A DNA stretch of 64,000 nucleotides from positions 744,001 to 808,000 of the forward strand of contig NZ_LWHG01000011.1 of assembly GCF_001625445.1 (NCBI RefSeq), written 5' to 3'. Source of the stretch: Haladaptatus sp. R4 (GTDB lineage: Archaea; Halobacteriota; Halobacteria; Halobacteriales; Haladaptataceae). The position numbers were made by a program, and so were the translations under genes. This document shows, piece by piece, positions 1 to 64,000 of this stretch. Every line of letters begins with the position of its first letter. Position 1 is the first letter of the stretch. The notes under the pieces are model-generated. The model had not been told where the DNA came from and did not search any database. It saw only the letters and a list, made by a program, of their open reading frames with translations.

Positions 1-155
1 GAGTGTGGTAACGCCGCGCCGATCGTGGTCATCACCGAGTCGGTCTCCCCCGTTGGACCAGAAGCGCCGAGCGGGGTGCCTCGCGTGTATAGTAATATGT
101 CTTCTATCGGGTTGGTAATTGGTAGTCGGTCAAAAATCGCATGCAGGCGTTGCAT
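1..155 (-). CDS. Unknown protein, N-terminal part only, cut by window edge
   Basis: A reading frame opens at an ATG at 155 on the minus strand, 18 bases after the stop codon of the ATPase gene, and stays open to the window edge (about 51 residues, starting MQRLHAIFDRLP). Same strand and short spacing make it the next gene of the ATPase operon. The visible part has a balanced, soluble-looking composition and no motif that I recognise. It is too short to assign a function. Confidence 0.4.
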   Translation of the reverse strand, partial: MQRLHAIFDRLPITNPIEDILLYTRGTPLGASGPTGETDSVMTTIGAALPH

Positions 156-172
156 TCGACGCTGAATGACGA

Positions 173-1189
173 TTAATCGCCCATACTTGGCGCTGGCTGT
201 CCCTCTCGAAGCTGTTGCTTTACGTTCGACACATGGCTTTGACTCATCTTCGCGATATCGCCGATGTCTCCCTGTGAAACATCGAATTTCGGATGTTGGA
301 GTATCCGAGAAATAATGGCATCGCGCTCGTCACGCCGTGCCTCCTCCCGCACTTGCTCGATAATAGCCTGATGCTCCGCCTGTTCGACGTAGCGGTCTGA
401 TCCGTCATCGCCCGGATTTCGGAGACGTTTGCGCTTCTCCTTGGTGAGTGCCCGATACACGGGATTACCCTTGTCGATGTCGGACCATTCGAGTCGCTGG
501 ACCGGCACAGGGTATTTTTTCTTCTCGAATGGGTTGTTCCGCAGGCTGTAAACCCGTGCGAGACCGCGCCTCTGGACCAATATCCAGTAATGCGCCAAAT
601 CGAGAATGTTCTTATCGATGTGATTCGAGGCGGGCATGTTCAGGGTCACATACTTCTGCTCGACCCGGCCCATACTGACGATCTCGCTCATCATCCGGTT
701 AATCTTCGTCATCGCCTCCCGGCTGCCAATCCCGGCCTCCGCTTCGTCCAGGGCTAACGCACTCCCTTGGGGATGGTCGGTATACCCGTTAATCACCTTC
801 TGCGGCACGATAGACGCCTTCTCGGGCGTAAATCCCGCGTCGGTTCGGTCCATTTTCTTACACAAATCAATAGTGAGAACGGTCTTGCCGGTACCCCTGT
901 CGTTGTGATAATCCGAAATCAGTATCAGCAAGTCCTGGCCGTTCTTGACCCGTCGTTCGTAATCCTGCCAGAACGGCGTTGATTCGAACGGCATCCGCTC
1001 GGGTACGTCGGGTTGGATCGAAAGCAACGAGTCGGGCAACGACATGGCCGGAGGGCGCTGTTGGAGTTCCGGTGAGACCTCCTGGAGAGTTGTGGGTTGA
1101 GACGGTGCGAGCGGCGTCACGGGCGACGTAGAAGCTAACTCCCGGTCATGTTCGATGAATTCCGTCACGTCTTGGGTTTCGGCGCTCAT
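173..1189 (-). CDS. P-loop ATPase with C-terminal helix-turn-helix
   Basis: The protein has 338 residues. Residues 1-65 are a low-complexity, proline/threonine/glutamate-rich leader. A Walker A motif (NDRGTGKT, about 96-103) and a Walker B strand ending DEAEAG (about 148-153) define a RecA-type P-loop core. After Walker B comes an Arg/Asn-containing helix and a sensor-like strand (VTLNMPASNHID), as in Zot, HerA/FtsK and VirB4-type motor ATPases. The last 40 residues hold a helix-turn-helix (GDIGDIAKMSQSHVSNVKQ), so the protein may also bind DNA. There is no membrane helix, unlike bacterial Zot/pI. It overlaps the preceding gene by ATGA. Possible roles are DNA packaging or extrusion, or partition. 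The family assignment comes from motifs only. Confidence 0.7.
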   Translation of the reverse strand: MSAETQDVTEFIEHDRELASTSPVTPLAPSQPTTLQEVSPELQQRPPAMSLPDSLLSIQPDVPERMPFESTPFWQDYERRVKNGQDLLILISDYHNDRGTGKTVLTIDLCKKMDRTDAGFTPEKASIVPQKVINGYTDHPQGSALALDEAEAGIGSREAMTKINRMMSEIVSMGRVEQKYVTLNMPASNHIDKNILDLAHYWILVQRRGLARVYSLRNNPFEKKKYPVPVQRLEWSDIDKGNPVYRALTKEKRKRLRNPGDDGSDRYVEQAEHQAIIEQVREEARRDERDAIISRILQHPKFDVSQGDIGDIAKMSQSHVSNVKQQLREGQPAPSMGD

Positions 1190-1797
1190 TCGTCGCTACC
1201 TCCGTCCGCGTGGAATTTGGCCGGTTGCTCTTTCTTGAGGGTGTCCGGGGCGTCATCAAGGTGGCTTTCCGGCACATCGGAGCCGGGTTCGGCGGCGAAC
1301 TCCAATTGAACGATCGCGTCCTGTAGAGCATCGTAGGCGTGAACCGCCATCTCTTTCGGCATATGAATCGGCCGCTCTTCGTCCTGCTCGCTGTTCGGCT
1401 CGCCTAATCGCTCTTCGGTGCTTGGTACATCAACCGACGAGAATCGCCAATTATCGAGCGAATAGAGACCAAACACTCCGATCGGCTGTTCACTGACCGA
1501 CCCATCTTCATGCTTGATCGATCGGGTGCGGAGATTTCCCTCTTCGTCGCGTTCGAGATGCAACGGCTTTTGATTCGCCAATTCGGGAACGTGGGACAGA
1601 TACGGCCGAACTCGGTTGTAGAGGCGCATCACGGCGATGTGAACGCTTTGGAGTGCATCGCGCTGTTGATCGCTTTGGCCGTTTTGGTGGGAGGCGATTA
1701 GCGCGTCGATCGCGTGATCCGCGTCGCGGCGGGCCTCGTGGATGTCGGTTAGTGCGTTTTGGGCGCGAAACGCGGCAATGTCGTGGTCATTCGCCAT
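1186..1797 (-). CDS. Unknown acidic soluble protein, first gene of ATPase operon
   Basis: The ATG at 1,797 gives 203 residues starting MANDHDIAAFRAQNAL. A TTG nine codons upstream (1,824) is possible, but the ATG fits the AT-rich box at 1,842-1,849 better. The protein is acidic and helical in its first half (ARRDADHAIDALIASH, then a Gln/His-rich helix). A short beta-like middle part mentions its own segment PIGVFGLYSLDNWRFS. It ends in an Asp/Glu-rich tail. I see no membrane segment, no cysteine cluster and no known motif. It overlaps the ATPase gene by four bases (ATGA), so the two are translationally coupled, and it may be a partner or adaptor of the ATPase. Confidence 0.65.
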   Translation of the reverse strand: MANDHDIAAFRAQNALTDIHEARRDADHAIDALIASHQNGQSDQQRDALQSVHIAVMRLYNRVRPYLSHVPELANQKPLHLERDEEGNLRTRSIKHEDGSVSEQPIGVFGLYSLDNWRFSSVDVPSTEERLGEPNSEQDEERPIHMPKEMAVHAYDALQDAIVQLEFAAEPGSDVPESHLDDAPDTLKKEQPAKFHADGGSDE

Positions 1798-1830
1798 ATC
1801 TATCGCCACGGTGTCAGAATCCAAAAGGAA

Positions 1831-1890
1831 TGCTTAAACACGATATAATGGTGTTAAACACCGTTCTACTGTGTTTAAGATATATATTTT
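1831..1890. promoter_or_regulatory. Divergent promoter with three TTAAACAC-type half sites
   Basis: The 117 bases between the two divergent operons contain CTTAAACAC (1,833-1,841), GTGTTAAACAC (1,851-1,861), which is one mismatch from a palindrome, and GTGTTTAAG (1,871-1,879). The outer two are reverse complements of one another, centred on the middle copy. The right one runs into a TATA-like stretch (AGATATATATTTT, 1,878-1,890), about 25-35 bases before the ATG at 1,915. The left one neighbours an ATATAAT stretch suited to the minus-strand operon. This is the layout of an operator covering both promoters. A binding protein is not identified; the zinc finger or HTH proteins of the element are candidates. 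Confidence 0.6.
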
Positions 1891-1914
1891 GTAGAGCAGA
1901 TCAATCATAGTGAT

Positions 1915-2385
1915 ATGTCGGCAACGACAGTCAGCACGACCGAACGGAACGGCAAACCTGAGAACAACCATCCTACGATCGAAGCTCAGTCAAACGACGG
2001 CTTCGTGGCCAATCTCGCCGAGGAACATCTCTCGGAGAAACTCGTCGAAAACATCCGCTATGAAGCGGATATGTACGGCGCCTATCAGACCGAGAAAAGC
2101 GAGGAACTCGCCGCCAAGTACGCGGGCGCTATCGCGAAAACGCCGCTCTCGCTCAATCAGGCACAGGCCGTAATCGGCGGGGCGCTCGGGGTCATGGCAA
2201 CGCTCATGATTGGCGTCGTGGTCTTGGGGAAGATCGACGGCTTCACGGGTGACCTCAACGGTCCGTGGCAGGAGACGGCGAACTCGACTTCAACGCAGTC
2301 ACAACAGACGTTCGACTTCCTGAACCTGGTGCCGTTCCTGATAGTGGCGCTGTTCGTTCTTGGTATCATGGCGAGTCGGATGTAA
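1915..2385 (+). CDS. Unknown membrane protein with two C-terminal helices
   Basis: This is the first gene of the twelve-gene plus-strand operon, 156 residues, with a leaderless-type start about 25 bases from the TATA-like box. Residues 1-75 are hydrophilic (Thr/Asn-rich, then EEHLSEKLVENIRYEAD). Two transmembrane helices follow (about residues 88-108, VIGGALGVMATLMIG, and about 132-152, FLNLVPFLIVALFVLG). They are separated by a 25-residue Gln/Ser/Thr-rich loop that would lie outside if the N-terminus is inside. There is no signal peptide. I do not recognise a family. As first gene of a putative virion or appendage operon it could be a structural membrane protein. Confidence 0.75.
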   Translation: MSATTVSTTERNGKPENNHPTIEAQSNDGFVANLAEEHLSEKLVENIRYEADMYGAYQTEKSEELAAKYAGAIAKTPLSLNQAQAVIGGALGVMATLMIGVVVLGKIDGFTGDLNGPWQETANSTSTQSQQTFDFLNLVPFLIVALFVLGIMASRM

Positions 2386-2440
2386 CGGTATCCGACTGAA
2401 ACGCCCGAAACCACCACTCACACCCCTTCATTACCCTATT

Positions 2441-2662
2441 ATGATTCGTGGACTTGCAGCAGCGATTGGAGTGCTCTTGCTCCTCTACGCCTTCGTTCCA
2501 GCGGCATCGACGGCCACGGACGCCGAAATCAGCAATCAATCCGCGACACACATGGACGAGTTCGCGCTCTCGCTTGCAAGCCTCACGAACGGCCTGGGGT
2601 CGCTCGTGCCGGTCATCGCGGGCCTCGTGGTCCTGATTGTGTTCTTCAAAGCATCCACCTAA
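2441..2662 (+). CDS. Small secreted single-helix protein, candidate filament coat protein
   Basis: The ATG at 2,441 gives 73 residues. An upstream in-frame extension exists but lacks coding character and would bury the signal peptide. Residues 1-25 form a signal peptide (MIRGLAAAIGVLLLL, ending near PAASTA). The predicted mature chain is about 48 residues: an acidic, amphipathic N-terminal half (TDAEISNQ, MDEFALSLASL), one membrane helix (about 54-69, LVPVIAGLVVLIVFF) and a four-residue tail with lysine. This length, order and charge pattern is that of inovirus major coat proteins such as M13 pVIII, although the tail has only one lysine. Archaeal pilins instead carry a short positive leader before a hydrophobic N-terminus, which is absent here. 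The coat role is inferred from architecture alone. Confidence 0.75.
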   Translation: MIRGLAAAIGVLLLLYAFVPAASTATDAEISNQSATHMDEFALSLASLTNGLGSLVPVIAGLVVLIVFFKAST

Positions 2663-2664
2663 CC

Positions 2665-2994
2665 ATGCTCATACAACTTTACCTCACCCTGGTTGTACTG
2701 GCGTTTCTCGCGTCGTATCACGCGATTAGCCGCCAAGATACGTACAAAAGCATCGCTGAGGAAACGCTCGCCTGCGCGGTCGGAATCTTCGGGTTCGGCC
2801 TCCTGGCGATTGCCTCCTACAATATCGAAATCGTGTCGCAGGGAAGTATCGTCACGACCACAAACGAGTATATCTCGCTGTTGTGGGTGGCGATGGCGCT
2901 TCTGAACGTCGTGTATCTCGTCGTGACGATTCTCGACGACCTCGCCGATGCGGGGAGTAACACGATGGGCGGCATGATTGGAGGGAACCGATGA
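2665..2994 (+). CDS. Unknown three-helix membrane protein
   Basis: The protein has 109 residues and begins three bases after the preceding stop. Three hydrophobic segments are visible: about 2-18 (LIQLYLTLVVLAFLASY), about 36-56 (LACAVGIFGFGLLAIAS) and about 71-92 (ISLLWVAMALLNVVYLVV). A short glycine/asparagine-rich tail follows. It overlaps the next gene by ATGA, so the small secreted protein, this protein and the following soluble protein are likely made together. No family is recognised. In filamentous-virus gene maps this position often holds small membrane proteins of assembly or the particle ends, but the sequence itself does not show that. Confidence 0.7.
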   Translation: MLIQLYLTLVVLAFLASYHAISRQDTYKSIAEETLACAVGIFGFGLLAIASYNIEIVSQGSIVTTTNEYISLLWVAMALLNVVYLVVTILDDLADAGSNTMGGMIGGNR

Positions 2995-3554
2995 GTTCGC
3001 CCGCGAGCGCACCGAGTGGGCCGAGTGGTCCCAGTGGACGCTCACCGTCGCGAAATGGTGATTCAGCATCCTCCGGGGGTATCGATCAGAAGACGCTCCA
3101 GAAAATCCTCTCGGGCTACGGGACCGATTCGGACGCCGATTATCTCGCGACCGTCGTGAAATCGAAAGTCGGCGCGAAGTACCTCCGCGTGATGAAACCC
3201 GAATTCGACCGCGCGAACGTGCTCGCCAACCGCTCGGACGCTGAGACATACGAGGCGAGGTGGTTGATTCGGCTCCGCACGAACGCCTATCTCCACGAAC
3301 ATCCCCCAGAAGGGTCGAAGATGTCCGGCTCGTTCCGGAGGCTCGTCTATGGGTCGGACAAAAAGGCGCTGTCGCCGGGTGAGGTGCGTGAAATCATGGC
3401 GATAGAACAGGTCTTGTTGGCCCGAGTCACGCAGTCGCGGAATATGGAACAGCAACGGATTATCAAGGAAATGCGCTCGGAGCAGTCGCTCACGCGTGAA
3501 GATTCACGGGCGACGGGCGGTATCGGCGCGAAAATCAAACAAGCATTCAAATAA
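2991..3554 (+). CDS. Unknown basic soluble protein with Pro/Ser/Gly-rich N-terminus
   Basis: The protein has 187 residues and overlaps the preceding gene by four bases. Residues 1-30 are a low-complexity Pro/Ser/Gly tract (SGPSGPSGRSPS). Residues 30-175 are helical and rich in Lys and Arg, with stretches such as TLQKILSGYGTD and RNMEQQRIIKEMRSEQS, and it ends in a basic helix (GAKIKQAFK). No membrane helix, signal or metal site is seen. The net charge is unusual beside the acidic chromosomal proteins, and suggests nucleic acid or membrane-surface contact. I recognise no family. As the only small soluble product in this membrane-protein operon, it could be a cytoplasmic assembly factor or a DNA-associated structural protein. 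Confidence 0.65.
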   Translation: MSSPASAPSGPSGPSGRSPSRNGDSASSGGIDQKTLQKILSGYGTDSDADYLATVVKSKVGAKYLRVMKPEFDRANVLANRSDAETYEARWLIRLRTNAYLHEHPPEGSKMSGSFRRLVYGSDKKALSPGEVREIMAIEQVLLARVTQSRNMEQQRIIKEMRSEQSLTREDSRATGGIGAKIKQAFK

Positions 3555-3556
3555 CC

Positions 3557-4633
3557 ATGTTCGATGACATACCCAAACTCAAAGCAAGTCCCACCGCGAA
3601 GGTGTGGGAAATCGTCTGCAAACCGATGTGGCTCTTCGCCGTCCTCCTCCAAGGAACGACCGCGATCCACTTCGATGCCAACGGGATCGAATTCAAAAAC
3701 GCCACGCGGATCGACGACCCTGACGGCGTGCTCGTAGACGGCGAGTTCATCCCGGCAGACGGGCCAGGGTCGTTCTACCGGCTCTATAACACCGATTTCG
3801 TGATTACGGTCGGTGATATGACCGAACTCCTCACACCGGGCGCACTCGCTGACCTCTCGCAGGTTGATGACGCCGTGGTCGCAGATGGCGGCATCGTCAC
3901 GGCGGGCGACGGAATTCAGCTTGTCGTACCAACGAACGGGCGCTCTCTCGGGGCGCTCCTCGCGAAACCGATTTGGTTCGCGGCGCTCTCCATACAGGGC
4001 GCGACCGCCATCCAGATCGACGAGAACCGGCGACTCTCGTTCAAGAAAGCGAGCCGCGAGCGCACGCCTCAGAATGGCTACGTCGTTGACGACGAGTTCA
4101 AACGAGCGGACGGGACAGGCGCGGTGTTCACAAAATACGGGTCGGACGTCGTGCTCTCGCTCGAAGGGTGGGAATCGCTATGGAACCCGGCGACGCCTGA
4201 AATCCTCCGGGCGAAAGACGTGGCCGAAACGAACGGCGAGCAGATCGGCGCGAACGACGGAGAGAAAACCGTCGTCGAGTGTCGGCAGACGACGGCCGTC
4301 AACGTCGATCGTCTTGCCGAGTATCCGCCGTTTTCGATGCTCGACGGGACGAGTACGCGTCAACAGATGAACTCGGCGTATGAAGCGCGCTCGAAATACA
4401 AGGACGGTTCGACACTCGGGAAGATTCTCGCGATCCTGACGGCGTTCATGCTCGGCGCGATTAGTCCACGCTTGAACGGGGCCGTCAGTGGCGGCAGCGG
4501 CGGCGGCGGGAGCGGCTTCTCGATGCCGATGCCGTATCTGGCACCCCCACCGATGGACCTCTCGATGCCAGTAATGCACCTGTCCACGTTCCACCTGAGC
4601 AATGTCGCGATAGTCATGCAGGGGATGATGTGA
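3557..4633 (+). CDS. Unknown protein with internal duplication and C-terminal membrane helix
   Basis: The protein has 358 residues. It contains two tandem copies of a domain of about 90 residues: roughly 8-105 and 120-220. Both copies share a start of the type KPxW, then QGxTAI, a Val-Asp-Asp/Gly-Glu-Phe stretch, and a final WxP/TP element. Each therefore appears to be one beta-rich unit. After a linker, a hydrophobic segment (about 285-302, ILAILTAFMLGAIS) probably spans the membrane. The C-terminus is Gly/Ser- then Met/Pro-rich (SMPMPYLAPPP). There is no signal peptide, so the duplicated part may be cytoplasmic. No family is recognised. The gene lies 2 bases after its upstream neighbour. 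Confidence 0.7.
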   Translation: MFDDIPKLKASPTAKVWEIVCKPMWLFAVLLQGTTAIHFDANGIEFKNATRIDDPDGVLVDGEFIPADGPGSFYRLYNTDFVITVGDMTELLTPGALADLSQVDDAVVADGGIVTAGDGIQLVVPTNGRSLGALLAKPIWFAALSIQGATAIQIDENRRLSFKKASRERTPQNGYVVDDEFKRADGTGAVFTKYGSDVVLSLEGWESLWNPATPEILRAKDVAETNGEQIGANDGEKTVVECRQTTAVNVDRLAEYPPFSMLDGTSTRQQMNSAYEARSKYKDGSTLGKILAILTAFMLGAISPRLNGAVSGGSGGGGSGFSMPMPYLAPPPMDLSMPVMHLSTFHLSNVAIVMQGMM

Positions 4634-4634
4634 G

Positions 4635-7378
4635 ATGCGAATGGATGCAGACGGAACCGCTCGCGACGGGCGGTATCCGACCGATGAGACGGACGACACC
4701 GAGAAGACGGACGAAACGACCAACTCCGACCGATACAACCGCCATTACAACCAGAAACAGGAGCAGATCAAAGAGGGAAGCGACCCCGGCAGTACGGACA
4801 CTCAACAAGCGACGGAACCACAGACGACGGCACCGATACGGACACCGGCACCGATACGGACAGTGGGCGCTATGACCACCGCTACGGGAACGGGAAATCG
4901 GAGCAGATCAAAGAGGGAAGCGACCCCGGCAGTACGGACGACTCAACAAGCGACGGAACCACAGACGACGGCACCAACCAACCGCCGGGCCTCACGCCGA
5001 CCTCTCCCGAGGAAAAAGAGCAATCACTCGGTCCGGCACCCCACCCGAACTGGCACGATACGACGCCGTCGCCCGGTGCCACGCCTAACGTGGTGTTTCG
5101 AGATGATTCTACGACGACGGTGGACGACAATCTAAATCTCAACGATGAGAATGTCCAAACGGCCGTTTCGAACGCTCGCAACGAGTTCGAAGCCGAGTAT
5201 CCCGGCCTGGAATCGAACGACTTTCAGATTGTCGTGAGCGGCGCAGCGGCCCACGTCGAACTCACCGAGAGCGGCAAACGCGAACTCACGGCTCGACAGA
5301 CGCGTGAGAACGTCAAAGAGGAGACGGGCGCGGAATCCGTCCAGGTGTGGTTTTCGGACGACAAAGTCCACGCCAAACCGATCTTTGGAGACGAGCCGGA
5401 CGAACTCCAAACGCCGGATGGCAAGTACCCGATGACCACGGGCGAAGGTGGCGGCCCCACAGTCGGAACGAAGGAGTTCGCCCGCGATTACGCGGAGGCA
5501 ACCCTGGAACGCCATATCGGTCGCAATGTCACGGTCCAGTCGATCGATGACGACGGCCATGTAAACGCGATCGTTAGCGGCTCGCGATACGACTACTCGC
5601 CGCAGAAAAAGGCGCGAGCGGTGGAGTACGATGTTGAGCACCAGCCACAGCAAACGGGTTCCTCGCGCTACACCGGGCCGGGACGAATCCATGAGATGCT
5701 GCTGGAACGCGAAATCGAATCACAGCATCCGGATGTGGACGTGAATGTCTATCGGGATGCGAGTGGGTCGGTGAACGTCGAAACGCTCGGCCGAGAGGAA
5801 CAGTTTGGAGATATCAAACTCACCGTTCCAGGGACGAACAAGCGCGTTGAGTCCTATCTCCGCGAAGGGAGCAATACGATTCAGCACGGGATTTCGGGTG
5901 TTGCGAGCGGTCTCTTCGACGAGGGTGGCGTTGCATCGGATTCGATCATTGCCGACGGTCTCCGGGCGACCGGGCATGATACCGCTGCCAACGAGTTCGA
6001 GCATGGGATTCGCTCGTTTGGGAAGGGACTGGTTGAAGGTGGTGGCGCGATCGCCGACGTTCCTGGCGTGGTCCTGGGCCTGAAAGAAGCCGGGGAATTT
6101 GCGGCCTATGGCGGGTCTGAAATCCTCTCGGGCGATTACGAGGATTTCAAATCGCAGACGGAAACCGCACTTGTCGCCGCGGGCAGTCAGGCGATCGCCT
6201 ACGGTCAGAAAAACCCGTTCGGCGCGGCGGGGATGGTTGTCGGGTCGCTCGGCGGGAGTTCGACACTCATGAATGGGGCCGAACGAATCTCGCCGCGACT
6301 CGGGACCGCTGCTCGGTGGTCGATTCAACCCGGCGAAGAACTCGCCGGGTCGTTTGGCAGTCGTGTGACGCGGACCGTTGCCGGAGACCGCGCCGCGGAC
6401 ACGCTGTTCCCTGGCGGTGAACCCATCTTCATGAGCGAGGAGACCGCCATCCGGGCGGGCAAGCGGGCGAAGGCCGGAGTTAGCGACACGCTCACACTTG
6501 ATGACGCAACGGTCGTGCGGCTCCGGTCCGGATTCGCGGACGAACGCGGGCAAGTTCAGATGCAAATCCAACGTGAACGCCCCTCGACGACCGTTGAGGA
6601 AGAGACGCCAACCAACGATGTGCGTGAGGTGACGCGTGCCGATTTCGAGGAGGAGGAAGCGCAATCGGTCTATGGAGTCGGGCGCGACGATCTTAATGAG
6701 CGACTGGCTGAGATGCGCTCGACCGTCCCCCGGAGCGATCTACGCGCGTCGGAGACGACCATCTCGACGGGGATGGGCGACGTGTTCGACGTGTGGCAAC
6801 GCAAGCGCGAGGTTGGTTCGGCGTTCGATACCGATCGGTTCCAAACGACGCGCGCACGCCGTGCGTTTGAATCGGATTTCGAATCGACGGAACCCGCCGG
6901 ATTCGAGACGGAGACGACCCAACGCCAACGCTTTCGAACGGAGCTCCGAACCGACCAATTGGTCGGACAGACGCAAGGGGTGAGTTCCGACGTGGGGACA
7001 CATCTCGCGACGGATGTCGAGTCGGACCTCACGACCGATGTAGTGACGGGCCTGGATTCTGAGATTGGTGTTGAAGCGGAAACGCTGTTTGAGTCTGAAT
7101 TAGCATCCGAGTCCGACCTCTCCACGGAATTCGAGTACGAGTCAGACTTTGCATCGGAATTCGAGTACGAGTCTGAGTCTGAACTCTCCACGGAATTCGA
7201 ATACGAGTCGGAATTTGAATCGGAATTCGAGCAAGAAACCGAACAGGAAGCGGAGTGGACGCTCCCGAAGAATCCATCGGATACCGACCAGGACGCCGGA
7301 AGCGACTGGTCGGAATGGTCGAAACGCTATGAGAATGAAATTGCGTCGAGTGAGGAGGTGTTAGGATGGGAGTTCTAA
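4635..7378 (+). CDS. Large acidic repeat-containing protein (one frame change near 4,800)
   Basis: Corrected for a missing base near 4,800, the gene encodes about 914 residues, the longest of the element. The first 150 residues are Asp/Thr-rich and contain a 75-base DNA repeat whose second copy (4,900-4,975) has one base more. The second copy shows where the base was lost and restores the frame. Residues 150-370 look like alternating alpha/beta domains. A Gly/Ala-rich hydrophobic part follows (GKGLVEGGGAIADVPG to AAGMVVGSLGGSS). The C-terminus has tandem Glu/Phe/Tyr/Ser repeats of the type EFEYES (DNA about 7,080-7,250) and ends in Trp-rich acidic residues. No known domain is recognised. It could be an internal scaffold, tape-measure-like or effector protein. 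Confidence 0.7.
4760..4975 (+). repeat. 75/76-base direct repeat inside the large acidic protein gene
   Basis: Copy 1 runs from 4,760 to 4,834 and copy 2 from 4,900 to 4,975. The two are identical except that copy 2 has an extra G after AGTACGGAC (position 4,940). In copy 2 the downstream reading frame is used (STDDSTSDGTTDDG). In copy 1 the same residues appear only if that G is restored. The repeat encodes an Asp/Ser/Thr/Gly-rich linker segment. Confidence 0.85.
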
Positions 7379-7653
7379 CCCGCTTCCGACGCGATACCGG
7401 CGGGTCGGGCTTTCACATCATCATCTTCTTCGTCTTCTTAATCGGCGTCTCGATCGTCATCGCGACGCTTTCCACGCCGATGCAGAAAGCAAGAGACCAC
7501 AGTGCCAACGTGACGGCCGGGACAGAATACGCGGGGGACGCCGCGACGATGCGCGCCCGGACGTGGGACGCCTTCAGCGCGCTCCCACTCGTGGCGCTCG
7601 GGATGGGTTTCCTCTTCGTGATTGCGATGGCCCTCTTACGGAGTTCGAGGTGA
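7366..7653 (+). CDS. Unknown two-helix membrane protein
   Basis: The protein has 95 residues and its start overlaps the end of the large acidic protein gene by 13 bases. A short basic N-terminus (MGVLTRFRRD) precedes a helix at about 15-35 (FHIIIFFVFLIGVSIVI). A 35-residue polar loop with Thr/Ala/Gly follows, then a second helix at about 71-90 (LPLVALGMGFLFVIA) and a basic tail (LLRSSR). Both ends would be cytoplasmic with the loop outside. This resembles the general plan of small pilus- or virion-assembly membrane proteins, but no family is recognised. The overlap makes translational coupling likely. Confidence 0.65.
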   Translation: MGVLTRFRRDTGGSGFHIIIFFVFLIGVSIVIATLSTPMQKARDHSANVTAGTEYAGDAATMRARTWDAFSALPLVALGMGFLFVIAMALLRSSR

Positions 7654-7660
7654 TTCGAAG

Positions 7661-7936
7661 ATGGTGAACCCACTCAAACCCTTCGTGGTGCTCGCGTTCA
7701 CGATCTTCGCGGTCATGCTCTTCTCGATGATCGGCCCGGCGCTGCTCGGCCCGCTCGGGCACCTGGCGAAGACCTCGGACGGGTCGGACGGCCAGGGCTT
7801 TTCGGTGTCGAATAAGACGATCGACCAGGGCGCGCATATCGCCTTAGTTGATGTGCCGTCGTTGACGATCGCCGGGATCGCCGTGTGGGCGTTGCTCGCG
7901 CTGTTAGTCCTACTCGCGTATTCGGGGGTGATCTGA
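7661..7936 (+). CDS. Unknown two-helix membrane protein
   Basis: Start at the ATG at 7,661 (MVNPLKPFVV) gives 91 residues. An upstream extension in frame overlaps the previous gene and reads as non-coding. Helix 1 is at about residues 7-27 (FVVLAFTIFAVMLFS) and helix 2 at about 65-86 (LTIAGIAVWALLALLVL), joined by an external loop with Asp/Ser/Gly. The topology and size are like those of the preceding gene product, and the two may be a pair. The stop codon overlaps the ATG of the LamG protein gene by one base. Confidence 0.65.
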   Translation: MVNPLKPFVVLAFTIFAVMLFSMIGPALLGPLGHLAKTSDGSDGQGFSVSNKTIDQGAHIALVDVPSLTIAGIAVWALLALLVLLAYSGVI

Positions 7937-10417
7937 TGCGTCGCGCCGCAATCGTGGTCTTTGCCCTGGCGGCAACGTATCTGGCGGTCTCCGTCGCGCC
8001 AGTGAGTGCGGCCTCGGCAGGGCTGGCGGTCGGCAGTCGGCACACGACAACGAGTGATTTCGCGGCGGGCACCCTCGTTGATACCACCGCGGAAAATGAC
8101 TCGGTGGTCTTTACCGGTAGTTCGGTGTCGAAGCCAACTCCGGCACATGCCTGGAACTTCGAGGCCGGGAGCGGCACCACGGCCACGGACTCGGTTGGGT
8201 CGGCCGATGGATCGATCTCCGGGGCCACTTGGTCGTCTGATAGCCCCTCCGGATCGTACTCGCTCGCATTTGATGGGGCCTCGTCGAAGGTTGACCAACC
8301 GGGCGTGACTGATGTTGGCGATACGTTTACGTTGGAAGCGCGGTTTAAATCTGCGTCTGATGTGCAAAGCGACAGTTACGCGATTGTGGCAATCAACGGC
8401 CACCAAGGAGGGCACCAGAATTTTAAGGTCATCCTCCAAGATGACGGCTCCGGCGGGTTACGTGCCAATATCGGTAGTGGGTCGTCGAAAGTGAAGGTCG
8501 GTCACTTCGATTATCAGGCGAACACATGGTATCATGCGTTTGTAACATATGACGGCACCACGTTGAAATTCTACGTCAATGGGGAGCTAGTCGGCCAAAA
8601 GGATGCCTCGATCTCGACCTATACCACCTCGGCGTTTACTACCGGCTATGGTGTTTCGGACCTCGATTCCGCATCCGATTATTGGGAGGGCAAAATAGAC
8701 GCGGTACAACTCTATGATTCGGCACTCTCCGCGGGCGAAGTGACCGGAGAAGGCACGGGAGAATACACCTCGACGACGCATACTGCAGGCAATGTGAAAA
8801 GGGGGTGGGCGAATCTCTCGCTCACGAATACGACCGCGGCGGTCGAATGGCAGGGTTATGATGGCAATGCATGGCAGACGGTCAATCAGAGTTCGCACGC
8901 AGTGACCGGCAATTACACTGCTAACCTCTCGGGCGCTGCTTATTCACAGTGGCGCGTACAAGTGTCGTTCACCGCGACGGGCGAGAACGCGACAGGCATC
9001 CTCGCCGACGAAGGGGTGTTAATCCAACCCGAACCCCCAACGTTCACCGGCGGCGCATCCCCCGCGAACGGCTCGAATGCGATCGGTTCGAAAATCACGT
9101 TCTCCATTGGTGTCGATGATCCCGATTTCACCGGCAGTCTCAGACACCCTTACCGCAACCTTCCGCGTGAATGGGTTGGTGGTCGGCACCGATACCACCT
9201 CGTCGGCGGGCGTCGTCTCGACCGAGGTGAGTGGCCTGGATGGCGGCCCACACTCATGGTCAGTGACTCTCTCCGACTCATATGGCTATTCGGTGACATC
9301 GGCGACCCGAACTTTCTCCTCGCCGTTTGTGCTCCATATCTACGACGGCGCAAACAACTCCGAACTCCTCAAACAAGAGGTGAACCTCACAGCCAGCGGG
9401 ATTGCGGTGTCGTCGTCGTACCACATGGAAACGACCGTCACAAATGGCACGGTCGCACTCTCACAATTCCCTGAAGAAAGCATTTACCTCCGGTTGAACA
9501 CCACCGGGTACCGCGCGCGGCAACTCATGCTGGTCAATCCATTCGCAACGAGTAACCGCTATACCGTGTTGTATCCCGAAAACTCCTCATCGACCTTCAA
9601 CCAGTGTTTCAGCCTCGATAACCAAGGCGCAGGCTTCGCACCTGATCGCTCCTGGCTGCTCGTGCGCGCGCACTTCGACGGCGACTGGCGGACCGTAGCA
9701 GGCGGTTACTTCGGCCCAACCAACCGGCTGTGTGTCGATTTGCAAGACCAAACTGAGTATCGCCTCGTCGTGCAAGATAACGACGATCGGCGTTCACTCG
9801 GCGGCTACGTCGCCGAACAAGCGTTTGGCAACCAAGTGATTCCGCTCCCGGTCAAAGGCTTTCAGCTGTCGCTCGACCGCGGGGACACGTATCGATGGGA
9901 GGCCAGCGCGTCGAAAACGGACTCGGGGGGGCAAATCATCTTCAAGTTTGATAGCCGGGAGACCACCGCGAAAAACCTCGACGTGCGGGTGTACGAACAG
10001 GGTAACGAGTCGAATCAGTTAGACGCGGCTAGCGTCCCTGGCACGATCGACCAAAATTCAATGTCCTTCAACCTCACGGAGGATCAAACCGCAACACGAT
10101 GGGTCGTCGCGTGGAACGCCACCGTTGACGGCGCACCCGAACACGGTCAGTCGATCGTCTCGGCCGAACTCGGCGGTGCGGGCGTTGATCTCGGCCTCTC
10201 CGACGAAATGCAAAACGTCGCCATCGGCGGCTCGGTCATCCTCGTCGGAGGCTTGTTCGGTGCCGTCTCCGCGCCGATCGGCGCCGTCGTACTCGCCGGA
10301 TACGGCGGGCTGTTGTTCCTGCTCGGCTTGCTCGATATATCGAGTGTCGCGCTCTTTGCCGCGCTCGGGATCGCGGCCGTTGGCTTTGCGGCCTCCCACT
10401 TCGGAGGTGCGCGCTGA
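7936..10417 (+). CDS. Secreted LamG-domain surface protein with C-terminal membrane helices (one frame change near 9,136)
   Basis: Residues 1-25 are a signal peptide (MRRAAIVVFALAATYL, ending VSA). Residues about 70-270 form a LamG/concanavalin-like jelly roll (AWNFEAGSGTTATDS, WYHAFVTYDGTTLKFYVNG, KIDAVQLYDSALS). Ig-like beta domains follow. The frame changes at about 9,136: one extra base separates DDPDFTG from SDTLTATFRVNGL, and both sides belong to the same Ig-like fold. About 826 residues result. The last 80 residues contain three or four hydrophobic helices (GGSVILVGGLFGAVS, IAAVGFAASHFGG), so the ectodomain is anchored in the membrane. LamG domains bind glycans, so a receptor-binding or adhesion role is plausible, for example as tip or spike protein. 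The frame break may be an assembly error. Confidence 0.8.
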
Positions 10418-10773
10418 TGCGGGCCACAAATCTCGTCATCGGCCTCTCGTGCCTGCTCGCGACCGTGACGCTCATGAATGCCGCGCTCGGTCCGGCGCTC
10501 GGCATCAATCTCGTTACCGGCGAGCAGCACTCGGTGGACCACACCAAGAAAAACCTCACGAGCGACGTGGATACCGGCATCACCGACCAGGGGCGGCTCT
10601 CGCCACTCACGGCCGCGAAACAATTCGTCTCGATGATAACTCATCTCACGAGTTCGTCGAGCATCCTCTACAACCTGGGAGTGCCTGCCGCCATCGCCAA
10701 CTGGCTGACCGGACCGATGGTTTTCGTGATGGCGCTCGGGTTAGTGGCGCTCGTTATCCGCACGAGGCTCTAA
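10417..10773 (+). CDS. Unknown membrane protein with signal-like N-terminus
   Basis: The protein has 118 residues and its ATG overlaps the stop of the LamG gene. The N-terminus (about 5-25, LVIGLSCLLATVTLMNAAL) is a signal peptide or helix. A polar stretch of about 60 residues follows (Asp/Thr/Ser, then a helix with HLTSSSSILYNLG), and a final helix covers about 93-113 (MVFVMALGLVALVI) before an Arg-rich end (RTRL). An outward-facing middle part is expected. No family is recognised. Coupling to the LamG gene suggests that it escorts or anchors the LamG protein. Confidence 0.65.
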   Translation: MRATNLVIGLSCLLATVTLMNAALGPALGINLVTGEQHSVDHTKKNLTSDVDTGITDQGRLSPLTAAKQFVSMITHLTSSSSILYNLGVPAAIANWLTGPMVFVMALGLVALVIRTRL

Positions 10774-10774
10774 C

Positions 10775-11089
10775 ATGCTCGGCAATATCCTTCTCGGCAT
10801 CGGTGCTTGTGACGCCTCGAACTTCACGAGTGGGTCGTGGATGCAGGGCGTTATCTGTCCGTTCCAACAAACACTCGGGCCGGTGTTCGTGATCTTCGTC
10901 GGCGTGACGGTGTTCGCGGGCCTCGCGATCTACACCCGAAGCATGACCATTCCGGCCATTGTGTCCATCCTCCTCGTGGGGATGCTCGCGCCGGTCCTGC
11001 CGGTCTTGGGCGCGTGGTTGCTCATGCGCTACGTCGTTATCGTGGCGGCTGTCCTCCTGTTCCTGCTCTATCTAGCGGTGAAAGGATGA
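10775..11089 (+). CDS. Unknown three-helix membrane protein with N-terminal cysteines
   Basis: The protein has 104 residues and starts one base after the preceding stop. The first 30 residues contain two cysteines (GACDASN and VICPFQQ) that could form an external disulfide. Three helices follow at about 35-52 (LGPVFVIFVGVTVFAG), 58-78 (IPAIVSILLVGMLAP) and 82-102 (LMRYVVIVAAVLLFLL). Its end overlaps the next start codon (ATGA), so it is coupled to the metalloprotease-like gene. No family is recognised. Confidence 0.65.
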   Translation: MLGNILLGIGACDASNFTSGSWMQGVICPFQQTLGPVFVIFVGVTVFAGLAIYTRSMTIPAIVSILLVGMLAPVLPVLGAWLLMRYVVIVAAVLLFLLYLAVKG

Positions 11090-11711
11090 CGTCCGACCTC
11101 TCGCCGGAGCAGTTAACCCGCGTGTTCGCTTGCGGCATCGGTGGCCTCGAAGCGGGATTGATAGTCAATACCGGGGCACGCCTCTCACTCACGCCGACGG
11201 TCTGGCGGTCGGTGCTCGCCGCGGTCGGTCTGGGGGTTCTGCTCGTGACTGTCGCGGGCGTCCCGCTCGTCCTCGCGCTCCTCTCGCTTCGTGCGCGCGG
11301 TGTCCTGCCGGAGCGAGGGACCTCGCGCGGAGTGTGGGCGTCGGTGTGGGCACCGGCGAATCTCGCGCACGAAGCGACGCATGCGCTCGTGGCGCTCGTG
11401 CTCGGCGTCGAGTTCGATATGGTCCGGCGTGACGATGGGCGACTCGGGATTGACCTCGCGATTGATGAGACGGTGCCTGTCTGGGGCGTCGTGCTGGCGT
11501 CACTCGCGCGACACTCGTCGGGGGTGTCCTTGGCGCGGTGTTGCTCCCGTGGATTCTGGGGGCACTGTCGCCCGCTGTGGGCGTCGGGAGTGCGGTGGGG
11601 CGGCTCGTCGTTGGGATGTCTCTCGTGCGCTTTGGGTGGCCGTCGCGAGCGGACCTTGCGTTTCCAGCGTTCGCGGTCCGATACGTGGTCGCGAAGCGCG
11701 TCGCGGCGTGA
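11086..11711 (+). CDS. Membrane metalloprotease-like protein with HEATH motif (one frame change near 11,508)
   Basis: The ATG overlaps the preceding stop. Residues 40-65 form a membrane helix (AAVGLGVLLVTVAGVPLVLALL). At about 102-106 the sequence AHEATHALVALVLG holds an HExxH zinc-protease motif in a hydrophobic helix, as in site-2-protease/M50 and related membrane zincins. Near 11,508 the frame changes by minus one. In the other frame the protein continues as two helices (ATLVGGVLGAVLLPW, VGRLVVGMSLVRFG) to a stop at 11,711, giving about 208 residues. Both parts look coding, so the break is probably a missing base. A second metal-binding motif typical of M50 is not obvious. It could process a coat or surface protein of the element. 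Confidence 0.6.
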
Positions 11712-12028
11712 CGCCAGGGCTTCCGCTGTTTTTGCGGGGTGCGTTTCGAGTGTTTCGAGTGGAACGAGATTTCGGGTGCGGTGCGAAGGCGGGGCGGTGT
11801 ATTTTTTCAAGCCGGAGGCTTGTGCCCTTAGGCACACTCCCTAAGGGGGTATTGCCATCTGCTGGAAACTGCATGTCCATTCTGTCGGCAAGGTGTCGGT
11901 TTCGATATAGGGAGAGTCATTGCCAAATACAAGTTGACTTGTGTAAATGTGCTCACGATGGCTGTTCTCTGAAATTTTACTTGTATAAGGAAGAGGGAGA
12001 GAAAGGGTTGCCACTCACACGGACGGCG
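11712..12028. other. Non-coding gap between convergent operons, hairpin and palindrome
   Basis: These 317 bases hold no credible gene. They contain a T-run (GTATTTTTTC, about 11,800-11,809), a perfect 8-base inverted repeat CCCTTAGG/CCTAAGGG with a 7-base loop (11,825-11,847), a second small palindrome ACAAGT-TG-ACTTGT (11,929-11,942), and an AT-rich stretch at about 11,970-11,995. The gap separates the end of the twelve-gene operon from the end of the rep gene. The first hairpin suits a terminator. The palindrome plus AT-rich part could be a replication origin, since it lies beside rep. Confidence 0.5.
11825..11847. terminator. Perfect 8-bp hairpin after the element operon
   Basis: The arms CCCTTAGG (11,825-11,832) and CCTAAGGG (11,840-11,847) are separated by 7 bases. 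A T-run lies 15-25 bases upstream. It sits between two convergent transcription units, so it may serve as terminator for either strand. An origin-associated hairpin is the alternative. Confidence 0.4.
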
Positions 12029-13732
12029 CTACGGGAGAACGTTACTCACGCGATACGTCGCGACCCCTCCCTTTCCATCCGGACACTCGATGAGTGCCTG
12101 TCTGAATTCGGAGGGTTGGAAGTCGTTGCCCGTCCAGGCCATGAATCCCTGATCAATCACGTCTGGAAGTGACGGGACGCCAAGCGCACGCGCATCGTAG
12201 TCAGTGCGACCGAGCAGCGCCTCAATCTTGATGACGCGATCGGCGTGGACGGCATCGCTTTCGACGATCTCAACGCCATACTTCTGCATCCACTTGCGAA
12301 GGGTGGAACCGACATTTTTGAGGTTGCCATCCGCGAGCCGGAGCATCCTCTCGGTTGCTTTGCGTGCGTATTCGACTTGTCCCTCTGCAACCGCGAAAAT
12401 TTCGCGTAAGTCCTCGTGGACTTTCTGACAGACGAACTCCAGCGTTCCGTTGTTGTTCTCGACGAGTTCGTTTAGACCGGACAGGGCACGGTACACGGTC
12501 GAAACCGACCCGAGTTCGTCGGCCAACGCTTCGTAGTGGGTGGTCCCACCGTCGGCCATGATTCGGTGTAAGGCATCGAGTTCGCGATCGTTGGCATCGG
12601 CGAGTGTGCGCACGAGTGCGCTTCGACGACTCGTCTCCATGTGAGGCGTTGGGTCTTCGGTGAGTTCGGTCGCGCGGTCGCTCGACTCCGGTGTGAAATG
12701 CAGGTCGGGAACGAACACGTTCGGCGCGTCTGGCTCGATCGGGATACCCGCCCAATTGAGGCTGTTAACGAGAAATCCCTCCAGTTCGGAGACGAGCTTA
12801 TTGCGCTCACTCCAGGGCACCGAGCGGCTGTTCAGTTTGAGGTTGTCGTTTTTGTTCTTCCCGAGTCGGAACAAGACCTCATATTTCGGATGTGCGAGGG
12901 CGTCGCCTTCGGCTAAGAGTTCTTCGCTGCGGACGTTCTTCGGGTGGTACCATTCGAGCTTTACGCCGTGCTCCAGGCCGGGGAGTGGTTCAACCGAGTG
13001 GTCTGGGAGTTCGACCTTGTTCTGATAGCCAATCGTTTCGGTGTTGTCTAGATCAAAGCGGATATGAGAGCCTTTCTCGGTCGCATACAACTGTTGCAGT
13101 TTCGAGAAAATCCCATCGCCTTTGCACATCGAATCGGTGAACTGGCGATGAATACGGAGGTATCGCTCGTGTTGGAAGATTCCCGAAATCCAGGGCACTA
13201 CGTCACCCGGTCGGAAGTGGCGGCTACTCCATCGTTCGCCGCACTCGTGGGCGATCGCGCGGCACGTCTCCTGAATGACGGTGATGTACTCGTCGGGTTC
13301 GAGGTTGCTGCCTTGGAGAAGCACCTCCACCCCTTCGGTATAGTCTGATTGGGAGTCGAAGGGCGTCGAAATCTGGTTCCCGCTTTCGACGTGGCGCATG
13401 TTTTTCCAGCGGGGTTTGATCTGCATCGAGACTTTGCGTTGCCCATCGCCGGTCCAGTGGAGATCTAGCTCCCACATTCCCTTATCGGGGTCGCGTGAAT
13501 CCTTGAGACGGGGAGCGATTTTGCCGGTGTGATAGGTGAGCGAGATTTTCGCATCTTCCGGTCGTCCGTCTGGGCCGGTGGGTATCTCGGCGCGGATCGG
13601 TTCGTCGGCACGCGTCCCGCCATCGAGGGAACGAATGAACTTCCCGAGCGTAAAATAGGGAGCGATACTGGGCCAGTAGAGTTTGGCACCGAGTTCGTGG
13701 GGGGCGCTCGCGACGTGATACGGCCGTTTCAT
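12029..13732 (-). CDS. DUF7845/RepA-like replication protein
   Basis: The ATG at 13,732 gives 567 residues and overlaps the stop of the small upstream gene. An ATG eight codons earlier is less likely. The N-terminal half (APHELGAKLYWPSIAPYFTLG, RKVSMQIKPRWKNMRH, then STPFDSQSDYTEGVEVLLQGSN) matches what I recall of the haloarchaeal DUF7845 family, which includes the RepA-type protein of plasmid pHH205/virus SNJ1. Around residues 385-435 is a winged-helix part (ALVRTLADANDRELDALHRI, YEALADELGSVSTVYRALSGL). The C-terminal 100 residues resemble a DNA-binding/primase-associated tail. It is probably the replication initiator of the element. The family name is from memory and not from a search. Confidence 0.7.
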   Translation of the reverse strand: MKRPYHVASAPHELGAKLYWPSIAPYFTLGKFIRSLDGGTRADEPIRAEIPTGPDGRPEDAKISLTYHTGKIAPRLKDSRDPDKGMWELDLHWTGDGQRKVSMQIKPRWKNMRHVESGNQISTPFDSQSDYTEGVEVLLQGSNLEPDEYITVIQETCRAIAHECGERWSSRHFRPGDVVPWISGIFQHERYLRIHRQFTDSMCKGDGIFSKLQQLYATEKGSHIRFDLDNTETIGYQNKVELPDHSVEPLPGLEHGVKLEWYHPKNVRSEELLAEGDALAHPKYEVLFRLGKNKNDNLKLNSRSVPWSERNKLVSELEGFLVNSLNWAGIPIEPDAPNVFVPDLHFTPESSDRATELTEDPTPHMETSRRSALVRTLADANDRELDALHRIMADGGTTHYEALADELGSVSTVYRALSGLNELVENNNGTLEFVCQKVHEDLREIFAVAEGQVEYARKATERMLRLADGNLKNVGSTLRKWMQKYGVEIVESDAVHADRVIKIEALLGRTDYDARALGVPSLPDVIDQGFMAWTGNDFQPSEFRQALIECPDGKGGVATYRVSNVLP

Positions 13733-13863
13733 TGCGGGCCTCCTGTGAGTCCCCACACGAGTTGGCGGGCACAGCGAACGTGATACGCGGCGTTCTCGGG
13801 GTCATCGGTAAAATCGGCCGCGTTGAGATGGCGATCGATCTGCTCGAGGACATCCGCCATCAT
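13729..13863 (-). CDS. 44-residue acidic protein coupled to rep
   Basis: A short frame of 44 residues (MMADVLEQIDRHLNAADF to LVWGLTGGPQ) lies exactly between the zinc-finger gene and rep, with four-base ATGA overlaps on both sides. This tight packing and its amphipathic helical composition support a real gene. It has no cysteines and no membrane helix. A role as a copy-control or rep-associated helper is only a guess from position. Confidence 0.6.
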   Translation of the reverse strand: MMADVLEQIDRHLNAADFTDDPENAAYHVRCARQLVWGLTGGPQ

Positions 13864-14117
13864 CGACCACCCTTCGTGGCGATGATATCCTTATCGCTGG
13901 TCCCTCCCCATCGTTCTGGATTGCTTTCCGGGTCGGGGATGCCGATGTCGAGACCGGCAGCACTCCCCCGCTTTACGCGAGTTCGTGAATCACATGCGTA
14001 GCACCGGTGTACGTAATCTTCGTCGTCTCCGAAGACGCGACAGAAGTGAGAGGAAACGTGGGCGTCACAGTGAAGACACTGATTTTTGTCCCGGTCGGGA
14101 ACAAGTCGTGACGCCAT
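13860..14117 (-). CDS. DUF7563-type zinc finger protein
   Basis: The protein has 85 residues. Residues 14-47 carry CLHC, an HFCRVFG stretch and CYAC, giving two CxxC knuckles. The pattern CxxC-x(4)-H..RVFG...VHRCxxC is that of the small haloarchaeal DUF7563 zinc fingers common on plasmids and proviruses. The C-terminal 40 residues are polar, with Gly/Asp/Pro. It is the first gene of the replication operon (zinc finger, 44-residue protein, rep) and could regulate it. No other domain is seen. Confidence 0.7.
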   Translation of the reverse strand: MASRLVPDRDKNQCLHCDAHVSSHFCRVFGDDEDYVHRCYACDSRTRVKRGSAAGLDIGIPDPESNPERWGGTSDKDIIATKGGR

Positions 14118-14245
14118 CTAGAACTCACCCCTCTGTTTCTGGACTGGAAACGAAGGGCTCAGTAGCTGTGGCTGGCTTGTGGGTGAGAATTGGACGGGAA
14201 GTCGCCCCTGTCCTTTAAATTTCAGATCCGGAACGAATGATAATA

Positions 14246-14397
14246 TGCCCGGGGAGGGCTCCGAACCCTCGATCTCCGCATGTCCCAGATTCGAGACCTG
14301 GCGGGGTCTCTCGGGCGCATGGGAGGCTTCCAAGGCCTGAGCGCCAAATCTCAGAACCCTATGAGTGCGGCGCTATGTCCAGCTAAGCCACCCGGGC
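14246..14397 (-). tRNA. tRNA-Met(CAT), elongator, with intron
   Basis: On the minus strand the ends GCCCGGG and CCCGGGC pair as the acceptor stem, followed by discriminator A at 14,246. The T-arm (GAGGGTTCGGAGCCCTC) and D-arm (GCTTAGCTGGACATAGC) are clear. The anticodon arm CCGCA-CTCATA...A-TGCGG has anticodon CAT and is interrupted after position 37 by an intron of about 76 bases. The intron can form its own paired structure around the splice sites. Elongator tRNA-Met of haloarchaea characteristically carries such an intron; initiator tRNAs begin differently. The 3' end points at the accessory element. Confidence 0.93.
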
Positions 14398-14424
14398 TCA
14401 ATTACGGGTAGGCAACTGGTACTC

Positions 14425-14431
14425 TTTAAAG
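14425..14431 (-). promoter_or_regulatory. TATA box of tRNA-Met
   Basis: The stretch TTTAAAG on the plus strand (CTTTAAA on the minus strand) lies about 28-34 bases upstream of the tRNA 5' end at 14,397, the normal archaeal TATA position. Confidence 0.55.
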
Positions 14432-14559
14432 TTCCCATCTCACTTGAGGATGTGAGAGTGTCGATTGCCACCGCGTCACTCGATTTTGTCCACGCGCGAA
14501 CCGTCTCAGTTAGTGTTCGAGAGGATATGAGTTTTCTCCCTGTCGTGTCTACCCATCGG

Positions 14560-14567
14560 TTTTAAGA
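14560..14567 (+). promoter_or_regulatory. TATA box of the DUF7115 gene
   Basis: TTTTAAGA lies 23-30 bases before the ATG at 14,590. This implies a leaderless transcript and argues for that ATG over the in-frame ATGs at 14,569 and 14,575, which would be upstream of the transcription start. Confidence 0.55.
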
Positions 14568-14589
14568 CATGGGCATGACCATTCCCACC

Positions 14590-15746
14590 ATGAACGTTCC
14601 GGGAATCGTCCAGTCCAGCCTCGGTGACGAACACGTTGCCGCCAAAGTGTCCCTCGGAGGGGAAGACACCCTCTACGTGACGCCGACGCGGACGCTCATT
14701 TACCGCGCCGACGGCTTGCTCAGCGACGAGTCCGTCGAAGAGTATCCGCACGACGCGGAGCGAATCACCGTCTCCGAAGGTCGACGGAAGTCCTCCATCA
14801 CGCTCGACTACGGCATCGACGGCACAGAGCAGTTCAAGATTCCGACCAAACGCCTCCACGATGCGCTCCATCCCGTCATCGCCGGTGTGCTGAACGGCGC
14901 AGGTGTCACCGACTCGAACGAACAAGTCCTCCAGACCTACCAATTTAGCGAATTGACACTCGTCCTCACGAGCGCGCGCGTCGTGAAACACGTCGGCGAG
15001 GCTATCTGGGATACGGACTTCGAGCAGTTCCACTTCGCGGACGTGACGCGTCTCGATGTCGAGGAAGGAAACGTCTCCTCGCAGATCATCATCGAAGCCG
15101 ACGGCCGCCCACAGCGGATCAAAACCCCGACCGACCGGACGCGGGAGGTTCGTGAACGAATCGAGCAGGGACTGCTGTCCTACCACGACGTGGGAAGTTA
15201 CGCCGAGTTCGAGCAACGCGTGGCCCCCGAGGACCCGGAACCGGACCCCGACGAGAACGTCTCGCTCGAAGGTGACGACGTGTTCGGTGGTGGCGTCAAA
15301 CCCCTCGACGCGAACCCACCCGAACTGGACACCGAGGGGCAGATAATCGACACGCCCGGCGACGACCCGCTCGGCGACAGTGAACCGCAGACGACGGCCG
15401 AATCGCAAACGACGGCTGAACCGCAGACGTCCCCCGCCGCCGAAACCGCACCCACCGAGGAAGCGTTCGATCGGACTGAGGTGACGAGGGCGGCAACGTC
15501 GGGCACGGCGACCACGGCGACTACGACGAGCGGGATTGCGACCGAACCGGAACCCGAGGAACCTCGTCGGACGAACCCACCGGATTCGCCGACTCGGGTT
15601 TCGAGTCCGCGAGCGAGAATCTGGACGACCCCGTCGAATCGCAACTCGCGGCGCTGACCGAAACGGTCGAACGACAGAACGAACTGCTCGAACGACAGCA
15701 GAAAACCATCGAGCAACTCATCGCCGAACTCAGCCGCGCACGGTAG
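14590..15746 (+). CDS. DUF7115 domain protein (one frame change near 15,560)
   Basis: The start at 14,590 (MNVPGIVQSSLGDE) fits the TATA box and the family N-terminus. Residues 1-200 have two related PH-like beta-rich halves (TLYVTPTRTLIYRADG, LTLVLTSARVVKHVG). A Glu/Thr/Pro-rich linker follows, with repeats of QTTAE. Near 15,560 the frame shifts by one base. In the new frame the protein ends with a coiled coil (ALTETVERQNELLERQQKT), the normal end of this haloarchaeal family. In the old frame it ends in a basic, non-coding-like tail at 15,657. The corrected protein has about 385 residues. Its function is unknown; PH-like domains suggest lipid or protein binding. Confidence 0.8.
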
Positions 15747-15797
15747 GAACCTTCGATCCGATTTCTACCCTCGCTTATCCTCGTTCCCACTTACACT

Positions 15798-16133
15798 CTA
15801 TTCCCGCCCGGTTACCTTTCGGATGCAGGAGGAACCGAACGGGCCGAGTTCGCCCGCGTCGAGGCGGATGAAATGACCCGTCGAGATGCCGGTGCCACAG
15901 CGACGGCAGGTAAAATCGCCCTCCTTCGTCACGACTTGGCTCTCGAAGCGGACGAACCCGCCGCCGCTCGGTCGGATGATTCCGTTTTCCCGGTCGATGA
16001 CGCCGCGTTTTTCGGCCTCGTCGAGGATCGTTCGCGTCGTCGTCGGGTCGGTCGTGATCGTCTCGATACGGTCCACCGCCTCCGCGACCGATAGCTCGGG
16101 TTGTTCTAGCTTGCTCAACAGTTCGACCCCCAT
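15798..16133 (-). CDS. DUF5830 family protein (MarR-like with zinc finger)
   Basis: The protein has 111 residues. The N-terminal 60 form a winged-helix-like fold (LSVAEAVDRIETITTD, TRTILDEAEKRGVIDRE). The C-terminal part has CRRC, a histidine (STGHFI) and a later single cysteine (FGSSCIRKVTGRE), which may bind zinc. This is the haloarchaeal DUF5830 family. A regulatory role is inferred from the fold only. It is a single gene, convergent with the DUF7115 gene and divergent from the TVP38 gene. Confidence 0.8.
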   Translation of the reverse strand: MGVELLSKLEQPELSVAEAVDRIETITTDPTTTRTILDEAEKRGVIDRENGIIRPSGGGFVRFESQVVTKEGDFTCRRCGTGISTGHFIRLDAGELGPFGSSCIRKVTGRE

Positions 16134-16238
16134 CCGCCACGGGGTCGGCGTCCGCGTCCATCGTTTATGGCTGTGATACGAGGCGGATTAAGCGTTGCGC
16201 GCTCGGGTGGAAAGAACTTAACCACTCCTCCGGCAACG

Positions 16239-16895
16239 ATGGGTCAGATGGAACTCTCGGGGAATCGACGACAGGTAACCGGAATCGCGCTGGTCGCGGT
16301 GGTCGTCGTCGCTGGCGTCCTTCTCTCGCCAAAATTCCTCATCGAACAGGTAAAGCACGTCAAGCAGACGCCGCTTCTCGCGGGCGGACTGTTTCTCGCC
16401 GTCTATCTCGTCCGCCCGATGTTTGCCTGGCCGACGACGGTGGTCGCCGTCGCCGTCGGCTACGTGTACGGGCCTGTCGTCGGGTTTCCTGCCGCGCTCT
16501 GTGGGACCGTGATGAGTGCGTATCTTCCGTTCGTGGCGGCCCGGTACTTCCGCGTCGATTCGGGCATCTTCGGCCGCCTCGGTGACTCCGGAGAACGGTT
16601 TTTCGACACGACGGGAGATCTGCGCGGGATGATCGCCTCGCGTCTGTTTCCCGTCCCCTCCGATGCGGTCTCGGCGGCCGCCGGACTCTCGAACGTCTCC
16701 GATGGCTCGTTCCTCCTCGGAACGGCCATCGGCGAAGTGCCGTGGATGGTCGTCGCCGTCCTCGCCGGAAGTTCGTTGGACACGCTCTCGCTCGACGGGA
16801 TCGAGGATAACTGGATGCTCATCGCCGCCGCCGCGCTCGGGGGGATTCTGTTGCTGGCCGGTCCCGCCTACCGGGCCTACACCGACGATCAGTAG
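16239..16895 (+). CDS. TVP38/TMEM64 family membrane protein
   Basis: The ATG at 16,239 (MGQMELSGNRRQ) or 16,248 is chosen because a TATA-like ACTTAACC lies at about 16,216; the further upstream in-frame start would be outside the transcript. The protein of about 218 residues has five or six helices and the DedA/SNARE-associated core (FAWPTTVVAVAVGYVYGPVVG, then GRLGDSGERFF and RLFPVPSDAVSAAAGLSNV). Family members are thought to act as lipid scramblases or transporters. It overlaps the convergent zinc-finger gene by 7 bases. Confidence 0.85.
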   Translation: MGQMELSGNRRQVTGIALVAVVVVAGVLLSPKFLIEQVKHVKQTPLLAGGLFLAVYLVRPMFAWPTTVVAVAVGYVYGPVVGFPAALCGTVMSAYLPFVAARYFRVDSGIFGRLGDSGERFFDTTGDLRGMIASRLFPVPSDAVSAAAGLSNVSDGSFLLGTAIGEVPWMVVAVLAGSSLDTLSLDGIEDNWMLIAAAALGGILLLAGPAYRAYTDDQ

Positions 16896-17011
16896 AACGT
16901 GTCCGCACAGTCGTAGACGACGCCGTGTTGCGGGCAGACGTACTTGCAGTGGCGATGCATCATCGACGCACCGCAAAACGGACAGGGCCGTCCTTTCGGC
17001 GTCTCTTCCAT
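16889..17011 (-). CDS. HVO_2523-type zinc finger protein
   Basis: Starting at the internal ATG at 17,011 (MEETPKGRPCPFCG) gives 40 residues, the usual size. It carries CPFC, a HRHC element and a second C/H set (CPQHGVVYDCADTFY), a zinc ribbon highly conserved in haloarchaea. An upstream in-frame ATG would add an unlike 25-residue extension. The function is unknown; such microproteins are often regulators. Confidence 0.85.
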   Translation of the reverse strand: MEETPKGRPCPFCGASMMHRHCKYVCPQHGVVYDCADTFY

Positions 17012-17193
17012 ACTCCTATCACGTGTCCCGTGAGGTATCACGTTTTCCGTCGATGGTGTCCGGGACGCGGCTTCCCACATCTGCATTGCATCACGGATTT
17101 GGAAGGAATTTGGAAGAGAGTGGAAGACAGTGCGAAGGGAGTGGGGTTGGAGTTCGAAAAACGGCTATTTAGCGAGGAGAACTCGATTCGGAT

Positions 17194-17508
17194 ATGCGAT
17201 CCAAACACGCACTCGCAGTGGCACTCGTACTGACGGTCTGTGCCGTTCCGCTCACGGTGAGCGCCGGAACGCCGGTCGATGACGTTTCCCCCGTTCAACT
17301 CGCACAGAGTTCGACGACGACGGAGACGATGCACAACGGGACGATGGACGACACCATGACCGACGACAACATGTCCGATACCACTACGGACGACACGATG
17401 AACGACGGGGAGAGCGGCGGTTCGGGCAACTCCCTTCCCGGATTCGGCATCGGCGTCGCGCTGGTCGCACTGGTCGCTGGCGCACTGTACATCGCACGGA
17501 ACCGATAA
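17194..17508 (+). CDS. PGF-CTERM surface protein
   Basis: The protein has 104 residues. A signal peptide (about 1-24, ALAVALVLTVCAVPLTVSA) is followed by a Thr/Asp/Met-rich repeat region (TMDDTMTDDNMSDTTTDDTM), which is probably O-glycosylated. A PGF-CTERM sorting signal follows (LPGFGIGVALVALVAG, then basic NR), processed by archaeosortase with lipid attachment. It ends 2 bases before the molybdopterin oxidoreductase gene, so the two are one operon. The Met/Asp-rich stretch could bind copper or another metal. Confidence 0.85.
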   Translation: MRSKHALAVALVLTVCAVPLTVSAGTPVDDVSPVQLAQSSTTTETMHNGTMDDTMTDDNMSDTTTDDTMNDGESGGSGNSLPGFGIGVALVALVAGALYIARNR

Positions 17509-17510
17509 CC

Positions 17511-19043
17511 ATGACCGACGACCTGCGCGAAACTGACCGCAGCGATTTTCGGCTCGTAGCGGTCGAGGGAGTGATCGCACTCCTCGCCGGAATCGCCGCC
17601 GTCGCCGGGTCGTACGCCGCAGTCGGATTTACCCCGTCGTTCGTCGCCGCGCCGGTCAGCACGTTCGTCGTCGCGACGACGCCGAGCGCGGTCATCACGT
17701 GGTCGATACAGACGCTCGGGGACCTCGGCGACCAACTCGGATTCCTGCTGGCGCTCACCCTGACCGTCCTGCTGTTCGCGGTGACGGCGGCCATCGGGAC
17801 GCGAGCGGCGGATGCGATTTCCGCACCCGTCCCCGTCCCCGCGTCCCTCGCGGTCGGCCTGCTCTGTGTCGTGCCCGCGCTGGCGTTGACGGGTGCTCCC
17901 ATCTCCGCGTTGGGGGCCGGAATCGGTGCCGGACTGGTCGTCGCCGCCGCGTCCTTCGGCTCGACGGCTGTACCCGGATCGGCCGGTTCGACCGATTCGG
18001 GCACCGATTCTATTTCGGCAGCGCGGAGGAGTCTCCTCCAGGCTATCGCTGGGACCATCGCTATCGGGAGCATCGGCGGCGTACTCGGCTCTGGACGTGG
18101 CAGCGGTGGCGATACGCCGAAACCGTCCGGGCCGGTGGCCGCGGACGTGGGGTCATTGCTCGCCGAAGCCGAGGACAAATCGCTCGCCGTCAATGGGCTC
18201 GAAGGCTTGCTGAGCGAGGAGTTCTATCAGGTGGACATCAACAGCGTGGACCCCGTCGTCTCGGCGTCCGACTGGAACCTTCGGGTGACGGGTGTCGTCG
18301 AGGAGGAGTCGTCCTTCAGTCTCTCCGACCTCAAATCGATGGACGAGGAACATCGGTTCATCACGCTCCGCTGTGTCGGCGAGTCGCTGAACGGGAAGAA
18401 AATGGACAACGCGCTCTGGACGGGGGTGCCGATTTCGGCGCTGCTGGACGAGACGACCGTTTCCGACGAATGCTGCGTCATGTTCCGGGCGGCCGACGAC
18501 TACTACGAGGAGTTCCCCCTCGCGGCGCTCAAGGACGGCTTTCTGGCCTACGAGATGAACGGGCGACCGCTTCCCCGCAGCCACGGCTATCCGGTGCGCG
18601 CGCTGATTCCCGGTCACTGGGGCGAAATCAACGTGAAGTGGATCACCGAGATCCAGGTGCTGGAACAGGAGGCGGAAGGGTACTGGGAGAAGAACGGCTG
18701 GCACGGGACCGGCCCGGTCAACACCGTCGCCAAACTCCACGCCGTCAACCACCTCGACGGCGGTAAAATCCAAGTCGCCGGGCACGCCTACGCCGGGACG
18801 CGCGGCATCGAGCGCGTCGAGGTTTCGACCGACGGCGGTTCGTCGTGGACCGACGCCACCCTCTCGGAACCGCTCCCCGGAACGGACGTGTGGCGGCAGT
18901 GGGAGTACACGTACGAGCCGAACGGCCCGCACGAAGTGGTGGTTCGCGCGACGGACGGGGAGGGGAACCGTCAGCCGAGAGAACAGGAGAACGCGTTCCC
19001 GAACGGGGCATCCGGGTGGGTGTCGAAGCGTATCGAGCCGTAG
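17511..19043 (+). CDS. Membrane-anchored molybdopterin-dependent oxidoreductase
   Basis: The protein has 510 residues. The first 150 contain four hydrophobic helices (VEGVIALLAGIAAVAGSYAA, LLALTLTVLLFAVTAAIG, LAVGLLCVVPALALTG, LGAGIGAGLVVAAASFG). A further hydrophobic segment after an RR pair (SAARRSLLQAIAGTIA) resembles a Tat-type entry. The sulfite-oxidase-like molybdenum cofactor domain covers about 215-400, with the ligand cysteine in LRCVGESLNGKK and conserved PLPRSHGYPVRALIPG and GEINVKWI. An Ig-like C-terminal domain (about 405-510) matches the Mo-co dimer domain. It probably faces outside. The substrate is unknown. The PGF-CTERM partner may be an electron carrier. Confidence 0.88.
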   Translation: MTDDLRETDRSDFRLVAVEGVIALLAGIAAVAGSYAAVGFTPSFVAAPVSTFVVATTPSAVITWSIQTLGDLGDQLGFLLALTLTVLLFAVTAAIGTRAADAISAPVPVPASLAVGLLCVVPALALTGAPISALGAGIGAGLVVAAASFGSTAVPGSAGSTDSGTDSISAARRSLLQAIAGTIAIGSIGGVLGSGRGSGGDTPKPSGPVAADVGSLLAEAEDKSLAVNGLEGLLSEEFYQVDINSVDPVVSASDWNLRVTGVVEEESSFSLSDLKSMDEEHRFITLRCVGESLNGKKMDNALWTGVPISALLDETTVSDECCVMFRAADDYYEEFPLAALKDGFLAYEMNGRPLPRSHGYPVRALIPGHWGEINVKWITEIQVLEQEAEGYWEKNGWHGTGPVNTVAKLHAVNHLDGGKIQVAGHAYAGTRGIERVEVSTDGGSSWTDATLSEPLPGTDVWRQWEYTYEPNGPHEVVVRATDGEGNRQPREQENAFPNGASGWVSKRIEP

Positions 19044-19050
19044 ATATATC
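19043..19050 (+). promoter_or_regulatory. TATA-like box before the HTH regulator
   Basis: GATATATC lies about 34-41 bases before the ATG at 19,084 and directly after the stop codon of the oxidoreductase, marking a new transcription unit. Confidence 0.45.
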
Positions 19051-19083
19051 TGGCTGCATGACTCGCAATCAAGTGACCGTTCG

Positions 19084-19359
19084 ATGGACAAGGCGCTCTG
19101 GTATCTACTCACAGCGACACGCGGCGGTGAAAACCGCGCGCGCATCATTCGCGCCCTCTCGGAGCGCCCACGAAACGCCAACCAACTGGCGTCGGAACTC
19201 GGCGTGGAGTACAAGACGATCCGACATCACCTCGACATGCTCGTCGATCACGGCGTCGTGGAACCGGGCGACAACGAGTACGGCAAACTCTACTTTCTCA
19301 CCGACCGGTTCGAACACCATCGGGACGCATTCGAGGAAATCATGGAGCAGATAGAATGA
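19084..19359 (+). CDS. Winged helix-turn-helix regulator (ArsR-like)
   Basis: The protein has 91 residues. It carries an ArsR/winged-helix fold: RARIIRALSERPRNANQLASELG, then the recognition helix EYKTIRHHLDMLVDHGVVE and a beta wing (NEYGKLYFLTD). It has no cysteine, so it does not bind metals through thiols. It overlaps the following membrane-protein gene by ATGA. This pairing of a small wHTH with a DUF7521-type membrane protein is common in haloarchaea. Confidence 0.88.
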   Translation: MDKALWYLLTATRGGENRARIIRALSERPRNANQLASELGVEYKTIRHHLDMLVDHGVVEPGDNEYGKLYFLTDRFEHHRDAFEEIMEQIE

Positions 19360-19643
19360 ATTCGATACAACTCGCAAGCGGACTCGCGGTCGTGAACATC
19401 CTCCTGCTCGCCGTACTGGTGGGCGTCTGGGTGCGAAGCTACCTGAAGTTCCGTACCGCGCTCGTCCTCGGACTGTTGGCTTTCGCCCTCGTGATGCTCG
19501 CCGAAAACGTCGTCGCCCTCTACTACTTCTTCGGCATGCAGATGTTCTACTCCGGCAATCCGGCGGTACAGCAAGCGGTGTTGGTGCTCCGGACGCTCCA
19601 GTTCGTCGCCCTCGTGTTCCTGACGTGGGTGACGGTGAAGTAG
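19356..19643 (+). CDS. DUF7521-type small membrane protein
   Basis: The protein has 95 residues with three helices: about 5-25 (LASGLAVVNILLLAVLVG), about 34-56 (ALVLGLLAFALVMLAENVVALYY) and about 70-92 (VLVLRTLQFVALVFLTWV). It is the second gene of a two-gene operon with the wHTH regulator, coupled by a four-base overlap. Proteins of this size and context are assigned to DUF7521 from memory. They may sense the membrane state and pass it to the regulator, but that is inference. Confidence 0.75.
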   Translation: MNSIQLASGLAVVNILLLAVLVGVWVRSYLKFRTALVLGLLAFALVMLAENVVALYYFFGMQMFYSGNPAVQQAVLVLRTLQFVALVFLTWVTVK

Positions 19644-19694
19644 TGAAATCGAGAAAACGCGACCGAAAAATCGAATTCTATTTTTGCGACCTAT

Positions 19695-22600
19695 TTACGA
19701 ACACTCGCTCCAGCCACAGGACTCGCAGGTCTTGCAGCCTTCCGAGAAGTACAGCGAGAGCGACCCGCACTCGGGACACTCCGGACTCTCACCAGCGTCG
19801 ATGAGCGACTGGGAGGCGTCCTTCTCTTCCGCTTTCGCCGCGCCGCCGTCCGTTTCCGTGTCGTCGGCCGTCTCTTCGAGCGTCTTCTGTTGCGGGTAGG
19901 ACGCCTTCTCGATTTCGCCGTCGAGGTAGCGCCGCATTGCGACGCCGATGGCGTCCGGGATGGAGTTGATCTGCTCGCCTTTGTCCCACGCGACCTTCGG
20001 GCTACGGATGCCCTGCAGGTCGGAGGCGATCTCGTTCGGATCGACACCGCTACGCAGCGCATAGCTGATGACCTTCGCCAGCGCTTCGGTGAAGGAGTTG
20101 GTGAACCCGCCGGAGTTGCCGATGGTGGCGAACAACTCGAACGGTTCGCCGTTCTCGTCCTCGTTGATGTTGACGTACATCTTGCCGTAGCCCGTGTCGA
20201 CGCGCTGGGTTACGCCGTGAAGCACGTCGGGACGCGGTCGTTCCTTGGCGTACGCGCCGCCGGTGACGCCCTCGTCCAGGAGGTCGCCGAGTTCGTTGCC
20301 GAGTTTGGCTTGGACTTCCTCGCTCTCGATGAAGCCTTCGACGCCGCCGAAGACGGTCTCGATCTGCTCCACGATGGTTTCGGCCGCTTCCTCCTCGTCG
20401 GCGAATTCGGCGTTGTCGGCCCGCGTGGTGAGCACCTGCTTCGAGCGCGTGCCGTCGCGGTAGACCGTGACGCCCTTGCCGCCGTGGTCGTAGATGTAGC
20501 GGTAGACTTCGTCCATGTCCTCCTTGCTGGCGGAGTTCGGGAAGTTACACGTCTTGCTGATGGCCGAGTCCACACCTTTCTGGCAGGCACACTGGACTGC
20601 GGCGTGTTGCTTGCCGGTGAGGTCGCCCGTCACGACGAACAGTTCGCCGATGGCGTCCGGAACGGTGTCGAGTCCCTCGACGCCGGAGAACTCGTTGTTC
20701 GCCATCTGGTCTTGGGCCTCCTGTTTCACCGCTTCCACGTCGATGTCGTTCGCCTCCAGCGTGCGGAGGAAGTAGTCGTCGAACTCCACGAGCATCTCGT
20801 CGCCCTGCACGTCGTCGGAGACGTTCTTGTAGTACGCGACGTTGTAAATCGGTTCACAGCCACCCGTGGTGTTGCCGACCATCGAGGTGGTGCCCGTCGG
20901 CGCGATGGTGGTCGTGTTGTGGTTGCGGACCGCGAAGCCGTCCGTCCACTTCTCGGCGTCGAGGCCGGTCTGGCCTTCGAACCATTCGGGGTAGTCGGTC
21001 GGGTTCGCGTACTTCGAGTCCGACCAGTCGTTGAACGAGCCGCGTTCCTCCGCGAGTTCGTGGGAGGCCCACTTGGACTCGTGGTTGATGTGGGTCATCA
21101 ACTGCTTGGCGATTTCGTTGCCTTCCTCGGAGCCGTAGCGGACGCCGAGTTGGATGTACAACTGGGCGAGACCCATGACGCCGAGACCGATTTTTCGCAT
21201 GTCCCGGACCTTCTGTTCGATCTTTTCGACCGGGAAGTCGGACATCGTGACGACGTTTTCGAGGAATCGGGTACCGTACTCGATGCGGTAGTCGAACTCC
21301 TCCCAGTCGATACCTTCGCGGAGGAAGGCATCGACGGCTTCCGAGAGCGACCCGTAGTCCCCGCCGTTGTTCTCGTACCAGACGCGCCAGTCCGGCGCAT
21401 CGAGGTCGGCCAGCGTCGAGAGGTTGATGTGGCCGAGGTTACAGGCTTCGTACTCTTCGAGCGGTTGTTCGCCGCACGGGTTCGTGGCGAGAATCCGGTG
21501 GTCCGGGTGTTTCTCCACGTCGAAGGAGTGTTCCTTGTTCACCCGTTCGAGGTAGATGATTCCGGGTTCGCCGTTCTCCCATGCACCGTCGACGATGCGG
21601 TCCCAGAGGACCGTCGCCGGAATCGAGAGCACTTCGCCCGGCGTGACGTAGTCGCCGAGGCCGAACATGTCGTACATCTCTTCCGTGTGTTCGGTGGCGA
21701 CGTGGGGTTCTTCGGTGCGGGGATTGGTGAAGACGAACTCCTCGTCGTTGTACAACGCGTCCATGAAGTCGTCCGTGACGCCGACGGAGATGTTGAAATT
21801 AGAGAGATGGCCTTCGGCGGCGTTGCGGAGGTGTTTCGGGACGCGGCCGTCCTCGTCGATGAGTTCGCGGGCCTCTTCGAGCGCTTCCTTGAACGACGTG
21901 TGCGTGTAGTCGTCGGGGTCGTTCAGGCGGAGCGTGTTGGCGAGGCTCACGTCCTTGTTCTTCGCGTGGATGAACTGGATGACGTCGGGGTGCGAGACGC
22001 GCATGACGCCCATCTGTGCGCCGCGCCGGGCACCGCCCTGCGCGATGGTTTCGCACATCTGGTCGTACGTGCGCATGAACGTGATCGGACCGGACGCGAT
22101 GCCGCCGGTCGAACCGACGGCGTCGCCGTACGGTCGAAGTTTCCAGAAGGCATACCCCATCCCGCCACCGGACTGGAACACCTCGGCAGCTTCCTTCGCA
22201 GTCTGGTGGATGTCCGTGATGTCGTCGCCCGGGGAGTCCACGAAACACGCCGAGAGCTGTTGGAGTTCGTCGCCCGCGTTCATCAGCGTCGGGGAGTTCG
22301 GGACGAACGAGAGCTGTCCCATCAGGTCCTCGAACTCGTCCCGGGTCGACTCCACGTGGTCGCGGATGTCCTCGGGAAGTTCGGGAACGACCGTGTCGTA
22401 GGCGAACTTGTTGACGTTGTAGATAGACAGCGTCGTCTCTTCGTCGTCTTCCGTCGTGGTTCCCTTCCCGAACACTTCCGCGGCGAGTTCGTCGCGGCGC
22501 GGGTGACCGGGCTTCAACTGCTCGGGCGTGACGGTGAGTTCGACGCCCTGTTTTTCGGCCTCGTAGACGGCCTCCGCGAGCGCGATGTTCTTCGCCACGC

Positions 22601-22778
22601 GCGGGAACAGGTCGTCCTGTGATTCGACGAGGTTGCCGTCCGCGTCCTTGCGGAGATAGCGCGCCGGAAGGATGTTTTGATAGGCGTTTCCGGTCATCCG
22701 GTCCTCCAGCGTCTCCCCTCCCGTCCGCTTGACAGGAAGCGTGACCTCGTCGGCGTTCGCCTCGTGCGCGTCGCTCAT
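19695..22778 (-). CDS. nrdJ: Adenosylcobalamin-dependent ribonucleotide reductase (class II)
   Basis: The protein has 1,027 residues, the usual size without an intein. It makes deoxyribonucleotides with a B12 radical. Conserved elements are the first redox cysteine (QLSACFVDS), the glycyl-free catalytic loop NPCGEQPLEEYEACN with its catalytic Cys and Glu, and the phosphate-binding loop (APTGTTSMVGNTTGGCEP). The C-terminal zinc ribbon has CPEC and CKTCESC. Residues about 810-940 form the TSCPD-like domain found in class II enzymes. It stands alone, convergent with the DUF7521-type gene; a T-rich stretch (CTATTTTTGC) near 19,680 may terminate both. Confidence 0.95.
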   Translation of the reverse strand: MSDAHEANADEVTLPVKRTGGETLEDRMTGNAYQNILPARYLRKDADGNLVESQDDLFPRVAKNIALAEAVYEAEKQGVELTVTPEQLKPGHPRRDELAAEVFGKGTTTEDDEETTLSIYNVNKFAYDTVVPELPEDIRDHVESTRDEFEDLMGQLSFVPNSPTLMNAGDELQQLSACFVDSPGDDITDIHQTAKEAAEVFQSGGGMGYAFWKLRPYGDAVGSTGGIASGPITFMRTYDQMCETIAQGGARRGAQMGVMRVSHPDVIQFIHAKNKDVSLANTLRLNDPDDYTHTSFKEALEEARELIDEDGRVPKHLRNAAEGHLSNFNISVGVTDDFMDALYNDEEFVFTNPRTEEPHVATEHTEEMYDMFGLGDYVTPGEVLSIPATVLWDRIVDGAWENGEPGIIYLERVNKEHSFDVEKHPDHRILATNPCGEQPLEEYEACNLGHINLSTLADLDAPDWRVWYENNGGDYGSLSEAVDAFLREGIDWEEFDYRIEYGTRFLENVVTMSDFPVEKIEQKVRDMRKIGLGVMGLAQLYIQLGVRYGSEEGNEIAKQLMTHINHESKWASHELAEERGSFNDWSDSKYANPTDYPEWFEGQTGLDAEKWTDGFAVRNHNTTTIAPTGTTSMVGNTTGGCEPIYNVAYYKNVSDDVQGDEMLVEFDDYFLRTLEANDIDVEAVKQEAQDQMANNEFSGVEGLDTVPDAIGELFVVTGDLTGKQHAAVQCACQKGVDSAISKTCNFPNSASKEDMDEVYRYIYDHGGKGVTVYRDGTRSKQVLTTRADNAEFADEEEAAETIVEQIETVFGGVEGFIESEEVQAKLGNELGDLLDEGVTGGAYAKERPRPDVLHGVTQRVDTGYGKMYVNINEDENGEPFELFATIGNSGGFTNSFTEALAKVISYALRSGVDPNEIASDLQGIRSPKVAWDKGEQINSIPDAIGVAMRRYLDGEIEKASYPQQKTLEETADDTETDGGAAKAEEKDASQSLIDAGESPECPECGSLSLYFSEGCKTCESCGWSECS

Positions 22779-23127
22779 GTACGCGCCACCACCGTTCGTT
22801 CAGTACTCTGCACGTCGATTCTCACTTGGTTTCTCACGTAGACCCGTTTCATTCGTGACGAAGAATCCATTTCTCCCAACCCCAATTAAGCTTACTTTCT
22901 TTATGTCAACTGTAGTTGAATAGTGATGCCTCTGCGATCTTTCTTCTCGCTATCTCTGAGTAACACGCCGAGCAATATAAGAGTGTTCAGACCGGAGCGA
23001 AAGTGACCGGAATGACGATATTTCCCATGGTAACGAGTCATTACCGTGCTTCCGTCTGTCAAGTCTCACTCGATTGAAAACCGACACCATCGATACGTTT
23101 ACCAACTGGTAGGGTGTCATTTCGCAC
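22779..23127. other. Gap upstream of nrdJ, no gene seen
   Basis: These 349 bases hold no convincing reading frame. They carry an AT-rich stretch (about 22,884-22,905), the palindrome listed separately, and a weak inverted repeat ATGGTAA/TTACCGT near 23,029-23,050. It is probably the promoter region of nrdJ on the minus strand and of the small membrane protein gene on the plus strand. Confidence 0.5.
22906..22919. promoter_or_regulatory. Palindrome upstream of nrdJ
   Basis: TCAACT and AGTTGA, separated by two bases, form a perfect 6-base inverted repeat next to an AT-rich stretch that could be the nrdJ core promoter. It is a possible operator. The 5' untranslated part would be about 100 bases, unusually long for a haloarchaeal gene. 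Confidence 0.35.
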
Positions 23128-23291
23128 ATGTTCCCCCTCGCCATCGAGCCCGTCGGGATCGTCGTCGCCATCGTCGCCGTCATTCTCCTCATCGCCGCCA
23201 TCCGATTCGCGATCAGCATCCTCTTTCGCGTCGGTATCGTCGTCGTCCTCGTCGCGCCGCGCTCTACGCGGCGGGCGTGCTGACGTTCTGA
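23128..23291 (+). CDS. Small two-helix membrane protein (frame change near 23,253)
   Basis: The ATG at 23,128 opens a hydrophobic protein (MFPLAIEPVGIVVAIVAVIL, then IRFAISILFRVGIVVVLV). In this frame it ends abruptly in a basic tail. With one base restored near 23,253 it continues AAALYAAGVLTF and stops at 23,291, giving about 54 residues with two helices and a typical end. The restored version is more natural, so a missing base in the GC-rich stretch is likely. The function is unknown. Confidence 0.5.
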
Positions 23292-23293
23292 TT

Positions 23294-23905
23294 TTACGCT
23301 AGTCGATACTCCCCGGCGAGGAAGTTTCCGATCAGTTCCCGACCACGCCCCGTGAGAACGCTTTCCGGGTGGAACTGCACGCACTCGATGGGATACTCCC
23401 GATGGCGGATTCCCATCACGAGTTCCGTGTCCTCGTGGGTCGTCGTCGCGCTCACTTCGAAACAATCCGGGACGCCGGTCGTCACGAGCGAGTGATACCG
23501 CCCGGCCTGGAAGTCCTGCTCGATTCCCTCGAAAACTCCCTCTCCGTCGTGTTCGACGGGGAACGCCTTGCCGTGGATCGGTTCCGGCGCACGACCGATT
23601 TCGCCGCCGTATTCGTAAATCGCCGCCTCCAACCCGAGACAGACGCCGAGCGTCGGAATTTCCGGCGACAACTCCCGAAGGACGTCCGCCGTGACCCCGA
23701 CGTCCCGCTCGTTTTTCGGGTGGCCGGGACCGGGACTGATGACGATGACGTCGGGGTCGAAGTCGCGGATGTCCGCGAGCGACGCCGTGTTCTTCACCAC
23801 CCTCGTTTCGAACTCCGCTTCGTTCGCTCGAAGCGCGTCCTCGGCGTACTCCACGAGGTTGTACGTGAACGAGTCGTAGTTGTCCACGAACAGCAGGCGC
23901 GTCAT
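23294..23905 (-). CDS. trpG: Anthranilate synthase component II (glutamine amidotransferase)
   Basis: The protein has 203 residues. It supplies ammonia from glutamine to TrpE for anthranilate formation. It shows the N-terminal LLFVDNYDSFTYNL, the oxyanion region ISPGPGHPKNE, the nucleophile cysteine in GVCLGLEAAIYEYGG and the catalytic His/Glu in VQFHPESVLTG. The ATG at 23,905 overlaps the trpE stop by four bases. It is the last gene of trpD-F-E-G. The upstream extension of the open frame lies inside trpE and is ignored. Confidence 0.95.
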   Translation of the reverse strand: MTRLLFVDNYDSFTYNLVEYAEDALRANEAEFETRVVKNTASLADIRDFDPDVIVISPGPGHPKNERDVGVTADVLRELSPEIPTLGVCLGLEAAIYEYGGEIGRAPEPIHGKAFPVEHDGEGVFEGIEQDFQAGRYHSLVTTGVPDCFEVSATTTHEDTELVMGIRHREYPIECVQFHPESVLTGRGRELIGNFLAGEYRLA

Positions 23906-25518
23906 TTGGAGGCCTCCATTTCGACGGCTTCTGTTCCCGGTTCCAGTCGATCCAGCGCGGCCAACACGCCGCCCATCTTCTGTTCGGTCTCCTCGTACTC
24001 GGACGCCGGGTCGCTGTCGGCGACGATTCCCGCGCCCGCTTGCACCGTTATCTCGTCGGTGGTTCCGTGCGAGATGGTTGCCGTCCTGATGGCGATGGCG
24101 AAGTCGGCGTCGCCGGTCCACGAGATGTAACCGACCCCGCCGCCGTAGACGCCGCGGGTCGTCCGTTCGAGGTCGTCGATGATCTCCATCGCGCGGATTT
24201 TCGGCGCGCCGGTCAGCGTCCCCGCCGGGAACGACGCCCGCACCGCGTCGAAGGCGTCGCGGTTTTCGGCGAGCGCCCCCGTGACGGTGCTCTCGATGTG
24301 CTGGACGTGGCTGTACTTGATGACGTTCATGAACTCCTCGACGCGCACGCTGCCGGATTCCGCGACCCGGCGAACGTCGTTTCGCGCCAGGTCCACGAGC
24401 ATGGCGTGTTCCGAACGCTCCTTCTCGTCGGCGAGGAGTTCACCCGCGAGCCTGCGGTCCTCCATCGGGCTGTTGCCGCGCGAGCACGTCCCCGCGATGG
24501 GGTTCGAGACGATTTCCTCGTCTTGCACCGAGACTAGCGTTTCCGGGCTCGCGCCGACGATGCTCAGGTCGTCGTAGCCGAGGAGGTACATGTACGGCGA
24601 GGGGTTCACGTCCCGGAGCGCCGCGTACAGCGCCCGCGGGTCGATGTCCGCCTCCACGGTTCGTTTGCGCGAGATGACGCCTTGGTAGATGTCGCCCGCC
24701 GTGACGTGTTCGTTGGCCCGCTTCACCGCGGCCTCGTACTCGTCCTGCGGCCCTGCCGTCCCGCTTTTCGGACGGTAGTCGCCGAACGACGGTGCGGTCG
24801 CGGATTCGAGTTTCTCGGTGACGCGGTCACGTTCCGCGACCAACTCGTCGTACCGCTCGTCGATGTCGTCGTCCGGCGACACGAGCGGCGTGAACACGAG
24901 CGACAGCGTCCCCTCGACGTGGTCGAAGACGAGCGTCTTCGTGCTCAGGACGAACTGCGCGTCGGGTAGTTCCGTGTCGGGGCGTTCAATGCCCTGTTCG
25001 TCCAACCAGAGGTCGTAGACGGCGTTGTACGCGAGGAAGCCGACCAGTCCGCCACAGAACCCTTCGCCGTCCGGAAACCCGCGACGCGGGACGTCAGGGA
25101 TCGCTGTCCGAAGCCTGTCGAGCACGTCGTCGTCCTCGGTGCCGTCGGCGTTCAGTTCACGATTCCACTTCTCGCGTAGCACCTGCACGTCGGTCTCGTC
25201 CGGAGCGACGGACACCACCGCCGCGGGGTCGTAGCCGACGAATGAGTAACGCGCTCGGCTGTGGTGGCCGGTGTCGGCCTCGTGTGTACCCGCGTCGAAC
25301 GCGCCGTACGGGTCGCTGGAGGCGACTTTGTCGGCGCTTTCGAGGAGGTAATCGTACTCCCCACCGCCGAGTGTCGAGTAGGCCGTGAGCGGGTCGATGG
25401 ACGCGTCGAGGTCGAGTTCCGCCGAGACGTAGACGACCGCACCGTCGTTGGCGTCCCCGTCGTCGCTTTCGTTACAGTCGATACTCCCCGCCAACTCGCT
25501 GAACTTCCCTCGATTCAT
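23902..25518 (-). CDS. trpE: Anthranilate synthase component I
   Basis: The protein has 538 residues. It converts chorismate and ammonia to anthranilate with TrpG. The N-terminal 250 residues are the tryptophan-sensing part. The chorismate-binding domain has NPSPYMYLLGYDD, GASPETLVSVQDEE, PIAGTCSRGNS, HAMLVDLARNDVRRVA and FPAGTLTGAPKIRAME. Both overlaps in the operon are ATGA. An acidic insert (NESDDGDANDGA) near the N-terminus is a haloarchaeal adaptation. Confidence 0.95.
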   Translation of the reverse strand: MNRGKFSELAGSIDCNESDDGDANDGAVVYVSAELDLDASIDPLTAYSTLGGGEYDYLLESADKVASSDPYGAFDAGTHEADTGHHSRARYSFVGYDPAAVVSVAPDETDVQVLREKWNRELNADGTEDDDVLDRLRTAIPDVPRRGFPDGEGFCGGLVGFLAYNAVYDLWLDEQGIERPDTELPDAQFVLSTKTLVFDHVEGTLSLVFTPLVSPDDDIDERYDELVAERDRVTEKLESATAPSFGDYRPKSGTAGPQDEYEAAVKRANEHVTAGDIYQGVISRKRTVEADIDPRALYAALRDVNPSPYMYLLGYDDLSIVGASPETLVSVQDEEIVSNPIAGTCSRGNSPMEDRRLAGELLADEKERSEHAMLVDLARNDVRRVAESGSVRVEEFMNVIKYSHVQHIESTVTGALAENRDAFDAVRASFPAGTLTGAPKIRAMEIIDDLERTTRGVYGGGVGYISWTGDADFAIAIRTATISHGTTDEITVQAGAGIVADSDPASEYEETEQKMGGVLAALDRLEPGTEAVEMEASK

Positions 25519-26153
25519 TGATGAGCGATTGCCTGTCGACCACGCTTCGCGTTTCTGACGAACGATTCGACGGCGTCGTGGTCCTTTTCCCCGCCACTCG
25601 ATTCGACGCCGCTCGCGACGTCCACGGCGAACGGTTCGACCGTCTCCACCGCGTCCGCGACGTTCTCGGGTGTCAGTCCCCCCGCGAGCAGGACCGGCGA
25701 GGAGAGCGAGTCCGATAACTCCCGTGCCCGGTCCCAGTCGTGCGTCTCGCCGGTGCCGCCGACCGCCCCGGCGTCGAGCAGGAGGCCGTCCGCGACGGTG
25801 TCGTATCGCTCGGGCCGGTCGGTGTCGGGGGCGATGACGGGAATCACGTTCGCATCGATGTTCGACGAGAGATACGCGAGGTCGCCGACGCTGGTGTCGT
25901 GGACCTGTACGATGTCGGGTTCCACGAGTCGAGCGAGTTCGACGGTTCGCTCGATTCGCTCGGGCATCGTCACCAACACCGTCGAGACGAACGGCGGGAT
26001 TTCGCGGGCCAGTTCGGCGGCCCGGTCCGAACTGATTTCGCGCGGCGAATCGACCGGGACGTCCACCAGCAAGCCGATCGCGTCCGCTCCGGCGTCGATG
26101 GCCGCCGCGAGGTCGTCCTCGTTCGTCAGGCCGCAGATCTTTACGCGAGTCAT
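25515..26153 (-). CDS. trpF: Phosphoribosylanthranilate isomerase
   Basis: The protein has 212 residues, a TIM barrel that performs the Amadori rearrangement of phosphoribosylanthranilate. The catalytic cysteine is in VKICGLTNEDDL. Other signature parts are VQVHDTSVGDL, LLDAGAVGGTGETHDW and PVLLAGGLTPENVADAV, then AVDVASGVESSGGEKD at the phosphate-binding end. It overlaps trpD and trpE by four bases each. Confidence 0.95.
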   Translation of the reverse strand: MTRVKICGLTNEDDLAAAIDAGADAIGLLVDVPVDSPREISSDRAAELAREIPPFVSTVLVTMPERIERTVELARLVEPDIVQVHDTSVGDLAYLSSNIDANVIPVIAPDTDRPERYDTVADGLLLDAGAVGGTGETHDWDRARELSDSLSSPVLLAGGLTPENVADAVETVEPFAVDVASGVESSGGEKDHDAVESFVRNAKRGRQAIAHQ

Positions 26154-27154
26154 GCCGACAACGCCCCCGTCATTGCCGCCAGTTTCTCGCCCGCGCTTCC
26201 CGAATCGATGGCCTGCCGTGCCTGTTCCACGCCGTCTTCGAGCGAGTCGGCCCGTCCGGAGACGTAGATCGCCGCTCCGGCGTTCGCCAGTATGATATCG
26301 CGCTTCGCGCCGCCCACGGTCCCCTCAACGATGCCGCGGAGGTCGCGGGCGTTCTCGGTCGGCGTGCCACCGGCGACGGCGGACACGTCGTGCCGTTCCA
26401 CGCCGAGGTCGGTGGGCGAAAGCGTGTACTCCTCGATGCTCCCGTTCTCGACTTCGGCGACCGTCGTCTCGTCGTGGATCGCGATTTCGTCCATGCCGGA
26501 ACCGTGAACGACGAGCGCATGATCCACGTCCATGTGCGAGAGCGCACGGGCGAGGACGGGAACGAGGTCGGGGTCGTAGACGCCGACGACTTGTGCGTCC
26601 GCTCCGGCGGGGTTCGTCAGCGGCCCGAGGACGTTGAACACGGTTCGCATGCCGAGTTCCTTCCGTGGCCCGATGACGGCCTTCATCGCCGGGTGGAACA
26701 CCGGCGCGAGCATGAACCCGATTCCCTGTTCCTCGATGGCCTGCTCGACGGCGGCCGGTTCGGAGTCGATGACGACGCCGACTTCGTCGAGCACGTCGGC
26801 GCTGCCGGAGGAGGAGGAGACGGAGTAGTTGCCGTGCTTCGCCACCGGAACCCCCGCACCGCTGGCGACGATGGCGGACGTCGTCGAGACGTTGATGGTG
26901 TTGTAGTCGTCGCCCCCCGTTCCGCAGGTGTCCACGAGCGGCGTCCGGTCGGGGGAAATCGTCCGGGCCGCCCCGCGCATTCCCTGCGCGAAGCCAGCGA
27001 TTTCGGCCTCGGTTTCGCCCTTGGCACGCAATCCGGTGAGCAGCGCACCGATTTGGGCCTCCGTGGCCCCGTCGAAGACGGCCGTGGCCGCCTCCCGTGC
27101 TTGGGTGAGTGTCAAATCCTGACCGTCCGTAACGAGTTCGATGTAATCCTGCAT
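26150..27154 (-). CDS. trpD: Anthranilate phosphoribosyltransferase
   Basis: The ATG at 27,154 (MQDYIELVTDGQDL) gives 334 residues; an upstream TTG-type extension is not family-like. Signatures are VDTCGTGGDDYNTIN (PRPP binding), AKHGNYSVSSSSG, GIGFMLAPVFHPAMKAV and TVFNVLGPLTNPAGA. It transfers phosphoribose to anthranilate. It is the promoter-proximal gene of trpD-F-E-G. The 55 bases upstream include an AT-rich CTTTAAGT stretch on the minus strand at about 27,207-27,214, a likely TATA box. Confidence 0.95.
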   Translation of the reverse strand: MQDYIELVTDGQDLTLTQAREAATAVFDGATEAQIGALLTGLRAKGETEAEIAGFAQGMRGAARTISPDRTPLVDTCGTGGDDYNTINVSTTSAIVASGAGVPVAKHGNYSVSSSSGSADVLDEVGVVIDSEPAAVEQAIEEQGIGFMLAPVFHPAMKAVIGPRKELGMRTVFNVLGPLTNPAGADAQVVGVYDPDLVPVLARALSHMDVDHALVVHGSGMDEIAIHDETTVAEVENGSIEEYTLSPTDLGVERHDVSAVAGGTPTENARDLRGIVEGTVGGAKRDIILANAGAAIYVSGRADSLEDGVEQARQAIDSGSAGEKLAAMTGALSA

Positions 27155-27320
27155 AGTGAGCACCAATGAACTTCTTTGGGTTACAATGAACACATACGTA
27201 CATCAACTTAAAGCTGTCGTGCGGTACGTTCACGAATAAAACCGTGACAGGGCGGCGCGTTTCGAAAGGTTCAATTACCCTTGCGGGTAACTGATGAATG
27301 CGTTCAGACAGAGGCCGACT

Positions 27321-27394
27321 GGGTTTGTGGTCTAGTTGGTTATGACACCTCCTTGACATGGAGGAGGCCGGCAGTTCAAATCTGCCCAAACCCA
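27321..27394 (+). tRNA. tRNA-Val(GAC)
   Basis: The acceptor GGGTTTG pairs with CAAACCC, followed by discriminator A. The anticodon arm CCTCC-TTGACAT-GGAGG gives anticodon GAC, valine. The T arm reads GGCAGTTCAAATCTGCC. It has no intron. Its 3' end is the source of the downstream repeats. Confidence 0.95.
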
Positions 27395-27653
27395 TACTTT
27401 TCCGCGCTACTATCCGACGAGCGAAGCGAGTCGCGGTAGCGCGGAAAATACCTGTTTGGCAGTTTGAACCAGGGAGTGGAGCGGAGCGAAACGACCGTGG
27501 TTCAAATCTGCCCAAACCCACTCAAATTCTCTCGAAAACAGCTTCTCACAGTGAATTCTCTTCCTTGTTATTGGGAGATTTGAACTAGACGAGACGCAGC
27601 GCGCGAACGTATGTGAGCGTGACCGTCTCGGCGTGGTTCAAATCTGCCCAAAC
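27395..27653 (+). repeat. Three copies of the tRNA-Val 3' end with hairpins
   Basis: The motif TTCAAATCTGCCCAAAC occurs at 27,375 (in the tRNA), 27,501 and 27,637, spaced 126 and 136 bases. Before the second and third copies the reverse complement of the same motif also appears (about 27,454-27,471 and 27,572-27,589). Each downstream unit is therefore a large hairpin with arms made of tRNA 3' sequence and a loop rich in GAGCGGAGCG or GCAGCGCGCGAAC. A separate perfect 13-base inverted repeat (TTTTCCGCGCTAC, 27,398-27,410, and its complement 27,436-27,448) encloses GAGCGAAGCGAG. From 27,654 to 27,835 I see only weak AT-rich sequence and no gene. Confidence 0.85.
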
Positions 27654-27835
27654 GAATAGTTTCCTACGAAAACAACTCCTTCCAGTGAGTTCCGTTCGTT
27701 CATACTGTAAGACATTCATAAATAGATGCAGTGCCGAGCAACGCGAGGCAAGCCGGGAGTGAGTCGCTCAAACGTGCATTCCAGAAAACCGCTTCATAGA
27801 AATCATTTTATGTTTACTTTCTATCTCAGTGATGT

Positions 27836-28042
27836 ATGGACGAATCCCCCCGCCAGACTCAACTCGACCGAATCGAGCGACGGCAACAGTACATCCTCGC
27901 TTTGCTTATCGTTCCGTATTTCATCTGGTTCGCGACGATAATCGACGTCGTGATTGCGGCGTTCCTCTACTTCGTGCTGGGAGTCATCGCGTTCGTGCTG
28001 ATCACGATCCGCAGACGCAACCGAGACACTGCGGAGCAGTAG
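27836..28042 (+). CDS. Small membrane protein, unknown
   Basis: The protein has 68 residues from the ATG at 27,836 (MDESPRQTQLDRIERRQQ). An amphipathic charged N-terminus of about 20 residues precedes two closely spaced helices (about 21-39, ILALLIVPYFIWFATII, and 41-60, VIAAFLYFVLGVIAFVL), and a basic tail (RRRNRDTAEQ). Another frame with a start four bases earlier is a shadow. The function is unknown. Confidence 0.65.
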   Translation: MDESPRQTQLDRIERRQQYILALLIVPYFIWFATIIDVVIAAFLYFVLGVIAFVLITIRRRNRDTAEQ

Positions 28043-28879
28043 CGACTCGACTCCATCCGCTCGAACAGACGGAAACGAGCACTCGACACGAGTTCGACGC
28101 GGCGGGACGATGGTCGTAGAGGGGGGTCACCGCAGCAATCGAACCCAGTATCGCCTTCGTGCTGATCGATTCGACACACGCTGAACGCGTTTCCGGGGAC
28201 GATTGCCGAGCGGTACGCTTTTCTTTCGGAAAATCGGTCGGGACATACTCCGATAGCCCGAAGCGGGCAGGTCGATGTACCGAGCGCCTGCCCGTTACAG
28301 CGACGCCCTGTCGTTTCGTCCGGCGTATTTCGTCTTGCGGAGGTACTTCTATCGGACGGAGGGGACGGTCAAAGTCGCGTTTCCGCGACTTCACGGGTGA
28401 AAAACGGGTGATGGAATAATCGCTTCCGGCGAAAACGAATCGTACCGGGGAGGGCAATGCTGTACGGGAGTTCCGGACGGATCGGAACGCTCACGCTGAC
28501 CACAAACAGGCGGTTTCTGATGATAGTGGATGGATACTATTCGAGTACTATCAGCACATCGGTACAGCCAACGTATCGGATCGTTCGGTTAGGAAACCCG
28601 TAGGATGAGCGGATTTTGGGTAGTCACCTCGTCCGAATGAGATAGCGGACTACAATCAGTCTGTTAATAACAGTTTATTGGTTTTTCCTCGTCGGTCGGT
28701 CCATGCTTCGTGCAACCGCTCACAACCGAGAAATCAGAAAATCGACTCACGGAGGGTCTACCGTCCGGTAACGGTCGATTCGAGAGATGGGTGAGAAGAA
28801 CCCCCCATTCTGAGCCATCACATCGGTGAACCACACCCCCGTGGCTCCGGATATCGATGGTCTGAAAGCCGAATCCGAA
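28043..28879. other. 837-base gap, no supported gene
   Basis: Open frames here are short, overlap each other on both strands and lack haloarchaeal coding character. One inverted repeat, GATAGT/ACTATC, brackets about 28,524-28,552. An AT-rich stretch is at about 28,660-28,690. It may be a decayed gene region. Confidence 0.4.
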
Positions 28880-29546
28880 TTACTCGTCGGAGACTTCGGG
28901 TGCCTGTTCGCCGGTTGACGGTGCGTTCCGTGCGTCGTAGGTGTGTGCTATGGCGACGACGGTGAACGCGACGACGACGAGCAGTGCGAGTCCGATATCA
29001 GTGATTCCCGCGAGCGGCGGGACCTGAAGCCACGCCGCGGTAAGCAGTGCGAATCCGGCGGCCGCGATTCCGAGGTATCGCTTGCACCACGAGATGTCGT
29101 CTCGGGTATTCGTTTCGAGATACGGGTCGAGTTGTTCCGCCGCGGTGGAGAGCTCGACGATACCCCTGTTTTGGTTGTAATCTACGATTCCTGCGTCGTC
29201 CAATTTCGGGAGGTGGGACTGGTAGAGTGCGGTGTAGACCCGTTTTCGCTCCGCCGCCGAGATCGCGCCGAGTGGTGTCGTTCTCCCACGCGGCGACCTG
29301 TTCCGCAAGGTCGCTCAACTGCACGGTTTCGTCGGCCTGCTTCAGATAGTGGAGCGCGTACCGTCGCCGTTGGTTTTTCAGCACGTCAAAAACCATATCG
29401 CGGGAGAGCGGTGTTGCTCGTTCCTCGTGCGAGCGATTCGAGTCGAGGATATCCGAGACCTGCTCGGCGACAGTCGAGTCCGATTCACTTGGTTGGTTGT
29501 CCGTGTTGTTGTCTCCTGTGCCTGAGGAGTCACCGATTGTGCTCAT
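28880..29546 (-). CDS. DUF7344 domain protein with C-terminal membrane helices (frame change near 29,273)
   Basis: Two overlapping frames give one protein. The first (from ATG at 29,546) has a Ser/Asp-rich head and the DUF7344 winged-helix start (VFDVLKNQRRRYALHYLKQ, LSDLAEQVAAWENDTT). The second continues it as SAAERKRVYTALYQSHLPKLDDAGIVDYNQ and then two helices (LGIAAAGFALLTAAW, IGLALLVVVAFTVVAIAH). The intact paralogue at 45,834-46,358 has exactly this order, which shows that the break near 29,273 splits one gene. It is a probable membrane-anchored regulator of about 222 residues. Confidence 0.8.
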
Positions 29547-29719
29547 TACTACGCCACCCCTTGCTCGTAACCCAGCATGGATTCGAACATTGCCGGGTTT
29601 GTTCTTTGTTATTCACCATTTACCAGTCGTAAACGAGTGGTTACCAAAAACTTCAGATAAATTGTACCCCGTCGCCGTCCGGCGGTAATGACCCGTTACA
29701 CGGACTTTTTCACCCCGTT

Positions 29720-30043
29720 TCACCACCGGAGCAGGTTCTCGTGTATTCCGAGGACGAGGGCCGGGACGACGACGATGAAGATGTGTTCTTCGAGCGGAAT
29801 GCCGAGTAGTTCGACCCCTGTACGGAGTGGAATCGCGAATACACCGATCGTCAGGGTGTACCAATCCCACACGAACCCGATGGGATAAATCACGAGAAGG
29901 GTTTTCGCTGCGCGCGAGAGCGCCTCCGCTCGAACGAGCAACCACAACGCGACCGATCCGAACAGAATTTCACTGACCAGATAGGTGTAGGGACCGAACA
30001 CCGCGCCGATGTCGGGAAACACGTCGGAAACATAGGTTTCCAA
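29720..30043 (-). CDS. Lycopene cyclase domain protein (short form)
   Basis: The protein has 107 residues with three helices: about 19-38 (LVSEILFGSVALWLLV), about 46-66 (KTLLVIYPIGFVWDWY) and about 84-103 (IFIVVVPALVLGIHENLL). Between the last two is the signature GIPLEEHIFIVVV, a version of the P-[IL]-E-E motif of heterodimeric/fused carotenoid cyclases CrtYc/CrtYd. It has one repeat rather than two, so it corresponds to half of a haloarchaeal CrtY. Its own cyclase activity is doubtful unless it dimerises. No carotenoid genes are next to it. Confidence 0.75.
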   Translation of the reverse strand: METYVSDVFPDIGAVFGPYTYLVSEILFGSVALWLLVRAEALSRAAKTLLVIYPIGFVWDWYTLTIGVFAIPLRTGVELLGIPLEEHIFIVVVPALVLGIHENLLRW

Positions 30044-30117
30044 CCGGGAAAAACCCCGCTAACATGCCTTCTCCGCGACAAAGTTCAAGACCGATGGACG
30101 CGTCATTCAAAACGCCG

Positions 30118-31260
30118 ATGGATATCTCTGACATTGCGACCACAGATTACTTCGAAATCGAAGCGGAAGAGCGACTAGGGAAGGCACGCTCGATATTCGA
30201 AGAGGAGAACCCAAAGGGAATCGTGGTCACCGAAGCCGGCAAGTACAGCGGTGTCATCACGCAAAAGCAACTCCTGCAGTCACATATTGAGGACCAAACC
30301 AAAGTAGCGACACTCACGAAGCCGGCACCGAAAGTGAACCGAGACGACGACGTGCGCGACGTCGCCCGCGCCCTCGTCGAAGGCGGGTCGAAGGTCGCAC
30401 CTGTCTTCGAGGATGGCACGCTCTGGGGAATCATCGACGAGGACATCATACTCGAAGGCGTCCTCGAAAACTTGGACGCCCTGACCGTCCAGCAGATTTA
30501 CACCGAAAACCCCGTCACGATCTCGGAGGATGCCACGCTCGGACGCGTCATCAATCTCATGCGCGAGCACAGCATCTCCCGCCTTCCCGTCGTGAACGAG
30601 AACGGCTTCCTGACGGGTATGGTCACGACCCACGACATCGTGGACTTCGTCACCCGCAACATGGACAAGCCCACGCGTGGCGAACGGATGGGAGACAGCG
30701 ACCGTATGCTCGACCTTCCCGTGTACGACGTGATGAACAGTCCCGTCGAGACCATCTCGCTCGACGACTCCGTGCAGACGGCAGTCGAACGCATGTTCGA
30801 GAAGAACTACGCCGGACTCGCCGTTACGGCGGAGGACGACGACCGAGTCGTCGGTGGCGTCCTCACGAAGACCGACGTGCTCCGTGCGCTCACCTACACG
30901 GAGGAGGATCACATGGACGTGCAGATCACGAACATCGACCTCCTCGACACCATCACCCGGCAGGCCATCCGGGAGAGCGTCGAGGGGATCACCGACAAGT
31001 ACCAGGACATGCAGGTGCGCCACGCGCACGTGAGATTCCACGAGCACAAGGAGAAACTCCGCGGCACGCCGCTCGTTCAGTGTAAGATCCGCCTCCGCAC
31101 CAACCGCGGACAGGTCGCCGGGTCCGGCGAGGGCTACGGGGCCGAACAGGCGTTCAACGTCGCCCGAGACACCTTGGAACGCAACGTCCTCGAACTCAAA
31201 GGCGTCCAGAGCGACCGCGAGTACGAAGGGCAGTTGCTCCGGAAACTCAACGAACTGTAG
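30118..31260 (+). CDS. Four-CBS-domain protein with C-terminal ribosome-associated-like domain
   Basis: I start at the ATG at 30,118 (MDISDIATTDYFEIEA), because the family begins this way; ATGs at 30,064 and 30,094 are alternatives. This gives 380 residues. Four CBS motifs follow in two pairs (about 1-55, 60-115, 120-175 and 190-255: GIVVTEAGKYSGVITQKQLL, ISRLPVVNENGFLTGMVTTHD), which usually bind adenine nucleotides. Residues about 290-375 resemble the HPF/RaiA ribosome-hibernation fold (VRHAHVRFHEHKEKLRG, VQCKIRLRTNRGQVAGSGEG). It may link energy status with translation, but this is inferred. Confidence 0.82.
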   Translation: MDISDIATTDYFEIEAEERLGKARSIFEEENPKGIVVTEAGKYSGVITQKQLLQSHIEDQTKVATLTKPAPKVNRDDDVRDVARALVEGGSKVAPVFEDGTLWGIIDEDIILEGVLENLDALTVQQIYTENPVTISEDATLGRVINLMREHSISRLPVVNENGFLTGMVTTHDIVDFVTRNMDKPTRGERMGDSDRMLDLPVYDVMNSPVETISLDDSVQTAVERMFEKNYAGLAVTAEDDDRVVGGVLTKTDVLRALTYTEEDHMDVQITNIDLLDTITRQAIRESVEGITDKYQDMQVRHAHVRFHEHKEKLRGTPLVQCKIRLRTNRGQVAGSGEGYGAEQAFNVARDTLERNVLELKGVQSDREYEGQLLRKLNEL

Positions 31261-31337
31261 ACGGCCGACGAAAACCCGACGCGGCCGCGAATCCCGTTTT
31301 TCGACTGCTCCCGAATTACCCTCGATCGGAGCGATTC

Positions 31338-32036
31338 TCAAACGCTCTCTTGTGGCCCTTCGAGGCCGGAATCCGTAATTTGGAATTGGGTTCGTCCCCC
31401 GGCCGGTTTCGACCGATGCTTTTCGAGCGTCGCCCGGCGGTTGCCGCCGCGGAAGCGGTCCACGCGAAGCACGACGCCCGTCCAGTGTTCGAGCGTGTGT
31501 CCGCCGAGTGGCCGCGTCCCGTCGGAGTTCGGGTCGGTGTACACCTGATTTGTCAGCAACACCGCTATGTCGTGTTTGCGTGCGAGCGAGAGGAGATGCG
31601 TCACTTGGCGGGCGACCCCTCGGAGTGCCTCGCCACCCTCCCGGTCGTCGCCGCGTTCGAGGCGGTAGAACCCGGTCGCGCTGTCGAGGACGACGAGGTC
31701 GGCGCGCTCGGCGAACTCCGAGACGTCCTTGACGGCCTCTTCCTGCTCCCCGAAATCGAGCGCTTCCTTGATGACGATTCGGGACGCGACTTCGTCCACG
31801 TCGTTCGCCCGTGCGTCCGCGATCTGCTCGAACCGGTCGATGGACAGTCCTTCGGTGTCGATGTAGATCACGGTGCCGCCGTTCCGCGCGGTCTCCACCG
31901 CGGCCCCCAGCGCGACGTTCGTCTTCCCGGCGGCGGGCGGGCCGTACACCTGCGTGACGGTCCCGCGCTCCAATCCCCCTCCGAGCAAGTCGTCCACCGG
32001 CGGGCACCCTGTCGTCAGTTTCTCGGCGTCGGTCAC
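31338..32036 (-). CDS. radB: DNA repair and recombination protein RadB
   Basis: The GTG at 32,036 (VTDAEKLTTGCPPVDDLL) gives 232 residues; an upstream TTG would add a basic unlike head. RadB is the short RecA-family paralogue of RadA without an N-terminal domain. Walker A is GPPAAGKTNVALG, Walker B is ADLVVLDSATGFYR, and TDPNSDGTRPLGGHTLEHW is the L2/polymerisation region. It moderates recombination with RadA and Hjc. It is divergent from pyrG. Confidence 0.93.
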   Translation of the reverse strand: MTDAEKLTTGCPPVDDLLGGGLERGTVTQVYGPPAAGKTNVALGAAVETARNGGTVIYIDTEGLSIDRFEQIADARANDVDEVASRIVIKEALDFGEQEEAVKDVSEFAERADLVVLDSATGFYRLERGDDREGGEALRGVARQVTHLLSLARKHDIAVLLTNQVYTDPNSDGTRPLGGHTLEHWTGVVLRVDRFRGGNRRATLEKHRSKPAGGRTQFQITDSGLEGPQESV

Positions 32037-32143
32037 ACCCCGGCCTTGGCGCTTCTCACGCAAAAGGTTCCGGTTTTCACGCTCTTGGCGTCGAAATCAT
32101 CCTCCGTTCGGCTCCTCGAATTCATCTCACGGTCGAACTCTGA

Positions 32144-33867
<1,724 letters not shown>

Positions 33868-33868
<1 letters not shown>

Positions 33869-34785
33869 TGGTAGACACTGGAAAATTCATCGAGGAAGCG
33901 GTCGCGGAGATTCGAGAAGCAGTCGGCGATTCACACGCCATCATCGCGCTGTCGGGCGGCGTGGATTCGTCCGTCGCCGCCGGACTGGCGTACAAAGCCA
34001 TCGGCGACCAACTCACGCCGGTGTACGTCGATACCGGCCTGATGCGCAAGGGCGAGACGGACCAGATCCGAAAGACGTTCTCGTACATGAGTTCGCTGGA
34101 AGTCGTGGAAGCCGAGGAGCGCTTCTTCGACGCGCTCTCGGGCGTCATCGACCCCGAGGAGAAGCGGGCGGTCATCGGCGAGCAGTTCATCCGCGAGTTC
34201 GAGCGCGAAGCGCGCGTCACGGACGCGGACTACCTCGTGCAGGGGACGATTTACCCCGACCGGATCGAGAGCGAGGGCGGCATCAAGTCCCACCACAACG
34301 TCGGCGGCCTGCCGGACGTGGTGGACTTCGACGGCATCGTCGAACCCGTCCGCGACCTCTACAAGGACGAGGTACGCGAGGTCGCTCGCGCCCTCGGCAT
34401 GGAGGAAATCATCGCCGAGCGCATGCCGTTCCCCGGCCCCGGACTCGCCGTCCGCGTCGTCGGCGAAGTCACGCCCGAGAAGGCCCAAGTCGCCCGCAAT
34501 GCGTGCCACGTCGTCGAGGAGGAACTGGATGAGTACGACCCGTGGCAGGCGTTTGCCGCCGTCGTCGGCAAGGGTACCGGCGTCAAGGGCGACAACCGCG
34601 TCCACGGCTGGATCGTTGCGGTCCGCTCGGTCGAATCGCGCGACGGCATGACCGCCCGAGCGCAGGAACTCGACTGGGAGACGCTCCAGCGGATTCAGTC
34701 GCGTATCACGGGGCAGAACGAAAACGTCGCCCGCGTCGTTTACGACGTGACACATAAGCCCCCGGCGACCATCGAATACGAGTGA
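33868..34785 (+). CDS. guaAb: GMP synthase subunit B (ATP pyrophosphatase)
   Basis: The protein has 305 residues. It contains the PP-loop [16 protein letters not shown] and the C-terminal dimerisation domain with [15 protein letters not shown] and the final [17 protein letters not shown]. Unlike bacterial GuaA it lacks the glutaminase domain, which archaea encode separately; that subunit is not in this window. It aminates XMP to GMP. It is the second gene of pyrG-guaAb-DUF7126. Confidence 0.95.
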
Positions 34786-35105
34786 TGCGTGCAGTCATCG
34801 CAGGTTCCGACGAAGACGGACTCGGTCGCGCCCTCGAATCCGAGGGCGTCGAACTGACGACCATCGACGGCGTCGCCTCCCGCCCCGCGCTGGAAGACGC
34901 CGCCATCATCGACGCCGACCTGTTCGTCCTCATGGACGTCGGGCAGGCCACTGCAATCGCGGTCGCAAAGGACCTGAACCCCGAGGTTCGCGTCGTCGTC
35001 TACGACGAGAACTCCATCCCGGAGTTCGCCCGTAGTCAGGCCGACCTCATCCTCGACCCGGATCTGCTGGACGCGGCGACGGTCGCGGAAGAACTGGCGG
35101 CCTGA
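34785..35105 (+). CDS. DUF7126 family protein
   Basis: The protein has 106 residues and overlaps the GMP synthase stop by one base. It is a small Rossmann-like fold ([41 protein letters not shown]). Orthologues are often called CTP synthetase because they follow pyrG, but there is no catalytic motif. The constant place after pyrG-guaAb suggests a role in nucleotide metabolism or its control. Confidence 0.85.
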   Translation: MRAVIAGSDEDGLGRALESEGVELTTIDGVASRPALEDAAIIDADLFVLMDVGQATAIAVAKDLNPEVRVVVYDENSIPEFARSQADLILDPDLLDAATVAEELAA

Positions 35106-35177
35106 TCGGTCGAAGAACTACCGACGGATTCGGCCGCGATGGGTAGAACTAATCGACGGCCCGAACAACCCTTTTTC

Positions 35178-35579
35178 ATGTCCTACGAAGTCAGAGACGA
35201 ATTGCCGACGGTCGACGAGTTCGTCGCCCTCCGCGACGCCGCCGGGATGGTCGCCCGGAGCAGGGACGCCGTCGAGCAGGGGCTTCCGAACACCGTCTTC
35301 GGCGTGATAACCGTGGACGAAACGGGTGAAACGGTCGGGATGGCCCGCATCCTCGGCGACGGCGGGATGGTGTACCAAATCGGGGACATGGCCGTCCACC
35401 CCGACCACCAGCGGCGGGGACTTGGGTCCCGGATGATGAAGCGACTGATGGAGTACTTAGAGGAGAACGCGCCGGAACGGGCGTACGTCAACCTCATGGC
35501 CGACGTGGAGGGCTTTTACGAGCAGTTCGGCTTCGAGTACACTGCCCCCGCCTCGCGCGGGATGTACCGTCGAATGTGA
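35178..35579 (+). CDS. GNAT family N-acetyltransferase
   Basis: The start at 35,178 (MSYEVRDELPTVDEFV) gives 133 residues. The acetyl-CoA motif A is VHPDHQRRGLGSRMMKRLMEYL, preceded by the strand YQIGDMAVH. The end EQFGFEYTAPASRGMYRRM is the usual motif B. Its substrate is unknown; the size and N-terminus resemble small-molecule amine acetylases. It is monocistronic. Confidence 0.88.
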   Translation: MSYEVRDELPTVDEFVALRDAAGMVARSRDAVEQGLPNTVFGVITVDETGETVGMARILGDGGMVYQIGDMAVHPDHQRRGLGSRMMKRLMEYLEENAPERAYVNLMADVEGFYEQFGFEYTAPASRGMYRRM

Positions 35580-35835
35580 ATCGAAGATATTGCTATCGTT
35601 ACTCCGAACGCAATCCCGAAGGAATCGGTTGGAGGAGGTCTGTGGACCGAGACGGTCGCGATGCGGGGTGGTCTTCATGCGATTCGGCGACTGAAATCGA
35701 AGAAAAAGAACGATTTCCTCGGAGCGGGTGTTCCGGCCCGGAAGTCGTTGTCGTAGTGAAACCACAATCGGAGCCATCTCGTCGTGAACAGGCTCGTCCG
35801 AGGTATTTTTCAGCTCACAGCCCCACCCCAATCAT

Positions 35836-36792
35836 GTGCGAGAGTTCCCGTTCGAACTGAAGCTGTGCACGCACCTCGAAGCGACGACGGAGCGGATCAT
35901 CGCCCGGCAGATCGGTGCCGGTGTCCACGCGCCGTCGAATCGGGTTATCGACGTGCTGTGCGTCGAACCCGGCCCGGAGTTCGCGGCGCGGACGGAACTC
36001 ACGAGCGAGCGGATTCCCGCCGCCGCCATCGAGAGCGACGTGGGCGTCGGCGAGGCGTGCTACTGGCGGGACGCGTTCGACACGTCGCCGGAGTACGCCC
36101 GCGAGGTGGTCGATCGGGCGGTCGAAATCGGCTTTTTCGAGCGCGATCGACGGGGCGGCCGGGAGTACGTCCGACAGGTGGCGCGGTATCCCGACTGGTT
36201 CGGACGGCTGATCGGCATCGAGAACAAACCGGACCTCGCCGCGCCCGGCGACCTCGAAACCCAACTCCGGAAGGACGTGAGTCTGGGACTGGTGGACGAG
36301 GTGATCCTGGCGACCGAGAGTTACGTCACCGGCGCGCATCTGAATCGGATTCCGGAAGCGGTGGGCGTCTGGCGGTTCGACGCCGAAACGGCGAGGGTGG
36401 AGGTGATTCGAGAGCCGACACCTCTCGACAGCGAAGGAGCGGGAACCGAACTGATCGATACGCACGTCGGGCGGACCGACGTTCGCGTGGCGAGCGCCGC
36501 GGCGAAGGAAAAACGCCGAAAGCGGATGGCGGAGCGGGCGTACGGCAAGGGGTGGCGGAGTTACGACTTGCCGGGGTGTGCGGCGGTCGAACCGCGCTCG
36601 GGTGGGGTTCCGTACTGTGGCTGGAAGGATCGGGTGGTCGATCCGACGAATTGCGGGCCGGAGTGTCCGGGCCACGACCCCGCCGACCCGCCAACGATCG
36701 ATTGGGAGGCGGAGCGAGACGGTCGAACACCGTGGGTCGCGGAGCCGACGGGACGAACGCGCCGCCAGTCCGGACTGGACAGATTCGGGTAA
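35836..36792 (+). CDS. DUF5787 family protein
   Basis: GTG at 35,836 (VREFPFELKLCTHLEA) gives 318 residues. Elements include ATTERIIARQIGAGVH near the start, a PDWFGRLIGIENKPDL nuclease-like Glu-x-Lys element (residues about 120-140), and a late cysteine pattern (GGVPYCGW, PTNCGPECPGHD) that could bind zinc. The family is haloarchaeal and of unknown function. The IENKPDL motif resembles the E-x-K of restriction-like nucleases, which is only suggestive. Confidence 0.8.
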   Translation: MREFPFELKLCTHLEATTERIIARQIGAGVHAPSNRVIDVLCVEPGPEFAARTELTSERIPAAAIESDVGVGEACYWRDAFDTSPEYAREVVDRAVEIGFFERDRRGGREYVRQVARYPDWFGRLIGIENKPDLAAPGDLETQLRKDVSLGLVDEVILATESYVTGAHLNRIPEAVGVWRFDAETARVEVIREPTPLDSEGAGTELIDTHVGRTDVRVASAAAKEKRRKRMAERAYGKGWRSYDLPGCAAVEPRSGGVPYCGWKDRVVDPTNCGPECPGHDPADPPTIDWEAERDGRTPWVAEPTGRTRRQSGLDRFG

Positions 36793-36870
36793 TTTAGGCG
36801 TGAAAACAAGGTATCGAGTGACGGACGTGAAGTGTGAACATACAAGAACCACGATCAAGAATGGGGTTGT

Positions 36871-38280
36871 ATGCAGACGCTCTCCCGGCGGCAGTCGTTG
36901 GCCGTCGGCGCGATACTCTTGTGTTGTCTCTCCCTGTTCACCCCGACGTTGGTTGCCCAATCGGACGACCAGGGAAGCGTTGCTTCCAATCCCTGTACGG
37001 GTACCATCACGCAGTCCGTGAACGGCACGACGGTCGTCGCGGTGCAGGGCTATTCGTGGGTCGACGGCGGGCAGAAACGAGACGCGAAACTCGTCGCCAT
37101 CGGTCCGAACGGAACGGTGAAGTGGGTCCATCACACCGGCGACCACGGCATGGTCTGGGGGTACGACGTGGACCCGATGCCGAACGGTAACCTGTTCGTC
37201 ACGGGGACGAAGAACGGCAAAACGGTCGTGTACGAGTTCAACCCGCGAACCCAGAAGCACGTCTGGAGCCAGACCCTCGACATCGAGGACACTCACGACA
37301 TCGACCTCATCAACAACGGCACGCAACTGCTGGTCGCCAACCTGCGCAACTACAAGGAGGACGCCGAACGCAACGACGACAGCGTCTTCGTCTACGATTT
37401 AAAGAAGGACAAGGTCGTCTGGCGCTGGTACTTCCGGGACCACTATCCCAAGGACACGGCCAAGACCGGGTACCACAACTACACCAACGACTGGACGCAC
37501 GTCAACAACGTGCAGAAGATCGGCGAGGGCGAGTATCTCGTCTCGCCGCGCAACTTCAACCAAGCCATCGTCATCAACCGTTCCACGAATAAAATCGACA
37601 TGAAACTCGGGGAACCCGGGAACACCAGCATCCTCAACAAACAACACAACCCCGATTACTTGGAGAGCGAGGACGGCAAACCGACGATGCTCGTCGCCGA
37701 CTCCGACAACAACCGGATGGTCGAATACCAGAAGGAGGGCGACAATTGGAACCGAACGTGGTCGCTCGGGAAGGGCGACGACCTCTCGTGGCCCCGCGAC
37801 GCCGACCGCCTGCCGAACGGCGACACCCTTCTCGGCGACTCGAAACACGAGCGCGTGATGCAGGTGTCGCCGAACGGCACCGTCAAGTGGGAGTTCTACA
37901 CGCCGTGGCTCGTCTACGACGTGGAGCGTATCGGAACGGGTGACGAATCGAACGGTCCGACCATCGCCGACCAGAACGCGACCGGCAGCTACCAACTCAA
38001 AGGTGCCGCAGACAACTACGACCCGCAGTCGATGCAGCAGTGTAACGCCTATCTCAACTCCATCCACGGTTGGGCCGATGGGCAGAAGCCGAACAACACG
38101 ACGACCGCATCGAACGATTCCGGGGGCGTACAGGACAGCGACGGGGATAACGGCGGCAGCGCGAACCTCAGTTCCGGGACGACGGCCGATTCGGACACGT
38201 CGATGCCCGGATTCGGCGTCGCTGTGGGCATCGCCGGACTGCTCGTCACCGCCGCGTTGTTGATCCGGAAAGAGGAATAG
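36871..38280 (+). CDS. Arylsulfotransferase-like beta-propeller with PGF-CTERM
   Basis: The protein has 469 residues. A signal peptide (about 1-30, LAVGAILLCCLSLFTPTLV) precedes a beta propeller of the arylsulfate sulfotransferase (ASST) type, with repeated units such as GTVKWVHHTGDHGMVWGYDVD, HDIDLINNGTQLLVAN, and NKQHNPDYLESEDGKPTM, which are rich in His and Asn. A Thr/Asn/Ser-rich stalk and PGF-CTERM (MPGFGVAVGIAGLLVTAALL) follow. It is extracellular and lipid-anchored. The enzymatic activity is unproven; binding or sulfate transfer are the options. Confidence 0.82.
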   Translation: MQTLSRRQSLAVGAILLCCLSLFTPTLVAQSDDQGSVASNPCTGTITQSVNGTTVVAVQGYSWVDGGQKRDAKLVAIGPNGTVKWVHHTGDHGMVWGYDVDPMPNGNLFVTGTKNGKTVVYEFNPRTQKHVWSQTLDIEDTHDIDLINNGTQLLVANLRNYKEDAERNDDSVFVYDLKKDKVVWRWYFRDHYPKDTAKTGYHNYTNDWTHVNNVQKIGEGEYLVSPRNFNQAIVINRSTNKIDMKLGEPGNTSILNKQHNPDYLESEDGKPTMLVADSDNNRMVEYQKEGDNWNRTWSLGKGDDLSWPRDADRLPNGDTLLGDSKHERVMQVSPNGTVKWEFYTPWLVYDVERIGTGDESNGPTIADQNATGSYQLKGAADNYDPQSMQQCNAYLNSIHGWADGQKPNNTTTASNDSGGVQDSDGDNGGSANLSSGTTADSDTSMPGFGVAVGIAGLLVTAALLIRKEE

Positions 38281-38283
38281 AGT

Positions 38284-39101
38284 TCAGATTCGGTACCGCT
38301 CGCCGTCCATCGCTAGCGGCTCTTCGAACGCCTCTTCTTCGGGATAGAAGTGCGAGACGTGCACTAGTCGCGTCTCTTCCGCGCCGAGTTCGTCCGCCAT
38401 CGAGAGCGCTCCTTCTCGCGTCATATGTTTGTAACCGAACGTGCGCGGTACGCCGTCGTCGGTGTGGTGGCGGCCCCCCGCCGGGTGGTACTCACAGAGC
38501 GACGCCGGAACGATGGCGTCGGCCAGAAACAGGTCGGCATTCGAGAGGGCCTCGCGGGACGCCTGTGGAATCGCATATCCCGTATCGCCGGTGAGCGCGA
38601 GTTTGGACCCGTCCTTTTCCACGACGACGCCGTAACAGAGCAGCGGCGGGTGTTCGACGGGGACGAACGTCACGTCGAACCCGCACGCCGAGAACGACGA
38701 GAGCGGTTCGTGGTCGTGAACCGTGATCTGTGCGAGGTAGTCGAACTTGTCTCGAATCGTCTCCGCGACGCTCTCGCCGGTCTCCGGGTCCGTCTCGTTC
38801 GTCGCGTGGACGGGCAGGGCGTCGAACAGTCGGTAGGCGTTCCCCAACCCGTCGAGGTGGTCGAAGTGGATGTGCGTGACCAGCAGTTCGTCCGGAAGCG
38901 GCACGTCGTGGGTGAGAAACTGCGAGCGAAAGTCGGGACTCGCGTCGATGAGCAGGCACTCGTCGGTCTCCTCGTTGCGGACGTGAACCGAAAACGCGAG
39001 CGTTCGACGTCGCGTTCGCGGGCCGCCAGACAGGTGTCACAGTCACAGCCAGCCGTCGGCGTCCCCGTCGTGTCGCCGGTGCCGAGGAGGGTGACTTCCA
39101 T
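38284..39101 (-). CDS. MBL-fold metal hydrolase, PhnP-like (frame change near 38,993)
   Basis: The corrected protein has about 272 residues. The first part reads MEVTLLGTGDTTGTPTAG with a CDCDTC cysteine set, like PhnP/cyclic phosphodiesterases. After one restored base in a T-run near 38,993 it continues FSVHVRNEETDECLLID, then the metal-binding HIHFDHLDG and DGVPRTFGYKHMTREGAL, and HVSHFY. Both halves align as one hydrolase. It probably cleaves a cyclic phosphate or related ester. It is adjacent to and co-oriented with the AAA ATPase gene, three bases away. Confidence 0.8.
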
Positions 39102-39104
39102 CGG

Positions 39105-40433
39105 TCAGTGGTCGTGTGAGTGACCGCTGATGTCCCCGCCCGCGACGAGCGCGTCGTGGTCGCCGTCGATCATGTCCATGTCCTTCAGGTGGTCACGCTC
39201 CTCGAAGTCCTGAATCGCGTAGTGGAGGTCTTCCTGCGTGAGTTCCGTGCGCTCCTCAGTCAACGCCTCCAGTACGGCCTCGCGGAGGACGAGTCGCAGG
39301 TCGCTTCCCGTCAGCCCTTCGGTCAACTCCGCGATTTCCTCGGGGTTGAAATCCGAGATTTTCATCCGTCGGGTGATGACCCGGAGGATGTCCGCCCGCA
39401 TTCCCTCGTCGGGTTTCGGGAAGTTCAGGATGTCGTCGAACCGCCGCCACGCCGCCGCGTCGAGTTGGTCGGGGTGGTTCGTCGCGCCGATGAGCAACAC
39501 GTCGTCCTCGATGAGCGAGATGTTGTCGATGCTCTTCAGGAGGGTGTTGACGGCGCGCTTGATGGCCGCGTGCTCGTCGCTTCGCCGCGTTTTGGCGACG
39601 AAGTCGAACTCGTCCATGAAGAGGATACACGGCGAGAGCCGTTTGGCCACCTCGAACACCTTCTCGACGTTCTTCGCCGTCTCGCCGAGATACTGGCTGG
39701 TTATCATCGACAGTTTGACCTCCACGAACGGCAGGTCCAAGTCGTATCCCAGCGCGCGTGCCGTCGAGGTTTTCGCCGTTCCCGGTGGACCGACGAACAG
39801 GAGTTTTCCGATCTCACGCAGCCCGATTTGGGCGAGATACTCGCGGTGCTCGATGGCCTTCACGATCTTGTGGATCTCGGCCTCCTGGTCCGCCGTGAGC
39901 ACGAGGTCGTCCAGCGTCAGTTCGACCTCCTCGGGTGCGTAGACGTCCACGAGGTCGAGCATGCTTTCGCCGTCCTCGTCTTCGTCCTCGTCGAAGTGCT
40001 CTTCGAGGAGGCTGTCTATCCACGCCCGGTCGGATTGCACGGGGCGGTTCGCCTCGCGCACCTCGTCGTAGGTCACGTCCACGCCATCCCGGTCTTCGAG
40101 GGCGTAGGCGAGCGTCGGATTGCGCTCGACTCGCTCCTCGTCGCGGTCGGCGAACCACTCTTCGGCCATCTCCTGTTGAGTGAGTTCGAGCCCGCCCGAG
40201 AAGGTATCCCGGTCGGTAAACATCAGTTCGGAAATCGCTTCCCACGGTTGATCGAGACCGGTCGCTTCGCGCGCCGTCTCGATGGTCGTCCGAAGCGGCC
40301 GCTCTATCGTTCCGTCGTGCCAGAACACCTGCCGAATTGCCGGTGGCAGGTCGTTTTCGTCCAGATCTCTATTCTCGCTGTAGACCCGCGCAGTGAGCAA
40401 GAATTCGATTACGTCCAGCGCCCCGCTGTTCAT
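39105..40433 (-). CDS. AAA family ATPase
   Basis: The ATG at 40,433 (MNSGALDVIEFLLTARVY) gives 442 residues. Residues 1-150 are a helical N-domain typical of the haloarchaeal group. The AAA core has Walker A VGPPGTAKTSTARAL, Walker B CILFMDEFDFVAKT, sensor 1 VLLIGATNHPDQLD and Arg finger region AWRRFDDILNF. The lid carries ISDFNPEEIAELTEGLTG. The histidine-rich end (GHSHDH) is unusual. Its substrate is unknown. It is co-oriented with the MBL gene. Confidence 0.9.
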   Translation of the reverse strand: MNSGALDVIEFLLTARVYSENRDLDENDLPPAIRQVFWHDGTIERPLRTTIETAREATGLDQPWEAISELMFTDRDTFSGGLELTQQEMAEEWFADRDEERVERNPTLAYALEDRDGVDVTYDEVREANRPVQSDRAWIDSLLEEHFDEDEDEDGESMLDLVDVYAPEEVELTLDDLVLTADQEAEIHKIVKAIEHREYLAQIGLREIGKLLFVGPPGTAKTSTARALGYDLDLPFVEVKLSMITSQYLGETAKNVEKVFEVAKRLSPCILFMDEFDFVAKTRRSDEHAAIKRAVNTLLKSIDNISLIEDDVLLIGATNHPDQLDAAAWRRFDDILNFPKPDEGMRADILRVITRRMKISDFNPEEIAELTEGLTGSDLRLVLREAVLEALTEERTELTQEDLHYAIQDFEERDHLKDMDMIDGDHDALVAGGDISGHSHDH

Positions 40434-40555
40434 TCTCCCGTGGGTAATCACGGCAGAATCTTAAGGGCGTCGGAGACGCTTCGTCGTCGTCAACCGTCGA
40501 CCCCCGTAATTCGTGTCACACACAGTCACGCACACACATCGCGTTCGCGTCGGCG

Positions 40556-40621
40556 TTACGACGACAGGGAACTGTTCTTACGACGATAGAGGGGAGTTCT
40601 TACGACGACAGAGAACTGTTC
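40556..40621 (-). repeat. Three tandem 22-base copies at the 3' end of the Agl23-like gene
   Basis: Units at 40,556-40,577, 40,578-40,599 and 40,600-40,621 each begin TTACGACGA on the plus strand and end GTTC. The last contains the stop codon and final residues (NSSLSS) of the Agl23-like gene. The other two lie just downstream. Unit 1 and unit 3 differ at one base, and unit 2 is more diverged. Confidence 0.85.
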
Positions 40622-42408
40622 TGCACGTAGATGACCGTCGTGCTGACGGTACAACCACTGTTGTAGCTGAACCGCTGGAACTCGTAGCGCGTGTAGCCGG
40701 ACATGTAGCCCTCGATGTCCTCTGCGGTGCTGTCTTCGCTGGAACAGGTCGAGACGTTGGCCGGTGCGATGACGATTGGCGGTTTGTCCCCGCTCAACGC
40801 GGAGGCGTTCTGCGTGCTGGCCATCTGCGCGTCGGCGGTTTCGAGGTACCAATTGAGCGGGAGGCGGGCGAACCACCCTTCTCCGCCTTCACCGCTCTCG
40901 ACGGGATACACGTCGTCCGCGGCCTCGTTCGACGAGTAGAACTCACTTCCGTAGAACAGCACGTCCGTTCCCTCGTTTTCGCGTGAGATGCGTTCGAGGG
41001 TATGAAGGAGCGGCTTCGAGTGCGTCGAGGAGGACTGTGCGTACTGGACGAACTGGTTATCGGGGTCCTGTGGGTGCTGGTAGGTCGTGCTGTAAGCCGT
41101 CGTTCCGGCGGAAGCGACGACGAGCAACAGCAGGACGGCGGCGGCCGCGAGGCTCACGTCGTCGTGGTCCTCGTACGCCTCCCATCCCCAGCGGAAGACC
41201 AGCGCGAGGCCGACGGCCGCCGGGAACGCGAGTGGGATGATGGCGTGAATGGCGGCCCATCCGGCCTTGATGTCCATCACGAGCGGGTAGCCGAGGATGC
41301 TGGCGACACCCCAGTAGAAGCCGAACGCGACGATGTCACGGGGCCGGTCACCCGAATAGCGGTCGAGGACGAACCCCACGACCGCGAGAATACAGAGCGC
41401 CAACGCGCCGACTTTCAGCGTCGTGAGGAGGTGTTCGAGGTAGGGGAGATAGGCGTGGTCGGCGTGTCCCTGCCACCCGATGAAGTTGTTTCCGACCGTC
41501 ACTGTCGCGGCGACGAGCACCTTCGGAATCATCTCCGGGTGCGAAAGGGACTTCCAGAGGCCGGGACCTGACTGGCCCTGCGAACGCGGCGCGTAGAAGT
41601 AGATGAAGATGATCAGGAACTCGATGACGGCGGCGAGGCCGACTCCGAGCGCCTTGAGAACCGAGTTCATGACCGACCGGTCCCCTTCCATCAGTCGAAC
41701 CGCGCCGATTCGGTAGCGTCGCGGAACCGCCGCCCCGACTCCCTCGTTGCCGACGCGCTTGAGCATGAGACGGTGGTCGTACAGCAGGACGCCCGCGCCG
41801 ACCCAGCAGGCCACGTACAGCAGAGCGTTTTCCTTCATCGTGAAGCCGAGCGCGAAACAGGCCACGGCCGCGAAGAAGTACGACAGGCGGCGGGTGTCGA
41901 AGTAGCGGACGAGGAAGCCGAGCGCGAACACCATCGCTACCCCGAGAATCACGTCGTTTCGCATGAACCGCGAGTAGTAGAGCAGAACGGGATTCGCAGC
42001 GAAGAGGAAGGCGAGTGCGACCGTTTCGGAGGGCCTGAGTCGCTCCCGGAAGAGGAGCGCGGCGAGCGGGAGCAGTCCACCCAGGAGAGCGACGACGAAC
42101 CGCATGGTGAAGTCGTTCGCGCCGAACAGCGAGAACACGATGGAGTTCACCTGCATCAGGAACGGACCGTGGATGATGTGTCGATAGTACCAGACGCCGT
42201 TCTGCGAGTACGTGTAAATCCAGTACGCAACCCTCGCTTCGTCCTGATGGGCGACACGCGCGCCGAGGTTCACGAGGCGGAGGGCAAGCCCGACGACGGT
42301 GATGAGGACGACGAGCGGAACCGGCTCGGTGAGTCGCTGGAGGAGGCTCGATTCGTCGCTCGACGTGAGCGGGCGAGTACGTTTCTGGGCGGTGTCGGAA
42401 CCTTGCAT
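40600..42408 (-). CDS. Agl23-type membrane glycosyltransferase-like protein
   Basis: The protein has 602 residues. It has about 11-12 helices and the GT39/PMT-like first loop with acidic residues (ARVAHQDEARVAYWIYTYSQNG), the helix pattern of the haloarchaeal flippase-activity-associated Agl23 family (TIGR03663, from memory). A second external domain of about 130 residues covers the C-terminus (VLFYGSEFYSSNEAADDVYP), with two cysteines (VSTCSSED, NSGCTVSTTV). Probably it works in protein N-glycosylation or dolichol-phosphate sugar transfer. The first loop carries the Asp/Glu catalytic candidates. Confidence 0.8.
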   Translation of the reverse strand: MQGSDTAQKRTRPLTSSDESSLLQRLTEPVPLVVLITVVGLALRLVNLGARVAHQDEARVAYWIYTYSQNGVWYYRHIIHGPFLMQVNSIVFSLFGANDFTMRFVVALLGGLLPLAALLFRERLRPSETVALAFLFAANPVLLYYSRFMRNDVILGVAMVFALGFLVRYFDTRRLSYFFAAVACFALGFTMKENALLYVACWVGAGVLLYDHRLMLKRVGNEGVGAAVPRRYRIGAVRLMEGDRSVMNSVLKALGVGLAAVIEFLIIFIYFYAPRSQGQSGPGLWKSLSHPEMIPKVLVAATVTVGNNFIGWQGHADHAYLPYLEHLLTTLKVGALALCILAVVGFVLDRYSGDRPRDIVAFGFYWGVASILGYPLVMDIKAGWAAIHAIIPLAFPAAVGLALVFRWGWEAYEDHDDVSLAAAAVLLLLVVASAGTTAYSTTYQHPQDPDNQFVQYAQSSSTHSKPLLHTLERISRENEGTDVLFYGSEFYSSNEAADDVYPVESGEGGEGWFARLPLNWYLETADAQMASTQNASALSGDKPPIVIAPANVSTCSSEDSTAEDIEGYMSGYTRYEFQRFSYNSGCTVSTTVIYVQNSSLSS

Positions 42409-42550
42409 CGTCTGAAGTTACCGACGATATGGTATGGGTCCGGACAAATAGTTTCTGAAGCCCCATCGATTGTCAATAAACTTTCAAACTGTTCTCCATT
42501 TACTTCGCGTTCTACCCCCACTTAAGGACGTAGAGCGAGAATCGTCAATC

Positions 42551-43699
42551 ATGGATAGCGATACCACACCAGTCATCGTGAAGGCGATTCGAACGCCACA
42601 GGGCAAGGAAGGTGGCGTCTTCGCCGACGTTCGAAGCGAAGACCTCTCGATCCCGCTCGTCAACACGATCCTCTCCGAGACGGGGGTAACCGGAGACGAC
42701 ATCGACGACCTCATGTGGGGCGTCGCCCAGCAACGCGGGGAACAGGACAACAACGTTGCCCGCGTCATCGCGCTCCTCTCGGACCTCGGCGAGGGCGTCC
42801 CGGCGACGAGCATTAACCGATGGTGTGCGTCCTCCATGCAGGCGCTCATCAGCGCGAGCGACGCGATTCGGGCGGGCCAGCGCCAAGCCATCATCGCCGG
42901 GGGCGTCGAGAACATGTCCCGCGTGCCCATGAGCGGCGGGTACGAGGGGCGGGGCATCCACCCGGAGATGGCCGAGAAGTACAACCTTCCCACGCTCCAG
43001 ATGGGAATGACCGGCGAGAAGGTCGCCGAGGTGTACGAGGTGTCCCGCGAGGAACAGGACGAGTACGCGCTCCGAAGCCAGCAGCGCGCCGCCGAAGCGA
43101 CAGACTCCGGCCGCTTCGACGACGAAATCGTCCCCATCGAAACCGAGGACGGACTGGTCGAGGAGGACGAAGGGATCCGACGCGGCACCAGCATGGAAGC
43201 CCTGCAGGGCCTCCCGAGCGTGTTCAAGGCGGACGGCACCGTGACGCCGGGCAACGCCTCCCAGATTTCCGACGGGGCGTCCGCCCTTCTCGTCACCAGC
43301 AAGGCGTTCGCGGACGAACACGACCTCGAAATCATGGCCACCGTCGGCGACAACAACGTCGCGGGCGTGGACCCGACCGTGATGGGAATCGGCCCCGTCC
43401 CGGCCACGAAGGGCCTGCTCGAACGGACGGGCGAGAGCATCGACGAGTTCGACCTCGTGGAACTGAACGAGGCCTTCGCCAGTCAGACGCTCTACAGCCA
43501 ACGCGAACTCGGCGTCCCGGACGACAAGTTCAACGTCAACGGCGGCGCAATCGCCATCGGCCACCCGCTCGGTGCCTCTGGCGCACGTCTGCCCGTGACG
43601 CTCGTCCACGAGATGCAAAAGCGCGACGCGAAGAAAGGACTCGCCACGCTCTGTGTCGGCTTCGGACAGGGTGCGGCAATCACGCTGAAGCGCGAGTAA
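42551..43699 (+). CDS. Thiolase family acetyl-CoA acyltransferase
   Basis: The ATG at 42,551 (MDSDTTPVIVKAIRTP) gives 382 residues, the normal length. The active-site acylated cysteine is in INRWCASSMQALIS, the catalytic His in AIAIGHPLGASGARL and the second Cys in ATLCVGFGQGAAITLKRE. It acts in fatty-acid beta-oxidation or acetoacetyl-CoA formation. No beta-oxidation partner is adjacent. A partial copy of its 3' end follows (43,844). Confidence 0.93.
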   Translation: MDSDTTPVIVKAIRTPQGKEGGVFADVRSEDLSIPLVNTILSETGVTGDDIDDLMWGVAQQRGEQDNNVARVIALLSDLGEGVPATSINRWCASSMQALISASDAIRAGQRQAIIAGGVENMSRVPMSGGYEGRGIHPEMAEKYNLPTLQMGMTGEKVAEVYEVSREEQDEYALRSQQRAAEATDSGRFDDEIVPIETEDGLVEEDEGIRRGTSMEALQGLPSVFKADGTVTPGNASQISDGASALLVTSKAFADEHDLEIMATVGDNNVAGVDPTVMGIGPVPATKGLLERTGESIDEFDLVELNEAFASQTLYSQRELGVPDDKFNVNGGAIAIGHPLGASGARLPVTLVHEMQKRDAKKGLATLCVGFGQGAAITLKRE

Positions 43700-43876
43700 T
43701 CGACGCGAATCCCCGATTCGCGGGCGACGAGTGACTGTCGAGGTGGGACACCTCGAAAGGAACGAGGAAGTCCTTTTGGTCGAGCTTTTACAGGGAACGA
43801 GGGAGCGGAGCGACCTCGTGACCGTCGTAAAGGGTCGTCGTGGCAGGGTGCGGCGATAACGCTGAAGCGCGAGTGA
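43667..43876 (+). repeat. Duplicated thiolase 3' end with intervening hairpin
   Basis: The last 33 bases of the thiolase gene (43,667-43,699, encoding QGAAITLKRE and stop) recur at 43,844-43,876 with three changes, including TAA to TGA. Between them is an imperfect hairpin (about 43,785-43,832) with the loop GAGCGGAGCG, the same core as beside tRNA-Val. The stretch between the copies codes for nothing credible. Confidence 0.8.
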
Positions 43877-43957
43877 ACTCACCGTCCGCTGAATTTTTCA
43901 CTCTTCTTTCACGGATTCCGGGACAGAATAATTACGGAGCAGGTCGAGTTGCGGAAT

Positions 43958-45583
43958 GTGTCTCGAAGTCGCCCCTCCACGGCCACGCTCGCGTGGCTCG
44001 TCCCGCCCCTCCTCGCCAGCCTCATCGTTTTCGCGGCGTACCTGCTGACCCATCCGTACCCCGCCGAGGGCGGCGGCCTGTATCTCGCGATGGCCGACGC
44101 GATTCGCGCTCACGGCTACCGCCTCCCGGCACGGGTCCCGCACTACACGCCGAACGGAATTCCGTTCGGCTACCCGCCGCTGGCCTTCTATCTCGTCGCG
44201 TTCATCCGCGACGGGTTCGGCGTCGGTCCGCTGACGCTGACCCGCTATCTTCCCGGTCTCGTCACCGTCCTGACCGTCGTTCCGGTCTACTTCCTCGGCC
44301 GCGAGGTGTTCGCCGGAACCCCGGATCGAAACCGGCGCGCAGGACTCGCGGCGCTCGTCGTCGCCGTCAGCCCCGCCGTGTTCAAATGGCACCTCTCGGC
44401 TGGTGGCATCGTCCGCGCCCCGGCGTTCCTGTTCACCGTGACGGGGCTGTACGTCGGGATTCGCCTGTTCCGGGAGAAACGACTCGTGTGGGCGGTTGCG
44501 GGAGCGGTCCTGTTCGGCCTGACCTGCCTCACACACCCCTCCTATCCCGTGTTCTTCGCCACGAGCTATTTCGTCTTCTTCCTCGTCTTCGACCGCTCGC
44601 TCGCGGGACTCGCTCGCGGCGCGCTCGTCGCGGCCGGTGGCCTGCTCCTCGCCCTGCCGTGGTGGTGGGGGGTCGTCTCGGTCCACGGAGTCGGCCTCTT
44701 CACCCGAACCGCTGGCTCGCGCCTCGGCATCGGGCAGGGGTTGTTCTGGTTCCCGTCGAAGTTCCTCTACGGCCGTCGCACGCGATTTCTGCCCGTCTGG
44801 CACGTCCTCACGCTCGTCGGCGTCGTCGCGCTCACGCTACGGAAGCGCTACTTCCTTCCGTTCTGGTTCGCCGCGACGGTGGTGATGTTCCCGAAGCCGC
44901 GGTTTCTCATGCTCATCGGCGCGCTCGTCGTTTCCGCGCTCGTGTTCGACTGGCTATCGACCGTCGCGGCGTCGCGGTCGGAAACCGACCGCGGCCGTCT
45001 CTCGGCCGACGGCGGGCGATTGGCGCGCGTTTCGCTCGTGCTCCTCCTGTTGCTTTCGGCCTACGGCGTGGCGACGGGCGGACTGTACGCCAGCAACTAC
45101 GGGTCCATTCCGGCGCGTCCGCTGGATCGATTGCAGCAGGACCCCATGCCATCGTACATCGACGGGGACGACATGACGGCGATGCGGTGGGTGCGGGAAC
45201 GGACGCCCGCCGACGCGACAGTGCTCGTTGCCGGGGACGCGGCCGAGTGGTTCCCGGTGTTCGCAGAGCGGACCGTCGTCGCCTCGCCGTGGGGGGCCGA
45301 GTGGCTCCCGCCCGACCGGCGCGAACGCCAGATCGACCTCTATCGTGAGAGTTCGACCTGCGCGTCGGCGAAGTGTCTCCGGAAACTGCTCGCCCGGGAC
45401 GACGTATCGCCCGATTACGTCTACCTTACGCGGGAAGGGTCACGGAGTTGGATCGCCCGCGAGACGCTGACGACGGCACAGTGGCGGGGGATGTTGGGGA
45501 GGCTAAACGGATCGGCCGGAACGAGCGTCGTCTTTCGAAATCGGGACGTCGCGGTCGTGAAAGTCGAATCGTCTCGGGGATAG
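43958..45583 (+). CDS. Polytopic glycosyltransferase-like membrane protein
   Basis: The GTG at 43,958 gives about 541 residues; a TTG three codons earlier is possible. It has 10-12 helices and a first periplasmic-side loop (HPYPAEGGGLYLAMADAIRAHG, YTPNGIPFGYPPLAFY) with an acidic residue, as in GT39-like ArnT/PMT enzymes. The C-terminal 130 residues form an external domain (AMRWVRERTPADATVLV, SPWGAEWLPPDRRERQIDL) with two Cys. It likely transfers sugar from a lipid carrier. It is not part of an operon. Confidence 0.8.
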   Translation: MSRSRPSTATLAWLVPPLLASLIVFAAYLLTHPYPAEGGGLYLAMADAIRAHGYRLPARVPHYTPNGIPFGYPPLAFYLVAFIRDGFGVGPLTLTRYLPGLVTVLTVVPVYFLGREVFAGTPDRNRRAGLAALVVAVSPAVFKWHLSAGGIVRAPAFLFTVTGLYVGIRLFREKRLVWAVAGAVLFGLTCLTHPSYPVFFATSYFVFFLVFDRSLAGLARGALVAAGGLLLALPWWWGVVSVHGVGLFTRTAGSRLGIGQGLFWFPSKFLYGRRTRFLPVWHVLTLVGVVALTLRKRYFLPFWFAATVVMFPKPRFLMLIGALVVSALVFDWLSTVAASRSETDRGRLSADGGRLARVSLVLLLLLSAYGVATGGLYASNYGSIPARPLDRLQQDPMPSYIDGDDMTAMRWVRERTPADATVLVAGDAAEWFPVFAERTVVASPWGAEWLPPDRRERQIDLYRESSTCASAKCLRKLLARDDVSPDYVYLTREGSRSWIARETLTTAQWRGMLGRLNGSAGTSVVFRNRDVAVVKVESSRG

Positions 45584-45631
45584 CGACCTCGGGGGTGACG
45601 GTGACGACTTCGGCTTCCGCTTTCACGTCGC

Positions 45632-45701
45632 CCGACCACTCATGCCCCGTGCCGTCCGCCTTCCCGTCAACCGACCACGCACGCTCCGTGCCGTCCGCCT
45701 T
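45632..45701 (+). repeat. Two 31-base near-identical tandem copies
   Basis: The units CCGACCAC...GTGCCGTCCGCCTT at 45,632-45,662 and 45,671-45,701 differ at three positions. They lie in the gap between the glycosyltransferase gene and the DUF7344 gene. Confidence 0.7.
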
Positions 45702-45833
45702 GTGACCGATGTCGAATTCGGGGAGGGCTTGTTTCTCCGACGAAGAGTTGTAAACAGACGAATATCTTTTTGCGCTCAGCTACCCAAGGTGTATCGTGCA
45801 CAGGGCAGGGCGGGGGACTGGCAACGTTCGACG

Positions 45834-46358
45834 ATGAGTATCGAACCATCGACGGGACCGGAGCCGATTTCGCGCGACACCGCGTTCGAAATCCTCACGA
45901 ACCCACGGCGTCGGTACGCCCTCTCTTACCTCCGGTCGAAATCGGAGCAGGTCTCCATCGGCGAACTCGCCGAAGCGGTCGCCGCGTGGGAACAGGACAC
46001 CAGCGTCGAACTCGTCTCCTCGAAGGAGCGAAAATCCGTCTACACGTCGTTGTACCAGACGCACCTGCCGAAGATGGCGGATGCGGGCATCATCGTCTAC
46101 GACAGACAGCGCGGGCAGGTGCAACTCAGCGACACCGCGACCGAACTCGACAAGTTCGTCCACCCACCGTCGAGGGGTCGAAACTGGAGTCGATACTACC
46201 TCGCACTCGCCGTTCTCGGGGCGTTCACAATCCTCTGTAATTTCCTCGGAATGTATCCGTTCACCCTCGTGAACGTCCTCGTCTACGTCGGCCTGCTTCT
46301 CGGCGCGTTCGCCGTCCTCTCGGCCGTCAACCTCGAATTCGTTCGACGACGGCGTTAG
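45834..46358 (+). CDS. DUF7344 domain protein with two membrane helices
   Basis: The ATG at 45,834 (MSIEPSTGPEPISRDTAF) gives 174 residues. A winged-helix DUF7344 domain (AFEILTNPRRRYALSYLRSK, KERKSVYTSLYQTHLPKMADAG) is followed by two helices (ALAVLGAFTILCNFLG, LVNVLVYVGLLLGAFAVL) and RRRR. It is the intact paralogue of 28,880-29,546. It is probably a membrane-tethered regulator. The stop overlaps the convergent antiporter gene by 4 bases. Confidence 0.88.
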   Translation: MSIEPSTGPEPISRDTAFEILTNPRRRYALSYLRSKSEQVSIGELAEAVAAWEQDTSVELVSSKERKSVYTSLYQTHLPKMADAGIIVYDRQRGQVQLSDTATELDKFVHPPSRGRNWSRYYLALAVLGAFTILCNFLGMYPFTLVNVLVYVGLLLGAFAVLSAVNLEFVRRRR

Positions 46359-48217
46359 GACTGACACATGGAGATGGTCTCCCTGACGGACTCCTTCCGC
46401 CCGAGGAACGTGACGTGGTCCCCTTTCTGGAGCGTGAACCCCTTGTTCGGGACCTGCGTTTCGCCGTCCCGTCCGACGAGCGCGATGAGGACGCCGTTCG
46501 GCATTTCGGCGTCCAACTCGTCGATGGTTTTACCGACCAGACTTTCGGCGGTGATCTCGATCTCCTGCACGTCGCCGCTCCGCCCGAGTTCCGTCATCCA
46601 GTTCGAGAGCGCCGGGCGTTCGATGACGTTGTCGATGGCCCACGCGGTGGCGAGCGACGAGGAAATCGTCCGGACCCCGAGGTCCTCGAAGGCGTCCACG
46701 TTGTCCGGGTTGTTCGCCCGGGCGATGATGGTCTCCACGTCGAACTTCGACTCGGCGAGTTGTGCGACCAGCAGGTTCACGTCGTCGTCGCCGGTGGCGG
46801 CGACGACGATTTTCGCATTTCCTGCCCCGGACGACCGGAGTACTTCTGTGTCCGTGCCGTCGCCGTCGTGGACGGTGTATCCCTCCTCGCGGGCGGTTTG
46901 CACTATCGTTTCGTCCTGCTCTATCAGCACGACGTTCTCTCCACGGTCTTCGAGGCGTGCGGCGAGCGACCGGCCCACCTTCCCGCCTCCGATGATGAGT
47001 ACGCGCATTGGAATCACGTTCAGATATTCAGCGATAAATCGGGCGAACCCGCCTTCGAGCACGACGGTCACGACGATGACCAGGAAGACGGTGCCGATGA
47101 GCACCGTCGCCGCGTGCTCCGCGTTCGGAATCACGTCGGCCGAGTTACGGATGCGGAAGGCGAACAGGGTCGCGACGGACGCCGGGATGATGCCGCGCGG
47201 GCCGACGAAACTCATGAACAACTTCTCGTCCCGCGTGAACCGCCCGCCCGATGTCGAAATGAAGACGATGAGCGGCCGGATGACGAACATCACGACGAAC
47301 ACGACGATGGCCCCTCCGATCCCGAGCGCGAAGAGGTCTTTCGGCTTGAGTAAGGCCGCCAGCGTGATGAACACGAACGAGAGGACGACCAGCGTGATGT
47401 CCCCCTTGAACTCCTCGATCTTCTCCTCGTAGGGGAGGTCCGCGTTGCCGAGAAGGATACCGGCCGTCGCAACCGCCGCGATGCCGGACTCCCTGGCGAC
47501 GATATCGGCGGCGGCGTAAGCGGTCAACGCGCCGACCAGCACCAACAATCGGGAGTTCTGCGGCGCGTTCCCCGGCGAGAGGTTGAGATGTCGGAGGATG
47601 TACCAGATTATCCCGGCGACGAGGATTCCGACGAGCATGCCGGTTCCGAGGCGGCGAACGAACGACGCGAAGAACTCGCCGACGTGGAACGTGTCCGATC
47701 CGGTGAGAACCAACACCTCGAACATCACGACGGCGAGAATCGCGGCCGTCACGTCGTTGGCGATTCCCTCGGTTTCGAGTGCGGCCGCGACCCTGTCCCT
47801 GACCGGGACGACCGACAGGATCGGCGTGATGACCGTCGGACCGGTCGCGACGAGCAACGACCCGATGAGTAGCGAGAGGTCCCACGGTTGATCGAGCGCG
47901 AACCGGATGACCGTCGCCGTCCCCAACAACGAGATGAGCGCGCCGACGGTGACGAGGCGAATCTGCGCCGACGGTGCCTCCCGTAGCTTGTTCACCTTCA
48001 GATGGAACGCTCCTTCGAAGACGATGATGGCCACGCTCAGTCCCACGATGGACGAGAGCGCGTCACCGAACGCCGACGGATTCAGCAGGTGTAACCCGAC
48101 CGGTCCGAAGACGATCCCTGCCGCGATGAGAAACAACACGCTCGGCACTTGAAACCGATCCGCGAGCACCTGTGAGATGACACCGAGTCCGATGATGGCG
48201 GTGACTATGTACAGCAA
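46355..48217 (-). CDS. Cation:proton antiporter (Kef/NhaP type) with TrkA domains
   Basis: About 620 residues from the TTG at 48,217 (LLYIVTAIIGLGVISQVL); the true start is unclear, since a GTG-containing frame (VSAEA) lies just upstream and out of frame. Residues 1-400 have 12-13 helices of the CPA2/CPA1 exchanger. A Rossmann-type TrkA-N NAD-binding domain (LIIGGGKVGRSLAARLEDRG) and a TrkA-C domain (EIEITAESLVGKTIDELD) follow. It exports Na+ or K+ in exchange for protons, gated by NAD(H) through TrkA. Confidence 0.88.
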   Translation of the reverse strand: MLYIVTAIIGLGVISQVLADRFQVPSVLFLIAAGIVFGPVGLHLLNPSAFGDALSSIVGLSVAIIVFEGAFHLKVNKLREAPSAQIRLVTVGALISLLGTATVIRFALDQPWDLSLLIGSLLVATGPTVITPILSVVPVRDRVAAALETEGIANDVTAAILAVVMFEVLVLTGSDTFHVGEFFASFVRRLGTGMLVGILVAGIIWYILRHLNLSPGNAPQNSRLLVLVGALTAYAAADIVARESGIAAVATAGILLGNADLPYEEKIEEFKGDITLVVLSFVFITLAALLKPKDLFALGIGGAIVVFVVMFVIRPLIVFISTSGGRFTRDEKLFMSFVGPRGIIPASVATLFAFRIRNSADVIPNAEHAATVLIGTVFLVIVVTVVLEGGFARFIAEYLNVIPMRVLIIGGGKVGRSLAARLEDRGENVVLIEQDETIVQTAREEGYTVHDGDGTDTEVLRSSGAGNAKIVVAATGDDDVNLLVAQLAESKFDVETIIARANNPDNVDAFEDLGVRTISSSLATAWAIDNVIERPALSNWMTELGRSGDVQEIEITAESLVGKTIDELDAEMPNGVLIALVGRDGETQVPNKGFTLQKGDHVTFLGRKESVRETISMCQS

Positions 48218-48492
48218 TTGCGCACTCGCGCCTCGGCACTCACTGCTGGCCCTCCATGTACCGGGTAGGAGAGGGTGGACAGTTATAAAATCAATGGAAC
48301 AAACGCGCGACTGCACGGGGTGGGTCACGAATATTGGTGGGCGTTTGTTTCGATCTTCGGAATAAAACGCTCTGTTTGTCAAAAACACGCCCGACAGAGA
48401 AACGGCATTGGTGTTCGGTTTAGGGGGAACTGATATGAATCTAGCTGGAAACTGATTTGTTGTCGGCAATCGATAGCAGCGAACGGGGTCTC

Positions 48493-49644
48493 ATGGGGAA
48501 CGGACATTCGACGCGGCGAGCGGTGCTCGGGTTCGGTAGTGTAGCGGCCGGTGTCGGCATCGTTGGAGGGTTCGGACAACGACCCGAGAGCGACGCCGAT
48601 TGCACGTCCGGCGACGACGGGACGACCGACGAAACGAACGCGCCGGTGGACGTTCGGGGGGCTATCTACTTCCCGTCGCGGGCGTTCAACACGTTCCAGA
48701 TGTGGAACGGCTACGATTCGGACGTCATCGAGCGCGACCTCTGTTATGCGAGTCGTATCAACCTCAACGCGTTACGGGTGTGGTTGAGTTTCGAGGCGTG
48801 GCAACGGGAGCCGACGCGGTTCGGACTCCGACTGGAGCATTTCCTGACGACGGCGGCGGACCACGGGTTGCGGGTGCTGTTGGGCATCTTCGAGGGTATC
48901 GGGACGAATCCAAGCAACCACGCCCTGACGAACAGGGACCCGATCACCGCCCGTCCGGTGTTCTCGCCGTCGCGGAAGATCATGGAGCAGTCGAAACGGT
49001 GGCACCTTCCGCGGGAGTTCATCCGGTGGTTCATGGACCGCTACCGCGACGATTCTCGCCTGTTGGCCATCGAACTCATCAACGAACCGTGTTGGCGGCC
49101 GTGGAAGCTACAGTTCGCACAGGGGATGTTTCGGACGCTGTGGAACCAACGCGGACGGGTGCCGCTATCGGTCGGTTCGACGAACATCGAGAACAACGAG
49201 CAGTATCGAAAGTGGGGGAGCGAGGTGTTCCAGTGTCACAGCAACTTCGGGCGCACGAAGAAGAACTATCGGAACCTGTTGGAGCGTATCGACGCGGCCG
49301 AGCGTCGCTTCGGCCGCCCCATCTGGCTGTCCGAGTGGCAGTGTCTCAAGCCCCCGCGCAAGGGACAGGGAACCCATCCGCCGAACTACTCGTCGCTCGC
49401 GCCGTTGATTCGGCGGGCGGGCGTCGGGAACTTCTTCTGGTCGCTGATGGTCAAACCGGCCTATCAGGTGTACCGCAGGAGACAGGGATTGTTGAGCGGG
49501 ATCTTCCACGAGGACGGCGCGGTCTGGAGTCTGGACGACGCGCGTGCCATCAAGGCCATGTCCGGCGACCCGTCGTTTTCGGGAGAGGAACGTCAGGAGT
49601 GGCCGGAGTGGGCGAAACCGGTCGAGCGGTCGCTGACCGACTAG
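48493..49644 (+). CDS. Tat-exported glycoside hydrolase (GH5-like)
   Basis: The ATG at 48,493 (MGNGHSTRRAVLGFGS) gives 383 residues. The N-terminus has a twin-arginine signal (STRRAVLGFGSVAAGVG). The catalytic domain follows: the acid/base glutamate is in IELINEPCWRPW and the nucleophile glutamate in PIWLSEWQCLK, as in clan GH-A. It likely hydrolyses a beta-linked glycan outside the cell. It overlaps the convergent phosphopantothenate synthetase gene by 4 bases. Confidence 0.82.
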   Translation: MGNGHSTRRAVLGFGSVAAGVGIVGGFGQRPESDADCTSGDDGTTDETNAPVDVRGAIYFPSRAFNTFQMWNGYDSDVIERDLCYASRINLNALRVWLSFEAWQREPTRFGLRLEHFLTTAADHGLRVLLGIFEGIGTNPSNHALTNRDPITARPVFSPSRKIMEQSKRWHLPREFIRWFMDRYRDDSRLLAIELINEPCWRPWKLQFAQGMFRTLWNQRGRVPLSVGSTNIENNEQYRKWGSEVFQCHSNFGRTKKNYRNLLERIDAAERRFGRPIWLSEWQCLKPPRKGQGTHPPNYSSLAPLIRRAGVGNFFWSLMVKPAYQVYRRRQGLLSGIFHEDGAVWSLDDARAIKAMSGDPSFSGEERQEWPEWAKPVERSLTD

Positions 49645-50384
49645 ATATCACGGATCGCTCGCTCGGCGGCGTCGAGCGCTTTCTCGCGGTCGAATTCCGC
49701 GACGATGGATTCCAGTTCTTCGGGCGAGGTGTCCGTGAGTTCGCGGGCGTGTTTCGTCATGTTCGGCAGCGCTCGAATGATGTTGTCGATGATCGGAACC
49801 GCGGCGGTTCGCGGCGAGCGCGAGAGCGGATTGAGGTCGATGACGATTTCGGTTTTGCCCATCTCCGCGAGCGCTTCGGCCCGGTCGCCGTCCTCCAGCG
49901 GAACGAGAACGACGTCCGCGTCGTAGATACCGTCCGCGTCCACCTTCCCGCGTTCGTGTTCCAAGCCCGGAATCCGGGCGTCGGCGGTGAGTCCCTTGAC
50001 GTTCTCCGCGCCGTGCGCGCGCAGGTGGTCGGCGATGGCCCGCATGCGTTCTTCGGTTCGGCCGAACAGGTTGACCTCGATGTCCGCGCCGGTGGCCTCG
50101 GCGAGTTCGACGGTTTCCTTCGGAACGAGCGCCGCCACGTTGCCGTTCACGGAGAGCACGGCGTGGTCGGCGAGGAGCAACTGCGCCGCCGCCGCACGCT
50201 CCGCGTCGTCGGCGCTCGGGAGTGTCGCTTCGCCCAGCAGGTAATCGAACGCCTCGCCGCGCCCTTCGGCGATGAGGCCCTGCTTGCTCGTGACTCCCTT
50301 CTCGACGCCGTCCTCGATGCGGTGTCGCGTGAGAAGCGATTGCTGTCGCGGATGGTCCTCCGGAATCTCTACCTCGTGGCTCAT
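49641..50384 (-). CDS. 4-phosphopantoate--beta-alanine ligase (phosphopantothenate synthetase)
   Basis: The ATG at 50,384 (MSHEVEIPEDHPRQQSLL) gives 247 residues. Signature parts are LADHAVLSVNGNVAALVPKE, NLFGRTEERMRAIADHL and IVIDLNPLSRSPRTAAVPI, which match the archaeal phosphopantothenate synthetase. With pantoate kinase it replaces bacterial PanC/PanK in CoA synthesis. It lies 65 bases downstream of the pantoate kinase gene. Confidence 0.92.
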   Translation of the reverse strand: MSHEVEIPEDHPRQQSLLTRHRIEDGVEKGVTSKQGLIAEGRGEAFDYLLGEATLPSADDAERAAAAQLLLADHAVLSVNGNVAALVPKETVELAEATGADIEVNLFGRTEERMRAIADHLRAHGAENVKGLTADARIPGLEHERGKVDADGIYDADVVLVPLEDGDRAEALAEMGKTEIVIDLNPLSRSPRTAAVPIIDNIIRALPNMTKHARELTDTSPEELESIVAEFDREKALDAAERAIRDI

Positions 50385-50449
50385 GGTCGATATCGGAAAC
50401 GGAGGGTCAAAACAGCCGTGATTTCCCGTTTCTGTGGGCGGTTCGATGC

Positions 50450-51280
50450 TCACTCGATGAGCGTCCGAGCGTGGTGGGTCCGGCACGCGTTCGCGTCGTA
50501 GCCCGCGTCGGAGAGTCCGGAGTCGAGCGCGAACACCGTCTTTCCGAGCATCGCCATCGACGCCCGTCCCCCTTCGTCGTGAACGTCCTCGATGACGTCC
50601 CGAACCTCGTCGGTGAGCAGTTCCGCCCGCTCGGCGAACTCGTTGGACTGTTCCATGAACGTCTCCATCGTCGGTTCGTTCACCAACGCGACGAGCGCCT
50701 CCACGCCCGCCTCCGAAAGCCGGGTCGTGCTCCCCGAGAGGACTTCCGCCGTCGAGAGTTCGCCCAGCGAGAGATACTCGATGTTGGCCCGCGTCGGGAC
50801 CCCATCGAGGCGATTGTGCGCCGGTGCGCCCGGTTCGAGGCGGATGGGAATGCCGCCGCGGGCCTGTGCAACCACGTCACCGAGTCCGGTTCCGGCCTCG
50901 ACTTCCGCCCGGTGTGCGATGGTGACGAGTTCGTTCTCCGAGCGGCCGCCGCCGAACACGTCGTTCGCGGCGAACGCCGTTCCGAGTGCGAGCGCACCCG
51001 AGATTCCGAATCCGGCCCCCAGTGGAAGCGTCGTCTCTGCCGAAATACGGGCCGTCAGGTCGAGGTCGTCCAACACTCGACGCCCGGATTCGACGGCGGC
51101 GAACTCGCCGTTCAGGTCTATACTCGTCTCCGCTGCCGGTTCGACGGTCACGGTGACGCCTTCCGAAAGTGTCAGCCCCGCCCCGCGAGACCCCGCTCGC
51201 TCGGGGTCGTCGTCCTCGTGGATGCTGAAGAACCCCGTGATATGGCCGGGAACGAACGCGCGACCAACCTCGTCGCTCAT
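50450..51280 (-). CDS. Pantoate kinase
   Basis: The protein has 276 residues and is a GHMP kinase: AFVPGHITGFFSIHEDD (sugar-kinase-like start), the P-loop LPLGAGFGISGALALG and the C-terminal GRASMAMLGKTVFAL. It phosphorylates pantoate in the archaeal CoA pathway. Upstream are DUF99 and DUF5786 on the same strand with small gaps, so the four may be one operon. Confidence 0.93.
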   Translation of the reverse strand: MSDEVGRAFVPGHITGFFSIHEDDDPERAGSRGAGLTLSEGVTVTVEPAAETSIDLNGEFAAVESGRRVLDDLDLTARISAETTLPLGAGFGISGALALGTAFAANDVFGGGRSENELVTIAHRAEVEAGTGLGDVVAQARGGIPIRLEPGAPAHNRLDGVPTRANIEYLSLGELSTAEVLSGSTTRLSEAGVEALVALVNEPTMETFMEQSNEFAERAELLTDEVRDVIEDVHDEGGRASMAMLGKTVFALDSGLSDAGYDANACRTHHARTLIE

Positions 51281-51312
51281 ACCTCCCGGTTTCGGCCGAC
51301 GGCGTATAACGG

Positions 51313-51912
51313 TTAAAATTCGTCCGCGTCGTCGCTCCCCGTCTCGTTCCCGTTCGGTCGGACCGTCTCGAAGTCGTCCACGGCGCGGGCCGCCAGTCGC
51401 GCCACGCGAAGGGGTTCGGGACGCCCCCCTTCGGGTGTGAACGCGCGCACGACTTCCGTGGCTTCGTCGGCATCCATTCCGACGTGGCGAACGAACACCG
51501 TTTCGCCGTCCACGGCGATTTCGCGGCGAGGTGGCTGTTTTCGATAGGTCTCCCGGCGTTGGTCGAGTTCGTCGCCCGAAAACTCCGACTCCAGCGATTC
51601 GAGCAGGCCGTCGCTCTCCTCGAAGGTGACGTCGATGACGGGGCGGTCGACGGCATCGTGGAGGCGGTGCATGTCCAGCACGTTGTACCACGCGAGGGCG
51701 ATTCCACTGACCATGACATAGCGCACGTCCTCGCGGTCGAGGCGCTCCACGAGGTCGATTATCGAGTCCGTGAGGTCGGTACCGCCTACCGTACAGGTTC
51801 CAAAAACAAAGCCATCGGTCACCCGGCTTGCGCGGGTAACGACGCCAGCGAGCGTGCTGGTGTCGCGGCGATAGGACTCCGCGACACCGAGCGCTCGAAC
51901 ACCGGATTTCAC
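51313..51912 (-). CDS. DUF99 family protein
   Basis: The GTG at 51,912 (VKSGVRALGVAESYRR) gives 199 residues. Conserved parts are GFVFGTCTVGGTDLTDSII, VMVSGIALAWYN and PVIDVTFEESDG, typical of archaeal DUF99. The fold is nuclease-like (endonuclease V related) but the activity is unproven. It lies one base after DUF5786 and 32 bases before pantoate kinase. Confidence 0.88.
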   Translation of the reverse strand: MKSGVRALGVAESYRRDTSTLAGVVTRASRVTDGFVFGTCTVGGTDLTDSIIDLVERLDREDVRYVMVSGIALAWYNVLDMHRLHDAVDRPVIDVTFEESDGLLESLESEFSGDELDQRRETYRKQPPRREIAVDGETVFVRHVGMDADEATEVVRAFTPEGGRPEPLRVARLAARAVDDFETVRPNGNETGSDDADEF

Positions 51913-51913
51913 G

Positions 51914-52096
51914 CTACTCTTCTTCGTCTTTCATCTCGTTGAGCCGGTTCAACAGCTCGTCGTTCGACGCACCGAACTCGAAGTCGACGCTTCCCTCGTG
52001 GTCGTGTTCAGACGTTTCGACGCCGCTGTCGTCGTCTAAGTCCGCGCTATACTCCTGGTTCTCTTGTTCAGATTCGTCGTAGCTCCCGAAGCCCAT
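51914..52096 (-). CDS. DUF5786 family small acidic protein
   Basis: The protein has 60 residues (MGFGSYDESEQENQEY) and is strongly acidic. It ends in an amphipathic helix (NDELLNRLNEMKDEEE). This is the haloarchaeal DUF5786 family, with unknown function. The spacing of one base to DUF99 suggests cotranscription. Confidence 0.85.
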   Translation of the reverse strand: MGFGSYDESEQENQEYSADLDDDSGVETSEHDHEGSVDFEFGASNDELLNRLNEMKDEEE

Positions 52097-52177
52097 GCGT
52101 TGTATGGTTGGAGCTTCGAACACTAAAAACGCTCGCCGCCCGTCAGAATTTTGGTAGATGGGAGGAAACAGTCCCGT

Positions 52178-52786
52178 ATGCAAGTCGTTAACGTCACTGC
52201 CGACGCCGAGACGTTCACCTGCAACGCCTATCTCGCGCTCGGCGACCGCCCGGTCCTCGTGGATGCCGGGACGATGGACGGCGTCGTGGACGTGCTCCAC
52301 GACTACACGGACATGCTCGATGCGGTCGTCCTTACACATCAACACGGCGACCACGTCGGGGAACTCGACGCCGTACTGGACGAGTTCGACGCGGAACTCG
52401 CGGCCTACGGACCACACCCCCGCCGCGATCAGGCGATTGCGGACGGTGACACCGTCCAAATCGGCGACGAGGAGTTCGAAGCCATCCACACGCCCGGGCA
52501 CGCCGACGACCACCTCTCCTTCGTGAGCGATTCGACCATCTTCAGCGGCGACGTCGTCGTGCACGACGACGGCGCGTTCGACTACGGCAGTTTCGGGCGC
52601 ACCGACATGGCGGGCCAATCCCGCGAGGAACTCATCGAGAGCATCAGCGAAATCCTCGACCGGATGCCGGATTCCGTCGAGCACATGTACGCCGGGCACG
52701 GCGAGGAGTTCCACGGGGATGTACGCGATGTCGTCGAGACTGCGCTGGAGCGGGCGGAGAAGCGGGAGCCAAAGTACCCGGAATAA
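52178..52786 (+). CDS. MBL-fold metallohydrolase
   Basis: The ATG at 52,178 gives 202 residues. Metal motif HQHGDHVGELD (HxHxDH), then HTPGHADDHLSF, SGDVVVHDDG and YAGHGEEFHGD carry the two-zinc ligands of the glyoxalase II-like subgroup. It begins about 80 bases upstream-divergent from DUF5786. Likely substrates are thioesters, but this is not certain. Confidence 0.9.
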   Translation: MQVVNVTADAETFTCNAYLALGDRPVLVDAGTMDGVVDVLHDYTDMLDAVVLTHQHGDHVGELDAVLDEFDAELAAYGPHPRRDQAIADGDTVQIGDEEFEAIHTPGHADDHLSFVSDSTIFSGDVVVHDDGAFDYGSFGRTDMAGQSREELIESISEILDRMPDSVEHMYAGHGEEFHGDVRDVVETALERAEKREPKYPE

Positions 52787-52865
52787 CTTCGAAGACGCCG
52801 TTTCATTGCTGTGTGCTAACACGTTTCACGAGACCTTTTCTCGCCGGTACTCCAGTGTTCGAAGT

Positions 52866-53411
52866 ATGCCCGGACCTACATTTCTACGTGGCGACCGGAT
52901 CGAACTCAGAACGATAGAGGAGGACGACTTGGACTTCCTGCAGGGGACGATGAACGATCCGACCGTCCGCCGATACCTCGGTAGCCGCTCGCCCATCAAC
53001 GGCGAGCAGGAACGGGAATGGTTCGAGGAGCGCGCCTCGGACACCGACGAGGATCACGTCCACCTGCTCATCTGTCGCGGCGAGGAAGTCATGGGGTCGA
53101 TCAGTCTCTACCCGAAGGATTCGACCGGCGTGAACGCCGAAATCGGTATCTCCCTCGCGGAGGGGTTCTGGGGCAACGGCTACGGAACCGAGGCGGCCCG
53201 GCTCATCACCGACTTCGGGTTCCGCGAACGCCGTCACCACCGAGTTATAGCTCGGGTGTTCGAGGGCAACGTCGGTTCCGCTCGTATCTGGGAAAAGCTC
53301 GGCTTCCGCCACGAGGCGACCCACGTCGAATCCGCGTTCCTCGACGGCGAGTACGTGAACGTCGATTTCTTCGCCGTCCTCGAAGACGAGTGGTTCGGAC
53401 GGGACGAGTAG
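52866..53411 (+). CDS. RimJ/RimL-type N-acetyltransferase
   Basis: The ATG at 52,866 gives 181 residues. It starts with the RimJ-like GDRIELRTIEEDDLDFLQ. The acetyl-CoA motif reads ISLAEGFWGNGYGTEAARLI, followed by VFEGNVGSARIWEKLGFRHEA. Probable target is a protein alpha-amine or a small molecule. It follows the MBL gene at 80 bases and ends before rpl40e, which is convergent. Confidence 0.9.
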   Translation: MPGPTFLRGDRIELRTIEEDDLDFLQGTMNDPTVRRYLGSRSPINGEQEREWFEERASDTDEDHVHLLICRGEEVMGSISLYPKDSTGVNAEIGISLAEGFWGNGYGTEAARLITDFGFRERRHHRVIARVFEGNVGSARIWEKLGFRHEATHVESAFLDGEYVNVDFFAVLEDEWFGRDE

Positions 53412-53456
53412 CGATTCGTCTCCCCGTTCGACTCCAACGAAAAACCGCGAAACCGA

Positions 53457-53606
53457 TTATGCGCTGCGCGCTTCCTTGCTCTTCGGGCGGAGCTTGCTGT
53501 AGCCGCATTTGCGGCATTTGTCCGCCTTCTGTGGGTTGCGTGCGTTACAGCGCATGCAAATCATCTTTTCGAGCGTTCGTTTCTCTGCTGCGTCGAAACT
53601 GGCCAT
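53457..53606 (-). CDS. rpl40e: 50S ribosomal protein L40e
   Basis: The protein has 49 residues with a zinc ribbon made of CMRC and CRKC ([18 protein letters not shown]), a basic tail and [12 protein letters not shown] start, all standard for archaeal L40e. Tsr3 lies upstream on the same strand. Confidence 0.95.
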
Positions 53607-53707
53607 ACCGTGCGTTTTCGTCCGCGCGCGTTTAAACGTTATTGAGTTACCGCGTCGTTTCCGTCCGCATCGATTCCCCGCGTCGTCCCCGTTCGCCTCC
53701 GTCCGTT

Positions 53708-54211
53708 CTACTCCTCCCCGGCGTCCAGATATTCCTGCTGTACGGCCACTACTTCCGTCGAATCCTCGCAGTCGGCGTATCTGCGGAGCGGTTCCTCGTT
53801 CAGTTGGAGAAACGTCTCGCCCCATCTGAACTTCGAGAGGATTCGCTCGGCCTGCGCACGTTCGCCGAGGATACAGAGCCCCGCCGCGAACGCCTCCACG
53901 GTGTTCAACCGGAACGGTTTCCCGTAGTTGACGGGGTTCGCGGCGACGAGAAACGGCAGTGCACGGTGCAGTCCCGGCATCTCGAACAGCGCCCGCTCGG
54001 CGCTCTCCCACGAGCAGTCGAGGGCGACGAGCGTGTCCGTTTCGGCGCGGTCCGCGGGCGAGAGCGCCTGCTCCGCGTGCGGATTGAGCACGATGCCGTA
54101 CGGCGTCGCCCGCGCGCTTCGGTGGAGTTCCGTGAGGTCGAACCGGGCGAGCTTCCGGGCCGTACACTTCTTCGGGTCGTCGTCACCCTCGTACCGGACG
54201 TGGAGGTTCAC
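53708..54211 (-). CDS. tsr3: 16S rRNA aminocarboxypropyltransferase Tsr3 (DUF367)
   Basis: The GTG at 54,211 ([18 protein letters not shown]) gives 167 residues; upstream in-frame sequence is not conserved. Signature parts are [43 protein letters not shown] and [19 protein letters not shown]. It adds the acp group to a 16S rRNA uridine using SAM, a ribosome maturation step, which fits rpl40e next door. Confidence 0.93.
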
Positions 54212-54470
54212 TGCCGAACGCTTGGCGTGGCTCGGTAAAAAGTGGCGCGAAGAAAGCCCCGCCGGGGTGTGACAGGCGGAGCGGGGCTGTATGGAAACAG
54301 TATCCTCTTGTCGTACCTGACCGGATTTCACCGGCGACTGAACCAGTGTACACGTACCGTAAAGGCATTTATATGACCCCTATTGTCCCGTCGTGTTTCT
54401 TCCGTCGTCTCCGGAGACAAACGTAGTTTCCGCCGAGGGGCTAAAGAGGGTCCTCCGCGTCTCCCCGCGT

Positions 54471-54797
54471 ATGGACTCCGAAGTGGTCGTTCGCGCCTAC
54501 TACGACGCCATCGACGCACACGACTACGAGACGTTCGCCGGACTGTTCGCGCCGGACGTGGTGCACTACCGCCCCGACCGCACCATCGAAGGCCGGGACA
54601 CGCTCGTCTCGTTCATGCGTGACGACCGACCGAACAAGGAGACGAGCCACGAACTCTCCCGCATCGCCGAAAACGGCGGAACGACGGTTGCCGAGGGTCG
54701 GTTGCTCGACGCCGACGGTGACGTGCTGTTCGCCTTCGAAGACGACTTTTCGCTCACCGACGGCCAAATCACCGAAATCCGCACTCGAACTCGTTAA
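54471..54797 (+). CDS. NTF2/SnoaL-like protein
   Basis: The ATG at 54,471 (MDSEVVVRAYYDAIDAHD) gives 108 residues. The cone-shaped NTF2 fold is recognisable: VRAYYDAIDAHDYETFAGLFAPDVVHYRPD, FEDDFSLTDGQITEIR. It may be a small-molecule isomerase or a binding protein. A TATA-like CTAAAGAG lies about 30 bases upstream (54,441-54,448), which supports this start. Confidence 0.85.
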   Translation: MDSEVVVRAYYDAIDAHDYETFAGLFAPDVVHYRPDRTIEGRDTLVSFMRDDRPNKETSHELSRIAENGGTTVAEGRLLDADGDVLFAFEDDFSLTDGQITEIRTRTR

Positions 54798-54911
54798 TTC
54801 TCCATCTCTCCCGTGAAATATTCCGGAGCGACATGGAAACTGTAATTCCGCGATAGCTGTTTACATATCAACCCGGTCTTATTCGACATTTGGTATCCTG
54901 TTGCATACCGG

Positions 54912-55508
54912 ATGGCATCATCACAAACGACGGACCGAGGCACGCGGAATAGACTCATGGGGACGATAGCGTTACTGGCTATCGTGCTGCTGATCGCGGC
55001 GGCGATCGGGCAGTATCGGTTGTTTTCGTATCTGGCCGCGCTGTTCATCGTGGCGAACTTCGGCGCGGCCGCCATCGAGCGAAACGACGGCGAATTCGAC
55101 CTCGCGCCGTACACCGGGTTGGTAGCCGGTTTGGGCGTGGTTTTCGTCGTCGGGTTCACGGTGATCTGGTCGCAGTGGAACCCGGACGTGACCGAGTACA
55201 CCTACGTTCTCGGACTTCCGGTTTCGACGCTGGCGTACTTCGTCTTCCTCTGGTTGCTTCCGATCCTCGGCGCGCTCTACTACGCGCTCGTCTTCCCGGA
55301 AATCGGGAACGACGACGCGGTAGACGACATCCTGGACGAGGCGCGACGGGTTCAACGACGGGAGCGATTCCCGTTGTCGGTCGCCAGCCCCGACCCCGAT
55401 GGCGGTGTGGGTAACGCCGAGGGGACGCCGTCGGAGAACACGGCGTCCGGAACCCCACAGAGCGCGACCCAGGAGTCGCCGCAGGCCGAAGGAGGGAACC
55501 GGCGATGA
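54912..55508 (+). CDS. Four-helix membrane protein paired with SSS symporter
   Basis: The protein has 198 residues. Four helices cover about 15-150 (IALLAIVLLIAAAIG, LAALFIVANFGAAAI, LVAGLGVVFVVGFTVIW, VSTLAYFVFLWLLPILGALYYALVF), and a charged Glu/Ser/Pro-rich C-terminus follows. Its stop overlaps the symporter start by 4 bases (ATGA). It is probably an accessory subunit, in a role like the small partners of other SSS transporters. No named family is recalled with certainty. Confidence 0.75.
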   Translation: MASSQTTDRGTRNRLMGTIALLAIVLLIAAAIGQYRLFSYLAALFIVANFGAAAIERNDGEFDLAPYTGLVAGLGVVFVVGFTVIWSQWNPDVTEYTYVLGLPVSTLAYFVFLWLLPILGALYYALVFPEIGNDDAVDDILDEARRVQRRERFPLSVASPDPDGGVGNAEGTPSENTASGTPQSATQESPQAEGGNRR

Positions 55509-57073
55509 CGCCCCTTCCGATCCCGCTACAGGAGATTCCGGTCACCGACAGTCCGTACGTCCTCCTGTTCGGCGGGGTCTATCTGCTGATCGTGCTGGGA
55601 ATCGGCGTTTGGGGGTACCTCCGAACGGAGAGCACCGAGGACTTCCTCATCACCGGAAAGAGCATCGGGACGTGGGTGCTCGCGTTGACGGCCTTCTCGG
55701 TCATTCAGTCCGGGTTCGGGTTCGTCGGCGGCCCCGAACTCGTCTACTCGTTCGGGACGACGGCGCTGTGGATTTTCTTCACGGCCCCGCTCGGGTTCAT
55801 CATCACGTGGGTACTCCTCGCCAAGCGAATGCGCCTGTTGGCGGACATCCGCGACGTGTTGACGCTCGCGGACGGGATGTACGTCAGATACGAGAGCGCG
55901 TGGGTTCGCGGACTCACAGCAATCTCCGTCATCGTCGGCGTGATGGCGTACTTGGCGACGAACCTCGCCGCGCTCCAGTACGTCATGCGCGCCATCTTCG
56001 GCCTGTCGGTGATGTGGGGACTGCTCATCGGCGCGTTCATCCTCCTGCTCTACAGCATGCTCGGCGGCATGATCGCTGGCGTCTGGACCGACTTCGTGCA
56101 GGCGATCACGATGATCTTCGGATCGGTGTTCGTCTTCGCCTACGCGCTGTCGTTCGGCGGCGGGATGAGTTCGATTTCGCACAACCTCGCCACCGCCGAC
56201 CCGGCGTTCATCTCGCCGTTCGGCGCGATGGGCGCACCGACCGCGACCATCTTCACGGCGCTCGGGTGGTGGATCCTGTTCTCGGTCGGCGCGGCCGGAC
56301 AGCCACATCTGGTCACCAAGTTCTACATGAGCCGCAACCTCAAGATCCTGCGCTGGGGTGCGCCCATCGCGGCGGCGACGTACGCGATTTCGAGCCTCCT
56401 CGCGTTCTCGACCGGACTGTCGATGCGCGCGATGGTCGAAGCCGGTTCGACCGCCGCCCCGAAGAGCGCCTCCATCGTCGGCCCCGTCTTCGTCCTCAAC
56501 CACACGCCCGGCGCGGTGGCCGGACTGATCCTGGCGGCGCTGCTCGCGGCCATCATGAGCACGAGCGACTCGTTCCTCAACATCGGCGCGGCGGCGGTCT
56601 CCCGCGACATCCCGCGGGCGCTCGGCCGACCCATCGACGACGACAAGACGGAGCTTCGGGTGACGCAGGCCGCGCTGGCCGGTCTCACCGTCGCATCGAC
56701 GCTCATCGTCTTCTACTCGCAGACGCTGGTCGGGATTCTCGGCACCATCGGCTGGGGGTTCTTCGCGGCGGCGTTCTTCGCCATCGCGGCCCTCGGCCTG
56801 AACTGGAAGGGCGCGACGAAGGAGGGTGCGATCGCCGCCATCCTCGGCGGGTTGGCAGTCAACCTGTTCTACAGCGCCGTGCCGCACATCGCCGATACCG
56901 CAGGGCTCTCGGGCGTCAGCGAGTTCATCGGGAGCCTCTACCCGTTCACCGAATCGTTCCCGGTCGGAACGGTGGCGCTGTTGGTCGCCATCGCACTGTT
57001 CGTCGGCGTCTCGCTGATAACGCAGGACAGACGGACCGTCCCGGAGGATATCGCCGTCCTGCTGGAGGGATAG
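55505..57073 (+). CDS. Sodium:solute symporter family transporter
   Basis: The protein has 522 residues with about 13 helices. Typical SSS parts are SIGTWVLALTAFSVIQSGFGFVG, then GMIAGVWTDFVQAITMIFG (the conserved helix with sodium-binding residues), and ALLAAIMSTSDSFLNIGAAAVSRD. It imports an unknown solute with sodium. It is the middle gene of the three-gene cassette with the membrane partner and the 157-residue protein. Confidence 0.92.
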   Translation: MTPLPIPLQEIPVTDSPYVLLFGGVYLLIVLGIGVWGYLRTESTEDFLITGKSIGTWVLALTAFSVIQSGFGFVGGPELVYSFGTTALWIFFTAPLGFIITWVLLAKRMRLLADIRDVLTLADGMYVRYESAWVRGLTAISVIVGVMAYLATNLAALQYVMRAIFGLSVMWGLLIGAFILLLYSMLGGMIAGVWTDFVQAITMIFGSVFVFAYALSFGGGMSSISHNLATADPAFISPFGAMGAPTATIFTALGWWILFSVGAAGQPHLVTKFYMSRNLKILRWGAPIAAATYAISSLLAFSTGLSMRAMVEAGSTAAPKSASIVGPVFVLNHTPGAVAGLILAALLAAIMSTSDSFLNIGAAAVSRDIPRALGRPIDDDKTELRVTQAALAGLTVASTLIVFYSQTLVGILGTIGWGFFAAAFFAIAALGLNWKGATKEGAIAAILGGLAVNLFYSAVPHIADTAGLSGVSEFIGSLYPFTESFPVGTVALLVAIALFVGVSLITQDRRTVPEDIAVLLEG

Positions 57074-57074
57074 A

Positions 57075-57548
57075 ATGAGCATGACAGAGACACGAGACGG
57101 CGAGGACGAAACGCGTATCGCCCACCTCTCGGGGTGGTTCCGTCGGCGACCCACGTCGATGGAGTACTGGGAACTCCTCGTCACGGAGGAGCGTCTCGTC
57201 TGGTGCTTCGTCGGCGAGTCGTTCAAATCGATGCTGTTGCGGGCGGACACCGGCGAACGCGGTCGCGGCGAAATCGAGGATGCGACGCCGGACCGGGCGC
57301 TGTCGCTCGACGAGCGGAACTTCGCCGTTCCGCTCGACTCGCTGGAATCGGTTCGGCTACGAGACGGCACCCTGTTTCGGCGAGCGAAGTTGGTGGTGAC
57401 GTGGAAAGAGAACGACGAGGCCGACTCGTACGAACTGTACGCGACGAAGACGGCCGATTCGCAGGTTGACGACGTCGAAGCGCTCGCGGACGACCCGCGA
57501 CTCTCGCACGTCGATGTCGGCGTCGAGACGACGGACGGGTTGTTCTGA
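57075..57548 (+). CDS. Unknown protein of symporter cassette
   Basis: The protein has 157 residues and begins two bases after the symporter stop. It is soluble and rather acidic. A PH-like beta pattern is visible (YWELLVTEERLVWCFVGES, FAVPLDSLESVRLRDG, KLVVTWKENDEADSYELYA). No membrane helix is seen. No family is recognised. The tight spacing to the symporter suggests a regulatory or cytoplasmic partner. Confidence 0.7.
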   Translation: MSMTETRDGEDETRIAHLSGWFRRRPTSMEYWELLVTEERLVWCFVGESFKSMLLRADTGERGRGEIEDATPDRALSLDERNFAVPLDSLESVRLRDGTLFRRAKLVVTWKENDEADSYELYATKTADSQVDDVEALADDPRLSHVDVGVETTDGLF

Positions 57549-57574
57549 TTTCGGTCGCGTTTCTGTTTTTCCGG

Positions 57575-58312
57575 TTACTTGCCGATCAGCGCGTCCTCGG
57601 AATCGACCTCGGGGAGGACACTGACGACGCGTTCGAGGAGTTTCCCCTCGGCACGTCGCAGGTTGTTCGAGGTCGCCGTCTTCGAGATATCGAACTCGTC
57701 GGCCAACATGCCGAGCGTCGCGCGCCGGGGTGTCTGAAAGTATCCCCCTTCGACGGCTTTCGTGAGCGTATCGCGCTCCGTTTCGGAGAGTTCCCGACAG
57801 CCGTCGATGACGTTTTTCGCCGCGCCGAGGTGCTGGATCACGTCGAGGTACTCCTCGAACGACGTGGCGTTTCGACTCTCGACGCGGACGTCGTTCCCGT
57901 CTTCCAACTCCGAGAGGGCGTTGTCCGTGTTGTCGGCGGTGTCGAACCCGACGCTCCACAGTTCGCTCCCGTCGCGGATCTGAAACGGCCCGGTGATGTA
58001 GCCGTCGTGTTCGCGGATCGTTCGCATCGCGTTCGTCTGGCCGATGAAGGACTTGATGACTGCCGTGTCACCCCGCCGCGAGAGCAGTTCGAACTCCAGC
58101 ATTCGGTCGTGTTCCTGGAGCGCGCCGAGGCCGTTCGTCAGCGCCCCCCGGTCGTCCCCCTGCACGAGAATCCTCGTCTCCAACTTCTGCTTGGCGGTGT
58201 TGAAGTCCCAGTGCATGGTGTGAAACGAGACGTCCGTCTCGTCCGTCACGTCGATGTACGGACAGTCGTACTGCACCATGTCCATCGTTACCGAAATCAT
58301 AATCCAACTCAT
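57575..58312 (-). CDS. Bat-type HTH_10 transcription regulator
   Basis: The protein has 245 residues. The N-terminal half is a Bat-like sensor with beta strands (DCPYIDVTDETDVSFHT). The C-terminal HTH_10 has ELSETERDTLTKAVEGGYFQTPRRATLGMLADEFDISKTATSNNLRRAE. This is the bacterioopsin-activator family. It is convergent with the symporter cassette and has its own promoter at 58,345. Confidence 0.88.
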   Translation of the reverse strand: MSWIMISVTMDMVQYDCPYIDVTDETDVSFHTMHWDFNTAKQKLETRILVQGDDRGALTNGLGALQEHDRMLEFELLSRRGDTAVIKSFIGQTNAMRTIREHDGYITGPFQIRDGSELWSVGFDTADNTDNALSELEDGNDVRVESRNATSFEEYLDVIQHLGAAKNVIDGCRELSETERDTLTKAVEGGYFQTPRRATLGMLADEFDISKTATSNNLRRAEGKLLERVVSVLPEVDSEDALIGK

Positions 58313-58344
58313 CGTTCATTATGGAAATAGATGGCGGAACCCAT

Positions 58345-58358
58345 CTTTTTTAAGTAAT
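58345..58358 (-). promoter_or_regulatory. TATA-like element of the Bat-type regulator
   Basis: On the minus strand, CTTAAAAAAG lies about 35-45 bases upstream of the ATG at 58,312, in the gap between two minus-strand genes. Confidence 0.45.
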
Positions 58359-58393
58359 TCTACAATGAGAATGTAATCTCGGGAGGGTCTCCC

Positions 58394-59811
58394 CTATTTG
58401 TCGAGTTTCCCATGAAGGACTTTCGCCGCCGTGAGTATCGGGTCCCAGACGGGACCGAACGGCGGTGCGTACGCCAGATCGAGGTACTCGACCTCCTCGA
58501 CGGTCAGTTCGGCGTGGAGCGCGGTCGCCGCTGTATTGATTCGCTGTGCGACCCCCTCGTGACCGACCATACTCGCGCCGAGGAGGCGACCGGACTCGCG
58601 GTCGGCGGTCAACCGAACCGTTATCGGCGACCCGCCGGGGTAGTAGTGTGCCCGTGATTCCTGCTCGATGACCTGCGAAACGGGGTCGAACCCGGCGGCT
58701 TCGGCTATCTCGTGGTCGATGATACCCGTCCGGGCGACTTCGAGTCGAACGCCTTCACGACCGCCGTCCCGACGATGTCCCCGACGGGTGTCGGTTCTCC
58801 CGTCACCGTTTGCCCGATTGCCCGTCCTGCCCGGTTCGCGGTCAACGCGAGCGGAACGTAGTCCGGCGACCCCGTCACGGCGTTGCGCGCTTCGGCGCAG
58901 TCGCCCGCCGCGAAGACGTGGTCGTCGTTCGTCCGTCCGTACTCGTCGGTCGCGATTGCACCCGTCTCGCCCGATTCGATCCCGTTCTCTTCCGCGAGTT
59001 CGGCGTTCGGTGCGATGCCGGTCGCCACCAGCACCACGTCCACCGGAACCTGTTCACCACCCGCTTCGATTCCGGTGACGCGACCGTCATCGCCGACGAT
59101 GCGTTCGACCGTCGTGTCGAGGGAGAGGGAGACACCGTTCGATTCGAGGTGGTCTTCGACTTCCTCGGCGACGTCCGCCCCGAAGGGGGCGAGCACGTGC
59201 GGTAACATCTCGAAGACGGAGACGTCCAGACCACGGGCGTCGAACGCTTCGGCCATCTCCAGGCCGATGTAGCCGCCACCGATGATGCCGACGGCGGGGG
59301 ACGTCGCGGCGAGGTACTCGTGCACCTGTGCCCCGTACCCTTCGCGGAATTCGTCGCCCGGTACTCCCGCCGCTGGCGCGAGGGCGCGTTTGACGGTCGC
59401 CGCCGACTCCATGCCGTGAAGCGTGAACACGCCGTCCAACTCCGCACCGTCGATGGGCGGGACGACCGCCCGCGCCCCGGTCGCGACGAGCAGGTCGTCG
59501 TACGACTGTTCGATCCGCTCACCGTCGTGGACGGCCGTGACCGTCATCCTGCTCCGGTCGATATCGACGACCTCGTGGTTCTGCCGCAGATCGATGCCGC
59601 GTTCCGCGACCGCCTCCGGAGTGAGCGTGACGAGGTCGTCCAACGACTCGATGTCGTCTTTCACGTAGTACGGAAGCCCACAGGCACCGTAAGAAACCCA
59701 CTCCCCCTTCTCGAAGACGACGACTTCGAGGTCGGGGTCGTCCCGCTTTGCCTTGCTCGCGGCGCTCATTCCCGCAGCGTCACCACCGATGACGACGAAC
59801 GTTTTCCCCAT
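58394..59811 (-). CDS. NADH oxidase/CoA-disulfide reductase family flavoprotein (frame change near 58,744)
   Basis: The ATG at 59,811 (MGKTFVVIGGDAAGMSAAS) opens the FAD-binding part. The redox cysteine is in WVSYGACGLPYYVKDD. The NAD(P)H motif is VGIIGGGYIGLEMAEAFD. Near 58,744 one base is missing: the frame VVKAFD continues in the other frame and then the conserved C-terminal dimerisation domain (RLLGASMVGHEGVAQRINT, YAPPFGPVWDPILTAAKV) to 58,394. The corrected size is about 472 residues. It reduces CoA disulfide, or oxygen or peroxide, using NAD(P)H. Confidence 0.88.
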
Positions 59812-59881
59812 ACGGGACACTTGGACGGTGACGGCTAAAACAGTATTGCACAAATCGAACAATACGAATTGGTCGAACGGC

Positions 59882-61237
59882 TCAGTCCCGCTCGCCCGAT
59901 CCGAGGGCACTCTCGCCGACGGGGTCGTGACCCTCGATGACTTCCGTGCCGCCCATGTACGGGCGGAGCGCTTCGGGCACCGTGACGGTGCCGTCGTCGT
60001 TCTGGTAGTATTCGAGGATGGCGACCATCACGCGCGGGAGCGCGAGGCCCGAGGCGTTCAGCGTGTGGAGGTATTCGGCCGATTCGTGGCGCTCGGGCCG
60101 GTAGCGAAGCCCTGCCCGCCGCGCTTGGAAATCCTCGAAGTTCGACGCCGTCGAGACTTCGAGCCAGCGGCCGCCCGCTTCCGGTCCGTCTTCCATGTCG
60201 TCGCCGGGTGCCCACACTTCGAGGTCGATCTGTTTGGTCGCCTTGAAGCCGAGGTCGCCCGTACAGAGTTCGAGAACCCGATACGGGAGTTCGAGGCGTC
60301 GCAGGACCTCTTCGGCCTCGTCCAGGAGCGCATCGAGGCGGTCGTAGCTCGTTTCGGGTTCGACGAAGTTGACCATCTCGACCTTGTTGAACTGGTGGAC
60401 GCGCACGATGCCGCGGGTCTCGGTTCCGTGCTCACCGGCTTCGCGCCGGAAGTTCGGCGTGTACGCCTGATGTTTCAGCGGCAGGTCGTCGCGCAGGAGG
60501 ATGTCCCCGGCGTACATGTTCGTCACCGGAACCTCGGCGGTCGGGCAGAGCCAGAGGTCCTCGCCCTCGATCTTGTACGCGTCCTCGGCAAACTTCGGCA
60601 GTTGGCCCGTCCCCGTCATCGAGTCGCTGTTGATCGGGATCGGCGGGAAGATGTCCACGTACTCCTGTTCGCGGTGGACGTCCAGCATGAACTGCATGAT
60701 GGCGTGTTCGAGCCGTGCGCCGTCGCCCTTCAGGAAGTAAAAACCGCTTCCGGTCGTCTTGGCCGCCCGCTCCTCGTCGATGATGTCGAGTTCCTCACCG
60801 AGGTCGTAGTGGGGCACCACGTCGGCGGGCAACTCGCGCAGGTTCTCGAACCCTTCCCGGCGGACCTCCACGTTGTCGTCCTCGTCGGCCCCGATGGGGA
60901 CGCTTTCGTGCGGAACGTTCGGGATTTCGAGGCTTCGTTCTTCGAGTTCCTCCTCCAGTTCGCTCGCACGCTCCTCGATTTCCTCCAGATCCGCCTTCAG
61001 CGCACTCGAACGTTCGATGGCTTCCTGTGCTTCCTCCTCCTTGCCTTCCTGCTTGAGTTCGCCGATGCTGCGGCTGACCTCGTTTCGCTCGTGGCGGAGG
61101 TCGTCGCCCTGCGATTTGAGTTCACGCCACTCGGCGTCCAACTCCAGAAATCCGTCCAGATCAACGTCGTCACCTCGGTGTTCGAGACCCTCCCGTACTT
61201 CGTCCGGGTGTTCCCGAATGTACTTCCTGTCGAGCAT
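59882..61237 (-). CDS. serS: Seryl-tRNA synthetase
   Basis: The ATG at 61,237 (MLDRKYIREHPDEVREGL) gives 451 residues. The first 110 are the tRNA-binding coiled coil (ELKQEGKEEEAQEAIERSSAL). The class II core has motif 2 GIVRVHQFNKVEMVNFV and motif 3 LALPRVMVAILEYYQ. VSTASNFEDFQARRAGLRY is the serine-site region. It is a canonical bacterial-like SerRS of haloarchaea. Confidence 0.96.
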   Translation of the reverse strand: MLDRKYIREHPDEVREGLEHRGDDVDLDGFLELDAEWRELKSQGDDLRHERNEVSRSIGELKQEGKEEEAQEAIERSSALKADLEEIEERASELEEELEERSLEIPNVPHESVPIGADEDDNVEVRREGFENLRELPADVVPHYDLGEELDIIDEERAAKTTGSGFYFLKGDGARLEHAIMQFMLDVHREQEYVDIFPPIPINSDSMTGTGQLPKFAEDAYKIEGEDLWLCPTAEVPVTNMYAGDILLRDDLPLKHQAYTPNFRREAGEHGTETRGIVRVHQFNKVEMVNFVEPETSYDRLDALLDEAEEVLRRLELPYRVLELCTGDLGFKATKQIDLEVWAPGDDMEDGPEAGGRWLEVSTASNFEDFQARRAGLRYRPERHESAEYLHTLNASGLALPRVMVAILEYYQNDDGTVTVPEALRPYMGGTEVIEGHDPVGESALGSGERD

Positions 61238-61369
61238 TCCTGTCTCGGGTTTCAACACCCCTGCAAAAAACCGTGTCGCTATCGAGGGATACTGTGACAC
61301 TGTCGGCGACGGGAGATATCGGATCGTTTCGATCCGTCGGCCCGGAAGGTAGTGCGAGTAACGACTACG

Positions 61370-61795
61370 CTATTTCCGAGAGACCACCCACAAGATCACG
61401 CCGAGTCCGACGAGCAGCAGTGCGTACGAACCGGCGGCGATTGCGGCGTCGGTCGTCGTCGCATACCCGTCCATCTGAAAGGTGATAACCTTCCGAACGA
61501 GCGCGATGAGTCCGGCGTACACGGTCGCCCGGACGACCCCGACTTCGCCCTCCGACTCGATGTAGGCGATGATCGTTCGATAAATCTCGGCGACGATGAA
61601 CAACAGGAGGATCACGTCAATGAGTTCGAGCAGCGTTCGCGGATCGGTCGCACGTCCGGCACGGAGAAACGAGAAGGCGAGAAACCCGAAATCCAGGAGA
61701 CCGACGACGAACAAGCCGACGAGCAGATAGGCGGCGACGAGTTCCGCGATGCGCATCACCGACTCCGAGTAGGCGACGGCCTCATCGATATCCAT
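61370..61795 (-). CDS. PsiE-like membrane protein
   Basis: The ATG at 61,795 (MDIDEAVAYSESVMRI) gives 141 residues; an ATG at 61,840 is possible. Four helices are seen (ELVAAYLLVGLFVVGLLDFG, LLELIDVILLLFIVAEIYRT, VVRATVYAGLIALVRKVITF, AIAAGSYALLLVGLGVILWV). The order and length fit the phosphate-starvation-inducible PsiE family. The function is unclear. It is convergent with neither neighbour and is likely monocistronic. Confidence 0.75.
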   Translation of the reverse strand: MDIDEAVAYSESVMRIAELVAAYLLVGLFVVGLLDFGFLAFSFLRAGRATDPRTLLELIDVILLLFIVAEIYRTIIAYIESEGEVGVVRATVYAGLIALVRKVITFQMDGYATTTDAAIAAGSYALLLVGLGVILWVVSRK

Positions 61796-61933
61796 GTGGT
61801 CCGTGCGATTGCCACCACCGTAGAATTTCCGCCGAAACATCACTTCGTGGTGTAACCCTCCGCGGTATCGCCGACCCACGACGATCGTTCGGTCACACGA
61901 TCGTTTTTACCGCCGCTCCGCGTAGTATCGCGC

Positions 61934-62892
61934 ATGAACGACCCCGACATCACGCCCGCCGTCACCGCCGCCGCGGACGATATCTCCGAGATGGAGATCC
62001 GCGGGGCGGCGACCATCGCGGACGCGGCAGCGGCCGCCATCAGCGAGCAGGCGCAGGCCAGCGAGGCCGACACGCCGGACGCGTTTCGAGCGGAAATCCG
62101 GGCCGCCGCGCGACGACTCCACGAAACCCGACCGACCGCGGTGAGCCTTCCGAACGCGCTGCGCTACGTGTTGCACGGGATGAAAGGGGATACCGTCGAG
62201 GAACTGCGCGCGAGCGTCATGGCGACCGTTGAGGAGTTCCGATTGGACCTCGACCAGGCGCAGGACAACCTCGGTCAGATCGGCGCGAACCGCCTCCGCG
62301 ACGGCGACACCATCATGACCCACTGCCACTCGACGGATGCGCTCTCCTGCGTGCGAAAGGCGTTGGACGACGGCAAGGAGATAAGCGCCATCGTCAAGGA
62401 GACCCGACCGCGAAAACAGGGTCACATCACCGCCCGCCAACTCCGGGACTGGGACGTTCCGGTCACGCTCATCGTGGACAACGCGGCCCGCCGGTATCTG
62501 GACGACACCGACCACGTCCTCGTCGGCGCGGACTCCATCGCCGCCGACGGGAGCGTCATCAACAAGATCGGAACCTCGGGGCTGGCCGTGAACGCCCGCG
62601 AACGCGCGTTCCGATCATGGTCGCGGCGCAAACCCTGAAGCTTCATCCGGGGACGATGACGGGCCACACCGTGGAAATCGAGATGCGCGACGAACGCGAG
62701 ATTCTCCCCGACGTCGAGCGCGACGACGTGGGCAACGTCCGCGTCGAAAACCCCGCGTTCGACGTGACACCGCCGCGCTACGTGGACGCAATCGTGACCG
62801 AACGAGGACAGTTCCCGCCCGAGAGCATCGTGACGCTGATGCGGGAGATGTTCGGGGACCAACAGAAGGGTGAACCGTGGGACGAACGATAG
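61934..62892 (+). CDS. Ribose 1,5-bisphosphate isomerase (frame change near 62,606)
   Basis: It belongs to the eIF2B-like family of about 319 residues, the usual size. N-terminal SEMEIRGAATIADAAAAAI, the central NRLRDGDTIMTHCHSTDAL with the catalytic Cys, and VIVKETRPRKQGH are clear. Near 62,606 one base is missing: NARER continues after restoration as GVPIMVAAQTLKLHPGTMTG, then DVTPPRYVDAIVTERGQF to the stop at 62,892. It acts in AMP degradation via ribose 1,5-bisphosphate. Confidence 0.9.
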
Positions 62893-62940
62893 CGGTGCCC
62901 AAGTCGTTAAGCCAGTAGAAACGAGATACGGGACAGTATC

Positions 62941-63612
62941 ATGGCGGTCGTTGCCGAACTCACCCTGAAACCGTTCGACTTCCCGCTGGGAAAACTCCTC
63001 ACCGCTGGCGCGCGGATCCACATCGAATTCGAACGAATCGTCCCCGTCGGACCGCGTGTCGTCCCGGTTTTCTGGGCGTGGGGGGACGATTTGCCCGATT
63101 TCGAAGAGCGAGTGCGGGCCGGGTCGTACGTCAACGACCTCACGGAACTCGACCGCGTCGACGACCGCGTCCTCTATCTCATGGACTGGGAGATTCCCGA
63201 CGAAGCGTTCCTCGAAGGACTTCAGGAAACGAACGGCATCATCAGGTCCGCGGAGGGATACGACGGCGAGGATTGGTCGTTCGAACTGCTCTTTCCCTCG
63301 TACGATGATCTGTCCGAGTTCCACAACTACAGTCTAGAAAACGACATCGAGTACACCCTCGGGCGGATCTATACCCTTCGGGAGGCGGGGAAGAACCAGC
63401 TTTCCTTGTCGCTCACCGAGAACCAGCGGGAAGCGTTGCTCCTCGCGCTACAGCGCGGTTATTTCTCCACGCCGAGTCGTGTAACGCTCGATGAGTTGGC
63501 GGCGGAACTGGATATCAGCCAGCAGGCGCTCTCCGAGCGTATTCGACGCGGAAACGAATCGCTCCTCGAACAGACGCTCCTCGATCCCGAGAGCGACGAC
63601 AAACGTGAATGA
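62941..63612 (+). CDS. Bat-type HTH_10 transcription regulator
   Basis: The protein has 223 residues. The N-terminal half is a beta-rich sensor (FDFPLGKLLTAGARIHIEFE, VYINDLTEL-like region). The C-terminal HTH_10 part has LTENQREALLLALQRGYFSTPSRVTLDELAAELDISQQALSERIRRGNESLLEQ. It resembles the regulator at 57,575-58,312, with a shared HTH architecture but a different sensor part. It is transcribed in the same direction as the isomerase gene, 48 bases away. Confidence 0.88.
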   Translation: MAVVAELTLKPFDFPLGKLLTAGARIHIEFERIVPVGPRVVPVFWAWGDDLPDFEERVRAGSYVNDLTELDRVDDRVLYLMDWEIPDEAFLEGLQETNGIIRSAEGYDGEDWSFELLFPSYDDLSEFHNYSLENDIEYTLGRIYTLREAGKNQLSLSLTENQREALLLALQRGYFSTPSRVTLDELAAELDISQQALSERIRRGNESLLEQTLLDPESDDKRE

Positions 63613-63703
63613 CCTGTCACCTCCGCCTCCACTTATAAATGCCCAGTTCGAACAACCTTATTTTTGAATTTGGTGCGTCCAGTATCCCCCGAACGGATCC
63701 GAA

Positions 63704-64000
63704 ATGGAGGAAACCAATTCTCACCGACGTCCCCCGCTTTCCATCGACGACATCCTGACGGTAATGGCCGACTCCCATCGCCGCAGGCTCCTCGGTCATT
63801 TGTCGTCCACGTCCGAGAACCGGAGTTCGGTCCCGGAACTCGTCGACGCCATCCGGTCGGAAGCTGACGGGGGCGCACAGTCAAAGGAGCGGATACGGCA
63901 CCGACTGCTTCACGTTCACCTCCCGAAACTGAGCGAGCACGGACTCATCGAACACGACGAACGGTCGAACGAGGTGCGATACGTCGAGATCCCACCAGCG
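63704..64000 (+). CDS. DUF7344 domain protein, cut by window edge
   Basis: From the ATG at 63,704 (MEETNSHRRPPLSIDDIL) 99 codons are visible without a stop. The DUF7344 winged helix is clear: VMADSHRRRLLGHLSS, VPELVDAIRSEADG, RIRHRLLHVHLPKLSEHGLIEHDE. It is the third DUF7344 gene in the window. The rest lies outside. Confidence 0.85.
   Translation, partial: MEETNSHRRPPLSIDDILTVMADSHRRRLLGHLSSTSENRSSVPELVDAIRSEADGGAQSKERIRHRLLHVHLPKLSEHGLIEHDERSNEVRYVEIPPA

Follow-up and report, generated by a model that had tools for sequence, protein, structure and literature searches.

The window analysed here is a 64,000-nucleotide stretch of the genome of Haladaptatus sp. R4 (contig NZ_LWHG01000011.1, positions 744,001 to 808,000). 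It contains an element whose genes are arranged in two directions: leftward from approximately position 1,800 are the genes for a 203-amino acid (aa) conserved protein (1186..1797, - strand) and a P-loop ATPase (173..1189, - strand), and a long rightward series starts at 1,915. The ATPase is of the same kind as BLv25 ORF1 (E 6e-35), His1 gp16 (E 1e-12) and LSV-48N CDS0023 (E 1e-4). G019, a genome from the same family, encodes a homologue (E 1e-26) of the 203-aa protein that is paired with the ATPase, and this protein has an equivalent place in LSV-48N. The divergent intergenic region between the two sets of genes (1830..1890) shows inverted repeats, CTTAAACAC...GTGTTTAAG and GGTGTTAAACACC, which are partly kept in Halomarina oriensis (discussed below); these repeats of the divergent promoter region may be an operator.

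The rightward series (all + strand) begins with a gene for a 156-aa protein (1915..2385) that has a hydrophilic N-terminal part and two transmembrane (TM) helices, with an N-X-S/T sequon in the loop; it occupies the position of BLv25 ORF2 and is our proposed major capsid protein. Next is the gene for the 73-aa protein P0001 (2441..2662), followed by those for a 109-aa multi-TM protein (2665..2994), a 187-aa conserved soluble protein that serves as the marker of this module (2991..3554), a 358-aa protein with an internal repeat and a C-terminal TM segment (3557..4633), a large low-complexity protein that is probably structural (4635..7378) and two-TM proteins of 95 aa (7366..7653) and 91 aa (7661..7936). 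The spike or tail-fibre protein (7936..10417) has a signal peptide, a LamG domain (PF13385, E 2e-22) and a conserved C-terminal part with a TM segment, and is related to LSV-48N CDS0012 (E 2e-35). Membrane proteins of 118 aa (10417..10773) and 104 aa (10775..11089) follow. Histidine motifs that resemble metalloprotease sites (NLAHEATHAL and LLHEVMHYL) are found in membrane proteins at an equivalent place in two elements (window positions 11090-11700, approximately, and L036:16426-16782).

A Rep-Arvir protein (DUF7845, PF25227; E 5e-68) is encoded at 12029..13756 (- strand) and has a homologue in LSV-48N (E 3e-23). Recent work has demonstrated that the DUF7845 protein Rep-Arvir initiates rolling-circle replication, and LSV-48N is known to encode one (PMC13107129). 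Immediately to the left of the window is a tyrosine recombinase gene (locus L002:14740-16113). A tRNA-Pro gene (14246-14316) adjoins the Rep gene and is a possible integration site, with no matching repeat at the integrase end: we were unable to identify convincing att repeats between that end and the tRNA gene.

When several of the element's proteins were joined into one query and compared with a phage collection, only haloarchaeal spindle viruses were matched: Haloferax LSV-48N (spike, E 2e-29), Halorubrum BLv25 (ATPase, E 6e-23) and His1 (ATPase, E 9e-5). The structural genes of LSV-48N (PP151251.1) are in the same order as those of the window element, with the ATPase pair, the two-TM protein CDS0020, CDS0019 in the place of P0001 and a 3-TM protein, and further on the positions of the 187-aa and 358-aa homologues, the large protein, two small TM proteins and the spike; Rep-Arvir and an integrase are also present. 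Almost every gene of the element is found in G019, with the order kept. Based on the spike, ATPase and Rep matches, the common gene order and the G019 counterpart, the element is identified as a provirus with LSV-48N, a lemon-shaped virus of Haloferax, as a relative. This relationship is distant: identity is 32-34% for the spike and 24% for Rep, and neither the capsid candidates nor the proteins that follow them can be confidently aligned. His1 differs from the element in having PolB and a linear genome.

The copy of the element in the window may be defective. The gene for the large protein is split between two reading frames near 4,790-4,800, inside a tandem repeat, and the spike gene is similarly split near 9,129-9,143; these breaks suggest either a defective or decayed provirus or assembly errors. 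The closest relative found is a provirus of H. oriensis (NZ_WSZK01000004.1), which has the same gene order and is 43% identical in both the capsid candidate and the P0001 homologue. It differs in that its contig covers the element only in part, and it has a larger spike and a larger 762-aa homologue. No relatives were found in IMG/VR scans with four of the element's proteins or in a tblastn search of phages and plasmids with the 358-aa protein.

P0001 (MIRGLAAAIGVLLLLYAFVPAASTATDAEISNQSATHMDEFALSLASLTNGLGSLVPVIAGLVVLIVFFKAST; 73 aa and a stop codon) had been presented in a preliminary description, made from the letters alone, as having the design of a filamentous virus's major coat protein, with the coat role inferred. 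Its existence as a protein is confirmed: a 73-aa homologue is encoded at the equivalent place on the H. oriensis contig (tblastn 46%, E 1.4e-11; 43% over the alignment of the pair), and both proteins begin with M-I-R. Codons differ at 16 of the 26 identical residues, and differences at the three codon positions are 0.53, 0.32 and 0.63, respectively. Since the homologue has the same length and start and the substitutions are of the coding type, P0001 is a real, conserved gene.

The two hydrophobic segments of P0001 comprise residues 5-21 and 52-68. The N-terminus is signal- or TM-like and is followed by an acidic exposed stretch, with all four acidic residues (D27, E29, D39 and E40) located between the hydrophobic segments, and then by a single C-terminal TM segment. 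Past this segment the sole basic residue is K70 (tail FFKAST). A putative cleavage after S-T-A25 would leave 48 residues. The acidic stretch, helix and short lysine-containing tail are present as first described, though this layout is generic and not distinctive, because two or more hydrophobic segments are also found in most of the operon's other small proteins. An archaeal type IV pilin was considered and rejected, in agreement with the preliminary description: the prepilin peptidase site (K/R-G or K/R-A) is not conserved, as the R-G that precedes the hydrophobic stretch of P0001 is replaced by R-T in the protein from H. oriensis.

P0001 had no match among Pfam, NCBIfam or PDB sequences or to the PF25665 (His1_capsid) profile, and no significant match among PHROGs. 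An AlphaFold2 model has two helices (pLDDT 67). Fold searches with this model returned common helical hairpins alone (EsxB, ATP synthase c rings), none of them at a significant E-value; a spindle-virus capsid was absent from the listing, which is uninformative. Profile-profile comparison of the capsid candidates and the proteins encoded after them with those of His1 and BLv25 gave low probabilities, with similar scores for the P0001 pair and the capsid candidate. Because the chains are short and hydrophobic, this method did not discriminate here; both profile comparison and fold prediction fail on short hydrophobic proteins.

Gene order is more informative about the coat. Using a profile of the 187-aa protein (A11), the module was found in 27 of 391 genomes of the class, and 25 elements were tabulated (counts over these 25 are uncorrected for relatedness). 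In every one, a two-TM protein with a hydrophilic N-terminus is followed directly by the protein in the position of P0001 (hereafter, the slot protein) and then, wherever examined, by a multi-TM protein of approximately 100 aa. The two-TM protein is a neighbour of the ATPase pair, a place taken in BLv25 by ORF2, which clearly belongs to the His1 capsid family PF25665 (E 8e-23). Its gene is duplicated in tandem in five elements (L057, L055, L061, L099 and L100), with the copies 68-79% identical. An N-glycosylation sequon is present in 21 of 32 inter-helix loops compared to 10.3 in shuffled sequences (21 was reached in 0 of 2000 shuffles), while the N-terminal parts show no excess (6 of 31 compared to 8.2); these counts ignore the relatedness of the sequences. 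Between the window and H. oriensis, the TM half of the 1915-2385 product is also better conserved than P0001.

These five features (presence in all tabulated elements, ATPase adjacency, tandem pairs, loop sequons and conservation of the TM half) make the 1915-2385 product a better coat candidate than P0001, and from them we infer a capsid role. It has no match to PF25665, and no match exceeded the cut-off in 24 genomes or records; its AlphaFold2 model has a pLDDT of 49. As there is no sequence match, it is proposed as a spindle-virus capsid protein by design and not as a PF25665 member: two TM helices, a glycosylation-prone loop, an ATPase neighbour and, in some elements, a paralogous pair are all present. 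The fusellovirus (SSV1, SSV19) capsid proteins VP1 and VP3 are likewise two-helix proteins that form a paralogous pair and have glycosylation sequons (PMC9608457). They resemble the tandem two-TM proteins of the 1915-2385 type, not P0001, and this likeness is one of design with no sequence match. The BLv25 record (OQ850971.1) has been filed under Caudoviricetes despite the His1-type capsid protein (PF25665) that its ORF2 encodes.

The slot protein exists in two forms: 18 of the 25 elements encode a long form (141-167 aa) and seven a short form (67-97 aa), the latter including P0001 and its H. oriensis homologue. Long forms have a hydrophobic N-terminus, a tail-tube/Ig-like ectodomain of approximately 100 aa and a C-terminal TM segment, so that in most relatives the gene in this position encodes a folded ectodomain, which speaks against the coat role first inferred for P0001. 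Unlike P0001, the LSV-48N slot protein is 143 aa in length and has such a domain, matching the phage tail-tube/Ig-like models NF052337 (E 1.5e-7, below the cut-off of that model) and PHROG 807 (E 8.5e-6).

A profile of the long form, run against 589 sequences, retrieved BLv25 ORF3 (E 6e-6), whose gene directly follows that of the BLv25 capsid protein; because at least 5 of 1000 composition-preserving shuffles of the ectodomain scored as well, the link depends on position no less than on sequence. The same profile had no significant match to His1 gp23, which is encoded after VP21 and a tiny ORF. Both ORF3 and gp23 are similar to the slot proteins in layout (signal, ectodomain, TM segment) and in lying after the capsid gene and before a 3-TM protein, but at approximately 150 aa they are unlike P0001. 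With respect to the short forms, the long-form profile scored G254 at E 0.0012 and P0001 at E 1.2. P0001 has the layout of the family, with an N-terminal hydrophobic segment, an exposed part and a C-terminal TM segment, and lies directly after the capsid candidate. We infer that short and long forms are one family, with a link that is mainly positional. The long form is the commoner, and the ectodomain was presumably lost from the short forms rather than gained. Sequons are found in the exposed stretch of four of the seven short proteins compared to 1.5 in shuffles (4 was reached in 23 of 2000), again without regard to relatedness.

Taken with the identity of the provirus, these results make it probable that the virion of this LSV-48N-like, lemon-shaped provirus contains P0001 as a minor membrane protein that lacks the ectodomain of most of its relatives; its place in the particle is suggested by its gene neighbours and family. 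The gene would probably be transcribed together with the capsid gene directly before it. The first hydrophobic segment of P0001 would direct it to the membrane, being either kept as a first helix or cleaved, and about 25 acidic, probably N-glycosylated residues would be outside. The C-terminal helix would act as an anchor with the short tail inside, the topology predicted for the virion. In the assembled particle, P0001 may take its place alongside the two-helix capsid subunits, either within the shell or at a pole. In most relatives, the tail-tube/Ig-like domain of approximately 100 aa lies between the two helices and would stand out from the virion.

A further step, which we regard as possible but doubtful, is that the slot protein of haloarchaeal lemon-shaped viruses itself has the two-helix capsid plan, sits in the same shell and acts as a port to which exchangeable surface domains are fitted, with only the bare port kept in some lineages, that of P0001 among them. 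One element (G059) encodes an extra slot-family protein (L103:3254-3739) whose C-terminal TM segment is almost a copy of helix 2 in the capsid candidate next to it, as though the two had recombined. Such a helix would fit packing in the same shell and, if the port reading is true, would be a trace of kinship between slot and capsid proteins. G059 apart, the C-terminal helices of slot proteins are not significantly more similar to those of their own capsid candidates than to those of other elements (mean 29.2 compared to 27.4).

It is unlikely that P0001 is instead absent from the particle and works at the membrane of the host cell, serving assembly or release without lysis. Its small size and two hydrophobic segments suit such a role, LSV-48N is shed without lysis (PMC12714723) and the publications examined do not name gp23, the slot product of His1, as one of that virus's structural proteins, but the P0001 gene sits between the capsid candidate and further structural genes, and the long slot forms carry a tail-tube-like domain. 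Slightly less likely again is that the major coat consists of P0001, or that P0001 forms a second major coat in the manner of SSV1 VP3, as an uncleaved 73-residue two-helix hairpin. The His1 capsid protein VP21 is also 73 aa in length with two TM segments, and the two predicted helices and the sequons between the helices of short forms are consistent with this; set against it are the upstream protein, with its constancy, its BLv25-like place beside the ATPase and its VP1/VP3-like tandem pairs, the large ectodomain of 18 slot products and the lack of a PF25665 match for P0001.

In inovirus pVIII, a cluster of basic residues after the TM segment contacts DNA. That P0001 is a pVIII-type major coat of a filamentous virus is highly improbable: its length, signal-like N-terminus, short mature chain, acidic stretch, one helix and short tail fit pVIII loosely, but the tail has one K (one R in the H. 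oriensis homologue) in place of the basic cluster, P0001 matches no coat family and has no sequence match to pVIII, the element lacks the inovirus assembly genes (Zot/pI ATPase, attachment protein), and the ATPase of the element groups with His1 gp16 and BLv25 ORF1 rather than with Zot/pI, its spike and Rep being likewise of lemon-shaped virus types. What stands of the preliminary interpretation is a small viral membrane protein, not a pilin, in a structural-gene operon; the filamentous major coat is not supported, the gene directly upstream being the better fit.

To our knowledge, lemon-shaped particles are found only in archaea, and they are abundant in salt lakes. LSV-48N is described by its authors as the first studied representative of its group, and they saw no resemblance between any of its proteins and a capsid protein already known; they report 13 LSV-48N proteins in the supernatant, and that the most abundant one was spike-like (PMC12714723). 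Our comparison singles out one ATPase-adjacent two-TM gene (CDS0020 in LSV-48N, 1915-2385 in the window) as the capsid gene and the next gene as that of a companion. We therefore propose that CDS0020 (WWZ16978.1) is the LSV-48N capsid protein and CDS0019 (WWZ16977.1) its companion, a type of protein with or without an exposed domain. As far as the publications examined show, this proposal is new, and both parts can be tested directly on LSV-48N, for which a culture exists: the virus is shed by the strain Haloferax Atlit 48N. CDS0019 is annotated in PP151251.1 as a 'major tail protein with Ig-like domain', and its domain match is indeed to tail-tube models; the product is a small membrane-anchored protein that adjoins the capsid candidate.

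Follow-up and report, generated by a model that had tools for sequence, protein, structure and literature searches.

A duplicated 3′ end behind a haloarchaeal thiolase gene

Within the window, by which we mean the whole 64,000-nt stretch of the Haladaptatus sp. R4 genome analysed here, the plus strand carries a gene for a 382-residue protein of the acetyl-CoA acetyltransferase family (42551-43699; Pfam Thiolase_N, 6.9e-72, and Thiolase_C, 1.1e-45), which opens with an ATG at 42551 and closes with a stop codon at 43697-43699. Its terminal sequence, CAGGGTGCGGCAATCACGCTGAAGCGCGAGTAA, includes the proximal, functional 3′ end (43667-43699, plus strand), encoding QGAAITLKRE and the stop. An earlier note on this DNA had reported that these last 33 bases recur downstream behind a hairpin with a particular core, and both observations hold: the distal copy lies at 43844-43876 on the same strand, with 30 of 33 positions identical and a start-to-start distance of 177 bases, and the GAGCGGAGCG loop of the intervening hairpin lies at 43803-43812. 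The distal copy encodes the same ten residues and stop, all three differences, the stop codon included, being synonymous. Because 26 of the 99 single changes possible in the 33-mer are synonymous, and the proximal end is under selection, this all-synonymous pattern is weak evidence.

Read 5′ to 3′, the 177-base period runs from the gene end through a trailer hairpin, another small hairpin and a palindromic element to the copy. The trailer (43701-43737, plus strand), which contains the hairpin CGCGAAT..ATTCGCG, is also found behind the thiolase of a sister species, G008, that has no copy; the second hairpin, TCGAGGT..ACCTCGA (43738-43756, plus strand), is recognized from sequence and fold. The element itself (43773-43843, plus strand) extends from CTTTTGGTCSAGCTTTTACAGGGA to GACCGTCGTAAAAGGT around the GAGCGGAGCG loop and belongs to a dispersed palindromic family that we designate family B; the stretch 43755-43843 folds with a z score of −3.4. 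Together these parts form a spacer of 144 nt.

A search of the window for 30-mers that recur 60-400 positions away with 26 or more identities found four places, the thiolase end among them, and ten order-5 Markov shuffles of the window yielded none by the same criterion. Given this absence from the shuffles, and given that the 30 of 33 identities compare with a maximum of 23 of 33 in the gene-end controls described below, chance similarity can for practical purposes be dismissed as the origin of the copy. Elsewhere in the window, a direct repeat with a period of roughly 140 is suggested at 4760-4970 by two exact 30-base matches (offsets 140 and 141), and a 27/30 direct repeat with an offset of 66 occurs at 7109-7204.

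Two other sources of the copy were considered and rejected. A second thiolase gene as donor is not indicated by a 591-base query, whose four further matches in the same genome all lie within its family-B part. Replacement of the gene end by a foreign one was considered in view of the thiolase C-termini of nine members of the genus (L011-L019), which read ITLKRE in the present genome (G000) and the sister species G006 and G008. The six remaining members end in MTFERR or ITFERR. As the two G000 copies share the LKRE type, they do not show such a replacement.

tRNA genes followed by copies of their own 3′ ends

The earlier note had likened the thiolase to a tRNA gene in the same window. The tRNA-Val(GAC) gene (27320-27395) is followed by a first cassette (27396-27499), which comprises a trailer hairpin and a palindrome bearing an inverted tRNA end (27463-27474) and a GAGCGGAGCG loop at 27479, by a first copy of the tRNA 3′ end, GTTCAAATCTGCCCAAACCCA (27500-27520), by a second cassette (27521-27635) with the palindrome TTGGGAGATTTGAAC .. 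GTTCAAATCTGCCCAA, whose hairpin matches our covariance model R1 (see below) at 62.6 bits, and by a second, shorter copy (27636-27653), all on the plus strand. The likeness survives in gross outline, since a 3′ end, a hairpin and a second 3′ end are common to tRNA genes and to the aspS genes described below. It fails in detail: the hairpin behind the thiolase is of a different repeat family, none of the inverted repeats in its spacer is a copy of the gene end, and none of the listed R1 matches falls in that spacer. Nor does the shared decamer indicate kinship, GAGCGRAGCG being a common hairpin-loop sequence that occurs 24 times (both strands) in an 864-kb sample of the genome, eight times fully intergenically. 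This sample consists of the window and 40 stretches of 20 kb.

The outline seen at tRNA-Val is frequent among tRNA genes. With a copy defined as at least 17 identities to the gene's own last 22 nt within 450 nt downstream (less near contig ends), such copies follow 17 of 45 tRNA genes in the present genome, 21 of 48 in G006 and 26 of 52 in G008, or 64 of 145 in total, as well as 9 of 41 tRNAs in a non-random sample formed by the best-scoring tRNAs of 30 further genomes of the class. Controls using the 5′ end upstream, the 3′ end upstream or the 5′ end downstream gave 0 to 2 cases each per set. The set from the present genome was drawn from RF00005 matches and lacks the tRNA-Pro(GGG) of the window, and a further case there that proved to be a tandem tRNA gene stands outside the 17 of 45; in G008, where 26 tRNA places had no locus, sequence was retrieved for 20 and not for the other six. 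Inspected by eye, the copies typically extend from the G before the TTC of the T loop as far as the final encoded base; they begin GTTC(A/G)AATC and measure about 21 nt.

Rfam 15 gave one tRNA in the window at the gathering threshold and, at E values up to 1 on seven loci, tRNAs and one sub-threshold match overlapping a tRNA, with no other family represented. Among phages and viruses no matching carrier of the cassettes was found, and plasmids yielded four weak matches to a tRNA array and none to the thiolase region.

Cassette palindromes and their class-wide distribution

The 118 intervals between copies have a median length of 111 nt and range from 48 to 247 nt, some of them being no cassettes, as with tandem tRNA-Met genes. 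A typical unit begins with a T-rich trailer carrying a hairpin and continues into a long palindrome. In the latter, an inverted tRNA end forms the left arm and the direct copy the right one, and between them lie an inner stem characteristic of the family and a loop that varies. The left arm, recognizable in 87 distinct units, matches the tRNA that the unit follows: its mean score against its own tRNA is 10.15, compared with 8.49 (sd 0.21) when labels are permuted, and none of 5000 permutations scored as high, with the own tRNA being first or tied as best match in just 16 of the 87 units. At the variable T-loop pair, left arm and tRNA combine as A-T in 36 units, G-C in 22, A-C in 5 and G-T in none, so that 58 of 63 pair (p 1.5e-12). 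Within the inner stem, changes on both sides occur at 7 of 12 pairs. Near-identical cores stand behind different tRNAs, 16 unit pairs among 60 cores being at least 86% identical.

A covariance model, R1, was built on 18 such units, for which, as in the fold calculations, the right arm was filled with the tRNA's own end (the actual copy being at least 16/21 identical), which tilts scores slightly toward perfect arms. At an E value of 0.001, R1 matches 57 of 59 genomes of the class, which cover 31 of 32 genera. When 120 genomes were drawn from the phylum and searched at E 0.0001, 18 matched, all of them from the order of the present species; among the 102 negative genomes, the 20 listed by kinship comprise one of that order and 19 related at phylum level only. 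The best R1 match in each of 30 genomes lies behind a same-strand tRNA in 27 cases and carries that tRNA's end at 16-21 of 21 positions, a preference to be expected since the model includes the T-loop arms; some apparently orphan matches also sat behind tRNAs missing from our list, such as tRNA-Pro(CGG). The core hairpin alone, sought with a strict pattern, is exclusively haloarchaeal by title among the matches listed (80 of 80 loci, from 119 stretches). Only 17 of the 86 distinct listed matches stand behind a tRNA, 15 of these 17 with a copy, and the core hairpin is therefore not bound to tRNA genes.

These properties could also be expected of a functional RNA, such as a terminator or processing signal, held under selection, with the copies kept by gene conversion and bearing no mark of mobility. 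The hairpin is conserved and covarying, 27 of 40 units have fold z scores below −2 (median −3.1), and the copy behind tRNA-Leu(CAA) stands at a nearly constant distance in the three species (76, 76 and 74 nt). However, at least half of every species' tRNA genes have no copy, orthologous genes differ in its presence, and the synonymous codon differences of the aspS copies described below would go unexplained by an RNA role. We consider this alternative improbable. Were it correct, the hairpins would constitute an abundant unannotated element, present downstream of roughly two in five tRNA genes examined across the three species (64 of 145).

Protein genes and the aspS hot spot

The earlier note had proposed a genome-wide search for further gene ends arranged like that of the thiolase, and the 864-kb sample speaks against any general excess of distant 3′-end copies behind protein genes. 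At the DNA level, the thiolase is the sole one of 709 testable called genes whose 3′ end has a copy with at least 25 of 33 identities at 60 nt or more downstream; the same test applied to 5′ ends and internal segments gave no case at this level and a maximum of 23/33. At the peptide level, 7 of 11 matching residues were reached by 3 of 778 genes, whereas permutation gave 0.25 on average and never more than 1, these three being the thiolase and two short-range duplications.

Short-range duplications that include the stop codon occur at a gene in L096 (3133-3754; 27/33 at 46 nt) and at one in L281 (4231-4716; 23/33 at 72 nt). The gene upstream of the thiolase (40600-42408, minus strand) likewise has its last 22 bases repeated right behind its stop codon, with 22/33 identities over the test window and 44 nt from start to start (40556-40632).

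A second set of loci, selected for core-hairpin or family-B modules, yielded one gene of 505 at the DNA level and one of 689 at the peptide level, in both cases the same gene in L353, from the Haloarculaceae. Going by its Pfam domain (tRNA-synt_2), it is presumably aspS, the gene for aspartyl-tRNA synthetase, and it is followed by three more stretches that read (F/V)(P/S)RDRQRLSP-stop in other codons. We then added to L353 the 30 loci that best match its protein across the 59 class genomes, a set whose proportions are not random-sample rates: 17 of these 31 loci have a tail copy within 700 nt downstream, with 26 copies altogether. Nine of the 26 specify all ten residues and the stop without change despite 2 to 13 base differences, and the copies overall show 143 synonymous and 33 non-synonymous codon differences, in a search that tolerated up to three amino-acid changes and hence favoured synonymous-rich copies. 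Peptides from deeper inside the gene recur at 0-1 of 31 loci, compared with 18 of 31 for the C-terminus. Like the tRNA copies, 12 of the 26 start at G|TTC, the remainder beginning GTTT, GTCT or otherwise. The region preceding the copies resembles an inverted arm at 8.8 of 13 positions, compared with 7.4 in shuffles (n = 19), 10 of the 19 being ahead by at least 1. In the present genome, the aspS gene has no downstream copy.

The gene is one protein hot spot for 3′-end copies. Since protein selection seems to have shaped these copies before they reached their present location, they look like former or imported working ends of the gene, and serial recombination at the aspS 3′ end appears to be the simplest account of them. 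They may consequently record earlier or foreign versions of that end.

Gain and loss among sister species

The thiolase arrangement is not confined to the present genome. In G006 the same family-B element and the copy are present, the two gene ends there differing at 6 bases (four synonymous codons and one non-synonymous). In G008 the thiolase and its trailer hairpin are present, and element and copy are both absent. Six further members of the genus, in which the C-terminus differs, show neither element nor copy in the thiolase stretch when inspected by eye. The trailer shared with G008 adjoins the proximal thiolase end, which argues against a simple insertion, as this would have placed the native flank behind the distal copy.

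The thiolase pair may be unrelated to the tRNA arrays and represent a 33-bp microduplication of the gene end, into or beside which a family-B palindrome was inserted; this is a serious rival, to which we nonetheless assign rather less than an even chance. Such a duplication would be harmless behind a stop codon, the three short-range cases noted above (L096, L281 and the gene at 40600-42408) provide parallels within the sample, and the thiolase spacer is without an inverted arm. Family B is, moreover, dispersed: it is a repeat family of the genus with the architecture CTTTTGGTCSAGCTTTTACAGGGA, variable stem, GACCGTCGTAAAAGGT, represented by 28 distinct copies among the loci collected. Of these, 26 have both ends, and a duplicated flank (at least 20/25) was seen at just two of the 26, the thiolase loci, a result that leads us to reject family B as a general cause of end duplications. 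On the other side, the copy stops at the stop codon, as the tRNA and aspS copies stop at their gene ends, the differences in the present genome are synonymous, and the 144-nt hairpin spacer falls within the 48-247 nt of the tRNA intervals. Weighing the shared outline against the missing arms and core and the position of the G008 trailer, we regard the odds that the pair belongs with the tRNA and aspS cassettes as about even.

For the tRNA genes, like-named pairs in the three species allow 62 comparisons of an occupied with an empty site, 24 of them with clearly orthologous flanks. Insertion or exact excision predicts that the empty site resembles the flank behind the last copy, whereas distal deletion predicts that it resembles the flank adjoining the tRNA; the former scores higher in 10 of the 24 and the latter in 14. 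When five comparisons whose scores both stay within the 99th percentile of the null are dropped, the division is 9 to 10, three of the nine being tRNA-Met genes confused by tandem copies. This split implies that losses or other mechanisms are frequent. The best case for insertion or exact excision is tRNA-Phe, which has two cassettes in G006 and none in G008, the G008 flank aligning after the last G006 copy (149 compared with 18). At tRNA-Leu(TAG), the order of units differs between G006 and G008 as judged by eye. At the tRNA-Val(TAC) of G006 (L261, 7224-9991), an insert of about 2.7 kb separates copies of the tRNA end and is closed by a further palindrome of the cassette kind and a 21/21 tRNA end; the two longest of its several open reading frames (246 and 207 aa), which were the ones scanned, have no Pfam match. 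Behind the tRNA-Lys(TTT) of G008 (L135), three units of equal sequence stand in tandem, a sign of recent expansion.

A cassette model and its relation to known elements

We favour the interpretation, to which we would give an even chance, that gene 3′ ends in haloarchaea are landing sites of short, gene-less hairpin cassettes, and that the thiolase is most likely a lone, decayed case. Site-specific recombination would carry a cassette into the 3′ end of a gene, with the 5′ edge of the duplicated segment (G|TTC in the tRNAs and in many aspS copies) as the probable point of entry. The gene would be completed by a 3′ end that the cassette brings or duplicates, and its previous end would be pushed downstream and decay there; repeated events would generate arrays, with tRNA genes and aspS as hot spots. 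At the thiolase, the family-B palindrome would be what came to lie between the ends at 43667-43699 and 43844-43876. The gene-matched left arm may reflect a requirement for a palindromic site, or it may arise from template-directed correction of palindromes, a possible source of matched arms.

This cassette interpretation draws support from the tRNA copy rates relative to controls, the matched arms, the class-wide distribution of R1, gain or loss at tRNA-Phe, the 2.7-kb insert of G006 and the aspS copies, and, at the thiolase, from the presence of the pair in the present genome and G006, its absence from G008 and the synonymous differences in the present genome. It is weakened by the single case among 709 protein genes, the armless and R1-less thiolase spacer, the split flank comparisons and a core that is not tRNA-bound. 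We found no recombinase, circle or junction. Directly observed are the duplicated ends, their arrays, the covarying gene-matched arms, the spread through the class, the differences in occupancy among sister species and the synonymous differences of the aspS copies; mobility, the recombinase, the direction in which ends are displaced and the membership of the thiolase are inferred. The fuller proposition, in which a class-wide haloarchaeal system of gene-less hairpin units, driven by a recombinase, re-ends tRNA genes, aspS and occasionally other genes such as this thiolase and stacks the displaced ends, is one that we put forward tentatively and suspect may not hold in full.

Gene 3′ ends are textbook integration sites, and integrative elements that target tRNA genes are flanked on both sides by the gene's 3′ end. 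In one account of archaeal elements that use tyrosine recombinases, att sites extend from 8 bp to over 100 bp (PMC8371274). The tRNA, aspS and thiolase arrangements resemble such elements in having an intact target 3′ end and a second copy at the far end. They differ in that the inserts, of about 50-250 nt, are too short for an integrase gene, and in the arrays, the hairpin cores shared across tRNAs and the inverted left arm matched to the gene. Should the cassettes prove mobile, we know of no smaller unit that integrates site-specifically, and they would offer ready markers for strain history.

Integrons present a second comparison. Their attC sites, with the core GTTRRRY / RYYYAAC, are palindromes with variable loops that occur in tandem units and have their edge after G and before TT. 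The cassettes share the tandem units, the variable-loop palindromes and an edge between G and TT, and integrons are described from Archaea (PMC9668308). It might be supposed that the tRNA arrays form through integron-like, single-strand recombination of hairpin sites, with tRNA 3′ ends as entry sites. The differing unit order at tRNA-Leu(TAG), the matched arms and the one longer insert with reading frames fit such a process. Conversely, the units are small and contain no gene cassettes, their edge reads GTTC, unlike the GTTRRRY of attC, and the integron integrase model TIGR02249 reached its cut-off in none of the 59 class genomes, with sub-threshold matches in 8, in a search whose controls likewise matched only below the cut-off (13 of 14). 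On balance, we think an integron-like origin unlikely.

Miniature inverted-repeat transposable elements (MITEs) are characterized by short target duplications of fixed length and by inverted ends that do not depend on the target. In the cassettes, by contrast, the copies are about 21 nt (tRNA) or 33 nt (thiolase) long and the inverted arm follows the target gene. The PATEs and MITEs of Haloquadratum walsbyi, which have been related to IS605-type transposons, share with family B a haloarchaeal host and a palindromic form, and the part of the published description on which we draw mentions no 3′-end duplication for them (PMC3119063). Open-access titles and the beginnings of abstracts, in a survey that mostly did not extend to subscription papers, do not describe haloarchaeal tRNA genes or aspS as having 3′-end copies that follow hairpins. 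The group-wide pattern of gene tails behind hairpins thus looks undescribed, and we regard the novelty of hairpin-cassette arrays at gene 3′ ends as provisional.

Shared modules among dispersed palindromes

Family B has features of its own as a dispersed element. In 17 of the 26 two-ended copies, an antisense reading frame of at least 60 codons terminates no more than 20 nt from the element's right end, neither thiolase locus being among these. At 6 of 17 loci read (L263, L266, L269, L271, L273 and L274), the core hairpin of the tRNA cassettes directly precedes family-B-like elements, which indicates that the dispersed palindromes of haloarchaea are modular and that their families are linked through shared modules. 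These modules give some substance to the idea of kinship advanced in the earlier note, though not by way of the decamer. The same core hairpin also occurs in other dispersed haloarchaeal elements (L270, L272, L275, L276 and many of L298-L377), which end, for example, in GGGGGCTTTCGAGG or GGGACTCAAAGGGGCAGCCG.
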